Source: a virus
IMG/VR virus record: IMGVR_UViG_3300009488_000030
Span: 1 to 43,723 of that record
Length of the DNA: 43,723 bases
Strand: one strand, 5' to 3'
Position numbers and translations under genes: made by a program. Each line of letters begins with the position of its first letter. Within the stretch, counting starts at the first letter, position 1. This document shows positions 1 through 43,723 of the stretch, one piece after another. The notes beneath the pieces are model-generated. The model was not told where the DNA came from, ran no database searches, and worked only from the letters and a program-made list of their open reading frames with translations.

Positions 1-221
1 GTATCACCAACTACAACAGTATCTCCAGTTTCGCCAGTCCCAATAGCTATAGAGTTAAATCCTGTTAATCCAGTTCCTATACCTTCACCAATTAAATCTC
101 TGACTCTACTTTTACCAGCAGTAACTATCAAGTTCTTTAACTCTTCATGCTCGATAACTGTTCCATTTTTCTTTCTAAGCTCAATAACAACGTCTCCTCT
201 CAATTTCAATCCGTCTTTCAT
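1..221 (-). CDS. Virion-associated protein, N-terminal part (cut by window edge)
   Basis: This is the first 73 codons of a gene that runs off the left edge. The protein starts MKDGLKLRGDVVIELRKKNG and continues into a KNLIVTAGK...FNSIAIGTG segment. That pattern (a short beta-rich start, then 'N-L-V-x-x-A-G' and 'I-A-x-G-T-G') recurs in phage tail or baseplate-associated structural proteins, so a virion role is inferred from motif and position. An AGGAGG box lies 9 nt before the chosen ATG. A second in-frame ATG at 284 with GAGAGG in front would add 21 basic residues and is a real alternative. It is the most downstream gene of the leftward late transcript in this window. Confidence 0.6.
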   Translation of the reverse strand, partial: MKDGLKLRGDVVIELRKKNGTVIEHEELKNLIVTAGKSRVRDLIGEGIGTGLTGFNSIAIGTGETGDTVVVGD

Positions 222-296
222 CTTATTTTTCCTCCTTGTTTCTATTTTTATTTCATCTTTTATTCTCATATTGTCTTTTCCCATATTATCCTCTCT

Positions 297-467
297 TTAT
301 TTACTTCTTTTGTTATATCTTTTACTTTCTTTAAGAAAATATTGTTGTAGCTCTTTTTTTGTGATTATTTTTTTATCAACTAATAATCTATTTAATGCAG
401 AACTACATATTTTTAGAAAAGCAATAGAACCATAAATTGTCTCAATTTTTTTACTTTTTCTTTTCAT
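297..467 (-). CDS. Small basic protein, 56 aa, unknown
   Basis: The ORF is read from ATG at 467, which overlaps the TAA of the upstream 133-aa gene (TAATG), an arrangement typical of translational coupling. The product is lysine-rich (MKRKSKKIETIYGS...) with a predicted helical middle and a basic tail ending KRYNKRSK. I see no conserved motif. Its position between a tail-module ORF and the edge gene suggests a minor virion or assembly factor, but that is only context. Confidence 0.55.
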   Translation of the reverse strand: MKRKSKKIETIYGSIAFLKICSSALNRLLVDKKIITKKELQQYFLKESKRYNKRSK

Positions 468-868
468 TATTTCCATCCTTTTTTATTCAATTTCTGAATT
501 TTTTCGTCATTAATATTAAATTCTCGAACAGTAATATCTCCTAATTTATGTTTGTCAAATGGTTTATTTATTAATGTAATCCGATAACTTCTTATTTTGT
601 CTTTTTTTTGTCCCATAAGATAAGCATATTCGACTTTTGTTTTTCCTCTTTCTTTTCCAGTTAAATCTTGAACAGCTTCTATCATATGAAAATATTTAGA
701 ATACCCTCCTAAACACAAAAAATCGCCATTAGGCAATTTATAAAAAATTCGTTTGATTTTTTTATTAGGAATTTCTAGCCATTTGGTATCAAAAATCGTT
801 CCACCATAATGTGTAGAATCATCATCAAAAACTATAGTATATAAGGCTTGACTTTTCTTGTCGCCCAT
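467..868 (-). CDS. Hypothetical protein, 133 aa, tail region
   Basis: A strong AGGAGG box sits just before ATG at 868. The product mixes beta-strand-like segments (ALYTIVFDDDSTHYGG, DFLCLGGYSKYFHMIE) with a charged C-terminus ending LNKKGWK. No catalytic motif is visible and I do not recognise the family. It is co-oriented with the tail genes, begins 13 nt after the 218-aa structural gene and overlaps the next small gene at its stop, so it is probably part of the same late operon. Confidence 0.65.
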   Translation of the reverse strand: MGDKKSQALYTIVFDDDSTHYGGTIFDTKWLEIPNKKIKRIFYKLPNGDFLCLGGYSKYFHMIEAVQDLTGKERGKTKVEYAYLMGQKKDKIRSYRITLINKPFDKHKLGDITVREFNINDEKIQKLNKKGWK

Positions 869-881
869 TATTTCCTCCTTT

Positions 882-1538
882 TTACATCCACGTAAATCTT
901 ACTGTGGTAACGAATAATTCTGCTCCAGGAGTTGCGTAACTTGCTGGAATTAATATTCCAATATTAGCATAACAATCATAAGTTTCACCAGTTGCAATCC
1001 CTGTCATAGTTATAGGGTCTCCGTCATTCAATCCCAGTGTAATATTACCTGCTATTTTAGTTCCGCTTCCAGCTCCAACCCAATCAGTCCCAGGACTAAG
1101 TGAAGTCGTGCAAATTGCATTAACAAAAGAATCATAACCTGTTTCTCCACCTAATACATGTTTATCGGCGGTAGTATGATTTGAATCATCCCAAGCTTCT
1201 AATGTTGGTTCTGTAGCCGTTTCACCGTCAAAACTAAAACAAAATACGTGTCGTTCATTATCACCCATACCTTCGACTTCTTTTAACAAACCAGCACTAT
1301 AATCATATAACAAACAATGTGGAACTTGAACTGCTGTAGCTTGAATAATAGTAGAAGCGATATTAAGTTCTGTTTCTGTAGGTTCGTTTTCTCCATCTTT
1401 AACATCATCACTTCCACCAGTCCAAATCAAATAATCTCTATTTAGACTTAAATCTAAATCTACATAATCCGCCCCAGTTTCTCCGTATGCTATTGAAGGG
1501 TCGTCTATGTTTACTCTTACAATTAAATTGACAGCCAT
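882..1538 (-). CDS. Putative virion structural protein, 218 aa
   Basis: The protein is acidic and rich in Gly, Thr and Asp, with short strands separated by turn-forming residues (GETGADYVDLDLSLN, TMTGIATGETYDCYANIG) and no basic or catalytic cluster, which is the look of a phage beta-sandwich virion component. AGGAGG precedes ATG at 1538. It lies between the Dit-like gene and a hypothetical gene downstream of the tape measure gene, where distal-tail and tip proteins are normally encoded. The exact role is unknown. Confidence 0.6.
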   Translation of the reverse strand: MAVNLIVRVNIDDPSIAYGETGADYVDLDLSLNRDYLIWTGGSDDVKDGENEPTETELNIASTIIQATAVQVPHCLLYDYSAGLLKEVEGMGDNERHVFCFSFDGETATEPTLEAWDDSNHTTADKHVLGGETGYDSFVNAICTTSLSPGTDWVGAGSGTKIAGNITLGLNDGDPITMTGIATGETYDCYANIGILIPASYATPGAELFVTTVRFTWM

Positions 1539-1572
1539 TTTATTTCCTCCTAATTTATTTTAAATTTATATC

Positions 1573-1995
1573 TTAATAAGCTACTACAAGGAATCTTGCA
1601 GAATAAGGCTGTGTTCCTATTCTCATAGATTCATCGAATTCTATTTCGTTTATTCTTCTTATTGTATAAGACCAATCTGTTACCCATCCACCATCATAAT
1701 GTTTCATAGTCAAAGTAGCTAACTCAGTAGTAATCTTATCTCTCATATCGGTCATAAGTGCAGTTAAATCTTTATAACCATCAGCATCAAATAATTTTCC
1801 TCTTATAACTATTTCTTGACTTTTTTTTCCTCCAGGTATTACTATACTTCCATCTCCCCGATTACCTTCTATCACTGTTGCTTTCATTCCTTCTTTTGGG
1901 TCAGAAATACTAAATACATTAGGAAAAGTATATTCTACACTTCCAGTTTCACTACTTAAAAAAGTTAATCTTACTGTATAATTTTGGTATCCCAT
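1573..1995 (-). CDS. Putative distal tail (Dit-like) N-terminal-type protein, 140 aa
   Basis: It is encoded immediately after the tape measure gene, the usual place for distal tail proteins. The sequence has the sequence logic of small Dit/tail proteins: a beta strand pair, then 'GDGSIVIPGGKKSQEIVIRG', a helix 'LTALMTDMRDKITTEL' and a closing strand pair with IRRINEIEFDE. At 140 residues it is shorter than classical Dit proteins, so it may be only the ring-forming domain. Assignment rests on position and motif pattern, with no hallmark residue. Confidence 0.5.
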   Translation of the reverse strand: MGYQNYTVRLTFLSSETGSVEYTFPNVFSISDPKEGMKATVIEGNRGDGSIVIPGGKKSQEIVIRGKLFDADGYKDLTALMTDMRDKITTELATLTMKHYDGGWVTDWSYTIRRINEIEFDESMRIGTQPYSARFLVVAY

Positions 1996-2006
1996 ATTTT
2001 ACTCCT

Positions 2007-4355
2007 TTATAATTTAGGACGTATTTTTCTTATAGTTTCGTCGCTTTCTAATCTTTCTTTAACTTTCTCTTTTATAGCATCAGCTAATTCTTCTGGAGTT
2101 ATACCTTCAGCAGTTACTTCTATTCTTTCAATGTTAATTTCAGGTTTTATCCAAGTTTCTTTACCTGCTATTCCTTTAGGAAGATGTCCCTCTCTCACTA
2201 ATTGTTCATATTCTGCTACCTGTTTATTAACTTCCGCAATCAGTCTTTCTGATTCTTTTCTTTGTTGTTCAGCAGATAATGGTTGACCAGCTCCTGCACT
2301 TACTGTAACTCCTTCCATTGCTCCTAAAAATCTTTCTCTAAATTTATCAGTAGCTGTAGTCATTTTTTCTAACCAATTTTCAGAAAAGGTAGTAGGAATA
2401 TCTTCTGCGAATTTTTCAGACAATATTGAAACAGGAGATATATCTATATATGGAACTTGACCAGTAGCTTTCCAATATTCACGAAGAGCTTCCTGTTGTG
2501 CTTCAGTTAATAAAGCCCAATTTTCTAAAATCATTTCTCTCCATTCATCAGTAGCTGTTCTCCACCAAATTTCCATCGTTTTTGGTTCAAATGTTAAAGC
2601 TTCCATCAAGTTACGAGTTCTTTCTTGAGATTCTTTATCTTGAACTTGTCCAGCTTTTAAATATTCGATATATAAATTTTGCATAACTTTTCTAACTTCT
2701 TCTTTTCTTTTTACTTCTTCTTGAATTAAAGCATTTAATCTTATTTGTCGTTGAACTCTATACTCTGCATCTGTCATAAAAGCTCGTTCCATCTCTAAAG
2801 ATTCTAATCTAAATCTGGCTATTTCTGTTGCTGTAGCTCCTAAAATTTTCATTAGAGTTATTTCGTTTTTTAATTCTTCTAGTCGAAGTTTATCTCCAGC
2901 TAACAAATCATCTTGTCTTTCTTGTTCGTCTTGTTGCAATCCTCTTCTTTCTATTTGTTGTTTCTTTCTAAGTTCTCTTAATTTTTCTTCTGCTTTCATT
3001 AAATCATCCATATAATGTCCTGGAGTTTTAAAACTTAATCCAGTTTTTTCCCAATCTTTTCTTGCTGTTTCCATCCAAACACCCAATACACCTAATTGGT
3101 ATCCCATATAACCAAGTATATCTCCAATGCCTGTTGCAACTGGTCTTATAGCTTCTAATGTATCTGCTAATTGTTTCAAAGCGTCAGCATAATCTCCAGT
3201 TCCTTGAGTAGCTGTAATAAAATCCTCTGCTAATATTTTCATAATATTAGACATTCTTTCCATTTGACCTCTAACAGTATCCATTTTAAGTTCGGCGATT
3301 CTTTTAGTAAATCCTTCTATTTCTTTATTTGCTTTTTCAATATCTTCTCTTAACCCTTCAAATGATTCTAAAATTAATCGAGGAGCAACAGCACCTCTTG
3401 TAGCAAAAATTTGTTGTAATGCTTGTGATTGTTCAAAAGTTAGTTTTCCTTGAATTTTCATTACAGCATTAATTTCTTCCATTGTATCTAAGAAATTAAT
3501 AGGTTTATCAGCATCAAACGTAATACCAAATGTAGATGCTAATTTATCTGCATTTTTGCTTATTTGTAATATTGTTCTACCTGTTAATCGTCCAGTTCTT
3601 CCTGCTCTTAACATACGAGTATTTAAAAAACCGATTATAGTAACCAAATCTGTAAAACTATCAGATAATCCTGAAATGTATGGAGCTAATTTAGTATAAC
3701 CTTGCACTAATTCGTCCATCTGAACATCTTGTGTTGCATATGTAAAAGTTAAAACATCGGTTATTCTTTGGAATTTTTCTGATGCAGATGCTCCTTCTAA
3801 TATATATTTACCCATAGTATTATAAACACCAGCAACTGCTCTTGCCATTTCTTTTCCTTTAATTCCTGTTCCTGTCATAGCATCTACAGTATGTTCAAAT
3901 GCAGACATAGCTTCGGCAGTGTTTAAACTTGAGGTTCTTAAAAAGTAAAAAGTCTCTGCTAATTCTTTTAATGGAATTCTTGTTGTAACTGCCACATCTT
4001 TAATTAAAATTTTAATTCTAGCCATATCAGAAGCTATTTGTTGAGTAGTTCCATGAACTACTGTTTGAATTCTGGCTAATGCGTCATCTAAATCCAAATA
4101 TCCTTTCACCATATCGCCAATTGTTCTAAGAACAGCCATAAAAGCTCCACGCAATAATAACCATATAGGAATAACCATTAAGGCTCTTTTAGCTAAACCT
4201 CCCATCATTTGACCATAAGTTTGAGTAGCTTTCGATGCTTTCTGAGTTGTTTTAGTAACTTTGCCTTGAGTTCGTTCTATATTTTTCATTCCTTGCACGA
4301 CCATTTTATCGCCTTTTATTGTCGCAAGGAAACTAATAATATATTGTTTATCCAT
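2007..4355 (-). CDS. Tail tape measure protein, 782 aa
   Basis: This is the longest helical gene in the tail module. The N-terminus carries coiled helices followed by a hydrophobic stretch (MVIPIWLLLRGAFMAVL, about residues 55-75). A TP901-type tape-measure core follows, seen in segments such as IPLKELAETFYFLRTSSLNT and VAGVYNTMGKYILEG. Residues about 430-560 are a charged coiled coil. Such proteins set siphovirus tail length and help DNA entry. A 782-residue protein would suit a medium-long tail. It sits between chaperone-like genes and distal tail genes, as expected. Confidence 0.9.
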   Translation of the reverse strand: MDKQYIISFLATIKGDKMVVQGMKNIERTQGKVTKTTQKASKATQTYGQMMGGLAKRALMVIPIWLLLRGAFMAVLRTIGDMVKGYLDLDDALARIQTVVHGTTQQIASDMARIKILIKDVAVTTRIPLKELAETFYFLRTSSLNTAEAMSAFEHTVDAMTGTGIKGKEMARAVAGVYNTMGKYILEGASASEKFQRITDVLTFTYATQDVQMDELVQGYTKLAPYISGLSDSFTDLVTIIGFLNTRMLRAGRTGRLTGRTILQISKNADKLASTFGITFDADKPINFLDTMEEINAVMKIQGKLTFEQSQALQQIFATRGAVAPRLILESFEGLREDIEKANKEIEGFTKRIAELKMDTVRGQMERMSNIMKILAEDFITATQGTGDYADALKQLADTLEAIRPVATGIGDILGYMGYQLGVLGVWMETARKDWEKTGLSFKTPGHYMDDLMKAEEKLRELRKKQQIERRGLQQDEQERQDDLLAGDKLRLEELKNEITLMKILGATATEIARFRLESLEMERAFMTDAEYRVQRQIRLNALIQEEVKRKEEVRKVMQNLYIEYLKAGQVQDKESQERTRNLMEALTFEPKTMEIWWRTATDEWREMILENWALLTEAQQEALREYWKATGQVPYIDISPVSILSEKFAEDIPTTFSENWLEKMTTATDKFRERFLGAMEGVTVSAGAGQPLSAEQQRKESERLIAEVNKQVAEYEQLVREGHLPKGIAGKETWIKPEINIERIEVTAEGITPEELADAIKEKVKERLESDETIRKIRPKL

Positions 4356-4357
4356 TA

Positions 4358-4702
4358 TTACTTTCCGTCCTTGAAGATTACACTAGGAATACCATGAGTA
4401 TTATCTATTCTTCTGTTAGATTTTTTTTCGTTCTTTTTTATACCTTTCTTTTTAGATTTATATAGTAAATATGCTTCACATCTAATATCATCTTCTATAA
4501 CAGCATCAGAAATAAAGTCTTCTTCCATACGTAAATCCATATATAAAGAACTATAAATCTCTAACCACATAAGAAAATGTCTCTGAATCTCGCTTAAATC
4601 CGAATCATTATTAAAAAGTTTAAAACTTCCTATATCTTTACATCTCACATAAAGAGATTGCCATTGATGAGAACGTGCTATTTTTCTTAATAATTTGTTC
4701 AT
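4358..4702 (-). CDS. Hypothetical protein between chaperone and tape measure genes, 114 aa
   Basis: Starts at ATG 4702 after AGGAAC and ends 2 nt before the tape measure ATG. The product is helical with a basic C-terminal segment (YKSKKKGIKKNEKKSNRR). In siphoviruses the gene at this spot is commonly the second part of the tail assembly chaperone, made by a -1 frameshift from the gene before. Here the two frames do differ, but I could not find a convincing slippery heptamer near 4716, so an independent start is assumed. Confidence 0.55.
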   Translation of the reverse strand: MNKLLRKIARSHQWQSLYVRCKDIGSFKLFNNDSDLSEIQRHFLMWLEIYSSLYMDLRMEEDFISDAVIEDDIRCEAYLLYKSKKKGIKKNEKKSNRRIDNTHGIPSVIFKDGK

Positions 4703-4715
4703 TTTATAGTTCCTA

Positions 4716-5372
4716 TTAAATAGAAGTTGTATATATTAAATCGCTAACATAACGATATGTCTTATTTATTAACTCGGTATCTTGTGAAGTAGTAAATTCT
4801 TCATATTTATTAAATACTCTTATCCATTTTTCAAATTTATCTCCTTCAACTTCTTCAGGTTTTTCTAACAATAAATAAGCGTAATAAGAATTTACTGCTA
4901 TCATTAATTGGTCTTCAATAGAATAGCTTAATAAATCTGTTTTTTCTACACTAATTATCGCTTGTTCAGTTCTTAAATCAACTATCTCATCTCTTAATTT
5001 TTTAACATCTTTTTCGTTCTGAGTTTTAGCTAATCTTAGCATTATAGATTCTATCTTATTTTGAAGAGTAGCAACGTCAACATCCATTTTATCAAGGTCT
5101 ATTCCTTTTTCTTTATACTTCTTCGTCCATTGTTTTCTAAATAACATACTTTCATCATTAACTAGTTCAACATATTTAGTCCTTCTAAACTTTTCAGATT
5201 TCATCTGTTCTTCATATGTTGGTCTTCTTACTCGGTATATCTTACCAGCGACTTTGAAAACTATTTTATTATCTTTAATTTTTCTTTCAACTTCGCTTCC
5301 TAAATCTAATTCGTTTATAGTTTTCAGAAGCTTTTCAGCTATCTCTCTTTTATTCAATTCTTTCTTTTCCAT
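4716..5372 (-). CDS. Putative tail assembly chaperone-like protein, 218 aa
   Basis: AAGGAGG precedes ATG 5372. The protein begins with a helical charged segment, has a short beta hairpin KVAGKIYRVRRPTYEEQ, a long coiled coil (about residues 95-145) and a helical C-terminus. Its position two genes before the tape measure and after the tail tube matches the chaperone slot of siphoviruses, and the 'x-Y-R-V-R-R-P-T-Y-E-E' strand-helix resembles phage chaperone starts. The function is inferred mainly from synteny. Confidence 0.45.
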   Translation of the reverse strand: MEKKELNKREIAEKLLKTINELDLGSEVERKIKDNKIVFKVAGKIYRVRRPTYEEQMKSEKFRRTKYVELVNDESMLFRKQWTKKYKEKGIDLDKMDVDVATLQNKIESIMLRLAKTQNEKDVKKLRDEIVDLRTEQAIISVEKTDLLSYSIEDQLMIAVNSYYAYLLLEKPEEVEGDKFEKWIRVFNKYEEFTTSQDTELINKTYRYVSDLIYTTSI

Positions 5373-5382
5373 ACTTTCCTCC

Positions 5383-5691
5383 TTACTTTTTTCTTATATT
5401 TCTTTCCATTTTAATTACTTGTTTAATAGCTTCTAAATAATATATCAATAAACCTTTCATAATTGTAAAATATGAAGCATTTCTAACAAACATTATAGGT
5501 TCTTTCTTATATTCTCTTTCATATAATCCTAATTTTTCATTATAAATAATAATTCCATCTTTATCTAATTTGAATCTTTCATAATAATTATTTCTATCAT
5601 CAGCTACTTGAATCATATTTATTCTTTTATTATCTTTTTTACTTCTTATTTCATAATACCCTGCTACAAAATCTCCTACATTTACTAACAT
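5383..5691 (-). CDS. Hypothetical protein, 102 aa, tail module
   Basis: Starts MLVNVGDFVAGYYEIRSKK after an AAGGAGG box. The sequence suggests a small beta domain, then a hydrophobic helix (TIMKGLLIYYLEAIKQVIK) near residues 78-96 and a basic end. I recognise no family. It lies between the tail-tube gene and the chaperone-like gene and is likely co-transcribed with both. Confidence 0.55.
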   Translation of the reverse strand: MLVNVGDFVAGYYEIRSKKDNKRINMIQVADDRNNYYERFKLDKDGIIIYNEKLGLYEREYKKEPIMFVRNASYFTIMKGLLIYYLEAIKQVIKMERNIRKK

Positions 5692-5722
5692 ATTTGCCTC
5701 CTTACTTGGTTATAAAAAAATC

Positions 5723-5953
5723 CTAAGAATTCTCTTCATTCTTAGGTGATATAAATTTTACTCCAGTAGAAAATGACTTTATAAGTCCTCTCAAATTTCT
5801 ATAATTTTCGTATATTAATTCCTTAATAGCAGATTTGACATCTTCTGGATTTTTAAAGATTTCAAATCTTTTCATTACCATACCTACAAGAGCTCTGGAA
5901 CTTTTGTCTATTATTTCGTCCAAATATTTTTCGCCTACTATATATTCTTCCAT
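5723..5953 (-). CDS. Small acidic helical protein, 76 aa, tail module
   Basis: GAGAGGT lies 6 nt before ATG 5953. The product is predicted to be almost entirely helical (MEEYIVGEKYLDEIIDKSSR) without motif. It is the first gene after the tail-tube gene and a hairpin, so it could be translated at a level different from the abundant tube protein. Unknown function. Confidence 0.55.
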   Translation of the reverse strand: MEEYIVGEKYLDEIIDKSSRALVGMVMKRFEIFKNPEDVKSAIKELIYENYRNLRGLIKSFSTGVKFISPKNEENS

Positions 5954-5976
5954 TTCTTACCTCTCTTACTTTGATT

Positions 5977-6020
5977 AGAGAGAGGAAGCTATCAAAGAGA
6001 CTTTAACGCCTCCTCTCTCT
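5977..6020 (-). terminator. Long hairpin after the major tail protein gene
   Basis: A 13-bp inverted repeat with one mismatch (5977-5989 with 6008-6020, arms around AGAGAGAGGA and TCCTCTCTCT) with an 18-nt loop begins 8 nt past the tail-tube stop. There is no U-run after the stem, so it is more likely an mRNA-stabilising 3' hairpin or a partial terminator than a strong intrinsic terminator. Confidence 0.5.
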
Positions 6021-6028
6021 GAAATCTA

Positions 6029-7282
6029 TTAGTCAGAAACTAACTTCGTTTCGTCTGCGGAAATCTTTAAAATCTCTCCTTCGAGAGTATTATCTCTTGT
6101 AACGTGAGCATTAGTCCCTATTCCATCTCTGATTTCTGTAGCTGTTAATCCAGAAGCATAGAAGCCATACTTAAAAGTAGTCTTCGTATTGTCTTCATAG
6201 ATTTTCACTAATAAAGCTATTGAATCAGAAAGCTTTGAGAAATCAATTATACCATGAGACGAACTTTGTCCGCTTAAAACTTCTTCAACGGTTAGTTCTT
6301 CAAGAATTCTTCCTAAAGTAACTGTTACTGTCTTATCTCTAACACCACGTTGAACAACTTCGCTATTACCAATTTCCCTTAAATCTTCTCTATCAAACGA
6401 TACATCTAAAGTTATAGATTGTAACCTATAGACATAATCACTTGAACCTGCCTGTTCAGCAGATGCTGGGACATAAAGATAAATCTCAGCAGAATCCGCT
6501 ATAATACCAGCAGGGTCGGAATCATTAAGAGCAAAGATAGTAGCAGGAACTGTTGCTGAAGTGTAGAAAATCTTATAAACATCGCCTACTTGAGCATCGG
6601 TGATTGTAAGCGTTGTAGAACTTGCTACATAACTATACTCACTTGCAGTAAGTTCAACAGAAGAACCGCTTCTAACTCTAATTATTCTCTGCATATATTT
6701 ATCAGCAGTATTAGGGTCTTCAGCAGGGGCTCTGGTGCTTAAATCTACATCATAATCATCAGCAGTTGATAATTCGCCAGTAGCAACTGTTTTCTTAACA
6801 TATATCCAATATTTATTATCTCCTCTTAACTGTTTAGCCGTTTCACCGACAAACTCGAAACTTCTCTCTATAATAGCTTGAGGGTCTCCTATTGTTATCG
6901 AGAATCCAGCCGTTCTGAGAGAAGGATATAACATTGTGCCTACGAAAGTGTCATCATTATCTGTCAAGAAAGCACAAATATCGAAATAAGCTGTTTTGAA
7001 GTCATTGAGGTCGATTGCGTCTTCCCCAGTGTCTCCTTTACTTTCATCATTAATTAACTTCTGCCAAAATTCAATATTTCCATATTCATACTGAGTAAGT
7101 CTGTATCCAGTAGTAGGTGATTTTGCCAGATAACCAACAATTCCATCTCTACCAATTTCTTCAACTTTCTCTCTATTGAGAGCAATAGTTGGGTCAATTG
7201 CTTGTGCTCGGTCGATTTCAGCATCATCGTCTATTCCAGTTATCGGGAATACTCTTGGTTGATATTTGCTTGAATGAATCAA
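6029..7282 (-). CDS. Major tail (tube) protein, 417 aa, TTG start
   Basis: The order of genes (neck genes upstream, chaperone and tape measure downstream) and the sequence, with segments KVEEIGRDGIVGYLAKSP and QYEYGNIEFWQKLIN in the N-terminal 85 residues, fit a siphovirus major tail tube subunit. A middle insert (about residues 165-290, TADDYDVDLSTRAP...) looks like an added Ig-like or decoration domain. The best start is TTG at 7282 with a perfect AAGGAGG box 8 nt upstream; no ATG occurs in the first 100 codons. A 13-bp hairpin follows the stop codon. Confidence 0.75.
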   Translation of the reverse strand: MIHSSKYQPRVFPITGIDDDAEIDRAQAIDPTIALNREKVEEIGRDGIVGYLAKSPTTGYRLTQYEYGNIEFWQKLINDESKGDTGEDAIDLNDFKTAYFDICAFLTDNDDTFVGTMLYPSLRTAGFSITIGDPQAIIERSFEFVGETAKQLRGDNKYWIYVKKTVATGELSTADDYDVDLSTRAPAEDPNTADKYMQRIIRVRSGSSVELTASEYSYVASSTTLTITDAQVGDVYKIFYTSATVPATIFALNDSDPAGIIADSAEIYLYVPASAEQAGSSDYVYRLQSITLDVSFDREDLREIGNSEVVQRGVRDKTVTVTLGRILEELTVEEVLSGQSSSHGIIDFSKLSDSIALLVKIYEDNTKTTFKYGFYASGLTATEIRDGIGTNAHVTRDNTLEGEILKISADETKLVSD

Positions 7283-7362
7283 TTTATTTTCCTCCTTAGA
7301 AAATAATTTAGATTTTTCTCTCTCCTTAGAAAAAAATCATCTTACATATTGATAAATCATAC

Positions 7363-8058
7363 CTATCTTTTAAGTTTATGACAATTTTTACATAAAGTTT
7401 TGCCATTATTTATATTCCAAAACGGTTTCCATTTAATTGCTAATCTTACTAAAGTTTCTTTATCTTCTATTGGGCTAAATTGGTCGTATTCTTTTAGAAA
7501 TTCTTGTAAAAGTTTAGCAAATGAGTTCTTATGATGGGCTTCTAATTGTCCTCCAACTTGTTCACAATCTTGGCATGTATAATTATCTCTTTTAAAAACT
7601 TTATTTCTCCAATTTTTGTATTCTTGTAAACTTCTAATCATAACTGTTAAAGGAGTGCGTCCATCTATATATGCTGGATTTCCTTCTTTTTTAAATTTCA
7701 TCTGTAAATCTTTTCTTAGCTTACCAAACATTGCGTTATTTGAGCCTTCTGCATTTCTAATCTTAATATTATATTTCTTCAAATATAACCTAACAGTTTC
7801 TCCTGTGCACTTTAGTTTTTTCGCTATTGATATAGTCGATTTTCTATTTTTAATATATTCTCTTATTAAAAAATCTTTTGTTAATATTAATTCATACTGT
7901 TTTTTATTATGGTTTGCTTGTGATATATTTCTTCTTTTTATTTTATATTTAATTAAATATCTATGAACGGTGCTATGATTCAAACTAACTTCGTTTGCAA
8001 TTATTGGTATAGATTTTTTTTCTAATATATATTTTTTAAATAATATGGTTTTAGTCAT
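7363..8058 (-). CDS. Free-standing HNH homing endonuclease with helix-turn-helix repeats, 231 aa
   Basis: The N-terminal half has two helix-turn-helix-like repeats (IPIIANEVSLNHSTVHRYL and STISIAKKLKCTGETVRLYL) for DNA binding. An YIDGR linker follows, then an HNH domain: WRNKVFKRDNYTCQDC, EAHHKNSF and the closing TLCKNCHKLK, with two CxxC pairs. I chose ATG at 8058, which overlaps the stop of the membrane-protein gene; a GTG at 8076 would add six residues. It separates the tail-tube gene from the tail-terminator genes, so it is a mobile insertion and not a virion gene. Confidence 0.88.
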   Translation of the reverse strand: MTKTILFKKYILEKKSIPIIANEVSLNHSTVHRYLIKYKIKRRNISQANHNKKQYELILTKDFLIREYIKNRKSTISIAKKLKCTGETVRLYLKKYNIKIRNAEGSNNAMFGKLRKDLQMKFKKEGNPAYIDGRTPLTVMIRSLQEYKNWRNKVFKRDNYTCQDCEQVGGQLEAHHKNSFAKLLQEFLKEYDQFSPIEDKETLVRLAIKWKPFWNINNGKTLCKNCHKLKR

Positions 8059-8338
8059 TTTTATGTCTGGTCTCACAGATTGCCTCTCTTTTTGTGATTG
8101 CTTTATCGATTTTACCTAATCGTCTAAAAATTCTACTTAATTCATTTTTCAAATCTATTTTGTATTCTTTACTATCTCGTTTTAATTCTATAATATCTTT
8201 AGTTAAGTGTTTAAGTTCGTTATTCACAATTTTGCTAGCAACTAATTTACCAACTATAAAATTAAAAGCACTAAACAAAAAAGATAATACTGCTATGGTA
8301 ACAGTCCAAAATCTCCAATTCATTAATAATTGTTTCAT
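8051..8338 (-). CDS. Small membrane protein with coiled coil, 95 aa
   Basis: One N-terminal membrane helix (WTVTIAVLSFLFSAFNFIVG, about residues 11-30) is followed by a charged helical domain (DIIELKRDSKEYKIDLKNEL) and a short tail with CETRH. One membrane helix plus a charged helix is the layout of BhlA/UviB-like holins and of inner-membrane spanins, but location among neck genes also allows a virion membrane role. ATG 8338 overlaps the stop of the gene before it (TAATG). Confidence 0.6.
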   Translation of the reverse strand: MKQLLMNWRFWTVTIAVLSFLFSAFNFIVGKLVASKIVNNELKHLTKDIIELKRDSKEYKIDLKNELSRIFRRLGKIDKAITKREAICETRHKND

Positions 8339-8820
8339 TATTCAATTCTCCCAAGAGATACCGAAAGTGTTATCAAATGTCGGTATCTATCTGCTACTTC
8401 TAAATCGTCTTTATCTATGTCAAAATCAATAGGGTCATCTGAAATATCAATAATGTTTATTCGACCATCAATTACTTTTGAATCTACTACACCGCTCACT
8501 ATTGTATAATTATAATAGTCAATACCTGCCTTTATATTAGCAACAAGCCAATCTTTTAAATCTAATCTGATTCCATCCGATGTGCCAAATATATCAAGTA
8601 AAATATTAACAGTGCGATAAGTAGAAGTTCCTCCAATCTCTGCTTTCGTATGTTCAGTTACTCCACATCTTACACAAATACAGGGCAAATCACCATCATA
8701 TACTTTAGCAAAAGATTTTTCTATACGGATTTCACTCCAACCAGAACCAGTTTCGTCTAGTTTTTCGTTGATGAAATCAATTATTGAAGCTTCTAAATTG
8801 CGTGAAGTGCGATATGACAT
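8338..8820 (-). CDS. Putative tail terminator/completion protein, 160 aa
   Basis: Size, position (directly after the HK97 gp10-like gene) and alternating strand-helix pattern fit tail terminator proteins, which cap the tail tube and join it to the head. Features include an N-terminal helix LEASIIDFINEKLDE, the beta strands FAKVYDGDLPCICVRCG and a C-terminal strand RYRHLITLSVSLGRIE. Its ATG overlaps the TAA of the upstream gene. Function is inferred from synteny and fold pattern. Confidence 0.55.
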   Translation of the reverse strand: MSYRTSRNLEASIIDFINEKLDETGSGWSEIRIEKSFAKVYDGDLPCICVRCGVTEHTKAEIGGTSTYRTVNILLDIFGTSDGIRLDLKDWLVANIKAGIDYYNYTIVSGVVDSKVIDGRINIIDISDDPIDFDIDKDDLEVADRYRHLITLSVSLGRIE

Positions 8821-9365
8821 TATTTACTCCTTCTTAATCTATCCAATATTGCTCTTAAATCTATGTTTAATTTATGGCGAGTCGATTGAATAAAATTCAT
8901 TGGTCTGATAGGGCTTCTGGGATTCATTCCCATTCCACTATCAGGAGCATATCTAAAAGATTCTACTCCTTTACCTCTCATTGATGCTTGAGGTCTACCA
9001 TCTCCGCCACTGAATCTACCAGGAACGAAATTGCCATAGTTAGGGATATAAGGTCTTCCACTTACAGTTTTTCCATAATTTACTACATACCAATAAGGTG
9101 CTCTTGATTGTAAAGTAGGAATATGACCTATACCCCACCAAATTCTACCTAATCCTGCACCAGCTTTCTTATCAAAATTAATAGATTTTGCTAAATTTCC
9201 ACTTCCGCCTTGACGCTTTCTGTTAGAATTTATAAAAGATTGCATATAAGCATGTAACGATTGTCCCAAAGCCATAGCTTCTGCTTGAAATCGAAACCAA
9301 TCTTTTCCAATAGTAGAATCTATGATTTCTCTAACAGAAAACCGAGGAGTAATTTTCATCTGCAT
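8820..9365 (-). CDS. HK97 gp10-like neck/tail completion protein, 181 aa
   Basis: The region SRAPYWYVVNYGKTVSGRP, the glycine-rich middle and the basic C-terminus ending DLRAILDRLRRSK match the gp10-like family that sits between head and tail; those proteins keep the 'A-x-Y-x-x-x-V-x-x-G' signature visible here. I place the start at ATG 9365, which has TAGGAG about 7 nt upstream; the longer start at 9392 would put that box inside the gene. It overlaps the end of the preceding HNH gene by 10 bp. Confidence 0.7.
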   Translation of the reverse strand: MQMKITPRFSVREIIDSTIGKDWFRFQAEAMALGQSLHAYMQSFINSNRKRQGGSGNLAKSINFDKKAGAGLGRIWWGIGHIPTLQSRAPYWYVVNYGKTVSGRPYIPNYGNFVPGRFSGGDGRPQASMRGKGVESFRYAPDSGMGMNPRSPIRPMNFIQSTRHKLNIDLRAILDRLRRSK

Positions 9366-9985
9366 ATTAATTCTCCTAAATATTTTTTCCAATATTTTCT
9401 ATTATAATTAGCTCTTATGTTACATTGTTTGCATGTAGTTATTAAGTTATCTTCCTTGCAATTTTCTTTGTCATAATCTATATGATGAACTTCTAATACT
9501 CTTCCATAAACTATTATATGTTCTTCTTCGGTTATATGACAAATCTGACATTCAAAATTATCTCGTTCCCTAATATGTAATTTTATTTGTTTATTAAATC
9601 CAATAGAGTAAGGTTCATATCCTTGTCCATGAATATAAGAAGGAGCTAATTTCCCTTTTTTGCCAAACATCGAATTATTTTCTCCTTTATTAGCACAAGA
9701 ATTACACCTACCTTGACCTTTAAAGTAAGTTATAGTGCATACTTGATTATTACATCCTAATTCTTTACAATAAAATATTCTCTTACTTCTACCATCTATA
9801 TAATTCCCATTATTTTTATCTTCATTGTTTCGAGTTTTAATTTGATATTTATGTAAATAATCCGTAATAGTATGAGCAGAACATTCTACTATTTTGGCAA
9901 TTTGATAAGTGTTCATTTTCTTTTTTATATAATATTTCTGTAAAAATAACTTTGTCAATATTTTATCAAATTTAACTTTTCTCAT
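9356..9985 (-). CDS. Free-standing HNH homing endonuclease with zinc modules, 209 aa
   Basis: The N-terminus carries a helix-turn-helix (NTYQIAKIVECSAHTITDYL). A zinc module YCKELGCNNQV...GRCNSCANKG comes next, then an HNH domain: RERDNFECQIC, LEVHHIDYDKENC and NLITTCKQCN. The same zinc module and the NR-K-Y-W-x-K-Y ending recur in the HNH gene at 14421-15044. Its ATG overlaps the TGA of the 42-aa gene before it, and its last codons overlap the ribosome binding site and start of the gp10-like gene, so the insertion preserved neck-gene translation. Confidence 0.88.
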   Translation of the reverse strand: MRKVKFDKILTKLFLQKYYIKKKMNTYQIAKIVECSAHTITDYLHKYQIKTRNNEDKNNGNYIDGRSKRIFYCKELGCNNQVCTITYFKGQGRCNSCANKGENNSMFGKKGKLAPSYIHGQGYEPYSIGFNKQIKLHIRERDNFECQICHITEEEHIIVYGRVLEVHHIDYDKENCKEDNLITTCKQCNIRANYNRKYWKKYLGELICR

Positions 9986-10110
9986 TGAATTTCTCTCTCC
10001 ACTAATATAAGTTTATTTCCCAATTCCATAAGAACATAAACTAATTCATTTTCTAAATCGAACCAATAATCAAGCACTCTGATTGTTATAGTTAAATAAT
10101 GTTTTGCCAT
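9982..10110 (-). CDS. Small ORF, 42 aa, between connector and HNH genes
   Basis: A compact ORF starting MAKHYLTITIRVLDYWFDLE, with AAAGGT before ATG 10110 and a TGA that overlaps the HNH start (ATGA). The pattern suggests one beta strand and one amphipathic helix. It fills the whole gap between its neighbours, which supports translation. No family recognised; it might be a remnant of a neck gene cut by the HNH insertion, but I cannot show that. Confidence 0.5.
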   Translation of the reverse strand: MAKHYLTITIRVLDYWFDLENELVYVLMELGNKLILVEREIQ

Positions 10111-10111
10111 T

Positions 10112-10477
10112 TTATACCTTTTTGATGTAAACGTAACATCTTAAAAAATCTCCTTCTTCTCTTATCTGCATCCTACCATAAGTTTTCCAGCCTTCATAAA
10201 AATCATCATCAATCTTTATTTTATAAGACATCTCAATTAAGTTTCTATATCTTTTCTTTATTATAATTTGTTTCGCTTTTTCTGTTTTAATTCCTGGCAT
10301 CTTCCATTGAACTTGAGAAGCTATTAAATCAGTTATTATTGCTTTAATTGGTAAAGAATTTAATTCAGTTGGGTCTGTATTCTTTTCATAAGGGTCTACA
10401 ATTGTCTCTGATGATAAATAGACTCTTATAGTTTTTGCATGTTGTTTAAAAAATTCGTTTAAGCAATAATCTTCCAT
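10112..10477 (-). CDS. Putative head closure (head-tail adaptor) protein, 121 aa
   Basis: The protein has the size and beta-barrel-like pattern of siphovirus head closure proteins: an N-terminal helix, TIRVYLSSETIVDPYEKNTD, the central LPIKAIITDLIASQVQWKMP and a C-terminal strand FLRCYVYIKKV. Such proteins plug the portal-adaptor exit before tail joining. It stands just before the gp10-like and terminator-like genes (with an HNH insertion between), which is the normal neck gene order. Confidence 0.6.
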   Translation of the reverse strand: MEDYCLNEFFKQHAKTIRVYLSSETIVDPYEKNTDPTELNSLPIKAIITDLIASQVQWKMPGIKTEKAKQIIIKKRYRNLIEMSYKIKIDDDFYEGWKTYGRMQIREEGDFLRCYVYIKKV

Positions 10478-10486
10478 AATTGCCTC

Positions 10487-10684
10487 TTATTGTAAATTTG
10501 TATGTTTTAGCAAATATAAGATAACTTTAGAAATCTTTTTTAAATAAGCCTTTGCCTCAACCAAATTGGTAACATTATTATCTATATAAGTATTTATCTG
10601 TTCTACTGTTAATTTATTGATAAAACTTGATTTTACTGCTCCTATAGCTTCTTTTTGCTTATCACTTCGTAATCCTTTAATCAT
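10487..10684 (-). CDS. Small helical protein, 65 aa, unknown
   Basis: Starts MIKGLRSDKQKEAIGAVKSS with GGAG 8 nt before ATG 10684, overlapping the end of the LamG gene by 8 bp. The product is helical with a hydrophobic C-terminal helix (AYLKKISKVILYLLKH). No motif found. Gene spacing suggests co-translation with the LamG adhesin gene. Confidence 0.5.
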   Translation of the reverse strand: MIKGLRSDKQKEAIGAVKSSFINKLTVEQINTYIDNNVTNLVEAKAYLKKISKVILYLLKHTNLQ

Positions 10685-13304
10685 AATTTGCTCCTACCCC
10701 ATGTAATTTAAGGTCTTTTTGGTTAAATGTTTGCACTTTATATCTTATAGGATACCCAGTAGCAGAACCGATTCCTGTTTGAGTAAGGTCGACTATACCT
10801 GAAAGTATATGAATATTATTATTATAATCTCCTTCATTTATTAATGTAACTTCTGCCCATGTCGAACCATCATCTTTAGAAATATATCCCTTAATATCAG
10901 TTCCTACTGTAATAGTATCAATATCCTGGACAAATAAAACTAGTCTTGCAGTATCAGGGTCGGCTTCAGCGTTATATGCCTCAGATATTAATACCATATT
11001 AGAAGGGTCGCTTCCTGCATATATATTGTCAAGATAGATTGTATTTTCTGCGTCTGCGTTTGTTATTTTTAATTCTATATAATCTATTTGGTCTAAATTA
11101 ATTCCAGTTTCTCCTGATATATCCCAAGTAATAGTTTTCCAAGTATCTTCTTCTCCTGTAGCTATTTCAATATCTTTAGTTAAAATAACACTTCCTGTAG
11201 TTTCATCATGCAATCTCATTTGTAAGTTAGTTCCAGTTCTTGAAGCTCTTATATCAAATTTAATAAAAGAATAAGATGATAAATTTTTACTTGAAGAAAA
11301 AGTGTTTCGCACATTTTCATTAAGAGAGTCTGTTGTGTTAGCTATAATTTTAAGAGAATAAGAACCTTGTTGTTTTATTGTATCTTCTGAGTATGACATT
11401 AATCCGCTATCTCCATGTTCTCCTGTTGGAATTGTTATTGTATTTGTTAGTCCTACATTTGGAATTGCCCCAAAAATATTACTATGTTGGATTCTTATTT
11501 CATCCATATAGCCGTCAAAATACATATCACTTCCGTGATAGCTTCCAATGTGTAGAATAGCAGAAGTAGTAGCAATAGAACTATCTTGCACATAAGCTGA
11601 TTGATTTCCGTCTACATAAAAAGCATATTCATCTGCGACCTTTATAAGTGCCACGTGATGCCAATTTGAATCGGTGATTTCTGTTCCATAAAGAAGACTT
11701 ATAACTGCCACTCCTCCTGAATACACCTGAAATCCGAAACCGTTACCGTGGCTATGCCAAATATGTAAATAATTCTGGTCATTTTCCCATTGTGATATTA
11801 TATCTTCCCCTCCAACATGGTCAGTAAATTTAACCCATAAGTCTATTGTCCAATCATCTATAGCAGAACCACATATATCCCAATCATTACTATCAGGAAA
11901 AGTAATATAATCACTATCCCCATCAAATTTATAAGAACCACTTCCCCACTTCTTTTCGGCTGTATCTAATTGCATAGTTCCATAAAAAGTAGGTATATGG
12001 TAATTCCCAGAAGTTCCATCTCCAGATACATCTTGAGTATTCATGTGAAGTAATAGTTTAGTATTTGCGTCTGAAGTATGAGCTGAAGTAGGAAGGGTAA
12101 TTGTTGCTCCAGTCCAACCTCTGTCTGTTCCTTTACTTACTCTAAATTCGTCTATATAACCTTCAAAATAATAATCAGAATATCCATTACCTATTTCAAA
12201 ATTTCCTGTATGACCAATAGTTAAAGAATTATTAGTAGTCCATTCTTGAGTTCCGTCCCAAAATACATAAAAATCGTTTCCACTTCTTACTACAGCAAAA
12301 TGATGCCACGAAGTGCCTATTGCAGGAACAGGTTCTATAGTCGCCGTGATAGTCCAGGTGCTACCATTTCCTATATATATTATCAGGGCAGTATTAGTAG
12401 CGATTTCAAACCAAACTCCATGATTAGTTATTGCTGATGAATGAAATATTTCATCACCAGTGCTACCTTCCCATTTTACCCAACCATCTATTACAAAATT
12501 TCCTGTCCCAAAATTAAAATCATCATGGTCAGGTATACTTAAATAATCTCCAGTCCCATCTAAATAACAAGCACTGCTACCAAATTTCTTTTGAACCGTA
12601 GATAAAGTTGCATTACCATTTTGTGTAGTAATATGTCCAGTATTTCCATTATCTAAAATTTCTAAAGAAGCATCTACTCCATTACCATGAAGTAATAATT
12701 TAGTATCCGAATTTAATCCTCCAGGTGATGAAGTTTCCCAATTTGCTTGTGCTAATTCATCAGTAGAATATTCACAATAATCCACTTCTAAAGAACCTCC
12801 TGGAGTAGGTTTATATAAATCATTAGTGCTATCATAAGTTTGTCCTGTGCTTTGTCCAGTTGCAGTATCGATTCCAGTCTCATCTTCATATTCATCTATA
12901 AAGCCGTTAATCATATTAAATTTAGATTCGCCTTCATTAACAGACATTTTAAATGCTAGAAGCATTGGATTTAATTCTAGTCTGTCTGCTACTTTAATAG
13001 TATTGCTATTTTCTTTTATAGTAAAATTATCTACTTTTAATCTTTTATAAACAGAACCATCACTTAAATCGTCCAAATCTTTCCCTGAAAAATCTGTATC
13101 AAAATCTGTTGAATCATAATGGTCTAAATTTGTTATATCGGCTTCGAGATGAGTATGAGCATTAAGAGCTACCCAAGTAAATTTACCAGTTGCCTGGTCA
13201 TATTTAGCTATATAGGTATCTACAAAAGCATTTGTAGCTTCCATATCATCTGGAAAAACGCTTCTAATTTGTGATGCTCTAACTCTAGTGTTTCTTTCTT
13301 CCAT
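10677..13304 (-). CDS. LamG-domain virion adhesin, 875 aa
   Basis: Two concanavalin A-like LamG domains are visible. One is at about residues 215-400 (KKFGSSACYLDGTGDYLSIP, VIDGWVKWEG, WHHFAVVRSGNDFYVFWDG). The other is at about 420-620 (KKWGSGSYKFDGDSDYITFP, WTIDLWVKF, NWHHVALIKVADEYAFYVDG). A third beta domain at about 640-790 resembles carbohydrate-binding modules (WKTITWDISGETGINLDQID). The N-terminus has the YDQATGKFTWVALNA attachment-type segment also seen in the 140-aa gene at 15323. A role in binding surface sugars is likely. ATG 13304 follows GGAG; a GTG 9 nt upstream is less likely. Confidence 0.85.
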   Translation of the reverse strand: MEERNTRVRASQIRSVFPDDMEATNAFVDTYIAKYDQATGKFTWVALNAHTHLEADITNLDHYDSTDFDTDFSGKDLDDLSDGSVYKRLKVDNFTIKENSNTIKVADRLELNPMLLAFKMSVNEGESKFNMINGFIDEYEDETGIDTATGQSTGQTYDSTNDLYKPTPGGSLEVDYCEYSTDELAQANWETSSPGGLNSDTKLLLHGNGVDASLEILDNGNTGHITTQNGNATLSTVQKKFGSSACYLDGTGDYLSIPDHDDFNFGTGNFVIDGWVKWEGSTGDEIFHSSAITNHGVWFEIATNTALIIYIGNGSTWTITATIEPVPAIGTSWHHFAVVRSGNDFYVFWDGTQEWTTNNSLTIGHTGNFEIGNGYSDYYFEGYIDEFRVSKGTDRGWTGATITLPTSAHTSDANTKLLLHMNTQDVSGDGTSGNYHIPTFYGTMQLDTAEKKWGSGSYKFDGDSDYITFPDSNDWDICGSAIDDWTIDLWVKFTDHVGGEDIISQWENDQNYLHIWHSHGNGFGFQVYSGGVAVISLLYGTEITDSNWHHVALIKVADEYAFYVDGNQSAYVQDSSIATTSAILHIGSYHGSDMYFDGYMDEIRIQHSNIFGAIPNVGLTNTITIPTGEHGDSGLMSYSEDTIKQQGSYSLKIIANTTDSLNENVRNTFSSSKNLSSYSFIKFDIRASRTGTNLQMRLHDETTGSVILTKDIEIATGEEDTWKTITWDISGETGINLDQIDYIELKITNADAENTIYLDNIYAGSDPSNMVLISEAYNAEADPDTARLVLFVQDIDTITVGTDIKGYISKDDGSTWAEVTLINEGDYNNNIHILSGIVDLTQTGIGSATGYPIRYKVQTFNQKDLKLHGVGANYD

Positions 13305-13337
13305 GATTATCACTCCAAATTTTAAATTCTAAAAATT

Positions 13338-13586
13338 TTATTTATTTGTTTTCTTTAAAGGAGGTTGAAGCAAATCTTCAACAAACATAATTATACCTTC
13401 TAACTTAACTACTTGAAGTTGCACTTGTTTTATTACTCTTTCTCCTTTAGCTTTTTCGGCTTTAGCCCAAACGAGTTTACTCATAATTATATCACGAAGA
13501 TTTTTAGAATCTATCTGTCTATTTGCTTTCATTCTAGCAATGGTATTTTCTTGTTTCTTACTTATTTTCTTTTTTCTTTTAGTCAT
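13338..13586 (-). CDS. Small basic coiled-coil protein, 82 aa
   Basis: Starts MTKRKKKISKKQENTIARMK after AAGGAG. It is strongly basic at the N-terminus, and the C-terminal half is a predicted coiled coil (RVIKQVQLQVVKLEGIIMFV). No family recognised. It stands between two fibre-like structural genes, so a virion or assembly role is plausible. Confidence 0.55.
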   Translation of the reverse strand: MTKRKKKISKKQENTIARMKANRQIDSKNLRDIIMSKLVWAKAEKAKGERVIKQVQLQVVKLEGIIMFVEDLLQPPLKKTNK

Positions 13587-13644
13587 ATTTACTCCTTACT
13601 TTTTAAAAATGCCTATCGTGCTTTGGGCTTACTTCCTTTAACTA

Positions 13645-14421
13645 TTAATTATTTTTGATATAGTGAACAATCACAATATCTCCAGAAATAGGGTCAGTCG
13701 TAAAACTAACCGTAGTTCCAGAAAGCGTATAATCTTTACCAGTTCCATCCTCTTGAAGCAAACCGTTCAAATAAACCTGAACAGAAGCAGTGAGAGGAGT
13801 ATTGGAAAGAGTAAAATCTCCAACATAACCTGTATCATCTATTTGAGATGAAACGTTTTCAACAACAATATCAGCTTCAACTATATTATCTGCGACTGCA
13901 TCAGCAGACAATACACCATTAGTAGCTGTTATACCAGTTCCAGCCATTGCAGTTGCTAAAAGAGCCCATGTGGACTTCTTAGTAGCCTCACTATCTGAAT
14001 TATCCAGGAAAGCTATAGTGTCATTAGCTACATCTATAGCAACTGTTCCGACCTCATTAAGGTCGACAGCCATTACTCCACCAGAAGCCGATAAACCAAC
14101 ACCAGCTAAACCAATAGCAACGTCATCATTTATCATGGCATCAGTAACTTTAGTAGCACCGATAGCCGTAATACCTGCATTATCAATAGTAACGTCTCCA
14201 GTAACTGCAACCGAATTAACATCTGTGCCATCACCGATTAGAATAGAACCATCAGTTTTAGCATCTAAATCAGTAGGAGCGTCTGAAGCTCCACCAACTT
14301 TAACAGAACCTTGAGATATATTAGCTAATTTAGCATTAGTAACTGCATCATCTTTTAATTGAAGGGTATCAACATCAGCATCTTTAATCTGCAATCCTCT
14401 AATTTTTGTATTTAAACTCAT
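13645..14421 (-). CDS. Fibre-like virion structural protein, 258 aa
   Basis: The sequence is Ala/Asp/Thr/Gly-rich with no basic clusters, with repeated short segments such as 'G-S-I-L-I-G-D-G-T-D' and 'AIGATKVTDAMINDDVAIG' that suggest a trimeric beta-helical or collagen-like fibre. The C-terminal 50 residues (SVQVYLNGLLQEDGTGKDYT...) form the small beta domain often found in phage structural proteins and also present at the end of the 140-aa protein at 15323-15745. ATG 14421 overlaps the stop of the upstream HNH gene. Confidence 0.65.
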   Translation of the reverse strand: MSLNTKIRGLQIKDADVDTLQLKDDAVTNAKLANISQGSVKVGGASDAPTDLDAKTDGSILIGDGTDVNSVAVTGDVTIDNAGITAIGATKVTDAMINDDVAIGLAGVGLSASGGVMAVDLNEVGTVAIDVANDTIAFLDNSDSEATKKSTWALLATAMAGTGITATNGVLSADAVADNIVEADIVVENVSSQIDDTGYVGDFTLSNTPLTASVQVYLNGLLQEDGTGKDYTLSGTTVSFTTDPISGDIVIVHYIKNN

Positions 14422-15044
14422 TAATTTTTACCTCCTTGAATTAGATTTTCATTACAAGGGGCATATTTCAGTTTCAGTCCATTAAGGACATATTTCCGTC
14501 TTTTGCCCGACGGACACGATAGACTACATTGTTCAGACACATGTGTCATTGTAAAATATTTTGTCCAATATTTTCTATTGGCATTTATTATTAAATTACA
14601 TCTTTTACATAAACAAATCAAGTTATCTTCCTGATTATTATTCTTCTTATAATCTATATGATGAACGCAATTTCCATATTTATTACATTTCTGACAGATA
14701 TAGTTATCACGTTTTAAAATTTTATTTCTTATTTTATAAAATTCCATTGGATATTTATTAAATTCATAAGGTATTCCTGTCCCACCTTGAGATAAACTCA
14801 TTTTTTGTTTATGTTTAAAGGTATGTCTTTTATTATAAAAAGAATTTTTTTCTCCCCTTTGTCTCTTTGAGTGTATTTTTCCAGCACAGGGTTTACATCT
14901 TCCATTACCATTTCGATAATTTTCATAGCTTATTTGATTATTACAAACTAATTCAATACAATAATAAATTTTAGAAGAACATCTGCCATCTATATAAGCT
15001 GTTGCTTCTTTTCCAGATTTATGTTTGTAAATTCCGCTTGGCAT
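14421..15044 (-). CDS. Free-standing HNH homing endonuclease, 207 aa
   Basis: Starts MPSGIYKHKSG, a common beginning for phage HNH proteins, then YIDGR and a zinc module YCIELVCNNQI...GRCKPCAGK. The HNH domain follows: IRNKILKRDNYICQKC, VHHIDYKKNNNQEDN and LICLCKRCN. After the usual NR-K-Y-W-x-K-Y ending there is an unexpected Cys-containing tail of about 40 residues (SEQCSLSCPSGKRRKY...). I prefer ATG 15044 to ATG 15086 because the latter lacks a ribosome binding site. It overlaps the end of the 98-aa gene and the start of the next structural gene. Confidence 0.85.
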   Translation of the reverse strand: MPSGIYKHKSGKEATAYIDGRCSSKIYYCIELVCNNQISYENYRNGNGRCKPCAGKIHSKRQRGEKNSFYNKRHTFKHKQKMSLSQGGTGIPYEFNKYPMEFYKIRNKILKRDNYICQKCNKYGNCVHHIDYKKNNNQEDNLICLCKRCNLIINANRKYWTKYFTMTHVSEQCSLSCPSGKRRKYVLNGLKLKYAPCNENLIQGGKN

Positions 15045-15315
15045 TGATATATCCACTTCCTCCACATAGACATGATTTATATCCATTTCTTAATGAATGT
15101 CCACAATTCGATTTTTCAATTATCCCTTCTTGTTTTAATTTTTCAAATAATTTCTTGAGATTATTATAAAAATAATCCATAACTTGACTTTTGGCATATG
15201 AAAAATCTTTTGTGCGTTTATCGAGTTTAAATCCAATAAGGTCAAGCACTTTTTTCATTGTATCTAAGATGTCAAGATATATCGTTCTAGCTATTTGAAT
15301 TTTATTATTTATCAT
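15019..15315 (-). CDS. Hypothetical protein with C-terminal Cys cluster, 98 aa
   Basis: The N-terminal two-thirds is helical (MINNKIQIARTIYLDILDTM), and the C-terminus holds CGHSLRNGYKSCLCGGSGY, a likely small zinc or Gly-Cys site. AGGAAT precedes ATG 15315. The HNH gene overlaps its last 26 bases, so the C-terminus may have been altered by that insertion. Function unknown; neighbours are virion genes. Confidence 0.55.
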   Translation of the reverse strand: MINNKIQIARTIYLDILDTMKKVLDLIGFKLDKRTKDFSYAKSQVMDYFYNNLKKLFEKLKQEGIIEKSNCGHSLRNGYKSCLCGGSGYINAKRNLQT

Positions 15316-15322
15316 TTTATTC

Positions 15323-15745
15323 CTATTGTTTTACGTAATTACATTCCAATAAATCTGACCCATCAGGTGTAAAATCTAAAGTGAATCGAGAATTATTTGG
15401 GTCATAAGTTATTTGTGTTGCATAAGTTTTTAATCCATTGACAAAGACTTGTAAAGTTCCAGAGACATACGGATTTACTACACTATAAAGAGCTCCAGCA
15501 ACTTGAACAGGAATTTCATTAAATACTAAATCGCTAAGGTTTACTTCTGCTATACTTCTATTTACCCATTTACCCGTAGCATGGTCAAAACTTAATACAT
15601 CTTCATCTTGAGGATTAGCAAGTAATACATCATCTAAATCGTTAAGATTTCGTCTTTCTCCAAGACCTATATCTACGGCGTTTAAGGTTACGTCTACCAA
15701 TTCTTTTTCTATGAGTTCTGTTATTAATACTTCATTCTCTGCCAT
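15323..15745 (-). CDS. Virion structural protein with C-terminal beta domain, 140 aa
   Basis: Contains the segment LSFDHATGKWVNRSIAEVNL, similar to a segment in the LamG protein, followed by a small beta domain (TLQVFVNGLKTYATQITYDP ... LLECNYVKQ) homologous in pattern to the end of the 258-aa fibre protein at 13645. The domain likely mediates attachment or trimerisation. Acidic, no catalytic motif. Part of the run of short structural genes downstream of the capsid gene. Confidence 0.6.
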   Translation of the reverse strand: MAENEVLITELIEKELVDVTLNAVDIGLGERRNLNDLDDVLLANPQDEDVLSFDHATGKWVNRSIAEVNLSDLVFNEIPVQVAGALYSVVNPYVSGTLQVFVNGLKTYATQITYDPNNSRFTLDFTPDGSDLLECNYVKQ

Positions 15746-15761
15746 AACAACCTCTTAAATT

Positions 15762-16097
15762 TTAGTCTCTTACTTTTTTTGCTATTTTTAAACGACCCCA
15801 AAAAAGAACACCTTCATTTCCAGAATCATCTAAATAATCAATAGTATAATAATAATTTTTGCAACTTATATCAGTATCAGTTGGATATAACTGTATAATA
15901 GTTTTACCATGTGTAGGGTCAATATGAACAGTAACTTCTTTCGTTATTAGAGCACCTGTATCAGGGTCATCCATTTTTTCTTTAGCTACAAAATAAAACG
16001 TCCAATCAGTTATATTTTGATAATAATTTCCTTTTCTGAACTTCAGTTCAAAAATTTTGGTCGTTTTTCTTGGAATTGTTAGATTTCTACAAATCAT
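15762..16097 (-). CDS. BppU-like N-terminal-domain structural protein, 111 aa
   Basis: The pattern is that of the N-terminal Ig-like domain of phage baseplate upper proteins. The order is KTTKIFELKFRKGNYYQNIT, then a strand with WTFYFVAKEKMDD, then YYYTIDYLDDSGNEGVLFWG and a final RLKIAK strand. That domain normally attaches receptor-binding parts to the virion. Here it is a stand-alone 111-residue protein. It sits between connector-like and small structural genes. Confidence 0.55.
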   Translation of the reverse strand: MICRNLTIPRKTTKIFELKFRKGNYYQNITDWTFYFVAKEKMDDPDTGALITKEVTVHIDPTHGKTIIQLYPTDTDISCKNYYYTIDYLDDSGNEGVLFWGRLKIAKKVRD

Positions 16098-16121
16098 TTC
16101 GTTTCTCCTTATCTTTGAGAA

Positions 16122-16700
16122 TTAATAAAAGTTATAATAAAAAGTTAATACGTCATTTACCCCTATACCAGATGTAGTTACTTTCATTATTAATCGTTTG
16201 ATTCTCTCTTCTTTTGGCATCTTACGACTATAATTTACTTGTATATTAGGCAATTTATATAACGTATAATCTGGTTGTATTAAAATCGCACTTATTAAAG
16301 CCATCAAATCAGTGTGCATATTGGAAGGTGTAGGAACAATTTCATCATCTTCTAATTCATAGTCCTCTTCACAAGAACCCCATATGCTTATCCACACTAA
16401 ACTTGCTCTTATATACTCATTCAATTCTGTATTTGAATATTTATAATAGCTATATTTTACTATAATAACATCACTAGCACTGAGAGCTACAAGTATTTCT
16501 ATTTCGTTAGTTGTAGAATCATAACTATATTCTCCAGTGCCTAATTCAGTTCCATTTTTTGTAACTTTTAGAATAGAATTTATATTAGATTCAGATAGTG
16601 TAAATATAGTATCGCCACTTTGATATACAAATGGCTCAAAATCATTTTTAGAAAGGTCAGGAACAAGTGCACGTATTTTTACACGAATTTCACTAAGCAT
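16122..16700 (-). CDS. Putative connector/structural protein, 192 aa
   Basis: The N-terminus is MLSEIRVKIRALVPDLSKND, followed by a beta segment (FTLSESNINSILKVTKNG) and a helical second half containing a stretch of acidic residues (CEEDYELEDDE) and ALISAILIQPDY. Position shortly after the capsid gene and the helical core suggest a head-tail connector or virion accessory role. Its start overlaps the GNAT-like gene by 8 bp, indicating coupled translation. Confidence 0.45.
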   Translation of the reverse strand: MLSEIRVKIRALVPDLSKNDFEPFVYQSGDTIFTLSESNINSILKVTKNGTELGTGEYSYDSTTNEIEILVALSASDVIIVKYSYYKYSNTELNEYIRASLVWISIWGSCEEDYELEDDEIVPTPSNMHTDLMALISAILIQPDYTLYKLPNIQVNYSRKMPKEERIKRLIMKVTTSGIGVNDVLTFYYNFY

Positions 16701-17178
16701 TTTGGTCTCCTCTTATCTTTTCTTTTTTCTCTATTTTAGTATTGGTATAAATATTTTCTCGCATAAGAAGTATTTCTTTTCCTCTATCTCCTGCGAAACG
16801 AAAACCATTTTTTTGCAATATTCTTCTAATGGGATTATTTTTCTTTACTTTAGCCCATAAAACTTCTGTAGTATGCCATCCAACAATTTTTAATAAATGG
16901 TCTGCTGATTCATCATCTTTTGCCAATATTTTAATATATTTTCTATTGGCTTTGTCTGACCAACCAGTTATAAATATAAGTCCTTTGTTTTCATCATAAA
17001 TAACTTTATCCCCTTTTTCTACCCCATCAAATAATAAGTCCGTGTTTTCTTTAAGGAATAATCGTAAATTGTTTCTTGTTATGTATCCATCTCCATATAC
17101 ATCAGTAACATCAATTAATATAGTTTTTATTACGTTTGTATCTTTTTTAGATAATTTTCCACTTTTATATTTAATCAT
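16693..17178 (-). CDS. GNAT-fold acetyltransferase-like protein, 161 aa
   Basis: The C-terminal half resembles the end of GNAT acetyltransferases: a strand with TTEVLWAKVKKNNPIRRILQ, then the KNGFRFAGDRG turn and the last strand EILLMRE. The acetyl-CoA loop (Q/R-x-x-G-x-G/A) is not obvious, so enzymatic activity is uncertain. It is encoded directly after the capsid terminator and before a connector-like gene. A role in modifying a virion or host protein would be inference only. Confidence 0.5.
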   Translation of the reverse strand: MIKYKSGKLSKKDTNVIKTILIDVTDVYGDGYITRNNLRLFLKENTDLLFDGVEKGDKVIYDENKGLIFITGWSDKANRKYIKILAKDDESADHLLKIVGWHTTEVLWAKVKKNNPIRRILQKNGFRFAGDRGKEILLMRENIYTNTKIEKKEKIRGDQNA

Positions 17179-17201
17179 GTTATTTCCTTTTCGTTTTAAA
17201 A

Positions 17202-17228
17202 CTGAAGGGGAGGGTTACTCCCCTTCAG
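17202..17228 (-). terminator. Intrinsic terminator after the major capsid gene
   Basis: A perfect 11-bp inverted repeat (CTGAAGGGGAG / CTCCCCTTCAG) with a 5-nt loop lies 14 bases past the capsid stop on the minus strand and is followed by TTTTAAAACG. A partly leaky terminator here would let capsid mRNA outnumber the downstream connector and tail mRNA. Confidence 0.85.
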
Positions 17229-17241
17229 GTTAGTTCCTAAA

Positions 17242-18234
17242 TTAAACAGCTAACGTAGCATCTGATGTGCATATTGCCAAAGGATTGACAATTGCCATTA
17301 CTAAGCTCTCATAAGCATAAATACTATAGGCTAACAGATTCGAGACTGTCGAACCAGATACGCCTGGGTCTGCTATGACAGGAGTATTACCAACAATAGT
17401 TGCTCTCTGAGCATTATCAATATCTGCACCCATAAGTTTCGCAATTTCTGGAGATATTCTCCTTCTTACGAATTTTACAGGTTTTCCCTGTGCGAGACGG
17501 CTATTTTTCGCAACCATTATAATATGATTGGTATCCAATAAAACCGCATCACTAGAACCGTTATGGACTTTACCAAATACTTTAACAACTTCAATACCCA
17601 CGTCTTTCAACATTTCTTTAAGACCGACTCTATAAGTGAATCCGCCAGCTTCGGCGTTTTCTTTCTCATAAGTATCAATCTTTTCTTTAACTGTTGAACC
17701 AACGAGAGCTATGAAATTATCGCCATAATCTTCAAGCAAATGCTTCATCGCTATAAATACATCATAAAGGTCTTCACCTGTTACTGCGTCTCTTGACTGA
17801 ATAGATGCACCAGACGGAAGATTGTTTTGAAAGTTACCAGTATCAGAACTACCTTCAATAGCATTAATAAGAAGTTGTAACTCTCTCTTATCTAAGCCTC
17901 TGGTAATCTTCTCTTTCTTTCTTGCTAACACCTGGGTATCAGGGCTACCAAGAACATCATCCACTAGCACATATTCCATTCTTGAATTGAAACCTGTGAA
18001 ACTAATCTGTGTATCCCCTAACGGATTTTTCTTAATGGTTGTTATTACGCCATCTCCGTCAACTGCGAGAATATACTCGGCTTCGTCATCAACAGATGAA
18101 TATATCCAAACCTTTTCACCAGGTTCTGCTGGCGGTAGAATATCAGCAACTGCTCCTAATTCAAAAGCAACTGGTTTTCTGATGTCTACAGGTTCACCTA
18201 TTAATCTTGAAATTTCTAATTGTAGATTTTTCAT
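17242..18234 (-). CDS. Major capsid protein, 330 aa
   Basis: The size, position directly after the protease/scaffold gene and fold pattern fit an HK97-fold capsid subunit. There is an N-arm, a beta segment (KVWIYSSVDDEAEYILAVDG), a spine helix region (DLYDVFIAMKHLLEDYGDNF) and a P-domain ending with ATIVGNTPVIADPGV and a C-terminal helix (NLLAYSIYAYESLVMAIVNP). The start is ATG 18234 with AAAGAGAA upstream. A strong terminator follows, as expected for an abundantly made protein. Confidence 0.85.
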   Translation of the reverse strand: MKNLQLEISRLIGEPVDIRKPVAFELGAVADILPPAEPGEKVWIYSSVDDEAEYILAVDGDGVITTIKKNPLGDTQISFTGFNSRMEYVLVDDVLGSPDTQVLARKKEKITRGLDKRELQLLINAIEGSSDTGNFQNNLPSGASIQSRDAVTGEDLYDVFIAMKHLLEDYGDNFIALVGSTVKEKIDTYEKENAEAGGFTYRVGLKEMLKDVGIEVVKVFGKVHNGSSDAVLLDTNHIIMVAKNSRLAQGKPVKFVRRRISPEIAKLMGADIDNAQRATIVGNTPVIADPGVSGSTVSNLLAYSIYAYESLVMAIVNPLAICTSDATLAV

Positions 18235-18324
18235 TGTGAGTTCTCTTTGTTCAAAAAATTTTAATATCCTTAAAGTGTATATCTTTCACTTCTTATCTTT
18301 TTTCTTTATATATTTAAAGTCGGA

Positions 18325-19131
18325 TTATTCTTCCCGACCAAATGCTATGCCATCAATCTTTTTATGTATCTGTTTATAATGCTCATTATCATTAGCATCT
18401 TTATCACCAATTGTAGCTGATGTTTCTATAGAAGCATTTTCTTTATTTGCTTTAGCTTTTGCATAGTTTTCATCTTCGAGAATTTGCTTATCAGTTAAAT
18501 CTTTAGCATTATCACCAAGTTCTTTTCTTCGAGCATTAATTTCTTCAGCATTAACTTTATAAAAAGCTATTACTTTTTCTGTATTTTCTTTTACTGTCTT
18601 AATCTCTTTTCTAAGAGATATGACCATAGAAGCTAATTTATTGATGCCTTTTTTTAGCAAATCTGCTATTTCGGGCTTCTCTTCTTTAGCTTGCTCGACA
18701 GGTTTAGCTTTTTCTTCAGTAGATTTTTCGTCAGTTTTTTCGCTGACTTTTTCGTCTACTTTTTTATCGTTTTTGTCGACGGGTTTCTCTACTTTCTTTT
18801 CCTCGACTTTTTTAACCGATTTTTCTTCAACTTTTTCGCTTTTCTTTTCGCCTGCATTTTCTTCTGCCTTTACAGGTGTCGTTTCTACCTTTGCTTTCTC
18901 TTCAACTTTAGGCTGTTCTTTCTTTACAGGGGTCTCCTTTTTTGGTGCTTCAGCCTTTTCAACTTTTTCTTCAGTTTTAGGAGCTACTTCTGCCTTTGGA
19001 GTTTCCTTAGCTTCAGGTTTTTCCTTTGCTTTTGGAGTCCCTTCGGCTTTCGGTTGCTCTTCAACTTTAGATTTTTCTTTTACTTCAACTATAGGTTCAA
19101 CTTTCTTTTCAATCTTTTTCTCCTTAGCCAT
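18325..19131 (-). CDS. Nested in-frame scaffold protein from internal start, 268 aa
   Basis: Inside the protease gene an AGGAGG box (19139-19144) stands exactly 7 nt before an in-frame ATG at 19131 (MAKEKKIEKKVEP...). That spacing is the same as the best starts in this genome and falls precisely where the zinc block ends and the Lys/Glu-rich scaffold begins. Lambda C/Nu3 makes its scaffold in this way, so a separate scaffold polypeptide is likely. Translation from this start has not been shown. Confidence 0.7.
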   Translation of the reverse strand: MAKEKKIEKKVEPIVEVKEKSKVEEQPKAEGTPKAKEKPEAKETPKAEVAPKTEEKVEKAEAPKKETPVKKEQPKVEEKAKVETTPVKAEENAGEKKSEKVEEKSVKKVEEKKVEKPVDKNDKKVDEKVSEKTDEKSTEEKAKPVEQAKEEKPEIADLLKKGINKLASMVISLRKEIKTVKENTEKVIAFYKVNAEEINARRKELGDNAKDLTDKQILEDENYAKAKANKENASIETSATIGDKDANDNEHYKQIHKKIDGIAFGREE

Positions 19132-20340
19132 TTCGTTTCCTCCTTGTTCTGAAGTTTGTTCTTTCTTTATCTCTTCAATTTTCGCTATCTGTTTTTGCGA
19201 ATCTTGTGTAATATCATACGAATATTCCAATCCACACCTCTTACATTTTACTGTCTTGATTTTAATTGCGGAAGTGCCTACTACATCATTGATTTTTCCA
19301 CACTGTAAGCAAGTAGCTCTTCCTATATATACAAAATCCATCTTTTGAGCTAATTCATTTATCTTTTTCTTACTAAACTCAACATAATATTCTTTAGAGC
19401 AGTGTAAACAACGAAGTTTTGCTCCTTTTTCACATTGATTCAGTATCAACCATCTATTTATTCTACAAGATGGACAGGTTATTCTAAAGTCTTTGATTTG
19501 AGGAGGGTAAATCATAAGACCCATTTTGTTAAGAATAGCGAAACATTTCGGACATTTAATATCTCCAATTCCAGCATATTCAAACTCTTCTTCGCAATTA
19601 GAACATTTAATCTTAGGTGTTTGTTTAGGCGTTTCTATCATTTCTGTATCTGCATTTTCTAATTTGCAAGAAATGGTCTTACATTTACCACTTTCACAAA
19701 TTATAATTTCGTCTTCCTTATATTTAGAAGCATAAACTAATTCTGGCTGTTCTGTTTCTAATTTTTTAGCTAATGCTAATACTCTTGCACCATCAAAAGC
19801 TGGTTCTTCGTCTCTAAAAAGAATAGCACAACCAGCTATTTCTTGGTCATATAATTCATATGTGCCATCAGGAAGTTCTTTACGTTTATTTTTTGGAGAC
19901 CAAATTTCAAAAGAAACATTTAATTTTTTAGCTTTAAAATCTTTTTTAACTTGTTCCCACTCCTCAATAAAATTAGATTTATAAAGAGTTCCATACATGA
20001 TAGCTCTTTTTTCTTTTAATTGATAGCGATAATCTAATATATGCCCTATAACATACGTTCTCTGATGTCCTATATTTATAGGTTTACCTATCATTGAGGG
20101 TAATGCTTTTAAAAATGGTTTTTCTGGTAAAATAGCTCCATTTCTATTGGGTCTATCTGTAAAAGCATAGATACACTTAAATCCTGCTAAATCTTTATTT
20201 TTCTTTAAATCTATTCCTCTTGCTTTAGCTATTTGGAAGATTTCGTTTGTTTCTTTCCCTTCTTCCAAAATTTCTACAGTAGAATTTTCTTCAAAATCTC
20301 GAAGAAAATCTTCTACCTGAATATTAGTGATTCTTTCCAT
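18325..20340 (-). CDS. Prohead protease / zinc-ribbon / scaffold fusion, 671 aa
   Basis: Residues 1-210 form a prohead serine protease of the herpesvirus-like class: DRPNRNGAILPEKPFLKAL, PINIGH with H92, and NVSFEIW with S143 as likely catalytic residues. Residues 246-369 hold three four-cysteine zinc ribbons (C246/249/263/266, C289/292/311/314, C344/347/366/369). Residues about 404-580 are a Lys/Glu/Pro/Ala-rich low-complexity region, and the last 90 residues are helical, like a scaffold that binds capsid. An internal start at residue 404 would make the scaffold alone. The zinc block is unusual for this family. Confidence 0.85.
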   Translation of the reverse strand: MERITNIQVEDFLRDFEENSTVEILEEGKETNEIFQIAKARGIDLKKNKDLAGFKCIYAFTDRPNRNGAILPEKPFLKALPSMIGKPINIGHQRTYVIGHILDYRYQLKEKRAIMYGTLYKSNFIEEWEQVKKDFKAKKLNVSFEIWSPKNKRKELPDGTYELYDQEIAGCAILFRDEEPAFDGARVLALAKKLETEQPELVYASKYKEDEIIICESGKCKTISCKLENADTEMIETPKQTPKIKCSNCEEEFEYAGIGDIKCPKCFAILNKMGLMIYPPQIKDFRITCPSCRINRWLILNQCEKGAKLRCLHCSKEYYVEFSKKKINELAQKMDFVYIGRATCLQCGKINDVVGTSAIKIKTVKCKRCGLEYSYDITQDSQKQIAKIEEIKKEQTSEQGGNEMAKEKKIEKKVEPIVEVKEKSKVEEQPKAEGTPKAKEKPEAKETPKAEVAPKTEEKVEKAEAPKKETPVKKEQPKVEEKAKVETTPVKAEENAGEKKSEKVEEKSVKKVEEKKVEKPVDKNDKKVDEKVSEKTDEKSTEEKAKPVEQAKEEKPEIADLLKKGINKLASMVISLRKEIKTVKENTEKVIAFYKVNAEEINARRKELGDNAKDLTDKQILEDENYAKAKANKENASIETSATIGDKDANDNEHYKQIHKKIDGIAFGREE

Positions 20341-20360
20341 AAACTTCCTCCTCTAAGAAA

Positions 20361-20522
20361 TTATTTGGCTTTCTTTTTAAGTCCAGCAAGTTCTTTTAGC
20401 TTTTTTTCTTTTTCTTGCTGTAATTGATTTATTCTATATTTCATTATTTCTTGTGCTTCAATAATATCAAAAATCTTCGCTTTTAATTCTACAATTTTGT
20501 CCTTACTTTTCTTTTTAAACAT
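20361..20522 (-). CDS. Small Lys/Glu-rich helical protein, 53 aa
   Basis: AAGGAG precedes ATG 20522. The product (MFKKKSKDKIVELKAKIFDI...) is one long amphipathic charged helix ending LAGLKKKAK. It lies between the largest fibre gene and the protease gene. It may be a small assembly or scaffold-accessory protein. No family recognised. Confidence 0.55.
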   Translation of the reverse strand: MFKKKSKDKIVELKAKIFDIIEAQEIMKYRINQLQQEKEKKLKELAGLKKKAK

Positions 20523-20543
20523 TTTTTTCTCCTTACATTATGT

Positions 20544-23123
20544 TTATGTTTTCGCATAATCTACCCAACCATCATCTATATTCCAACCTGATACATTAAA
20601 TTGAACCGAATTGATTTCTCTGTGAACCCATATATATTCTGAACCGCTATGGGTATGTCCACGATAAGTCATATCACCGTTCATCATTCCACCAAAATCA
20701 ATCAATCTTTCAATTCCCGTAGTTGTTAGTGTTTGTCCATTTGTTTTAACTCCATGATATTGTCTATAAATTTCTCCATAAATTCTACCATGTTGATTAG
20801 GACTATAATATTCGACTCCTGTTTGAGCTGTTTCAAAAACTCCATTAGATACTCTTTGTAATTTAGTAACAGCAGATTCAAGGTCGTCCAATGCAGTTCC
20901 ATCTTCTGAAATATCTCTACCATCTACTGTTCCTGTTACGGCAATATTTCCAACTACATCTAATTTTTCAGTTGGGATTTTTCCAATACCAACATTTCCA
21001 TCAGTCTTTAAGAATAATTGATTATCATTTCCTAATGTAAAAATACTTAGATTTTGAACATTTCCGCTACCTAAAGCATTAGACCTGATTTCATATTGCT
21101 GTTCGGCTTCATCCCATCCAAAAAATAAAAACTCCATGTTTGAATCATCTTGATACCACCCTGATAGTATCATCTTTAAGTCGTCAGTTCTATCACTATC
21201 AGCAGTTCTAAAAGCTGGATAATAAGCAGAGCCAGAAATAAGGCTTGTAAATCCTATTGATGAAGGACTTGTAGCAATAATACTTTGATTATTTAAAGTT
21301 ACATTGCCATCTTCAAATGTTGCAATAATTCCGTTAGTATCTCTAATATTAACTCCATTATAACCTTCAATGTCAATTAAATCTTCATAAGTGTTTTTAA
21401 TATAATTTTGAGTATCTCCTATATACAAAATTGCAGTTTCGTCAGCACTGTCAAAACCCTGTAATCCCTCAATTAACACATTACCTTGAACATGTAATTT
21501 ATGGTCTGGATACGCATTGACTCCAATACCTACATTGCCATTTTCAGCAATAATCATTCTATGGTTATCAACAGTATAAAAACTCATTCCTTTGCTTGGG
21601 AGACCTGCCCCTTTCATGATATAAGGGCTTTGAGTTGCCCCTCTATTCATAATAATTTTCTTTCCAGCAAGGCTTCCATCAACATCCAATAACCATTCAG
21701 GTTCTTCCGTTCCAATTCCTATATTTCCAGTATCATGTTCAAAAAAGACTACATATCTCCATACATTGTTATCATAATATTCTAACATTAAATCTTCTCT
21801 TTGAGAAGCAGTAGCCCAGTTATCATTTCGAGCTACTAATTGCCATCCATAAGTTCCAGCAGTGCCCACTCTTTTTGATGTATCATGCACAGTTCTTAAA
21901 ATTAATCCAGTTTGAGAACCACTACCATTATTACTATTAGTAATTTCTATTCCGCCATAAGTATCATCTCCAACATCAATAGTTAAAGGTTCAAGAAGAA
22001 TATTTGTGCCAATACCTAATCTTTTATTTATATTATCCCAGAAGAGGTTCACATCGTCATCAATATGATGACCTGCTATTGCAAAAGGCACACACCCAGG
22101 AGTAAGTGTAGCTACTGGAGCAGTTACTATACCTTTCCATACACTACCATTATAAAAATCCATTTTATCATTTGTTGTATCATATAACATTAATCCAGTT
22201 GCAGGAGATGAAATAGCATTTCTTTGACTTGCTGTCATTCTGGGTGGAAGAAATCCTTTTGTAGTGCTTGAAATATCTAACAGTGCGGTAGCATCTGGAG
22301 TAGTAATACCTATACCTACATTACCATCATAATCTATTCTCACTCTTTCAATAACACCATAAAGCCAATCGCCTGTATGAAAAGCAAGTCCTGTCTTCGG
22401 ATAAGTGGTATCTTCTGCTTTTGCCACAATTTTTGCTCCAGTATCCCATGTGGCTAACACATCTCTCCTAAAACCAAAATATACTCCTATTTCGTCTCCA
22501 ATAGATGTTACATCTTCGCTGTGAATCTTTACACCATCATAATTCCCTGCCGAAACGTCTAATGCCATAGCAGGATTTGTGTTTCCTATACCTACTTGTC
22601 CATCATCTTCAACAAATACCCCTAAGAAGCCATTATTATCACAAAGTTTTAATCCGTCTCCATCTCTTGCCCTAATTTCGTCTATTTCGATACGAATACC
22701 ATCATCTGACAATAAATTAGTTTTTAAAATTCCATTATTAAATAATTCTTCTCCGCCAGAACCTCCTGACAAAAGAATAGTGTCTGTATTTTGAGCATGG
22801 TCTAAAGAATTACTATGTTTCTTAGATACCGCATCATCAATATCAACTACTGTTGACGTAGGTTTGCCTTCTATTGTTGCCCAGTTTATATCTATAATAT
22901 CTCCCTGGTCTTGCCAAGAATCGCCGTCCCAAATATATAAATGATGAGTATCATTAACAAATCTTGCATCATGTTCTACATTTCCAGTTGATGGTAAATC
23001 TCCGACTGTAGCAACTCCTTCTTTAAAAAATAAAGAACTTGCTGTTGATTGTATATATTCATCACTCAGAACCCTTTGTGTTCCTCCCGTAAAAGGATTA
23101 GGAACGTTTCTAAATTTTTTCAT
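20544..23123 (-). CDS. Long fibre/spike protein with conserved anchor N-terminus, 859 aa
   Basis: The N-terminal 24 residues (MKKFRNVPNPFTGGTQRVLS...) are a variant of the anchor shared with two other genes upstream. The rest is a repeat-rich beta protein with many 'G-N-V-G-I-G-x-x-P' units (VGIGNTNPAMALDV, NVGIGITTPDATALLDISS, NIGIGTEEPEWLLDVDGS), a repeat style known from phage tail fibres, where each unit adds one beta-helix turn. The C-terminus likely carries receptor binding. It sits between portal and protease genes, an unusual place for a fibre. Confidence 0.7.
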   Translation of the reverse strand: MKKFRNVPNPFTGGTQRVLSDEYIQSTASSLFFKEGVATVGDLPSTGNVEHDARFVNDTHHLYIWDGDSWQDQGDIIDINWATIEGKPTSTVVDIDDAVSKKHSNSLDHAQNTDTILLSGGSGGEELFNNGILKTNLLSDDGIRIEIDEIRARDGDGLKLCDNNGFLGVFVEDDGQVGIGNTNPAMALDVSAGNYDGVKIHSEDVTSIGDEIGVYFGFRRDVLATWDTGAKIVAKAEDTTYPKTGLAFHTGDWLYGVIERVRIDYDGNVGIGITTPDATALLDISSTTKGFLPPRMTASQRNAISSPATGLMLYDTTNDKMDFYNGSVWKGIVTAPVATLTPGCVPFAIAGHHIDDDVNLFWDNINKRLGIGTNILLEPLTIDVGDDTYGGIEITNSNNGSGSQTGLILRTVHDTSKRVGTAGTYGWQLVARNDNWATASQREDLMLEYYDNNVWRYVVFFEHDTGNIGIGTEEPEWLLDVDGSLAGKKIIMNRGATQSPYIMKGAGLPSKGMSFYTVDNHRMIIAENGNVGIGVNAYPDHKLHVQGNVLIEGLQGFDSADETAILYIGDTQNYIKNTYEDLIDIEGYNGVNIRDTNGIIATFEDGNVTLNNQSIIATSPSSIGFTSLISGSAYYPAFRTADSDRTDDLKMILSGWYQDDSNMEFLFFGWDEAEQQYEIRSNALGSGNVQNLSIFTLGNDNQLFLKTDGNVGIGKIPTEKLDVVGNIAVTGTVDGRDISEDGTALDDLESAVTKLQRVSNGVFETAQTGVEYYSPNQHGRIYGEIYRQYHGVKTNGQTLTTTGIERLIDFGGMMNGDMTYRGHTHSGSEYIWVHREINSVQFNVSGWNIDDGWVDYAKT

Positions 23124-23149
23124 AATTTTTCTCTCTTAAATTTATTTCT

Positions 23150-23890
23150 TTATAAAATTCTTAATTGCGGATATTTTGTTTTATACATAATTCTTATAAA
23201 GTTAATTATAACATTATCAACTTCAGAAGTATCGGTTTCCAAATTAAGTCTTAAAGCAAATATATCGCCAATCTGAACTACATTATCTACTTTATCATAA
23301 TCTATATAAAATGTTGCAATAAATTGTTTATATTGTGCCGATTTTCCTACAACGGTTACAGTCTCAACTGTTTGAGTTTTGTTAATAAGTTCTCCTGAGC
23401 CTTTGTAATAAGCCAATAGACTTAAATCTATCGTATCTGCGTCTGCTCCACCGCTATTATCTGTATTTACTTCAAAAGTTACTTGAATCTCTATATCAGA
23501 GATTTCATCCCAGGGATTACATATCCTTCCACTAAAGTAGAGATATTCAGTTTCTGCATCTAATCTATATCCTCCAATCGTATTGATAGAAGGTGTTATC
23601 TGAGTTGCACCAGAACCTCCAGGCGATAAACTAATAGCAGGGAGATATTCACAGTAATTCCAAATAGAAGTTAAAGCTTCTAATTCTGCAAATGTTAATT
23701 TTCCAACAACATTTGTATTACCAGATTCATCTACAGTTAATTTATCTGTTCTTAATGCTATATCAGTATTTTGTGTGTGTTTTTTAGAAATAGCATCAGC
23801 AATATCATCTATCAGCTTGATATATTCATCGCTTAAAACTCTTTGCATCTTTCCAGTAATGGGATTAGGAATTTTTCTATAATTTTTCAT
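23150..23890 (-). CDS. Spike-like structural protein with shared anchor, 246 aa
   Basis: Starts with the anchor MKNYRKIPNPITGKMQRVLS, DNA-identical for about 65 bp to the gene at 24093-24524. The following residues (ISKKHTQNTDIALRTDKLTV) resemble the large fibre protein, and the C-terminal 150 residues form an all-beta domain with NTDNSGGADADTIDLSLL, a possible carbohydrate-binding or lectin-like fold. Likely docks on the same virion site as its relatives. Confidence 0.65.
   Translation of the reverse strand: MKNYRKIPNPITGKMQRVLSDEYIKLIDDIADAISKKHTQNTDIALRTDKLTVDESGNTNVVGKLTFAELEALTSIWNYCEYLPAISLSPGGSGATQITPSINTIGGYRLDAETEYLYFSGRICNPWDEISDIEIQVTFEVNTDNSGGADADTIDLSLLAYYKGSGELINKTQTVETVTVVGKSAQYKQFIATFYIDYDKVDNVVQIGDIFALRLNLETDTSEVDNVIINFIRIMYKTKYPQLRIL
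23826..23890 (-). repeat. 65-bp direct repeat, copy 1 (anchor-coding)
   Basis: This stretch encodes the first 21 codons of the 246-aa spike-like gene and is identical base for base to 24460-24524. Codon-third positions are identical as well, so the copy is recent or is kept by gene conversion. Confidence 0.95.
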
Positions 23891-23901
23891 AATTGTCTCT
23901 T

Positions 23902-24096
23902 TTATATTATTTCATCCATCCAATCATAGTCTTCTAAACTGGCTAATTTAGTTTCGATAGAGTTTATGATTTGTTGGTTGGTTCTTTCTGCTAATCCTGC
24001 TTCCGTTCTTAAAATATTTATTTCATCTTTAATTATTAATACTATTGCTTCAATAAGTTTAGCTCCAAAATGTCTATAAAGTTCTGCTCTTGTCAT
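23902..24096 (-). CDS. Small helical protein, 64 aa, between spike genes
   Basis: The ATG at 24096 overlaps the TGA of the upstream spike gene (ATGA) and has GGAGG upstream; an ATG three codons earlier is too near that box. The product is helical (MTRAELYRHFGAKLIEAIVL ... EDYDWMDEII) with an acidic end. It may be a small chaperone or linker for spike proteins; no family recognised. Confidence 0.6.
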   Translation of the reverse strand: MTRAELYRHFGAKLIEAIVLIIKDEINILRTEAGLAERTNQQIINSIETKLASLEDYDWMDEII

Positions 24097-24524
24097 ATAA
24101 ACCATCCTCCAATAACTATATCCATATCTACTGGAGAGAAAGATAAATAGTATTGAATAACTCTATCGCTATCACAAGCAACTATAACTTGGTTCTCATA
24201 CCAAACATTAGCTACTTGTGTTCTGGTTGCTCCAGCAACTAAGATATTAGAGTTGCCCTTCTCTCTAAAAATTATAGCGTGAAAAGCTGGATTAGTTTTT
24301 ATTCTTACCCGTATGAGAACTGCCTTTGCACCAACAGGGACAATACTGGATAAATCCCAATCTGTCCAAGTGAGTGTTTCAGTTAATGTTGCTTCAGTGG
24401 CATCCCAAGCAGTTGGGTCGCCTCTATCTACATAAACCTTTATTAAATTTTCTAAATACTCATCGCTTAAAACTCTTTGCATCTTTCCAGTAATGGGATT
24501 AGGAATTTTTCTATAATTTTTCAT
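24093..24524 (-). CDS. Spike-like structural protein with shared anchor, 143 aa
   Basis: The N-terminal anchor MKNYRKIPNPITGKMQRVLS is identical to the one at 23890. The rest is a compact beta domain (WTDWDLSSIVPVGAKAVLIR, ANVWYENQVIVACDSDRVIQ, DMDIVIGGWFI) like small phage head-fibre or tail-tip lectin domains. Its translation is coupled to the next small gene. The target on the virion is unknown. Confidence 0.65.
   Translation of the reverse strand: MKNYRKIPNPITGKMQRVLSDEYLENLIKVYVDRGDPTAWDATEATLTETLTWTDWDLSSIVPVGAKAVLIRVRIKTNPAFHAIIFREKGNSNILVAGATRTQVANVWYENQVIVACDSDRVIQYYLSFSPVDMDIVIGGWFI
24460..24524 (-). repeat. 65-bp direct repeat, copy 2 (anchor-coding)
   Basis: Second copy of the anchor-coding repeat, 634 bp from copy 1 in the same orientation. 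Homologous recombination between copies would delete or duplicate the spike gene lying between them. Confidence 0.95.
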
Positions 24525-24536
24525 AAATAGCCCTTC

Positions 24537-24809
24537 TTATAGTTGATGTAAATGTCTATAAGTCAAAGTTTGTCTATTGGCAAACAGACCCGAAGCATAT
24601 CTATATTCAGTTTCATCATCCTTTTCTCGCATAATAATGCGTCTTCCGCTAATGTGAATATAATGATAATAATGATACAATTGACCTGTCTCTTCTCCAG
24701 GTTCATCATATCTTATATCTGCGATTGCACAATTCTTTAATGCGATTTTTCGATTAACTGTCAAAGGAACTCCTTTGAACTTCGATGTTATTCTTTGAAA
24801 TATGTTCAT
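24537..24809 (-). CDS. Hypothetical protein after portal, 90 aa
   Basis: Starts MNIFQRITSKFKGVPLTVNR, with a beta-rich, tyrosine/histidine-rich middle (GQLYHYYHYIHISGRRIIMR). No known motif. It sits directly downstream of the portal gene and before the spike genes, so it may be a portal-associated or capsid-decoration protein, inferred from position only. Confidence 0.55.
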   Translation of the reverse strand: MNIFQRITSKFKGVPLTVNRKIALKNCAIADIRYDEPGEETGQLYHYYHYIHISGRRIIMREKDDETEYRYASGLFANRQTLTYRHLHQL

Positions 24810-24820
24810 ATTATCCTCTC

Positions 24821-26590
24821 TTATTTCTTTTTACTTTTCTTTTTAGATTTTACCTGTTTAATTTGAGACCATGCTGTGCGAGAAGCCAGACTTTCCGCTT
24901 TTTTAGCGTCTTTATATTTCTTCATATAAAAACTATAAGCATTATTGAATATTTTCATCCATGATTTTTGTTTAGATGGACTTAATTTTTTCTTAACAGA
25001 ATCAGGAAGACTTTTTATAGTTTGATAGGGAGCTATTTCTAAATCCTTTTCTTTTGATTTTATTATATTTTTTTGAGTAACCGCTTCGCCACATTTAGGG
25101 CATTTTACCCAACCCATTCCTGCTTCAGTTTCTGCGAGCATATCGAAGATATGTTTACATTTCGGACATTTAACTGGAGCTTCGTATTTACCTACATTGT
25201 ATTTATCTTTATCATCTAATTTATCTGTAGGGATTGGGTTGCCATCTTTATCAGTATCTTTTCCAGGAATATCTATACCTACCCCCTCTCTATTTTCACG
25301 AATATGAGGATACATGGTATAATCGTCCCCCTCTTTAGCTTCCTTGTTTCTTCTTAATTTTTCTGTGCGATAGGAAGTTTCTCCTACTACTTCACAATAA
25401 GTTTGATTAGATATTTGTCCTCTTTCCCACATTAATCTCATCTGATTTTTAAAATCATCAGTTCTAAAAACAGAAATAGGAGAAGCAGTAATATAAAAAT
25501 CTCCATTTATCCATTTCTTATGTTTTTTATTTTTCTCTATAATTATGAAAATTAAATCTTTTAAAATCTGTTTGAAATCTTCTACTCCAGTTGTAACTTC
25601 TCCTATAAAAACTTTTGGATTTAATATGCTTTCTCGTCGAGAAGTAGATGTAGCTTCTATAACATCAATAAATCCTAATCCTGATAAAATATTTCTTTCT
25701 GCTACTACAAATAAATCTGGCTCAAAAATAGTTGACAAATCAGGTATAACATTTTTAAGTTCTTCATCATAGTTTACGGCTCTAATTGGAGTCTTTATCT
25801 GTGTATCACCAAAATTTCCTGAACGAATTTCATTCATCAATTTTTGAAAATCTGCAATTACCTTCTTTAATTCAGAATCACTATAAGTTTTAGTTCCGCT
25901 TGTAGCTAAACCTTCACTGCCTTTTTTCACTAAAAGAAGGTATGGAATTATTTGGTCTAAAATTGTTGTTTGTTTGTCTTTGAGAGATTCTATTATTTTC
26001 GAATTATGATAAATACCTCGTTTTATAATAAAAGGAGTTGGGTATTTAGTAAACCATCTTCCATTAGTTTTGGCAAAAATAACATTTTTGTCCAATTCAT
26101 GTTTCATATCTCTACCAAGATAATAATCATAGCCAAATAATGATAATTCATTATTTTTTTCATCTTTATCCTTAGCATAAATACTGCCTCCATCTACAAA
26201 ATACATTTGTGTAGGAAGCATTACCCCTTTTATTGATTCCCATTTTTGGATTTTTAAAACTGGAAAAGAAGAATATTTCCATCTTTCTTTAAAATATTCT
26301 TTAGCAAGTGGTTTTATTCCCGAAGGAATTTTTCCTTGATAATTAATATTTAATCCAACAAGCCATTGCCTCATTATTTCAGTAAAATTCTCATTATTTG
26401 TTTCAATACTAAAATCAACACTCGCACTATCAACTGCAAAATCTGTTAAAGAATCAACTAAACCAGACATATCATCTTTTAGCATCTCTTTAACCGATGC
26501 TACTTGTTCATGAAATTCTTTAGGAACTATAATTTTCTTCAATAACATTGAAAAAAGTGAATTTAATATTAGTCCATTTTGATTTGCCAT
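24821..26590 (-). CDS. Portal protein with C-terminal zinc ribbon and ChaB-like domain, 589 aa
   Basis: The first 440 residues have portal character: a helical start, wing segments (SSFPVLKIQKWESIKGVMLP) and ERNILSGLGFIDVIEATSTS, and the gene follows the terminase genes. The extra C-terminus is unusual. Residues 475-500 form a C4 zinc ribbon (CPKC...CPKC), and residues about 526-580 read SLPDSVKKKLSPSKQKSW ... AYSFYMKKYK ... RTAWSQIK, matching the ChaB family pattern. A basic tail (KSKKKSKKK) ends the protein. Portal rings form the DNA gate of the head. Confidence 0.85.
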   Translation of the reverse strand: MANQNGLILNSLFSMLLKKIIVPKEFHEQVASVKEMLKDDMSGLVDSLTDFAVDSASVDFSIETNNENFTEIMRQWLVGLNINYQGKIPSGIKPLAKEYFKERWKYSSFPVLKIQKWESIKGVMLPTQMYFVDGGSIYAKDKDEKNNELSLFGYDYYLGRDMKHELDKNVIFAKTNGRWFTKYPTPFIIKRGIYHNSKIIESLKDKQTTILDQIIPYLLLVKKGSEGLATSGTKTYSDSELKKVIADFQKLMNEIRSGNFGDTQIKTPIRAVNYDEELKNVIPDLSTIFEPDLFVVAERNILSGLGFIDVIEATSTSRRESILNPKVFIGEVTTGVEDFKQILKDLIFIIIEKNKKHKKWINGDFYITASPISVFRTDDFKNQMRLMWERGQISNQTYCEVVGETSYRTEKLRRNKEAKEGDDYTMYPHIRENREGVGIDIPGKDTDKDGNPIPTDKLDDKDKYNVGKYEAPVKCPKCKHIFDMLAETEAGMGWVKCPKCGEAVTQKNIIKSKEKDLEIAPYQTIKSLPDSVKKKLSPSKQKSWMKIFNNAYSFYMKKYKDAKKAESLASRTAWSQIKQVKSKKKSKKK

Positions 26591-28266
26591 TATTTACTCC
26601 TTACTTGTTTTGTCTTTGTAGTTGGTTTCTTTTCTTTTGCCCAAGAAGATGCTCCTATTCCCCAATCTTGTTTCATTATTGGTGTTTGATTAAAATCTTT
26701 TTTAAGCCATTGAGCTATCGCAAATACTCTCCACGCATCAAATAAATGGTCGTTTTCTGCAATACATTTGTAAGTTGTTCGAGTTCCTGATTGTAAAGCC
26801 ATAACAGAACTAAACTGAGTTTCAAATTTATAATCTATAGGAATTACACATCTACTATCGTATAAAAGAGCTTTTAATCTTCTGACCGACCATTCTGACA
26901 TAAATTCTGTTTTGGTTATTGGTTTTCCGTTTTTAAGAATTATTTCATTTTTTTCGTTCTTTTCAAAGTCTATAGGAATCTTAGATGCACCTGCATATCT
27001 AACTATATTTTCTTTAGTATAAGATTTTTCTAAATGGTCGCAAAGAATTCTTCCGAAAGCCTCTCCACAATCTATTGCTATTAGATTAGCTTTTATTTTT
27101 TCGGCTATCCATTTAAAAATTTCGAGCTGTTCGACAAATTTCAAATTATACAAAACAATATTATACAAATATATATATTTAGTTCCGACTTCAGAATGTA
27201 TAATGATTTCGGTATGAGTATCTCCAACATCAGCACAAATAAACATTCTTTCAGCATTTTTAGGTCGTTCTACTACTATAGTATCTTGGAATTTAGAATA
27301 TCTCTCTTTCTTAATTTCAAACCTTTTAATTTCTATTTTTTCTTTATAACATTCTTTAACTCTATCCATATCAAACTCAGAAACACCATCTTCAACTACT
27401 TCGCCTTTAACAAAGACCCGATAATTAATCGAATCTACTCCGCCAAACTCTTTTAATCTTTCCTGTTTTTGTTTTTCATTCCAATAAGGATTAACATATT
27501 GAGGAAGATTTACTATCTTAGCCTTATTTGCAAAATTATGAAAGATTTTACCTGTTGGAGAATGTTCTGTAAAATTTGTCATTCCTGATAATCTTATTAC
27601 TGCACCTAACTCAGAAAGAGCATCTTGTCTTTTTTCATACACTTTTTCTGTTTCAAAACTTGCTTCTTCAATCCAAAGTTTTTTCATATGTTTACCAAAG
27701 AACTGATGTCCAGGATTTTTGGATTGTAAATTCATATTTATTCCATCAAGAAACCAGCCATTTTTTGCTTCTATTTTATATGGATGAGCAGTTCTAATAC
27801 TTAATTTCCATAATTTTAATATTGGATGATTATCAATCGCTGGCTTTATTGCATCTAATACGCCTCGTAAATGGATAGTATCCAATGAAGCACATCCAGT
27901 CCACCAACCGTCGTCATGGAGCATAGAGAGAGGAATATCTAATTTTTCCGTGCAAAGAGTCTTACCGTATTTTCTTGCTCCTAAACTAATTGTATCTCCA
28001 ACATTTTTTCTTAATTCAAACCTTTCTTTTGCTTTTTCCTTTTTTGTCAAATCTTCCCAATTTTCTGTCAAATTTTCCATATTTTCGTCTATCATAGATT
28101 CGTAAGAAGGTAAAGGAAATTGATATAAACGTAATTCTCCAAATTTATCTTCTTCAAATTCAGATAAACTATCAAAATTTGAAAATAAAGATTCTATCAT
28201 AGCGACGGGATAATGCCACATCTCCATGAATTGAAGTTCTTCTTCGTCTATTTTTTTTAAAAGCAT
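26590..28266 (-). CDS. terL: Terminase large subunit, 558 aa
   Basis: This is the ATP-driven DNA packaging motor and nuclease. A Walker A motif GARKYGKT is at residues 96-103, Walker B KKLWIEE ends at residue 201, and a coupling-type segment IRLSGMTNFTEHSPTGK follows. The RNase H-like nuclease domain has MFICADVGDT (D346), LIAIDCGEAFG (D399) and DHLFDAW (D506/D510) in the expected order. The gene starts 38 nt after small terminase ends and its stop overlaps the portal start (TAATG). Confidence 0.93.
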   Translation of the reverse strand: MLLKKIDEEELQFMEMWHYPVAMIESLFSNFDSLSEFEEDKFGELRLYQFPLPSYESMIDENMENLTENWEDLTKKEKAKERFELRKNVGDTISLGARKYGKTLCTEKLDIPLSMLHDDGWWTGCASLDTIHLRGVLDAIKPAIDNHPILKLWKLSIRTAHPYKIEAKNGWFLDGINMNLQSKNPGHQFFGKHMKKLWIEEASFETEKVYEKRQDALSELGAVIRLSGMTNFTEHSPTGKIFHNFANKAKIVNLPQYVNPYWNEKQKQERLKEFGGVDSINYRVFVKGEVVEDGVSEFDMDRVKECYKEKIEIKRFEIKKERYSKFQDTIVVERPKNAERMFICADVGDTHTEIIIHSEVGTKYIYLYNIVLYNLKFVEQLEIFKWIAEKIKANLIAIDCGEAFGRILCDHLEKSYTKENIVRYAGASKIPIDFEKNEKNEIILKNGKPITKTEFMSEWSVRRLKALLYDSRCVIPIDYKFETQFSSVMALQSGTRTTYKCIAENDHLFDAWRVFAIAQWLKKDFNQTPIMKQDWGIGASSWAKEKKPTTKTKQVRSK

Positions 28267-28304
28267 ATGTTGTCCTATTAGAATATAACGAAAACGGGTA
28301 GGAA

Positions 28305-28925
28305 TTATTCGGAAGGTTTATTATAAATCTTTTCTTTTAACCAATTAATATAATCAGAAGAACAACCAAGAACTTTAGCTATATCGTCTTTTGTTATTTT
28401 GCCTTCTTTTAATAATTTCCACAAATGAACGTTAGCCAGTATTCTGTCTTTAAAAAATGGATGTTTCAAGGCTTCCCAAGCTTTAGTTCTTATTTTTAAA
28501 AGAACTAATTTACTGCAATGAGGACATATGAGGGTTCGAGAGCCCTGGTTTTCTTCACGCCATTTCTTAAACTTTTTCTTTAATATTTGTATATGTTTAA
28601 AAGGGTCTTTTACTTTTTTATCTTCAAATAATCCTAATTTTTCTTTTAAAATTAAAATACATTCTTCGTTATTATTTATTATATTCATTAAACGAGTAGA
28701 AGCTGGTTTTAATTTACCTTTTTTATCAACATCTTTCTCAATCTGGTCTCTAGTTCTTTCTTGTAAAGTTTCTCTATATACAAGAGATTCAAGCATTTGT
28801 AAATCACTAAGAGATTCGATATGATATATTTCTTTATACTTTTTATATTTTCGTTGTGCTATACGCTTTTCGTTATGTGTAAGTCCTGTTCCTTTAAAGA
28901 CTTGTAAATTCTTACTTTTTGCCAT
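28305..28925 (-). CDS. terS: Putative terminase small subunit, 206 aa
   Basis: Located just before terL in the same direction, it is a basic, mostly helical protein of typical small-terminase length. A CPHC pair is at about residues 133-136. A helix-turn-helix-like segment (KITKDDIAKVLGCSSDYINW) lies at the C-terminus, whereas most TerS proteins carry theirs at the N-terminus. It would recognise the packaging site. AAGGAG precedes ATG. Expression is likely controlled by the leader described next to it. Confidence 0.7.
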   Translation of the reverse strand: MAKSKNLQVFKGTGLTHNEKRIAQRKYKKYKEIYHIESLSDLQMLESLVYRETLQERTRDQIEKDVDKKGKLKPASTRLMNIINNNEECILILKEKLGLFEDKKVKDPFKHIQILKKKFKKWREENQGSRTLICPHCSKLVLLKIRTKAWEALKHPFFKDRILANVHLWKLLKEGKITKDDIAKVLGCSSDYINWLKEKIYNKPSE

Positions 28926-28942
28926 AGATTCTCCTTACAAAT

Positions 28943-28971
28943 AAAAAAGAGCCTCAAACTTATTGAGACTC
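28943..28971 (-). terminator. Intrinsic terminator (attenuator candidate) in the terS leader
   Basis: On the minus strand the leader folds into a 9-bp stem with one mismatch (GAGTCTCAA / TTGAGGCTC, 5-nt loop) followed directly by TTTTTT, just ahead of the terS ribosome binding site. A terminator between a promoter and its first major gene implies conditional read-through. Confidence 0.65.
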
Positions 28972-28977
28972 ATTCGG

Positions 28978-29049
28978 TTATAAAAATAACCTTTTTTCTT
29001 TAAATAAATATATATAAAAATGCCTAAAATAGACAGATATTCTCCTCAT
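28978..29049 (-). CDS. Possible leader peptide of the terminase operon, 23 aa
   Basis: An ATG at 29049 follows a GGGAGGAG box at ideal distance and opens a 23-codon frame (MRRISVYFRHFYIYLFKEKR...). It contains four Phe and three Tyr codons. The stop codon lies inside a 6-bp hairpin (GGTTAT/ATAACC, 28976-28991) immediately before the terminator, the arrangement expected for translation-coupled attenuation. AT-rich DNA favours Phe and Tyr codons, so the bias alone is weak evidence. Confidence 0.4.
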   Translation of the reverse strand: MRRISVYFRHFYIYLFKEKRLFL

Positions 29050-29068
29050 ATCTCCTCCCTCTACTATA

Positions 29069-29097
29069 AGTATACCACATAAAAGTCTCCGTGTCAA
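29069..29097 (-). promoter_or_regulatory. Late promoter for the terminase operon
   Basis: TTGACA (29092-29097), 17-bp spacer, TATACT (29069-29074) with an extended -10 TGG. The -35 is followed at once by CGGAG, as in the two other leftward promoters. Transcription would begin near 29062 and give a leader of about 137 nt. Confidence 0.88.
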
Positions 29098-29120
29098 GTC
29101 TAAAACGCACTTTTTTCAAT

Positions 29121-29160
29121 AAAAAAAGAAGTCCATAAACAATTATGAGCCTCTTTTTTT
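29121..29160 (-). terminator. Terminator after the 60-aa gene
   Basis: A stem with A-tract and T-tract arms (AAAAAAAGA...TCTTTTTTT, with an inner TATG/CATA pairing) lies 31 nt past the 60-aa gene stop and just ahead of the terS promoter. The symmetric A and T runs allow it to work on either strand. Confidence 0.7.
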
Positions 29161-29190
29161 CTAACTTCTTATAAGTATTGAACTTATAGA

Positions 29191-29373
29191 TTATCCGCCA
29201 AAAAACTTATTAACTACTCCAAATAACCATTCTTTTACTTGAATCAAATACTCTACAATCTTGACAAGTATTTCTTGAACTTTCTGAAGATAGTTCAAAA
29301 TTTCATCAATCATCTCTGGAGTGATAAATCGTCCAACAATTTCTTTGATTTTGTCTACAATTTCTTCAAACAT
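29191..29373 (-). CDS. Amphipathic helical peptide, 60 aa, holin-like candidate
   Basis: The product (MFEEIVDKIKEIVGRFITPE...) is predicted to form two or three amphipathic helices with Ile/Val/Leu on one face and Glu/Lys on the other, ending in WLFGVVNKFFGG. It lacks a long uninterrupted membrane segment. It is the last gene of the cysteine-peptidase operon and is followed by a terminator. A membrane-acting lysis peptide is a reasonable guess but not shown by any motif. Confidence 0.6.
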   Translation of the reverse strand: MFEEIVDKIKEIVGRFITPEMIDEILNYLQKVQEILVKIVEYLIQVKEWLFGVVNKFFGG

Positions 29374-29382
29374 ATGAGTCTC

Positions 29383-30003
29383 CTATTTGTATTTGTAATT
29401 AAAATGTTTAGCAATGGTTGTTAATTTCTTACTTTTAAACATATCTAAAGGAGTAATAAATGTCCAGTGATATTTTCTCCATAAATGGTCTTTTAATATC
29501 TTTAAAAAACCTTTATATATTATTTCAGAGCAATAAAATCTAATTTTATTATTTAAAGGATTTTTTATACGATTCAAATACCATTTAAAAATTAATGAAT
29601 CACTATTTTTTATTAAAAGGTATCTCATATATATCCCTAATAAAGCAAAATAATCGTATCCTATTCCTAACTTACTAAAATACCAATCTACAAGTTTTTG
29701 TTTTTTTCCTTTAAAAGATTTACTATATCGTTTTATAATTATATTACAATATGGGTGGTTTACCCAATTTTTTAATGGTTTGATAGTTACGCCCATAAAA
29801 GCCGATTGAATTACCATAACTTTATTTATATCTTCATTTTCTTTTACAACAGTAATTATATGATTAGGATTAAATTTATCAATAGGATAATGACCTCCAT
29901 ATTGCACATAACGAATCGCTTTAGCTATAAAATTGAATTTACTTCTGTCGTCAATAAATATAACATCTGCCAAATGTAAGTCTTTGCCTTTAAGTTCTTT
30001 CAT
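29383..30003 (-). CDS. Permuted papain-like (YiiX/NlpC-P60-type) enzyme, 206 aa
   Basis: The motif order is that of circularly permuted NlpC/P60-like proteins: an early strand ADVIFIDDRS, a histidine in NPNHIITVV (H48), then a late cysteine in IRFYCSEIIYKGF (C158) and an ITPLDMF segment. Family members cleave or form amide or thioester bonds in peptidoglycan peptides, lipids or proteins. The LVDWYFSKLGIGYDYFALLG segment is also typical. ATG 30003 overlaps the stop of the endonuclease gene. A cell-wall or lysis role is inferred from the operon. Confidence 0.7.
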   Translation of the reverse strand: MKELKGKDLHLADVIFIDDRSKFNFIAKAIRYVQYGGHYPIDKFNPNHIITVVKENEDINKVMVIQSAFMGVTIKPLKNWVNHPYCNIIIKRYSKSFKGKKQKLVDWYFSKLGIGYDYFALLGIYMRYLLIKNSDSLIFKWYLNRIKNPLNNKIRFYCSEIIYKGFLKILKDHLWRKYHWTFITPLDMFKSKKLTTIAKHFNYKYK

Positions 30004-30650
30004 TATAATACCCCTAATTCTTGTAAATCTTTTTTTCTTAATACTTTTATATTTTTATTAGGATATTTCTTTTTGAAAGCATTAAACTTTATTTTAGCAT
30101 CATCTCTCCACCAACCTTTAATCTCTATATAACAATTAAATTCAGGAATATAAAAGTCTGGAGTATAAGTGGTATTGTCCAAATCAAATGCTTTAGGTTC
30201 GTATAGCCATTTATATCCACTTAAATCTAAAAACTTAGCAAAAACTATTTCCCAAGAAGAACGCATCCAATTGTTTTTATAATATTCTCCATTTCCATGA
30301 GGAACTTTATAAAATAATAAATCCTTTTTATTTTTACCAGCACATGAAGCACATCTTCCTTTACCATATAAAGCAGTTTGCATAGTAATTTCTTTATTGC
30401 AGTTTGGTTCTATGCAATAATGCTTTTTAAGACATCTACCATCTTTATAATATGAAGCAAATTTACCCTTATAATATAACCCTTTTCTTTTACGATTCTT
30501 ACTAGCACAAAAATAACATCTTCCTAAACCATTTTTCCAAGTTTCATAACATATTTCATTATTACATTCTTTTTCTTTACAATAATGTTTATTTATCCAA
30601 TCACCATTTTTATAACCTGGAGCTAATTTACCACACCTTCTTTTTCTCAT
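30003..30650 (-). CDS. PD-(D/E)XK homing endonuclease with zinc modules, 215 aa
   Basis: Residues 1-115 carry zinc modules of the type C-x4-CNxE...GRCxxCA (YCKEKECNNEI, GRCYFCASK, YCIEPNCNKEI, GRCASCAGK), the same type as in the HNH proteins of this phage. Residues about 125-215 are a Vsr/EDxHD-like nuclease core: MRSSWEIVFAKFLD, YTPDFYIPEFN and CYIEIKGWWR, giving the E...PD...ExK order. It is a mobile gene inserted in the peptidase operon. Confidence 0.85.
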   Translation of the reverse strand: MRKRRCGKLAPGYKNGDWINKHYCKEKECNNEICYETWKNGLGRCYFCASKNRKRKGLYYKGKFASYYKDGRCLKKHYCIEPNCNKEITMQTALYGKGRCASCAGKNKKDLLFYKVPHGNGEYYKNNWMRSSWEIVFAKFLDLSGYKWLYEPKAFDLDNTTYTPDFYIPEFNCYIEIKGWWRDDAKIKFNAFKKKYPNKNIKVLRKKDLQELGVL

Positions 30651-30651
30651 T

Positions 30652-31479
30652 TTATACCCAAGCTTTCATTCGTTTTAAGAAAGATAAGTCTCCCACTGTT
30701 TTTATAGGAGTCTTTTCCCATTCTTTTTCATCATCAATATCTACCATGCAGATACAATCCATTAATGTGCGACGCATTTCAGAAAATGAAAGGTAGCCAT
30801 AACCTGAATTCCCCCAAGATTCTCCCCAGCTATTCTTAAACTCGTATCGCTGGGTAATATTATTAAATCCTGTAATGGTTATAGCGTGTCCTCCGAGAAC
30901 TCCTTTAATTTTATCACAAAAAGTAGCATCTGGTATATGTCCATCTTTTTGACGATACCAATTTCTGTAAACCATCACTCCTATAATAATAGCTCCAAAT
31001 TTTATTAAACTTGCTTTTAACTCTTTTTCATTTGTGATTCTAACATAAACTGGTTCAACTTTAAATTTTAAAGCATTATGATGTGCTCCTGGTAAAGATT
31101 GTTGTGGGTCTTTTGGAATATATTTCCAAAAGTGTTCTTGACATACTCCTCTGTCTACAAGCACTTTTGCTATTGCTTTCAAAGTTGTTCCTTCACGATG
31201 TCCAGATATTTTTTTTGCTTCTTCGTATAAAAATCTTTCGCTGAGGTCGACGTATCTATCATCTGTGAATCCATAATCTATTTTTTCTTGATATTCTTTT
31301 ACTGCTACTCCAGCAAATCCTGCACAAGCACCTTCTCGACCTTGATTTTTAACAGGAGACATTTTATTTCTAATACTAAATTTTTCTGGAAGTTCGTATA
31401 TTACATCTTCAACTAATGTAGTTACTAAAAAATCTCGTTTATCTGTTTTACTTTTGTAAAGTCCTAATTTTTCTCTCAT
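30652..31479 (-). CDS. Papain-like C1A cysteine peptidase, 275 aa
   Basis: All papain landmarks are present: an oxyanion-hole Gln and catalytic Cys in SPVKNQGREGACAGFA (Q46, C52), catalytic His in GGHAITITGF (H198) and Asn in FKNSWGESWGNSGYGY (N216). There is no signal peptide and only a short N-terminal extension, so it may not need pro-domain removal. It is the first gene after promoter 31560-31588. It could act in lysis, entry or host-protein cleavage; sequence cannot decide. Confidence 0.88.
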   Translation of the reverse strand: MREKLGLYKSKTDKRDFLVTTLVEDVIYELPEKFSIRNKMSPVKNQGREGACAGFAGVAVKEYQEKIDYGFTDDRYVDLSERFLYEEAKKISGHREGTTLKAIAKVLVDRGVCQEHFWKYIPKDPQQSLPGAHHNALKFKVEPVYVRITNEKELKASLIKFGAIIIGVMVYRNWYRQKDGHIPDATFCDKIKGVLGGHAITITGFNNITQRYEFKNSWGESWGNSGYGYLSFSEMRRTLMDCICMVDIDDEKEWEKTPIKTVGDLSFLKRMKAWV

Positions 31480-31559
31480 TTTAGATTACCTTTAAAATAT
31501 ATTTTTTTTATTTTATCTATACAAATAATTACTATAAAAAATAGTTTCTCCCCAATACA

Positions 31560-31588
31560 AGTATACCACAAAAAATGCTCCGTGTCAA
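31560..31588 (-). promoter_or_regulatory. Late promoter for the cysteine-peptidase operon
   Basis: TTGACA (31583-31588), 17-bp spacer and TATACT (31560-31565) with extended TGG. CGGAG follows the -35. The -35 starts 2 bp from the CCA end of tRNA-Gln, so transcripts from the tRNA unit would read through it. Confidence 0.88.
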
Positions 31589-31589
31589 G

Positions 31590-31664
31590 TGGTTACGGAG
31601 AATGGGGTCGAACCATTATTTCCAGGTTCAAAGCCTGGCGTATTACCAATTACACTACTCCGTA
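31590..31664 (-). tRNA. tRNA-Gln (anticodon TTG)
   Basis: A full cloverleaf is visible. The acceptor is TACGGAG/CTCCGTA with U1-A72, the weak first pair typical of Gln tRNAs. The D stem is GTGT/ATAC, the anticodon stem CCAGG/CCTGG around CTTTGAA, and the T-loop TTCGACC. The 3' CCA is encoded. Its 5' end touches the CCA of tRNA-Ala. Confidence 0.95.
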
Positions 31665-31739
31665 TGGTGGAAGCACTCGGAGTCGAACCGAGAACGTCTG
31701 AGTGCAAATCAGAAGTTTTCCCAATTAAACTATGCCCCC
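31665..31739 (-). tRNA. tRNA-Ala (anticodon TGC)
   Basis: Acceptor GGGGGCA/TGCTTCC contains the G3-U70 pair that alanyl-tRNA synthetase needs. Anticodon stem TCTGA/TCAGA with loop TTTGCAC; T-loop TTCGACT; CCA encoded. It abuts tRNA-Gln and tRNA-Phe without spacer. Confidence 0.95.
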
Positions 31740-31815
31740 TGGTTGAGGGAGTAGGACTTGCACCTACGACACTTTGTTTTTCAGACAAATGCTCTACTAC
31801 CTGAGCTATCCCTCA
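31740..31815 (-). tRNA. tRNA-Phe (anticodon GAA)
   Basis: Acceptor TGAGGGA/TCCCTCA, D stem GCTC/GAGC, anticodon stem TTTGT/ACAAA with loop CTGAAAA, CCA encoded. The T-loop reads TGCAAGT, so position 55 is G instead of U. Confidence 0.95.
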
Positions 31816-31891
31816 TGGTAGCGGAGATGGGATTTGCACCCACGACCTTTTGCTTATGAGGCAAACGAGCTAACTACTGTTCCACTCCGCA
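31816..31891 (-). tRNA. Initiator-like tRNA-Met (anticodon CAT)
   Basis: Anticodon loop CTCATAA. Position 1 cannot pair with 72 (T against T), and the D stem has A11-U24; both are marks of bacterial initiator tRNAs. The three G-C pairs normally found at the base of the anticodon stem are only partly present (TTTGC/GCAAA). The T-loop has G55. CCA is encoded. Confidence 0.88.
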
Positions 31892-31899
31892 AAATAAAA

Positions 31900-31957
31900 A
31901 CTTGACTAGGGATGATAAATTAGTCCAGCAGGATTCCCCACTAGAGCCTAGTCAAGT
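31900..31957 (-). other. 11-bp stem-loop between the 42-aa gene and the tRNA array
   Basis: A perfect 11-bp inverted repeat (31900-31910 with 31947-31957, ACTTGACTAGG) encloses 36 nt. On the minus strand it is followed by TTTTTATTTT and then, within nine bases, by tRNA-Met. It could be a leaky terminator, an RNA-processing signal or a small structured RNA. No tRNA cloverleaf fits it. Confidence 0.6.
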
Positions 31958-31970
31958 CGGGGTAAATTAT
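31954..31970. repeat. 17-bp repeat, copy 1
   Basis: AAGTCGGGGTAAATTAT occurs here and again at 33517-33533 in the same orientation, bracketing the divergent control region. This copy overlaps the end of the 42-aa gene. Confidence 0.7.
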
Positions 31971-32095
31971 TTTTTCTTTCTAGATAAGGATGCTAGCATA
32001 TGTCTCTTGACTTTTCTAAATGCTTTAATTGCTTGCCAAGTAGTCTTATCTAAATTGCATTGCCTATAAAACTTACCTTTTCCGTCTCCTCTCAT
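31967..32095 (-). CDS. Small basic protein upstream of tRNAs, 42 aa
   Basis: AAAGGAA lies 6 nt before ATG 32095; the frame (MRGDGKGKFYRQCNLDKTTW...) ends with the basic run SLSRKKK. It contains one Cys and a helical segment TTWQAIKAFRKVKRHMLASL. It is the only gene between promoter 32208-32236 and the tRNA array. Unknown function; an RNA-binding role is possible from its charge but not shown. Confidence 0.6.
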   Translation of the reverse strand: MRGDGKGKFYRQCNLDKTTWQAIKAFRKVKRHMLASLSRKKK

Positions 32096-32116
32096 TTTCT
32101 ATTCCTTTTATATAAG

Positions 32117-32181
32117 ATAAGTGTCTGGTTATGGTCATTGTAGTCTATCATGATATAGACACTCCCATAATAGCCACTTAT
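32117..32181 (-). other. Structured 5' leader of the tRNA-region transcript
   Basis: The leader folds into a long imperfect hairpin: ATAAGTG/CACTTAT at the base, TTATGG/CCATAA in the middle and GTCTAT/ATAGAC at the tip. The stem ends about 20 nt before the 42-aa gene start. It could control stability or translation; I recognise no known riboswitch. Confidence 0.55.
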
Positions 32182-32207
32182 TTTTCCTTACATATTCCTT
32201 CACTATA

Positions 32208-32236
32208 AGTATATCATATAAATCTCTCCGTGTCAA
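32208..32236 (-). promoter_or_regulatory. Leftward promoter for the 42-aa gene and tRNA array
   Basis: TTGACA (32231-32236), 17-bp spacer and TATACT (32208-32213) with extended TGA. CGGAG follows the -35, as at the two other leftward promoters. Confidence 0.88.
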
Positions 32237-32283
32237 CTTTTGGTTACAATTCGCCGACCAAACCTCTGGTTACTCACGCCGAC

Positions 32284-32403
32284 TATCCACCCCTATTATT
32301 CCTATATTGGGTAGTAGTATCCACAATTTTCTACCCTTTTCCACAAGATGTGGTAGTATCCATACCCCCTTTCCAAGAATCTATACCATATCTGGTATCC
32401 ACA
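32284..32403 (+). other. DnaA-box-like cluster (replication origin candidate)
   Basis: Near matches to the DnaA box TTATCCACA occur at 32317-32325 (GTATCCACA), 32337-32345 (TTTTCCACA) and 32395-32403 (GTATCCACA). Weaker forms start near 32283 and at 32356. Spacing is about 20, 19 and 39 bp. The cluster sits at the point where all genes switch strand and is followed by AT-rich DNA. Confidence 0.5.
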
Positions 32404-32434
32404 CAATTACCAAACACATTACCATATTTCAACT

Positions 32435-32580
32435 ATCTGTTAGGTAACTACTACTAAAATACTATTATCTACTAAAATAGTAATAAACTAGTTATAAAGT
32501 AGTCAATCAAATAGTAAGTCTGTTAATTGACAAGACTTATATCAATTGTCATGATAATCATCACATAAGAATCAAATAAA
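32435..32580. other. AT-rich stretch next to the DnaA-like boxes
   Basis: About 145 bp of AT-rich DNA with a repeated CTACTAAAATA (around 32448 and 32470) and no ORF or ribosome binding site. Its place beside the TATCCACA cluster suits a duplex-unwinding element; that is inference. Confidence 0.4.
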
Positions 32581-32589
32581 GCGATTAAG

Positions 32590-32716
32590 CCCCGTATTCG
32601 CTTCATAGATTTAGACCACATGCTAAATTTAGTCTTTGGGGTAATTCGGAGTTACTCTTACCTTTATATCGAAGCGGAGAAGAGCTAAACGTTACCCCCT
32701 GGGGGGTAGGGGGGTT
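32590..32716. other. Gene-free segment with paired words and a C/G-run hairpin
   Basis: No convincing ORF. CGCTTC near 32599 can pair with GAAGCG near 32672, CCCC near 32591 with GGGG near 32639, and a tight hairpin TACCCCC-TG-GGGGGTA lies near 32694. It ends just before the extended -10 promoter. It may be regulatory or part of an origin. Confidence 0.4.
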
Positions 32717-32738
32717 GACGAATGGTATCCAGTGGGAG

Positions 32739-32747
32739 TGATATACT
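32739..32747 (+). promoter_or_regulatory. Extended -10 promoter for the non-coding region
   Basis: TGATATACT, the same extended -10 as the other phage promoters, but no -35 at 17 bp (TTGACG occurs 21 bp upstream). It would start transcription near 32754, in a stretch of about 850 bp without a convincing gene. Confidence 0.55.
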
Positions 32748-33078
32748 TTATATAGGTTTGTATATGTTTATGTAGGTAGGTCGCACCTGTGTCGCAGAGC
32801 TTAGGGCATGTTTAGGAGAAGGCGTAGAAAGGGGTTATTTGGCGATTAGGAGAGGCTGGCGAGCCGATATGAGGCTCGGCTAGGGGGTCGTATGGACTGG
32901 GCTGGTTTGTGCTTAAAGTTCCTTAATTGGTATAGAAAGGTCTATAAAGGTGTAGTTTATGGTGGTTTCTGGTCAAATTTGGTAACAATAGGGGTGTATA
33001 ATATACATAAATGGTCAACCGCTAAATCGCACCCCACGCCCTTTTTTGTTGTAAGTCCTTATAGTATAACGATTGAGA

Positions 33079-33107
33079 TGTGTTTATATTATAAGAGTAT
33101 AAACACA
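33079..33107. repeat. Perfect 10-bp inverted repeat
   Basis: TGTGTTTATA and TATAAACACA separated by 9 nt. As RNA it makes a stable hairpin; as DNA it could be a dimeric operator. It is the longest perfect hairpin in the gene-free region. Confidence 0.8.
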
Positions 33108-33134
33108 TTAAGGGTTTCAAAGTGGATATAGTTT

Positions 33135-33232
33135 CAGACTTTGGGGGTCTGGAGATTTGCCCTTACGGGCGAGCTAACTTTTGAGTATTCCTTACGGGGG
33201 CTATCGCCCCCTGCCAGTTATTGATTACTGGC
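33135..33232 (+). other. Four consecutive short hairpins
   Basis: CAGAC/GTCTG (33135-33151), GCCC-TTAC-GGGC (33159-33170), GGGGGC-TATC-GCCCCC (33196-33211) and GCCAGT/ACTGGC (33213-33232) follow one another. This spacing looks like a multi-branched RNA and does not resemble coding sequence. Confidence 0.65.
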
Positions 33233-33248
33233 TTTCCTATTCCTGCAA

Positions 33249-33425
33249 TTATTAACAAGCTGGCTATTGAGCATTACTTAACAGGGCATATGTTTTTATA
33301 AAGTATGGGTGAAAGTCTTTTTAAAGTTTTGGGGGTAAACTGGGTATTTATAATTATTAACGCTGGGCTGGCTTTCGGGATAATTGTAACGCTTAACAGA
33401 GCTTACTTTCGTATTATTAACAGGG
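33249..33425 (+). repeat. Duplicated module with ATTATTAAC and CTTAACAG words
   Basis: ATTATTAAC occurs near 33249, 33353 and 33413; CTTAACAG near 33277 and 33392. GCTGGCT follows the first two ATTATTAAC copies. The order ATTATTAAC - GCTGGCT - CTTAACAG occurs twice, about 105 bp apart, so a longer unit seems duplicated. Confidence 0.6.
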
Positions 33426-33477
33426 ATTTCGGGGGCGGTTGTTGATTTATTTTTTAATTGTATACATGATTATGTTA

Positions 33478-33507
33478 TGTAAGGCGTTATGGTGTAAGGA
33501 GTTAGGG
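33478..33507 (+). repeat. 15-bp iterons, pair 1
   Basis: Two head-to-tail copies, TGTAAGGCGTTATGG and TGTAAGGAGTTAGGG, with no spacer. A second pair starts 78 bp further on. They likely bind a phage regulator or initiator. Confidence 0.75.
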
Positions 33508-33516
33508 ATAAAGGGA

Positions 33517-33533
33517 AAGTCGGGGTAAATTAT
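33517..33533. repeat. 17-bp repeat, copy 2
   Basis: Identical to 31954-31970. This copy lies between the two iteron pairs. Confidence 0.7.
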
Positions 33534-33555
33534 ATTTTGGGAACTAACTTTTGTC

Positions 33556-33585
33556 TGTAAGTGGTTGTGATGTAAGGTGTTATGG
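33556..33585 (+). repeat. 15-bp iterons, pair 2
   Basis: TGTAAGTGGTTGTGA followed directly by TGTAAGGTGTTATGG. The second copy matches the first iteron of pair 1 at 14 of 15 bases. The pair ends 22 bp before the -35 of the rightward promoter. Confidence 0.75.
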
Positions 33586-33607
33586 GTAAAAAATAACTTA
33601 ACAAAAC

Positions 33608-33636
33608 TTGACTTCTATTTTGTGGCGTGATATACT
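33608..33636 (+). promoter_or_regulatory. Rightward early promoter
   Basis: TTGACT (33608-33613), 17-bp spacer and TATACT (33631-33636) with extended TGA. Lacks the CGGAG block of the leftward promoters. Drives the first early genes. Confidence 0.85.
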
Positions 33637-33661
33637 TGTAGTGGATAGGGGGGCAAAAGCA

Positions 33662-33823
33662 ATGAATACAAGACAAGCAAGGCAAATACAAAAACGGGCA
33701 AGGCAAAGGCAACGGATAGCGTGGCGAATAAAAGAGATAAGGTCAGGCAATTTTAAAAAGCAACCGTTTTTTGATAGTATTTTAAGTTTAAAACAAGTTG
33801 CAAGCAATTATCCGAAATTATAA
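33662..33823 (+). CDS. Small basic protein, first early gene, 53 aa
   Basis: Starts MNTRQARQIQKRARQRQRIA about 26 bp after the -10 of the early promoter. The first half is extremely Arg/Gln-rich and helical, likely nucleic-acid binding; the second half (FFDSILSLKQVASNYPKL) is ordinary. A G-rich tract precedes the ATG. As the first gene transcribed it may be a regulator, which is inference. Confidence 0.6.
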   Translation: MNTRQARQIQKRARQRQRIAWRIKEIRSGNFKKQPFFDSILSLKQVASNYPKL

Positions 33824-33839
33824 AAGGGGGGCGGTTAAG

Positions 33840-34022
33840 GTGTTAAGAGATAAAAGGATAGCCAAAGAGTTAGGCAAGCAAGGCATAAGGGCAAGCGATT
33901 ATCACAATTACATATTGCATAATCCCGATAATTATGATAAACTAAATGAGCAAGCGGATATTAGCTTGAAAGTAGCTATTTCGGCATTTGCTAAAATACT
34001 AAAAAGACGGGGGCGGTTATAA
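33840..34022 (+). CDS. Hypothetical early protein, 60 aa, GTG start
   Basis: I place the start at GTG 33840, with the G-rich box GGGGGGCGG about 6 nt upstream; the only longer start is a TTG inside the previous gene. The product (MLRDKRIAKELGKQGIRASD...) is helical and basic, ending KILKRRGRL. Its stop overlaps the next ATG (TAATG). No family recognised. Confidence 0.55.
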   Translation: MLRDKRIAKELGKQGIRASDYHNYILHNPDNYDKLNEQADISLKVAISAFAKILKRRGRL

Positions 34023-34213
34023 TGGAAAAAATCATAAAAACTTTTAGTTATAAAGGGGTAAAAGTTATTATTACAGAACCTAATAGCGTTAAGGGGTATC
34101 AATTCCATTGTAGAGTAAATGGTATATCATTAGGGTGTTTGCCTAATGAATTACTTGCAGGAAAAGAAGCTATTGCATTTATAAATAAGACAAAGGGGAT
34201 TAACCATGTTTAA
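34022..34213 (+). CDS. Hypothetical early protein, 63 aa
   Basis: ATG overlaps the previous stop and follows GGGGGCGGTTAT. The sequence suggests a small beta-beta-alpha domain (KTFSYKGVKVIITEPNSVKG ... GKEAIAFINKTKG), similar in outline to small phage proteins with a C-terminal 'helper' helix. No known function. It overlaps the next gene by 8 bp. Confidence 0.55.
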   Translation: MEKIIKTFSYKGVKVIITEPNSVKGYQFHCRVNGISLGCLPNELLAGKEAIAFINKTKGINHV

Positions 34214-34562
34214 ATTATACGCCGTAAATAATAAGCATAAATCAAAAGTCAAGGGATACTGGCTTGACAAGGACAAAGTATACAAGGATAACATACATAT
34301 TACCGAATACAAAACATTACACGCCTTAAATACTGCAATTACAAGACTTTTTTTAATAGGGGAGTTATCGGCTTTTTATACTTCAGGGGGTAAGGGGCAT
34401 ATTGTAAGCAAGGGGGGCAAGGTAAGCATTTTAAGGCATAGGCGGTTATACAGACGGGGCAAGTTATCGACAAGCGAAGTCAAGGGCATTGTGGGCAAAT
34501 ACGGGGGGGCAACTATACACAAGAGGGCAAGCGGTTATATTATAGAAGTATATCATAATTAA
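34206..34562 (+). CDS. Hypothetical basic early protein, 118 aa
   Basis: Starts MFKLYAVNNKHKSKVKGYWL. The protein is basic with a glycine/lysine-rich middle (YTSGGKGHIVSKGGKVSILR) and a basic RHRRLYRRGK patch. Codons in this stretch include runs of G (GGGGGG) unlike the late genes. No motif recognised; nucleic-acid binding is possible from charge. Confidence 0.55.
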   Translation: MFKLYAVNNKHKSKVKGYWLDKDKVYKDNIHITEYKTLHALNTAITRLFLIGELSAFYTSGGKGHIVSKGGKVSILRHRRLYRRGKLSTSEVKGIVGKYGGATIHKRASGYIIEVYHN

Positions 34563-34584
34563 CATATAAAGGGGGGCGGTTATA

Positions 34585-34725
34585 ATGAAAGCGTATTTAA
34601 TAAACTTGAAAGGCAAAAAAGTGTCTAATGTTATTACCACAAAAGAGGGCGTTGATACCTTGAGGGAAAAAGTTATAGTCAAGGGCAAGCGTAAACATAG
34701 CATGGTATTAGTTATAACAGAATAA
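34585..34725 (+). CDS. Small early protein, 46 aa
   Basis: ATG 34585 has the same G-rich leader (GGGGGGCGGTTATA) as the two genes before. The frame MKAYLINLKGKKVSNVITTK... ends HSMVLVITE. A beta hairpin plus helix is likely. No family recognised. Confidence 0.55.
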   Translation: MKAYLINLKGKKVSNVITTKEGVDTLREKVIVKGKRKHSMVLVITE

Positions 34726-34738
34726 GAGGGCAAATATT

Positions 34739-34909
34739 ATGAAAAATAAAATGATACTAAATAGGGTAAGAAGGGCAAATATTGATACCAGATATTTAAT
34801 ACAAGATTATTATATACCGTATTTTTCGGCTCTAATACTTGCAGTAGGGATTTTTATATTGCCTATATTAGCGATTTTAAATATGCAAGGATATATCAAT
34901 ATATTTTAG
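34739..34909 (+). CDS. Small membrane protein, 56 aa
   Basis: A basic N-terminus (MKNKMILNRVRRANIDTRYL) is followed by one membrane helix (FSALILAVGIFILPILAIL, about residues 29-47), suggesting an N-in inner-membrane peptide. AGAGGGC lies upstream of ATG 34739. Early single-span peptides of phages often act in exclusion or host inhibition; no direct sign of that here. Confidence 0.6.
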   Translation: MKNKMILNRVRRANIDTRYLIQDYYIPYFSALILAVGIFILPILAILNMQGYINIF

Positions 34910-34937
34910 AAAGGAATAAAAAAATGAAAACGAAATG

Positions 34938-34946
34938 TTATCCACA
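34938..34946 (+). other. Perfect DnaA-box match
   Basis: TTATCCACA lies in the gap between the membrane peptide and the 131-aa gene. The same gap holds a 12-codon frame (34924-34962) that I do not call. One box alone can be chance. Confidence 0.3.
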
Positions 34947-34986
34947 TTGTAGTAGAGATTAAAACATTTGGAAAGGGATATATAAA

Positions 34987-35382
34987 ATGAAAAAAATTAA
35001 ATTATATCATTATAGCAATATAAATATACCTGATAAAATAAAAGTCAAAAAATTCGGGCGTAATTCGTATACCCGTAATGATGTATCGGCTTGTAATATC
35101 AAAAGGGCGTTTTACTATATCGGCAAGTCAAAAGTTGAGTATATACTCAAGTATAGCAAATATTTATATATTGTAGAAGTAGGCAAAAGTCAATTATATA
35201 ATCTGGATATAGATAAAAAACATCTAAAAGAAAAATTTATTTGCAAAAATTTAGATATAATTAATATACCTAAAATGATAAAATATATCAAAAAATATTA
35301 TATCGGGGTAATATATACTCAAAATGTGGTTAGTATATTTAAGGATTTACAATACAATAAAAAGATAAAAAGGGGGATATAA
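34987..35382 (+). CDS. Hypothetical early protein with LYHYS start, 131 aa
   Basis: Starts MKKIKLYHYSNINIPDKIKV, followed by FGRNSYTRNDVSACNIKRAF. An 'L-Y-H-Y-S' strand then a 'N-S-Y-T' turn is a recurring phage pattern that loosely recalls ADP-ribosyltransferase-like or RES-type folds, but the complete catalytic triad is not visible. The C-terminus is a basic helix. Its stop overlaps the next ATG. Confidence 0.6.
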   Translation: MKKIKLYHYSNINIPDKIKVKKFGRNSYTRNDVSACNIKRAFYYIGKSKVEYILKYSKYLYIVEVGKSQLYNLDIDKKHLKEKFICKNLDIINIPKMIKYIKKYYIGVIYTQNVVSIFKDLQYNKKIKRGI

Positions 35383-35582
35383 TGAAAAAAATAAATATGA
35401 TTATAGCATACGAAAACGGGCAACTTTCAGATAAAAAAATTTTGCAACTTTTTAGTCAACTCATAAAATCGGGGCAAATATGGAGTTTACAAGGGTGGTA
35501 TAGCACAACGGCAAGTGCTTTGATACAAAGTGGGCTTATAAGTAAGACGGGGCAAATAACAGAAAAGGGCAAGTTATACTAA
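35382..35582 (+). CDS. DUF7417-like small protein, paralogue 1, 66 aa
   Basis: Contains the pattern IIAYENGQLSDKKILQLFSQ-LIKSGQIWSLQGWYSTTAS-ALIQSGLI, close to the family pattern (YExGEL...LFxxLIxTGxxWxLQGxYGRxAxxLIxxG) found in many phages. A related copy lies at 40443-40652. Function of the family is unknown. Confidence 0.7.
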   Translation: MKKINMIIAYENGQLSDKKILQLFSQLIKSGQIWSLQGWYSTTASALIQSGLISKTGQITEKGKLY

Positions 35583-35598
35583 AAAGGGGGTGTTAAAA

Positions 35599-35853
35599 AT
35601 GGAAAAAACCTTATATATTGCAAAACATAATGGCGATAAAGGCGTTAGAAGTTGTAAAGTTTTAGGAGATTATACGCCAAAAGGGTATAAAATAGTTGAT
35701 ACCTTTTTTGTTGACAATAGCGGTTTAGGGCAAGCCGACGAAATGGCTTTGACTTTAGGGCAGTTTTTAGCCAAAGTCAAAAAAGATTTCGGTTATGCTA
35801 TAAAAGAAGTAGGGCAATTTCAGGTTTATGTTAATGAATATGTAAAACTATAA
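35599..35853 (+). CDS. Hypothetical early protein, 84 aa
   Basis: ATG 35599 follows AGGGGGTG; a GTG 9 nt upstream is part of that box. The product (MEKTLYIAKHNGDKGVRSCK...) is a small alpha/beta protein ending FQVYVNEYVKL. No recognised family. In line with the other short early genes. Confidence 0.55.
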   Translation: MEKTLYIAKHNGDKGVRSCKVLGDYTPKGYKIVDTFFVDNSGLGQADEMALTLGQFLAKVKKDFGYAIKEVGQFQVYVNEYVKL

Positions 35854-35893
35854 TTTTAATTACTATATAATAAAAAGAAAAGAGGTGGCAAAA

Positions 35894-36055
35894 ATGAAAA
35901 AATTAAATAATTATATCGTTGAAAGTTTTAGAAAAGGATATTGTGAAAGGTATATCATACAGGCAAAAAATATATCCGAAGCTGAAAAGATAGCAAAAAA
36001 TGATTATGCTATTGATACAGATATGCAAAAAGGCAACGGATATTTTGTATTCTAA
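35894..36055 (+). CDS. Small early protein, 53 aa
   Basis: AGAGGTGG precedes ATG 35894. The frame starts MKKLNNYIVESFRKGYCERY and ends GNGYFVF, with a central helix SEAEKIAKNDYAI. Looks like a small strand-helix-strand domain. Unknown. Confidence 0.55.
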   Translation: MKKLNNYIVESFRKGYCERYIIQAKNISEAEKIAKNDYAIDTDMQKGNGYFVF

Positions 36056-36078
36056 AAACAAAAAAGGGGGCAATTAAA

Positions 36079-36255
36079 ATGGTAAAATCTTATAAAATCG
36101 TTAGATTTAACTATAAAAAAGACACTTACAACGAAGTTATCAAAACGGGGTTGACTTTACAAGAAGCACAAGAGCATTGTAGGCGAGCAGATACCCATAA
36201 ACTTGATAAAAATGGTGATGTGGTATGGTTTGACGGATATGAAAGCGAAATATAA
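36079..36255 (+). CDS. Small early protein, 58 aa
   Basis: AAGGGGGC precedes ATG 36079. The frame MVKSYKIVRFNYKKDTYNEV... contains TLQEAQEHCRRADTHKLD and ends VVWFDGYESEI. The TLQEAQEHC pattern (helix after a strand) is common in tiny phage early proteins of unknown function. Confidence 0.6.
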   Translation: MVKSYKIVRFNYKKDTYNEVIKTGLTLQEAQEHCRRADTHKLDKNGDVVWFDGYESEI

Positions 36256-36269
36256 AAAAGGGGTAAGTT

Positions 36270-36614
36270 ATGAAAAATGAATTATTAGATATATCAAAAA
36301 ATTTATGCAAAAAATATGGATTGCCTGATATTAAAATCGAAATCAAGCAAGTAAATCGTGGTAGGGCAAGGATATTGACTAATAAAATTACAATACCGTT
36401 ATGGGTATTGCAAAAAACGAAAGCATTTGGGTATTACTATATTATACATGAGATTACCCATTTTATAACTTGCAATGAGCATGGGCAATGGTTTAAAGAT
36501 GTAGAAAGTAAAATTTTAAAAACTTATGATATTGTGCCTCATTACGCAAAAGCATATGCGAAAGCACTATATAGTCTTAAAGGGGAAAAACTTTGTGGAA
36601 AGTATGGGGATTAA
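36270..36614 (+). CDS. Small HExxH metallopeptidase-like protein 1, 114 aa
   Basis: The zinc motif is HEITHFITCNEHG (H60, E61, H64, with H71 as likely third ligand), in the arrangement of SprT/WLM-type minigluzincins. The preceding strand with RILTNKITIPLWVL is typical. At 114 residues it is a bare catalytic core. Two more HExxH proteins are encoded further right. Target is unknown; host regulator cleavage is a guess. Confidence 0.75.
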   Translation: MKNELLDISKNLCKKYGLPDIKIEIKQVNRGRARILTNKITIPLWVLQKTKAFGYYYIIHEITHFITCNEHGQWFKDVESKILKTYDIVPHYAKAYAKALYSLKGEKLCGKYGD

Positions 36615-36616
36615 AA

Positions 36617-36733
36617 ATGAAAAAAGCAAAAATCGAAGCTAAAAAAGCGATAAAAACGGGCTGTAAAGGGCTTTTGACTTTCGGAAAGGATAAGAGAAGC
36701 AACGAGCAAAAAACGGGCTTAAAATCTTTATAG
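36617..36733 (+). CDS. Very small basic protein, 38 aa
   Basis: ATG 36617 directly follows the metallopeptidase stop (2 nt). The frame MKKAKIEAKKAIKTGCKGLL... is lysine-rich and ends TGLKSL. Tight packing supports translation, but the length is marginal. Confidence 0.4.
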   Translation: MKKAKIEAKKAIKTGCKGLLTFGKDKRSNEQKTGLKSL

Positions 36734-36743
36734 GGGGTTTAAA

Positions 36744-37043
36744 ATGATAGTAAGAAAAAAATCGGTTATAAGACATATTATTACGCCTTTAAAAAATAAA
36801 GGATATAATATTAAGTTAATCGGGAGTATATCTAAAAAAGGATATAGTAATAAGGATATTGATATATTATTAAACTTACCCGAATATCCTGAAAGCGATA
36901 AAATATTTATATCTTTTGAAAAAGATTTAAAAAAAATAGGTTGGGATTTTAATATTGACGATTATACAGACGAATACGGATATTTTCATAACTATACAAA
37001 AAAAGAGATAGGACTTGATATTTTTATAACAGAAAAATGTTAA
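36744..37043 (+). CDS. Minimal nucleotidyltransferase (Pol-beta fold), 99 aa
   Basis: The signature is LIGSISKKGYSNKDIDILLN: G27-S28 and D38/D40 bind the nucleotide and metal, and D92 in IGLDIFI is a plausible third carboxylate. The size is that of MNT-like enzymes. Such proteins transfer NMP to RNAs, proteins or small molecules, and some act as antitoxins. No HEPN partner is visible next to it. Confidence 0.75.
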   Translation: MIVRKKSVIRHIITPLKNKGYNIKLIGSISKKGYSNKDIDILLNLPEYPESDKIFISFEKDLKKIGWDFNIDDYTDEYGYFHNYTKKEIGLDIFITEKC

Positions 37044-37094
37044 TAATCAAAACTTGGCTAACTTCAATATTGACAATATATTATAGAAAAAAAT

Positions 37095-37123
37095 TTGACA
37101 AGTAAAATTCAATATGGTATACT
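37095..37123 (+). promoter_or_regulatory. Rightward promoter
   Basis: TTGACA (37095-37100), 17-bp spacer and TATACT (37118-37123), extended TGG. No CGGAG block. Confidence 0.88.
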
Positions 37124-37148
37124 TGAATTGAAAAGACGGGGGGCAGAT

Positions 37149-37376
37149 ATGAGAGTAGATAAAATTAAAAGTATAACGAAAAAAATAAGTAAAAAATATG
37201 GGTTTGAAAATTATTTTGTTGTGAATAAGTTGGAGAAAAACAAAATCGAAATCCGAACCGAATTACCAAGTTATGAGGGCGGTTTTGAATTACAAAATGC
37301 AATATCAAAATATTATCCTGATGTTATAGTAGAAAATCAAGGCGGTTGTGTATATATAGCATATAAACCTATATAG
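37149..37376 (+). CDS. Hypothetical early protein, 75 aa
   Basis: Start at ATG 37149, 25 bp after the -10 of the promoter. The product (MRVDKIKSITKKISKKYGFE...) is helical then beta, ending GGCVYIAYKPI. Unknown. First gene of a fresh transcript, so probably made in quantity. Confidence 0.6.
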   Translation: MRVDKIKSITKKISKKYGFENYFVVNKLEKNKIEIRTELPSYEGGFELQNAISKYYPDVIVENQGGCVYIAYKPI

Positions 37377-37390
37377 AGGGGGTGGAAAAA

Positions 37391-37561
37391 GTGGTAAAAT
37401 TAAAACGAATAAATGAAAAAGAAAAAGGACATATCCTTATAAAAACAGACGAACCTTTGAGATTAGAAATTACAAAAACAAAAAAAGGATATTTGGTTTA
37501 TGGATATAAAGGAACAAAAACAAATTTTGGACAGAAACCGATTTTATTTTTTGAAACATAA
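37391..37561 (+). CDS. Small early protein, 56 aa, GTG start
   Basis: GTG 37391 follows GAGGGGGTGG. The frame MVKLKRINEKEKGHILIKTD... has alternating strands (LEITKTKKGYLVYGYKG) and ends KPILFFET. A small beta-barrel is possible. No family recognised. Confidence 0.5.
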   Translation: MVKLKRINEKEKGHILIKTDEPLRLEITKTKKGYLVYGYKGTKTNFGQKPILFFET

Positions 37562-37579
37562 GAAAAGGCGGTGAGAAAA

Positions 37580-37810
37580 ATGATAATACAAGTCAAAAAA
37601 TATAATGATAGACAATATACAAAATATAAAGAAGCTGTAAATAAATGGGATTATAAAAAGGGTGGCTTTCCCTGTTTGGCTATGTATCAATTCATAGACG
37701 ATATTGGCGAAGCAAGAAAAAATGGGTGGGTTACTATATTAGGTAAGGAACACAGACTACATAAAAATAAAAAACTCGCTTTTGAATATCAACAAAGGGA
37801 TATAAAATGA
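37580..37810 (+). CDS. Hypothetical early protein, 76 aa
   Basis: ATG 37580 follows GGCGGTGAG; the GTG at 37571 lies inside that box. The product MIIQVKKYNDRQYTKYKEAV... has a Trp-rich middle (WDYKKGGFPCLAMYQFIDDI). Its stop overlaps the next ATG (ATGA). Unknown. Confidence 0.55.
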   Translation: MIIQVKKYNDRQYTKYKEAVNKWDYKKGGFPCLAMYQFIDDIGEARKNGWVTILGKEHRLHKNKKLAFEYQQRDIK

Positions 37811-37926
37811 GAAATTCAAAAAATAAATTTTATGGAAAATTAAAAGTGAATAAAGAAACCAGAAAAGCTATAAAATTTTTTGGTAAAATTAAACTTAAAA
37901 TGGTAAGCGAGTTAGTAAAAAAATAA
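37807..37926 (+). CDS. Very small basic protein, 39 aa
   Basis: ATG 37807 overlaps the previous TGA. The frame MRNSKNKFYGKLKVNKETRK... is about one-third Lys/Arg and helical. No motif. Coupled translation supports it. Confidence 0.45.
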   Translation: MRNSKNKFYGKLKVNKETRKAIKFFGKIKLKMVSELVKK

Positions 37927-37937
37927 GGAGATATAAA

Positions 37938-38294
37938 ATGTATAATAATATAAAAACTTTACAAGATATAGCAAAAAAAATATCAGGATTAAAAATAACT
38001 TTCGATAATCGTGATTGCACTTGTTTATGGCATAATCCAAAAATGACCCCTTATATCAATTTAAATTTAGAAGAATTAAACGATATATCTATATCTGAAA
38101 AAAAACAAAGAAAAGATAATGTTAAGTATTTTTATCTCATAGTATTATTACATGAAATTGGACATTATAGAAAATTATGTAAATTCAAATCAGTTTATGA
38201 ATATGAAAAATGGAAACGAAAAAATTATGATTATAATGAAAAAATAGCCGATAGATATGCTCAAAAATACTATAAAAAATATGCGAAAAAGTAG
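37938..38294 (+). CDS. Small HExxH metallopeptidase-like protein 2, 118 aa
   Basis: HEIGHYRKL gives H72, E73 and H76. Downstream NEKIADRYAQKY offers E101 and D105 as further ligand or support, in the ImmA/IrrE-like (M78-type) arrangement. N-terminal part is short, with CTCLWHNPK. AAGGAG lies before the ATG. Substrate unknown. Confidence 0.72.
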   Translation: MYNNIKTLQDIAKKISGLKITFDNRDCTCLWHNPKMTPYINLNLEELNDISISEKKQRKDNVKYFYLIVLLHEIGHYRKLCKFKSVYEYEKWKRKNYDYNEKIADRYAQKYYKKYAKK

Positions 38295-38311
38295 AAAAGG
38301 GGGTGAACATA

Positions 38312-38497
38312 ATGGGTAAAGTCAGAATTAAGTTGATTACCGCTTTGGTTTGGGCTTACAGGCACGCAGAGAACACTTTTAACGATACGGGCAACGATAC
38401 CCCTAAAGACACGATAGACGAGATTGTGAACGAGTGTAAGCTAACAAAAACAGAACGCAACGAATTTGATAAACAATGTAATATAATAGGTATATAA
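38312..38497 (+). CDS. Hypothetical early protein, 61 aa
   Basis: ATG 38312 follows AGGGGGTG. The product MGKVRIKLITALVWAYRHAE... is helical and its codons are richer in G and C than the neighbours. NECKLTKTERNEFDKQCN closes it. Unknown. Confidence 0.5.
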   Translation: MGKVRIKLITALVWAYRHAENTFNDTGNDTPKDTIDEIVNECKLTKTERNEFDKQCNIIGI

Positions 38498-38524
38498 AAT
38501 TATATAAGAAAAGAGGTAATAAAA

Positions 38525-38956
38525 ATGAAATACGAAGTTGAATTATTATTAAAAGATAATCAAGAAACATCTGACGAGGAATATATAAATAATTATCCTC
38601 AATTAGAAAATAGTCTTATTCGTAAAGGCAAAAAAAAATTTGGACACAATGACGAAATGTGTTTTAACTATGCTCTGGACAATCCTAATATAGACTATTG
38701 CGAAGAAGCATATGAAATTTTAGAGGATTATTATAAACAAATCGAAAATAAGGATATAAAAGAAAACGATATTGTAGTTTATTTTGACGAAGATAATGAC
38801 GCAAAACATTTTGCTAAAGTATATGAAACAGACGGAACAATAAAAGGCACGATTATTAGAAGTAAATGGGGACAATTAGGGGTATATGAAACTATCCTAT
38901 TAGGAATACCTACAATATATGGTTGTTATATCGAAATATGGAGAGAAAAGAAATGA
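38525..38956 (+). CDS. Possible cysteine-peptidase-fold early protein, 143 aa
   Basis: A Cys in NDEMCFNYALDNPN (C46) and a His in DAKHFAKVYETDG (H95), followed by IIRSKWGQLGVYE, follow the order of papain-like/NlpC-type domains found in phage proteins with 'C-x-N-Y-A ... H-F-A-K ... S-K-W-G'. DIVVYFDEDN before the His is also typical. Activity is unproven. It precedes a small zinc-ribbon gene. Confidence 0.55.
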   Translation: MKYEVELLLKDNQETSDEEYINNYPQLENSLIRKGKKKFGHNDEMCFNYALDNPNIDYCEEAYEILEDYYKQIENKDIKENDIVVYFDEDNDAKHFAKVYETDGTIKGTIIRSKWGQLGVYETILLGIPTIYGCYIEIWREKK

Positions 38957-39054
38957 AGAAAATAAAATGTAAATGGTGTGGTGGAAAAGTCGAAAATAAT
39001 GTTTGTCAAGCGTGTTTAATGCCTCAAGACGCAGACAAAAAGAAAGGTGGCTAA
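38953..39054 (+). CDS. Zinc-ribbon microprotein, 33 aa
   Basis: MKKIKCKWCGGKVENNVCQA... contains two CxxC pairs (CKWC, CQAC), a complete small zinc ribbon. ATG overlaps the previous TGA. Zinc microproteins often bind RNA polymerase or nucleic acid. Confidence 0.65.
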   Translation: MKKIKCKWCGGKVENNVCQACLMPQDADKKKGG

Positions 39055-39055
39055 A

Positions 39056-39259
39056 ATGAAATATACACTTGAATATCTATTACAATTAGCAGAAGTTAGA
39101 CTTGAGCAAGAGGGCAAATTTCCATTTAAAAATGCTCGGCATGAGGGTATGGCTTTGTTTGAAAAAGGTATGGAAATTTTACATAGACTTGAACAAGCGG
39201 ATAGAAACGAACAAAATAATTTGAAAAAATTGGTTTTTGTTAGTAATCACAAGAAATAA
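39056..39259 (+). CDS. Hypothetical helical early protein, 67 aa
   Basis: ATG 39056 follows AAAGGTGG. The product MKYTLEYLLQLAEVRLEQEG... is helical with an ending VFVSNHKK. No family. Followed by a promoter for the next block. Confidence 0.55.
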   Translation: MKYTLEYLLQLAEVRLEQEGKFPFKNARHEGMALFEKGMEILHRLEQADRNEQNNLKKLVFVSNHKK

Positions 39260-39264
39260 GATTT

Positions 39265-39280
39265 GAGAAAATCTTTTCTC
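39265..39280. other. Short palindromic hairpin before the next promoter
   Basis: GAGAAAA-TC-TTTTCTC. No U-run follows, so at most a weak terminator. Confidence 0.3.
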
Positions 39281-39295
39281 CGACGACAAATGGAC

Positions 39296-39324
39296 TTGAC
39301 AAAACTAACTTTTTATGGTATACT
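39296..39324 (+). promoter_or_regulatory. Rightward promoter
   Basis: TTGACA (39296-39301), 17-bp spacer and TATACT (39319-39324) with extended TGG and TTATAGTAGGAG after it. Confidence 0.88.
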
Positions 39325-39353
39325 TATAGTAGGAGAGGGAAAGGGGGTTGAAA

Positions 39354-39791
39354 ATGGGTAAAAATAATAAAATTTCAGAGCAAAATAAAGCGTATATAGC
39401 AGGGATTATAGACGGAGAAGGTTGTATTCATTTGGGTTATAATTCTAATAAACAATTTTATTCTGCTTTATCAGTTGAAATGGGAAATAAAATTGTTCCT
39501 TATTATTTAAAACGAAAAGTCGGTGGAAATGTTACATTTAGGAAAAGAAAAGACAGAAAAATTACAATGTATTGTTGGTCTTTATCAGGAAATAAAAGCG
39601 GAAAAATAATAAATGATATTTATAAATATTTACTATTAAAAAAACAAGAAGCAAATTTATATTTAAAATTTCAATCTACTATAAGAAACGGCAATAATCA
39701 ATACAAGGGATTTTTAACAGATAAAATTAAAAAACGTAGATTTAAGTTAATTCGGAAATTGAAAAAGGAGAAAAGAAATGAAAAGAGGTAG
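39354..39791 (+). CDS. LAGLIDADG homing endonuclease, 145 aa
   Basis: A LAGLIDADG motif is seen in YIAGIIDGEGCI (residues 14-25), followed by typical strands and ending in a lysine-rich tail. With one motif it would work as a dimer. I place the start at ATG 39354 after AAGGGGG. It lies right behind a promoter and overlaps the next gene by 14 bp. A mobile element. Confidence 0.88.
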   Translation: MGKNNKISEQNKAYIAGIIDGEGCIHLGYNSNKQFYSALSVEMGNKIVPYYLKRKVGGNVTFRKRKDRKITMYCWSLSGNKSGKIINDIYKYLLLKKQEANLYLKFQSTIRNGNNQYKGFLTDKIKKRRFKLIRKLKKEKRNEKR

Positions 39792-39984
39792 ACCGAGATT
39801 AAAGAAAATATCCTCAAAAAAGAAAATGAGGATAGCAAAAGAGATATTAGGAAAAGGCAAACACAGGGATTTTGTATATCTCAAGTGCAATAGATGTAAA
39901 CAAGTAAGGCAGATACACGTCAATAATAAAAATATATACACAGATGAAATAAGAAAGAAATATATATGTATCTTATGCAAGTAA
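39778..39984 (+). CDS. Zinc-finger-like small protein, 68 aa
   Basis: MKRGRPRLKKISSKKKMRIA starts with an AT-hook-like GRPR and basic residues. CNRC and CILC give a zinc ribbon (residues about 42-67). DNA binding is plausible. Overlaps the endonuclease gene. Confidence 0.6.
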   Translation: MKRGRPRLKKISSKKKMRIAKEILGKGKHRDFVYLKCNRCKQVRQIHVNNKNIYTDEIRKKYICILCK

Positions 39985-40002
39985 AAACAAGTGAGGTATA
40001 AA

Positions 40003-40383
40003 ATGAGAAGGTTAAAAGTGTATGAACAAGATTATAGGTATAGACATCATTGGCATACTATTTATTCTACACCTAAAAAAGCTATGAAATATGTCAAAAA
40101 ATTATTACGACATTTTAAGTTAAAAACTAAAGTATATTTTGATACTAATAAATTGGGTTATGCTTCTGATGACGGATATATACAATTACCCAAAAAAGAT
40201 ATATCACTTGCTATTATAGCCCACGAAATAGGACATTTATTAGCTTATAAAAACGGACAGAACGGACATACGAAAAAAGCATATAAATATATCCATAAAG
40301 TATATAGGTATAGTATAAAATATATTCCTATTGAAATACTATTTAATCTTATTTTAAATAAGAATACCTTGCTATTAAAATAA
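40003..40383 (+). CDS. Small HExxH metallopeptidase-like protein 3, 126 aa
   Basis: AIIAHEIGHLLAYKNGQNGH gives H74, E75 and H78. The approach strand (VYFDTNKLGYASDDGYIQLP) is as in the two other HExxH proteins. GAGGT lies 6 nt before ATG 40003. Substrate unknown. Confidence 0.72.
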   Translation: MRRLKVYEQDYRYRHHWHTIYSTPKKAMKYVKKLLRHFKLKTKVYFDTNKLGYASDDGYIQLPKKDISLAIIAHEIGHLLAYKNGQNGHTKKAYKYIHKVYRYSIKYIPIEILFNLILNKNTLLLK

Positions 40384-40385
40384 AT

Positions 40386-40415
40386 TTGGTTTGGGAGTTG
40401 GATATGTGGTATACT
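40386..40415 (+). promoter_or_regulatory. Rightward promoter with weak -35
   Basis: TATACT (40410-40415) has extended TGG and TTATAGTGGG after it; the -35 is TTGGTT (40386-40391) with an 18-bp spacer. Likely depends on the extended -10. Confidence 0.7.
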
Positions 40416-40442
40416 TATAGTGGGTCAAAAAAGGAAAAAACA

Positions 40443-40652
40443 ATGGATAAACTAAACTTAACAGACTTAATAACGCAATATGAAAACGGCGAACTTGCAC
40501 CAGAGAATACTCTCACACTTTTCGCTGAATTGATTAAGACAGGGCAAGCGTGGTCTTTACAAGGACAATATGGAAGAACCGCACAAGGACTAATAGACGC
40601 AGGGTATATAGGTAAGACAGGCAAAATATTAAAGGAATTAGGGGAGGTTTAA
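40443..40652 (+). CDS. DUF7417-like small protein, paralogue 2, 69 aa
   Basis: Pattern YENGELAPENTLTLFAELIK-TGQAWSLQGQYGRTAQ-GLIDAGYIG fits DUF7417 more closely than the copy at 35382. I use ATG 40443, behind the promoter. Unknown function. Confidence 0.75.
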   Translation: MDKLNLTDLITQYENGELAPENTLTLFAELIKTGQAWSLQGQYGRTAQGLIDAGYIGKTGKILKELGEV

Positions 40653-40653
40653 A

Positions 40654-40845
40654 ATGAAATGTCCAAAATGCAAAAAAGAAATAAAAGAAGTAAATGTAAT
40701 AAGCGAATGTTGGCAAAAAGGTAAAGTTGAAGGAAACAAAGTAACTAATATTGGAAGTGTAGAAGAAATTACAGGAACAATAAAAATTGAACATAGAGAA
40801 ATTGGTTGTTGGGCAGATATAACTGACGATTTAATTACAGAATAA
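40654..40845 (+). CDS. CxxC-containing small protein, 63 aa
   Basis: Starts MKCPKCKKEIKEVNVISECW with CPKC at the N-terminus and a later lone Cys in IGCWADIT. Possibly a half zinc ribbon followed by a beta domain. Starts 1 nt after the previous stop. Unknown. Confidence 0.6.
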   Translation: MKCPKCKKEIKEVNVISECWQKGKVEGNKVTNIGSVEEITGTIKIEHREIGCWADITDDLITE

Positions 40846-40865
40846 TAGAAAAATAGGAGAATAAA

Positions 40866-41111
40866 ATGAAAATCGAAGTTATAAAAATCAGACGTATGGA
40901 TACAGGTAAGTTAAGAGCATTTGTAGATGTAATGTTTGGTGGAGAATATGTAGTGAAAGGATTTAAAGTAATAGAAACGAGTGAGGGTTTGTTTATTGGT
41001 ATGCCACAACAGGCAGGAAAGAATGGAAAGTGGTATAATACTTTTGATACCACAGACGACGGAGCAAAGCAACGCCTAAACGAAGTAATCCTTGCCAGTT
41101 ATATGGAATAA
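40866..41111 (+). CDS. SpoVG-like nucleic-acid-binding protein, 81 aa
   Basis: The layout is that of SpoVG: MKIEVIKIRRMDTGKLRAFV, then the strand EYVVKGFKVIETSEGLFIGM-P, then a C-terminal KQRLNEVILASYME helix. Family members bind DNA and RNA and modulate expression in Firmicutes and spirochaetes. Length is close to bacterial SpoVG. The phage copy may redirect host gene expression. Confidence 0.75.
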   Translation: MKIEVIKIRRMDTGKLRAFVDVMFGGEYVVKGFKVIETSEGLFIGMPQQAGKNGKWYNTFDTTDDGAKQRLNEVILASYME

Positions 41112-41124
41112 AAAGGAGTAAAAA

Positions 41125-41388
41125 ATGAAGTATATAATAAGAGATTGTCAATTTGAGTGTAGATACTTTGCTGACGAGGCAGAATTTGATAGTAAAAAAG
41201 AAATTTTAGACCAGTTAGCAAGTTATCACGATATTGATTATTCAGGCGTAAAAAACGACGGAAAAGATACTCCTTATAAAGATATTTGGGAATTTCTTAA
41301 TACACTAAAAGACGACGAAGCAAGATTAAATTGGATTTTAGAATATGGTGAATGGGAAATAGAAGAAATCACAGAGGTAATAAAATGA
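41125..41388 (+). CDS. Hypothetical acidic early protein, 87 aa
   Basis: AAAGGAG lies before ATG 41125. The product MKYIIRDCQFECRYFADEAE... is acidic and mostly helical, ending GEWEIEEITEVIK. Its stop overlaps the next ATG (ATGA). Unknown. Confidence 0.6.
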   Translation: MKYIIRDCQFECRYFADEAEFDSKKEILDQLASYHDIDYSGVKNDGKDTPYKDIWEFLNTLKDDEARLNWILEYGEWEIEEITEVIK

Positions 41389-41774
41389 GATATTTAAGTA
41401 GGTGTTTAAATTGTGGTTGGAATAAAGAAAGTGATGTAATAACAACAATAACAACTTTTTGTCCTAATTGTAATGACCTACTTGTAATAAACGATACCGA
41501 ATACGATAACGAAATTGCAGATATATTAGATAAACTAATAATAAATGAAGATGTGAATGAGTTAATACCAGAAGAATTTAAACATAAAGAAGTTAAAGTT
41601 AGAAAAGTATATGCAAGTGATACAAATGACCAAATATGTATGTTTAAAGCCATAAATAAATGGGGACATAAAGGAGTTTGGGAAATTATTGAAAATATTA
41701 AAGACCCTATTGTTAGATTAAGTCATAGAAAATTATTTTTAAAAGTTGGTGGAAAGATACCTGATAGGAGTTAG
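41385..41774 (+). CDS. Zinc-ribbon protein, 129 aa
   Basis: MRYLSRCLNCGWNKESDVIT with CLNC and then CPNC makes an N-terminal zinc ribbon; the rest is helical and acidic in the middle. ATG 41385 with GAGGT upstream is preferred over a start inside the previous gene. Confidence 0.6.
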   Translation: MRYLSRCLNCGWNKESDVITTITTFCPNCNDLLVINDTEYDNEIADILDKLIINEDVNELIPEEFKHKEVKVRKVYASDTNDQICMFKAINKWGHKGVWEIIENIKDPIVRLSHRKLFLKVGGKIPDRS

Positions 41775-41776
41775 AA

Positions 41777-41899
41777 ATGAAATGTAAATGTTGTGGACAC
41801 AAATTAATCGAATGTTATGAAAGTTTTGTGCATTATTTTTATTGTGAACATTGTCATGCTTATTTTACAGACAGGGGCGAACTTTTTGAATGGAACTAA
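41777..41899 (+). CDS. Zinc-ribbon microprotein, 40 aa
   Basis: MKCKCCGHKLIECYESFVHY... has CKCC and CEHC pairs, an entire zinc ribbon. TAGGAG lies before ATG 41777, 2 nt past the previous stop. Confidence 0.6.
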   Translation: MKCKCCGHKLIECYESFVHYFYCEHCHAYFTDRGELFEWN

Positions 41900-41916
41900 T
41901 AAACGAGGTAATAAAA

Positions 41917-42228
41917 ATGAAACCAATTTATTTTGGAAGAAAAGATTTTAATGACGGGTGTTATTATAATGAATATGTGATAAGATTTTTAGGAGAAACC
42001 TTATCTTTTACTGCTAAAGAAGTGTCTTTTATTCAAGTGTTACAATATTGGTGTGATAAAAAAGCAGGAAAATCTTTACATAGAACTCATAAAAATAAAA
42101 CAAAATGGTATGATAAAGTATGGATAAAAATACTTTCTTATATAGAATTTAAATATGTAAGACCTTTATATCAAAAAGAAAGAGAAAAACAAAATGAAAT
42201 ATATAAGAGTAGGAGCAATAACAGATAA
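41917..42228 (+). CDS. Hypothetical early protein, 103 aa
   Basis: ATG 41917 follows GAGGT; an ATG 27 nt upstream is inside the previous gene. The product MKPIYFGRKDFNDGCYYNEY... has a helix SFIQVLQYWCDKKAG and a basic end. Overlaps the next gene by 35 bp. Unknown. Confidence 0.55.
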   Translation: MKPIYFGRKDFNDGCYYNEYVIRFLGETLSFTAKEVSFIQVLQYWCDKKAGKSLHRTHKNKTKWYDKVWIKILSYIEFKYVRPLYQKEREKQNEIYKSRSNNR

Positions 42229-42388
42229 AGGTAAAATAATGAGCAAAAACTTCAATACAAAAGACGAAGCAACTGCTTGGTTATTAGATTTAATGAATAA
42301 GGAAGAAATCAAACATTATAGAATTATCAATAGAGAAACAAAAGAATTAGTAGAAACAGAAACGAAACAATATGATAAGGAGAAGTAA
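42194..42388 (+). CDS. Hypothetical early protein, 64 aa
   Basis: MKYIRVGAITDKGKIMSKNF...; a strand pair then helix NTKDEATAWLLDLMNKEE, then strand. Starts within the end of the previous gene. Unknown. Confidence 0.5.
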   Translation: MKYIRVGAITDKGKIMSKNFNTKDEATAWLLDLMNKEEIKHYRIINRETKELVETETKQYDKEK

Positions 42389-42389
42389 A

Positions 42390-42635
42390 ATGAAGAAAAT
42401 AATCGTTACACAACCTTTTTTAAATATTTGTTCTATGCAAGTATGTGCAATTAAAAAAGTTACTGACAAAGAAATTTTAGAAGTTTGTAATACAGAAAAT
42501 CCCTCTGGGACTCGTGCAGGGTGGACAACAGTAGTCAGAGAAATAGAAAAAGAAAGTATGTTTAGAACAAAAAAACATTTACCTGTTCAATGTCAAAAAT
42601 ATCCAAATAGGTTACATTTTATTGCGTTGTGTTAA
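42390..42635 (+). CDS. Hypothetical early protein, 81 aa
   Basis: ATG 42390 follows AAGGAG. The product MKKIIVTQPFLNICSMQVCA... is strand-rich with TNP-like turn NPSGTRAGWTTV and C-terminal Cys. Unknown. Confidence 0.55.
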   Translation: MKKIIVTQPFLNICSMQVCAIKKVTDKEILEVCNTENPSGTRAGWTTVVREIEKESMFRTKKHLPVQCQKYPNRLHFIALC

Positions 42636-42654
42636 ATAAAAGGAAAAATAAAAA

Positions 42655-42783
42655 ATGAAAATAGAATATTTTAAACCCTCACATATACAAACATTTAGAA
42701 GTTGGTGTATATGGTATAACAATATTGGATATAGGATAATATTTAGAATATTCGGTATTACTTTTTCTTGGGAAATAGAATAA
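42655..42783 (+). CDS. Small aromatic-rich protein, 42 aa
   Basis: MKIEYFKPSHIQTFRSWCIW... is rich in Trp, Tyr, Phe and Ile and might associate with a membrane. AAGGAAA lies upstream. Marginal length. Confidence 0.45.
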   Translation: MKIEYFKPSHIQTFRSWCIWYNNIGYRIIFRIFGITFSWEIE

Positions 42784-42795
42784 AAGGAGAATAAA

Positions 42796-42966
42796 ATGGA
42801 TAAACAAAAACAAAAACTTCTTCGTCAGTTAGCAACATTATTAGAAATAAAAACAATGGCAAGAAATTTTGTTATTGACGCAAAAGGGAATTGGGAAACT
42901 GGTGAGGGAAATCTATTATTAAAATTAATAAATGATTTTGATAATGAAGTAATAAAAGGAGAATAA
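42796..42966 (+). CDS. Small helical protein, 56 aa
   Basis: AAGGAG precedes ATG 42796. MDKQKQKLLRQLATLLEIKT... is helical; a turn at AKGNWETGEGN divides two helices. Unknown. Confidence 0.5.
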   Translation: MDKQKQKLLRQLATLLEIKTMARNFVIDAKGNWETGEGNLLLKLINDFDNEVIKGE

Positions 42967-42967
42967 A

Positions 42968-43123
42968 ATGAGAAAACTTAAAAGAGATATAGTTATTAGC
43001 ATAGTTAAAGGAAAAGATTTAGTTGGAGTATATTTTGCTGATACAAATGGCTCGGAAGTGCTAATTGAATGTAGCCCTAAAAAAGCAGATAAAATTATAG
43101 GGATATGGAACAAAAGAGAATAA
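42968..43123 (+). CDS. Small early protein, 51 aa
   Basis: MRKLKRDIVISIVKGKDLVG... a beta-rich start then a helix PKKADKIIGIWNKRE. The ribosome binding site AAGGAG lies in the end of the previous gene. Unknown. Confidence 0.5.
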   Translation: MRKLKRDIVISIVKGKDLVGVYFADTNGSEVLIECSPKKADKIIGIWNKRE

Positions 43124-43124
43124 C

Positions 43125-43544
43125 ATGGATAAAATATGGTGTGGAGTTTGCGGAAAGACAATTAGTCAAGAAGAATATCAAAAAGATTTGAAAAACTTAA
43201 AGAATACTCCTAACAATGCTTGTAAAGTTTGTAGAAAGGAAAAGAAAATGAAAAAACAAGAAATCGAGGGAATTAAATTACACATTATTGACGGTATTAG
43301 GTCTTTAAGATTTAAAACTCCTGACATTAAACAAGCCGAACACAATTTTTTCGAAATTGCAAATCATTTAGGATTAAAAGACGAACAAGTTTGCGATAAT
43401 TGTGAGAAAAATGTTCAAGTTTTTATTTGTTTTAGATGTGATATTGAATTTGCGTCAAAATATGTTTCTAAAATTGATAAAAAATTATGTAAATATTGTG
43501 AAGAATTTGACGACGAAAATGGAGAAATGAAGAAAACAACATAA
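43125..43544 (+). CDS. Protein with two zinc ribbons, 139 aa
   Basis: The N-terminal ribbon is CGVC/CKVC (residues about 6-36). The C-terminal part holds CDNC, CFRC and CKYC pairs (about 90-125). The middle is helical. An internal ATG after GGAAAGGAAAAG near residue 42 might yield a shorter form. Early gene, function unknown. Confidence 0.6.
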   Translation: MDKIWCGVCGKTISQEEYQKDLKNLKNTPNNACKVCRKEKKMKKQEIEGIKLHIIDGIRSLRFKTPDIKQAEHNFFEIANHLGLKDEQVCDNCEKNVQVFICFRCDIEFASKYVSKIDKKLCKYCEEFDDENGEMKKTT

Positions 43545-43613
43545 TAAGTTAAATCCGTTGGTTGCGGACAGGTTGCTTCGGTAATCCAGACGCTTTATTA
43601 AAAGGAGATAGCT

Positions 43614-43723
43614 ATGTTAGGATATGAATGTATTAATTGTGGAAAAGTTAAATTTGCAGACGGACAAGGTTGCAAGTGTGGAGCAAGTTGTGGGAGTTTA
43701 AAAGTTGTTAAACTAAAAAACAC
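43614..43723 (+). CDS. Zinc-ribbon protein, cut by window edge
   Basis: AAAGGAG lies 7 nt before ATG 43614. The visible part MLGYECINCGKVKFADGQGC... has CINC, CKC and further Cys, a zinc-ribbon or Cys-rich knot. It continues past the window. Confidence 0.55.
   Translation, partial: MLGYECINCGKVKFADGQGCKCGASCGSLKVVKLKN

Follow-up and report, generated by a model that had tools for sequence, protein, structure and literature searches.

Replication of phage T4 begins at several origins in which a promoter, an AT-rich unwinding element and an R-loop are combined, synthesis starting from the R-loops; oriF and oriG are primed in this way, and the MotA-dependent middle promoters that serve such origins lie inside gene regions (PMC3016281). 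R-loops are favoured by G-rich transcripts made off C-rich templates (PMC4412123). More generally, an origin can show itself as a point where GC skew changes sign (PMC10820185; PMC7111523). GOLLD and ROOL are large non-coding RNAs borne by phages and associated with tRNA genes (PMC12286853).

Here we describe a large gene-free region, referred to as the hub, which shares some features with each of these systems. As in T4, an AT-rich segment is present, an RNA-capable G-rich strand lies beside an extended -10 motif and a gp43-like family-B polymerase is encoded in a relative; unlike T4, the hub is one large gene-free region at the point where two arcs of genes diverge, and no conserved promoter leads into its G-rich arm. 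Bacterial oriC-type bidirectional origins resemble it in the skew sign change, the genes leading away, the AT-rich segment and, in the window, the direct repeats, but its DnaA-box-like repeats are not kept in relatives and the shared core is unrelated to the DnaA box. The likeliest reading of the hub, held with moderate confidence, is a replication origin and control region; a large RNA of the GOLLD or ROOL kind is less probable.

Genome layout and relatives

The window, that is, the whole stretch of DNA analysed, is a 43.7-kb virus record. Its left arm is read leftward and encodes a tape-measure protein (2007-4355), a baseplate-like protein and a papain-like protease, together with what are, by position, size and motif, the probable capsid protein (17242-18234), portal (24821-26590) and large terminase (26590-28266). 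The aligned large-terminase motifs GARKYGKT and IEEASFE resemble Walker A and B. Four tRNA genes occupy 31590-31891 on the minus strand, and immediately upstream of the tRNA-Met gene (leftward strand) a perfect 11-bp inverted repeat, ACTTGACTAGG/CCTAGTCAAGT, is found within 31900-31957, a segment with a local fold z of about -2.9. The right arm runs rightward from 33663 and holds about 35 small genes, mostly without recognised function.

The hub DNA had no match among 50,697 phage records, the terminase, portal and capsid had none in an annotated phage collection, and scans of genome collections found nothing. Scans with the protease, large terminase, baseplate protein, hub hairpin and promoter motif returned only a near-identical contig (L012) or unrelated proteases. 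One relative, G001, was obtained by a capsid scan and three others, G004, G005 and G006, by a 35-aa terminase alignment; the G006 core, used as a query, gave chance-level matches only. G001 is an 82-kb contig with a capsid 76% identical to that of the window and synteny across most structural genes, and the contigs of G004, G005 and G006 measure 10, 89 and 104 kb. G005 and G006 carry exact end repeats (81 and 114 bp) and are therefore probably complete. The window and these four relatives make up the five-phage comparison, in which G001, G005 and G006 serve as whole-genome contigs.

G001 has a T4-like set of replication genes: its family-B polymerase resembles T4 gp43, and it also encodes a Prim-Pol/DnaB-like protein, RecA and a 5'-3' exonuclease. 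The rightward arc of this relative also encodes a 526-aa protein with intein-splicing and LAGLIDADG domains (L019:10138-11718), and a run of protease genes comprising a Clp protease, two trypsin-like peptidases and an M50 peptidase is found at L019:6963-10134, in addition to the papain-like protease that adjoins the hub.

The gene-free hub

The first-pass annotation had drawn 32739-33455 as a candidate large structured non-coding RNA; the natural unit is the entire hub (1.57 kb), of which that interval is the right half. No convincing gene was found between 32096 and 33662. The features are as follows.

32096-33662, no strand: gene-free hub, with the leftward structural arc on one side and the rightward small-gene arc on the other; coding signal absent from 32601 onward
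32096-32203, minus: leader of the leftward operon; z -2.96 and -3.4, 6.9 bits with the R1 model
32208-32236, minus: leftward promoter TTGACA-N17-TATACT with extended -10
32240-32420, no strand: C-rich left arm, with the highest C window of the record
32446-32545, no strand: the 100 nt richest in AT within the hub, at 22% GC; a candidate unwinding element
32739-32748, plus: extended -10 motif TGATATACTT with no -35, the promoter claimed in the first-pass annotation
32756-32915, plus: peak of the G-rich right arm, 62 G in 160 nt
32978-33073, plus: conserved core, ACAATAGGG ... TTGCTAAnTnnGACCC-like block (33019-33034) ... TTGTTGTAAGTCCTTAT (33046-33062)
33078-33108, plus: 11-bp perfect hairpin directly 3' of the core
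33135-33232, plus: run of hairpins (33135-33151, 33159-33170, 33196-33211, 33213-33232)
33608-33636, plus: rightward promoter TTGACT-N17-TATACT with extended -10, for the small-gene arc

A gene-free hub of 0.95-1.9 kb, flanked by outward-facing promoters, is present at the arc divergence in all five phages, and these edge promoters follow the family pattern TTGACA-N17/18-TGnTATACTT, in full or in weaker form. Nearly all genes of G001, G005 and G006 lie in two arcs that part at a single divergence point and meet again at a single convergence point, and the divergence point is the sole gap longer than 550 bp (1280, 946 and 1898 bp, respectively).

Inside the hub, four of the five phages have sequence rich in C towards the left and rich in G towards the right; G005, the AT-richest relative, has no strong arms. 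The reported G-richness of 32739-33455 is borne out (26% G and 14% C, where the right arm has 19% and 10%), the best 160-nt window reaching the 99.95th percentile of the record. Its non-coding character likewise holds, given that the codon usage of the right-arm genes is not matched by any frame of the two strands and that the open reading frames are only short and unconvincing. One of these, a 46-aa frame at 33305-33445, would encode a hydrophobic peptide and was rejected, having no clear ribosome-binding site and poor codon use.

The C-rich left arm contains direct repeats of GTATCCA at 32317, 32356 and 32395, spaced by 39 bp, with an extra copy at 32725. Three near matches to the DnaA box, with one mismatch each, are present in the hub of the window and absent from the hubs of the four relatives, and a DnaA-dependent oriC was rejected as a family trait, the DnaA-box cluster not being kept there.

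Other repeats were observed in and around the hub. The leftward promoter region recurs in the genome (29012-29097, 31556-31590, 32153-32236 and 9687-9773), and the copy at 29097 lies upstream of a probable small-terminase gene. A 20-nt repeat, TGTTATGTAAGGCGTTATGG, is present in three copies (75-100% alike) at 33473-33585, between the interval 32739-33455 and the rightward promoter. Exact copies of GGGGGCGGTT start at 33431, 33827, 34009 and 34572, three of the four directly upstream of small-gene starts, and this sequence is possibly an extended ribosome-binding or regulatory motif.

The conserved core and the hairpin that follows it

Only about 100-150 nt of the hub aligns among the five phages, and the first 100 columns of this alignment contain hardly any gap. 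The window is 86% identical to G006 over 33031-33073 and identical to G004 over 33044-33062; in G001 and G005 the middle block of the core is best kept and the last block is degenerate. The core is single-copy. Leave-one-out profiles, from which the target genome was excluded, ranked it first and inside the hub in all five genomes, although the test is slightly biased in its favour since the rows were taken from one joint alignment. Best against runner-up scores were 48.3 and 1.0 bits for the window, 50.7 and 1.3 for G006, 33.1 and 4.0 for G004, 10.4 and -1.2 for G001, and 12.6 and 8.7 for G005.

A hairpin follows the core at +37 to +66 in all five phages, with stems of 11, 10, 7, 6 and 6 bp and unrelated sequences (Fisher p 2e-4, the offset range having been picked after the data were seen, and the two 6-bp stems being unremarkable alone). 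Such a hairpin would suit either RNA or single-stranded DNA. The alignable part has a consensus fold of -1.1 kcal/mol with an unfavourable covariation term, so far as the low power of five sequences permits. Because the edge promoters point outward and no start is conserved inside the hub, a DNA role for the core is more economical than an RNA role.

A leader RNA on the opposite strand

Just downstream of the leftward hub promoter, G001 and G004 have leaders that share three nested helices, each with one compensatory double change, and one further pair is broken in G004. When 448 kb were searched with a model built from these two leaders, the top match outside the model was the leader of G006, at 30.9 bits (E 2.5e-4). 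The leader RNA was placed in relatives as follows.

L018:2640-2722, minus: leader RNA
L038:3403-3490, plus: leader RNA
L036:6595-6680, minus: leader RNA

No Rfam family matched it. A leader RNA with covariation is real at the hubs of G001, G004 and G006, where it lies on the opposite strand. Its counterpart in the window (32096-32203, minus strand) folds well (z about -3) and is not a clear member; it may have diverged or been replaced, given that the model score is only 6.9 bits.

The hub as a proposed replication origin

We propose that the hub is a bidirectional replication origin together with a divergent control region between the gene arcs of a little-known phage family, and regard this as somewhat more likely than not. 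The cumulative GC skew minimum of the window is at 32619, 401 bp from the core, and the circular minimum lies 352, 140 and 212 bp from it in G001, G006 and G005. The origin reading is based on this proximity, on the presence in three relatives of a sole gap above 550 bp exactly where the arcs diverge, on a sequence core in non-coding DNA that is single-copy and top-ranked in the hub of every genome, and on the C-rich left and G-rich right arms (four of five) and the hairpin after the core (five of five). The replication genes of G001, R-loop initiation in T4 and the tendency of G-rich transcripts to form R-loops led us to the combined proposal of an origin and control hub.

In the mechanism that we propose for initiation at the hub, an initiator would bind the conserved core, and perhaps also the repeats in the arms, the DNA would open at the AT-rich centre, and two forks would depart along the arcs, each co-directional with transcription. 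If the G-rich arm is transcribed, the G-richness of the right-hand strand would make a persistent RNA:DNA hybrid more likely, and this R-loop could prime leading-strand synthesis as at T4 origins.

The main weakness of the origin reading is that all genes face away from the hub, so that the position of the skew minimum is confounded with gene direction and transcription alone could yield the same skew. Against it also stand the DnaA-box-like repeats, present in the window only, and the lack of strong arms in G005; no initiator protein was identified. An R-loop on the right would need a promoter there, and the one available is weak and lacks conservation. The first-pass annotation had placed a promoter of the phage's own type at 32739, and this could not be upheld: the site reads TGnTATACTT, but its -35 matches at most 2 of 6 positions at any allowed spacing, compared with 5-6 of 6 in the other promoters of the type. 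Only this weak -10 stands before the G-rich arm, an arm that four of the five phages possess, and none of the four relatives has a promoter like it at the equivalent place.

Alternative explanations

The foremost alternative, which we regard as rather unlikely, is that the hub serves divergent transcription control only, with operators and insulating hairpins set between outward promoter sets, the core being a binding site for a phage regulator and having no part in starting replication. The outward promoters that flank the hub, in family or weaker forms, favour this reading, as does the DNA-like conservation of the core, with near-fixed spacing and absent covariation, and the skew does track gene direction everywhere. 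However, up to 1.9 kb is a great length for operators and nothing else, the distance from the core to each promoter is 200-600 bp or more, and strongly skewed non-coding arms with a sign change within the hub exceed what operators need.

We consider it improbable that the locus encodes a large structured non-coding RNA, whether of the GOLLD/ROOL type or of a new class, transcribed rightward from about 32754. Several observations behind this idea are sound, including the extended -10 motif and the absence of genes. The interval contains nine perfect stems, each 5 bp or longer and with loops of 3-9, against a shuffle mean of 3.9 (nine reached in 2 of 300 shuffles). The duplicated module is also real by local alignment (it scores 32, the mean of shuffles being 19.9, and 2 of 200 shuffles do as well), its copies being only about 74% alike, and local folding downstream of the core is significant in three of the five phages. 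The whole 704-nt fold, however, is ordinary against shuffles (z -0.56), which argues against a large structured RNA; the excess structure is confined to about 33021-33260 (120-nt windows, z to about -3.9). A scan found no good terminator stem at the T-run near 33455.

As with GOLLD and ROOL (PMC12286853), the locus is phage-borne and non-coding, its size as originally delimited is similar, and tRNA genes lie close by in the window phage and G004. Neither covariance model matched the window at the gathering threshold or, over 31900-33700, at E<=10, and the relatives were negative as well; Rfam as a whole was negative at both levels. The tRNA array is indeed a neighbour in the window, but as a conserved setting it fails, with no tRNA near the locus in three of the five phages. 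The part that aligns is short (about 100-150 nt) and, as far as five sequences allow, without covariation, whereas an ornate RNA of a new class would show covarying structure over hundreds of nucleotides; a lack of covariation in relatives is an outcome that the first-pass annotation had itself named as refuting its RNA. The GOLLD/ROOL reading preferred there fails on these counts and on the absence of a conserved promoter. Of the two other possibilities that had been offered, an origin is favoured by the comparative evidence and a new RNA class is not.

A packaging, end-formation or recombination site is very improbable: the single-copy core with its hairpin and the nearness of contig breaks to the hub (within about 0.3 kb in G001 and 2.4 kb in G005) would fit one, but the probable terminase genes are some 3-6 kb off, the G006 contig spans the hub and ends at least 28 kb away, the exact end repeats of G005 and G006 suit arbitrary breaks in a circular or permuted genome, and no integrase was recognised among the scanned proteins.

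Implications

Returning to the proposed replication origin, it can be speculated, as an idea that we hold to be doubtful, that the hub represents a type of phage origin not described before: the core, about 95 bp long, and a hairpin free to vary in sequence are set between C-rich and G-rich arms, and two forks are primed by RNA or by hairpins, and that the leader which starts the leftward operon in G001, G004 and G006 belongs to a new class of covarying RNA.

The comparison removes a false lead to GOLLD and ROOL, and the covarying leader RNA of the relatives is a separate, testable RNA candidate. In the phage collection searched, nothing matches the hub, terminase, portal or capsid of this phage family. 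For this family, the core of about 95 bp within a hub of 1-1.9 kb offers a small and precise target for how genome copying is started.
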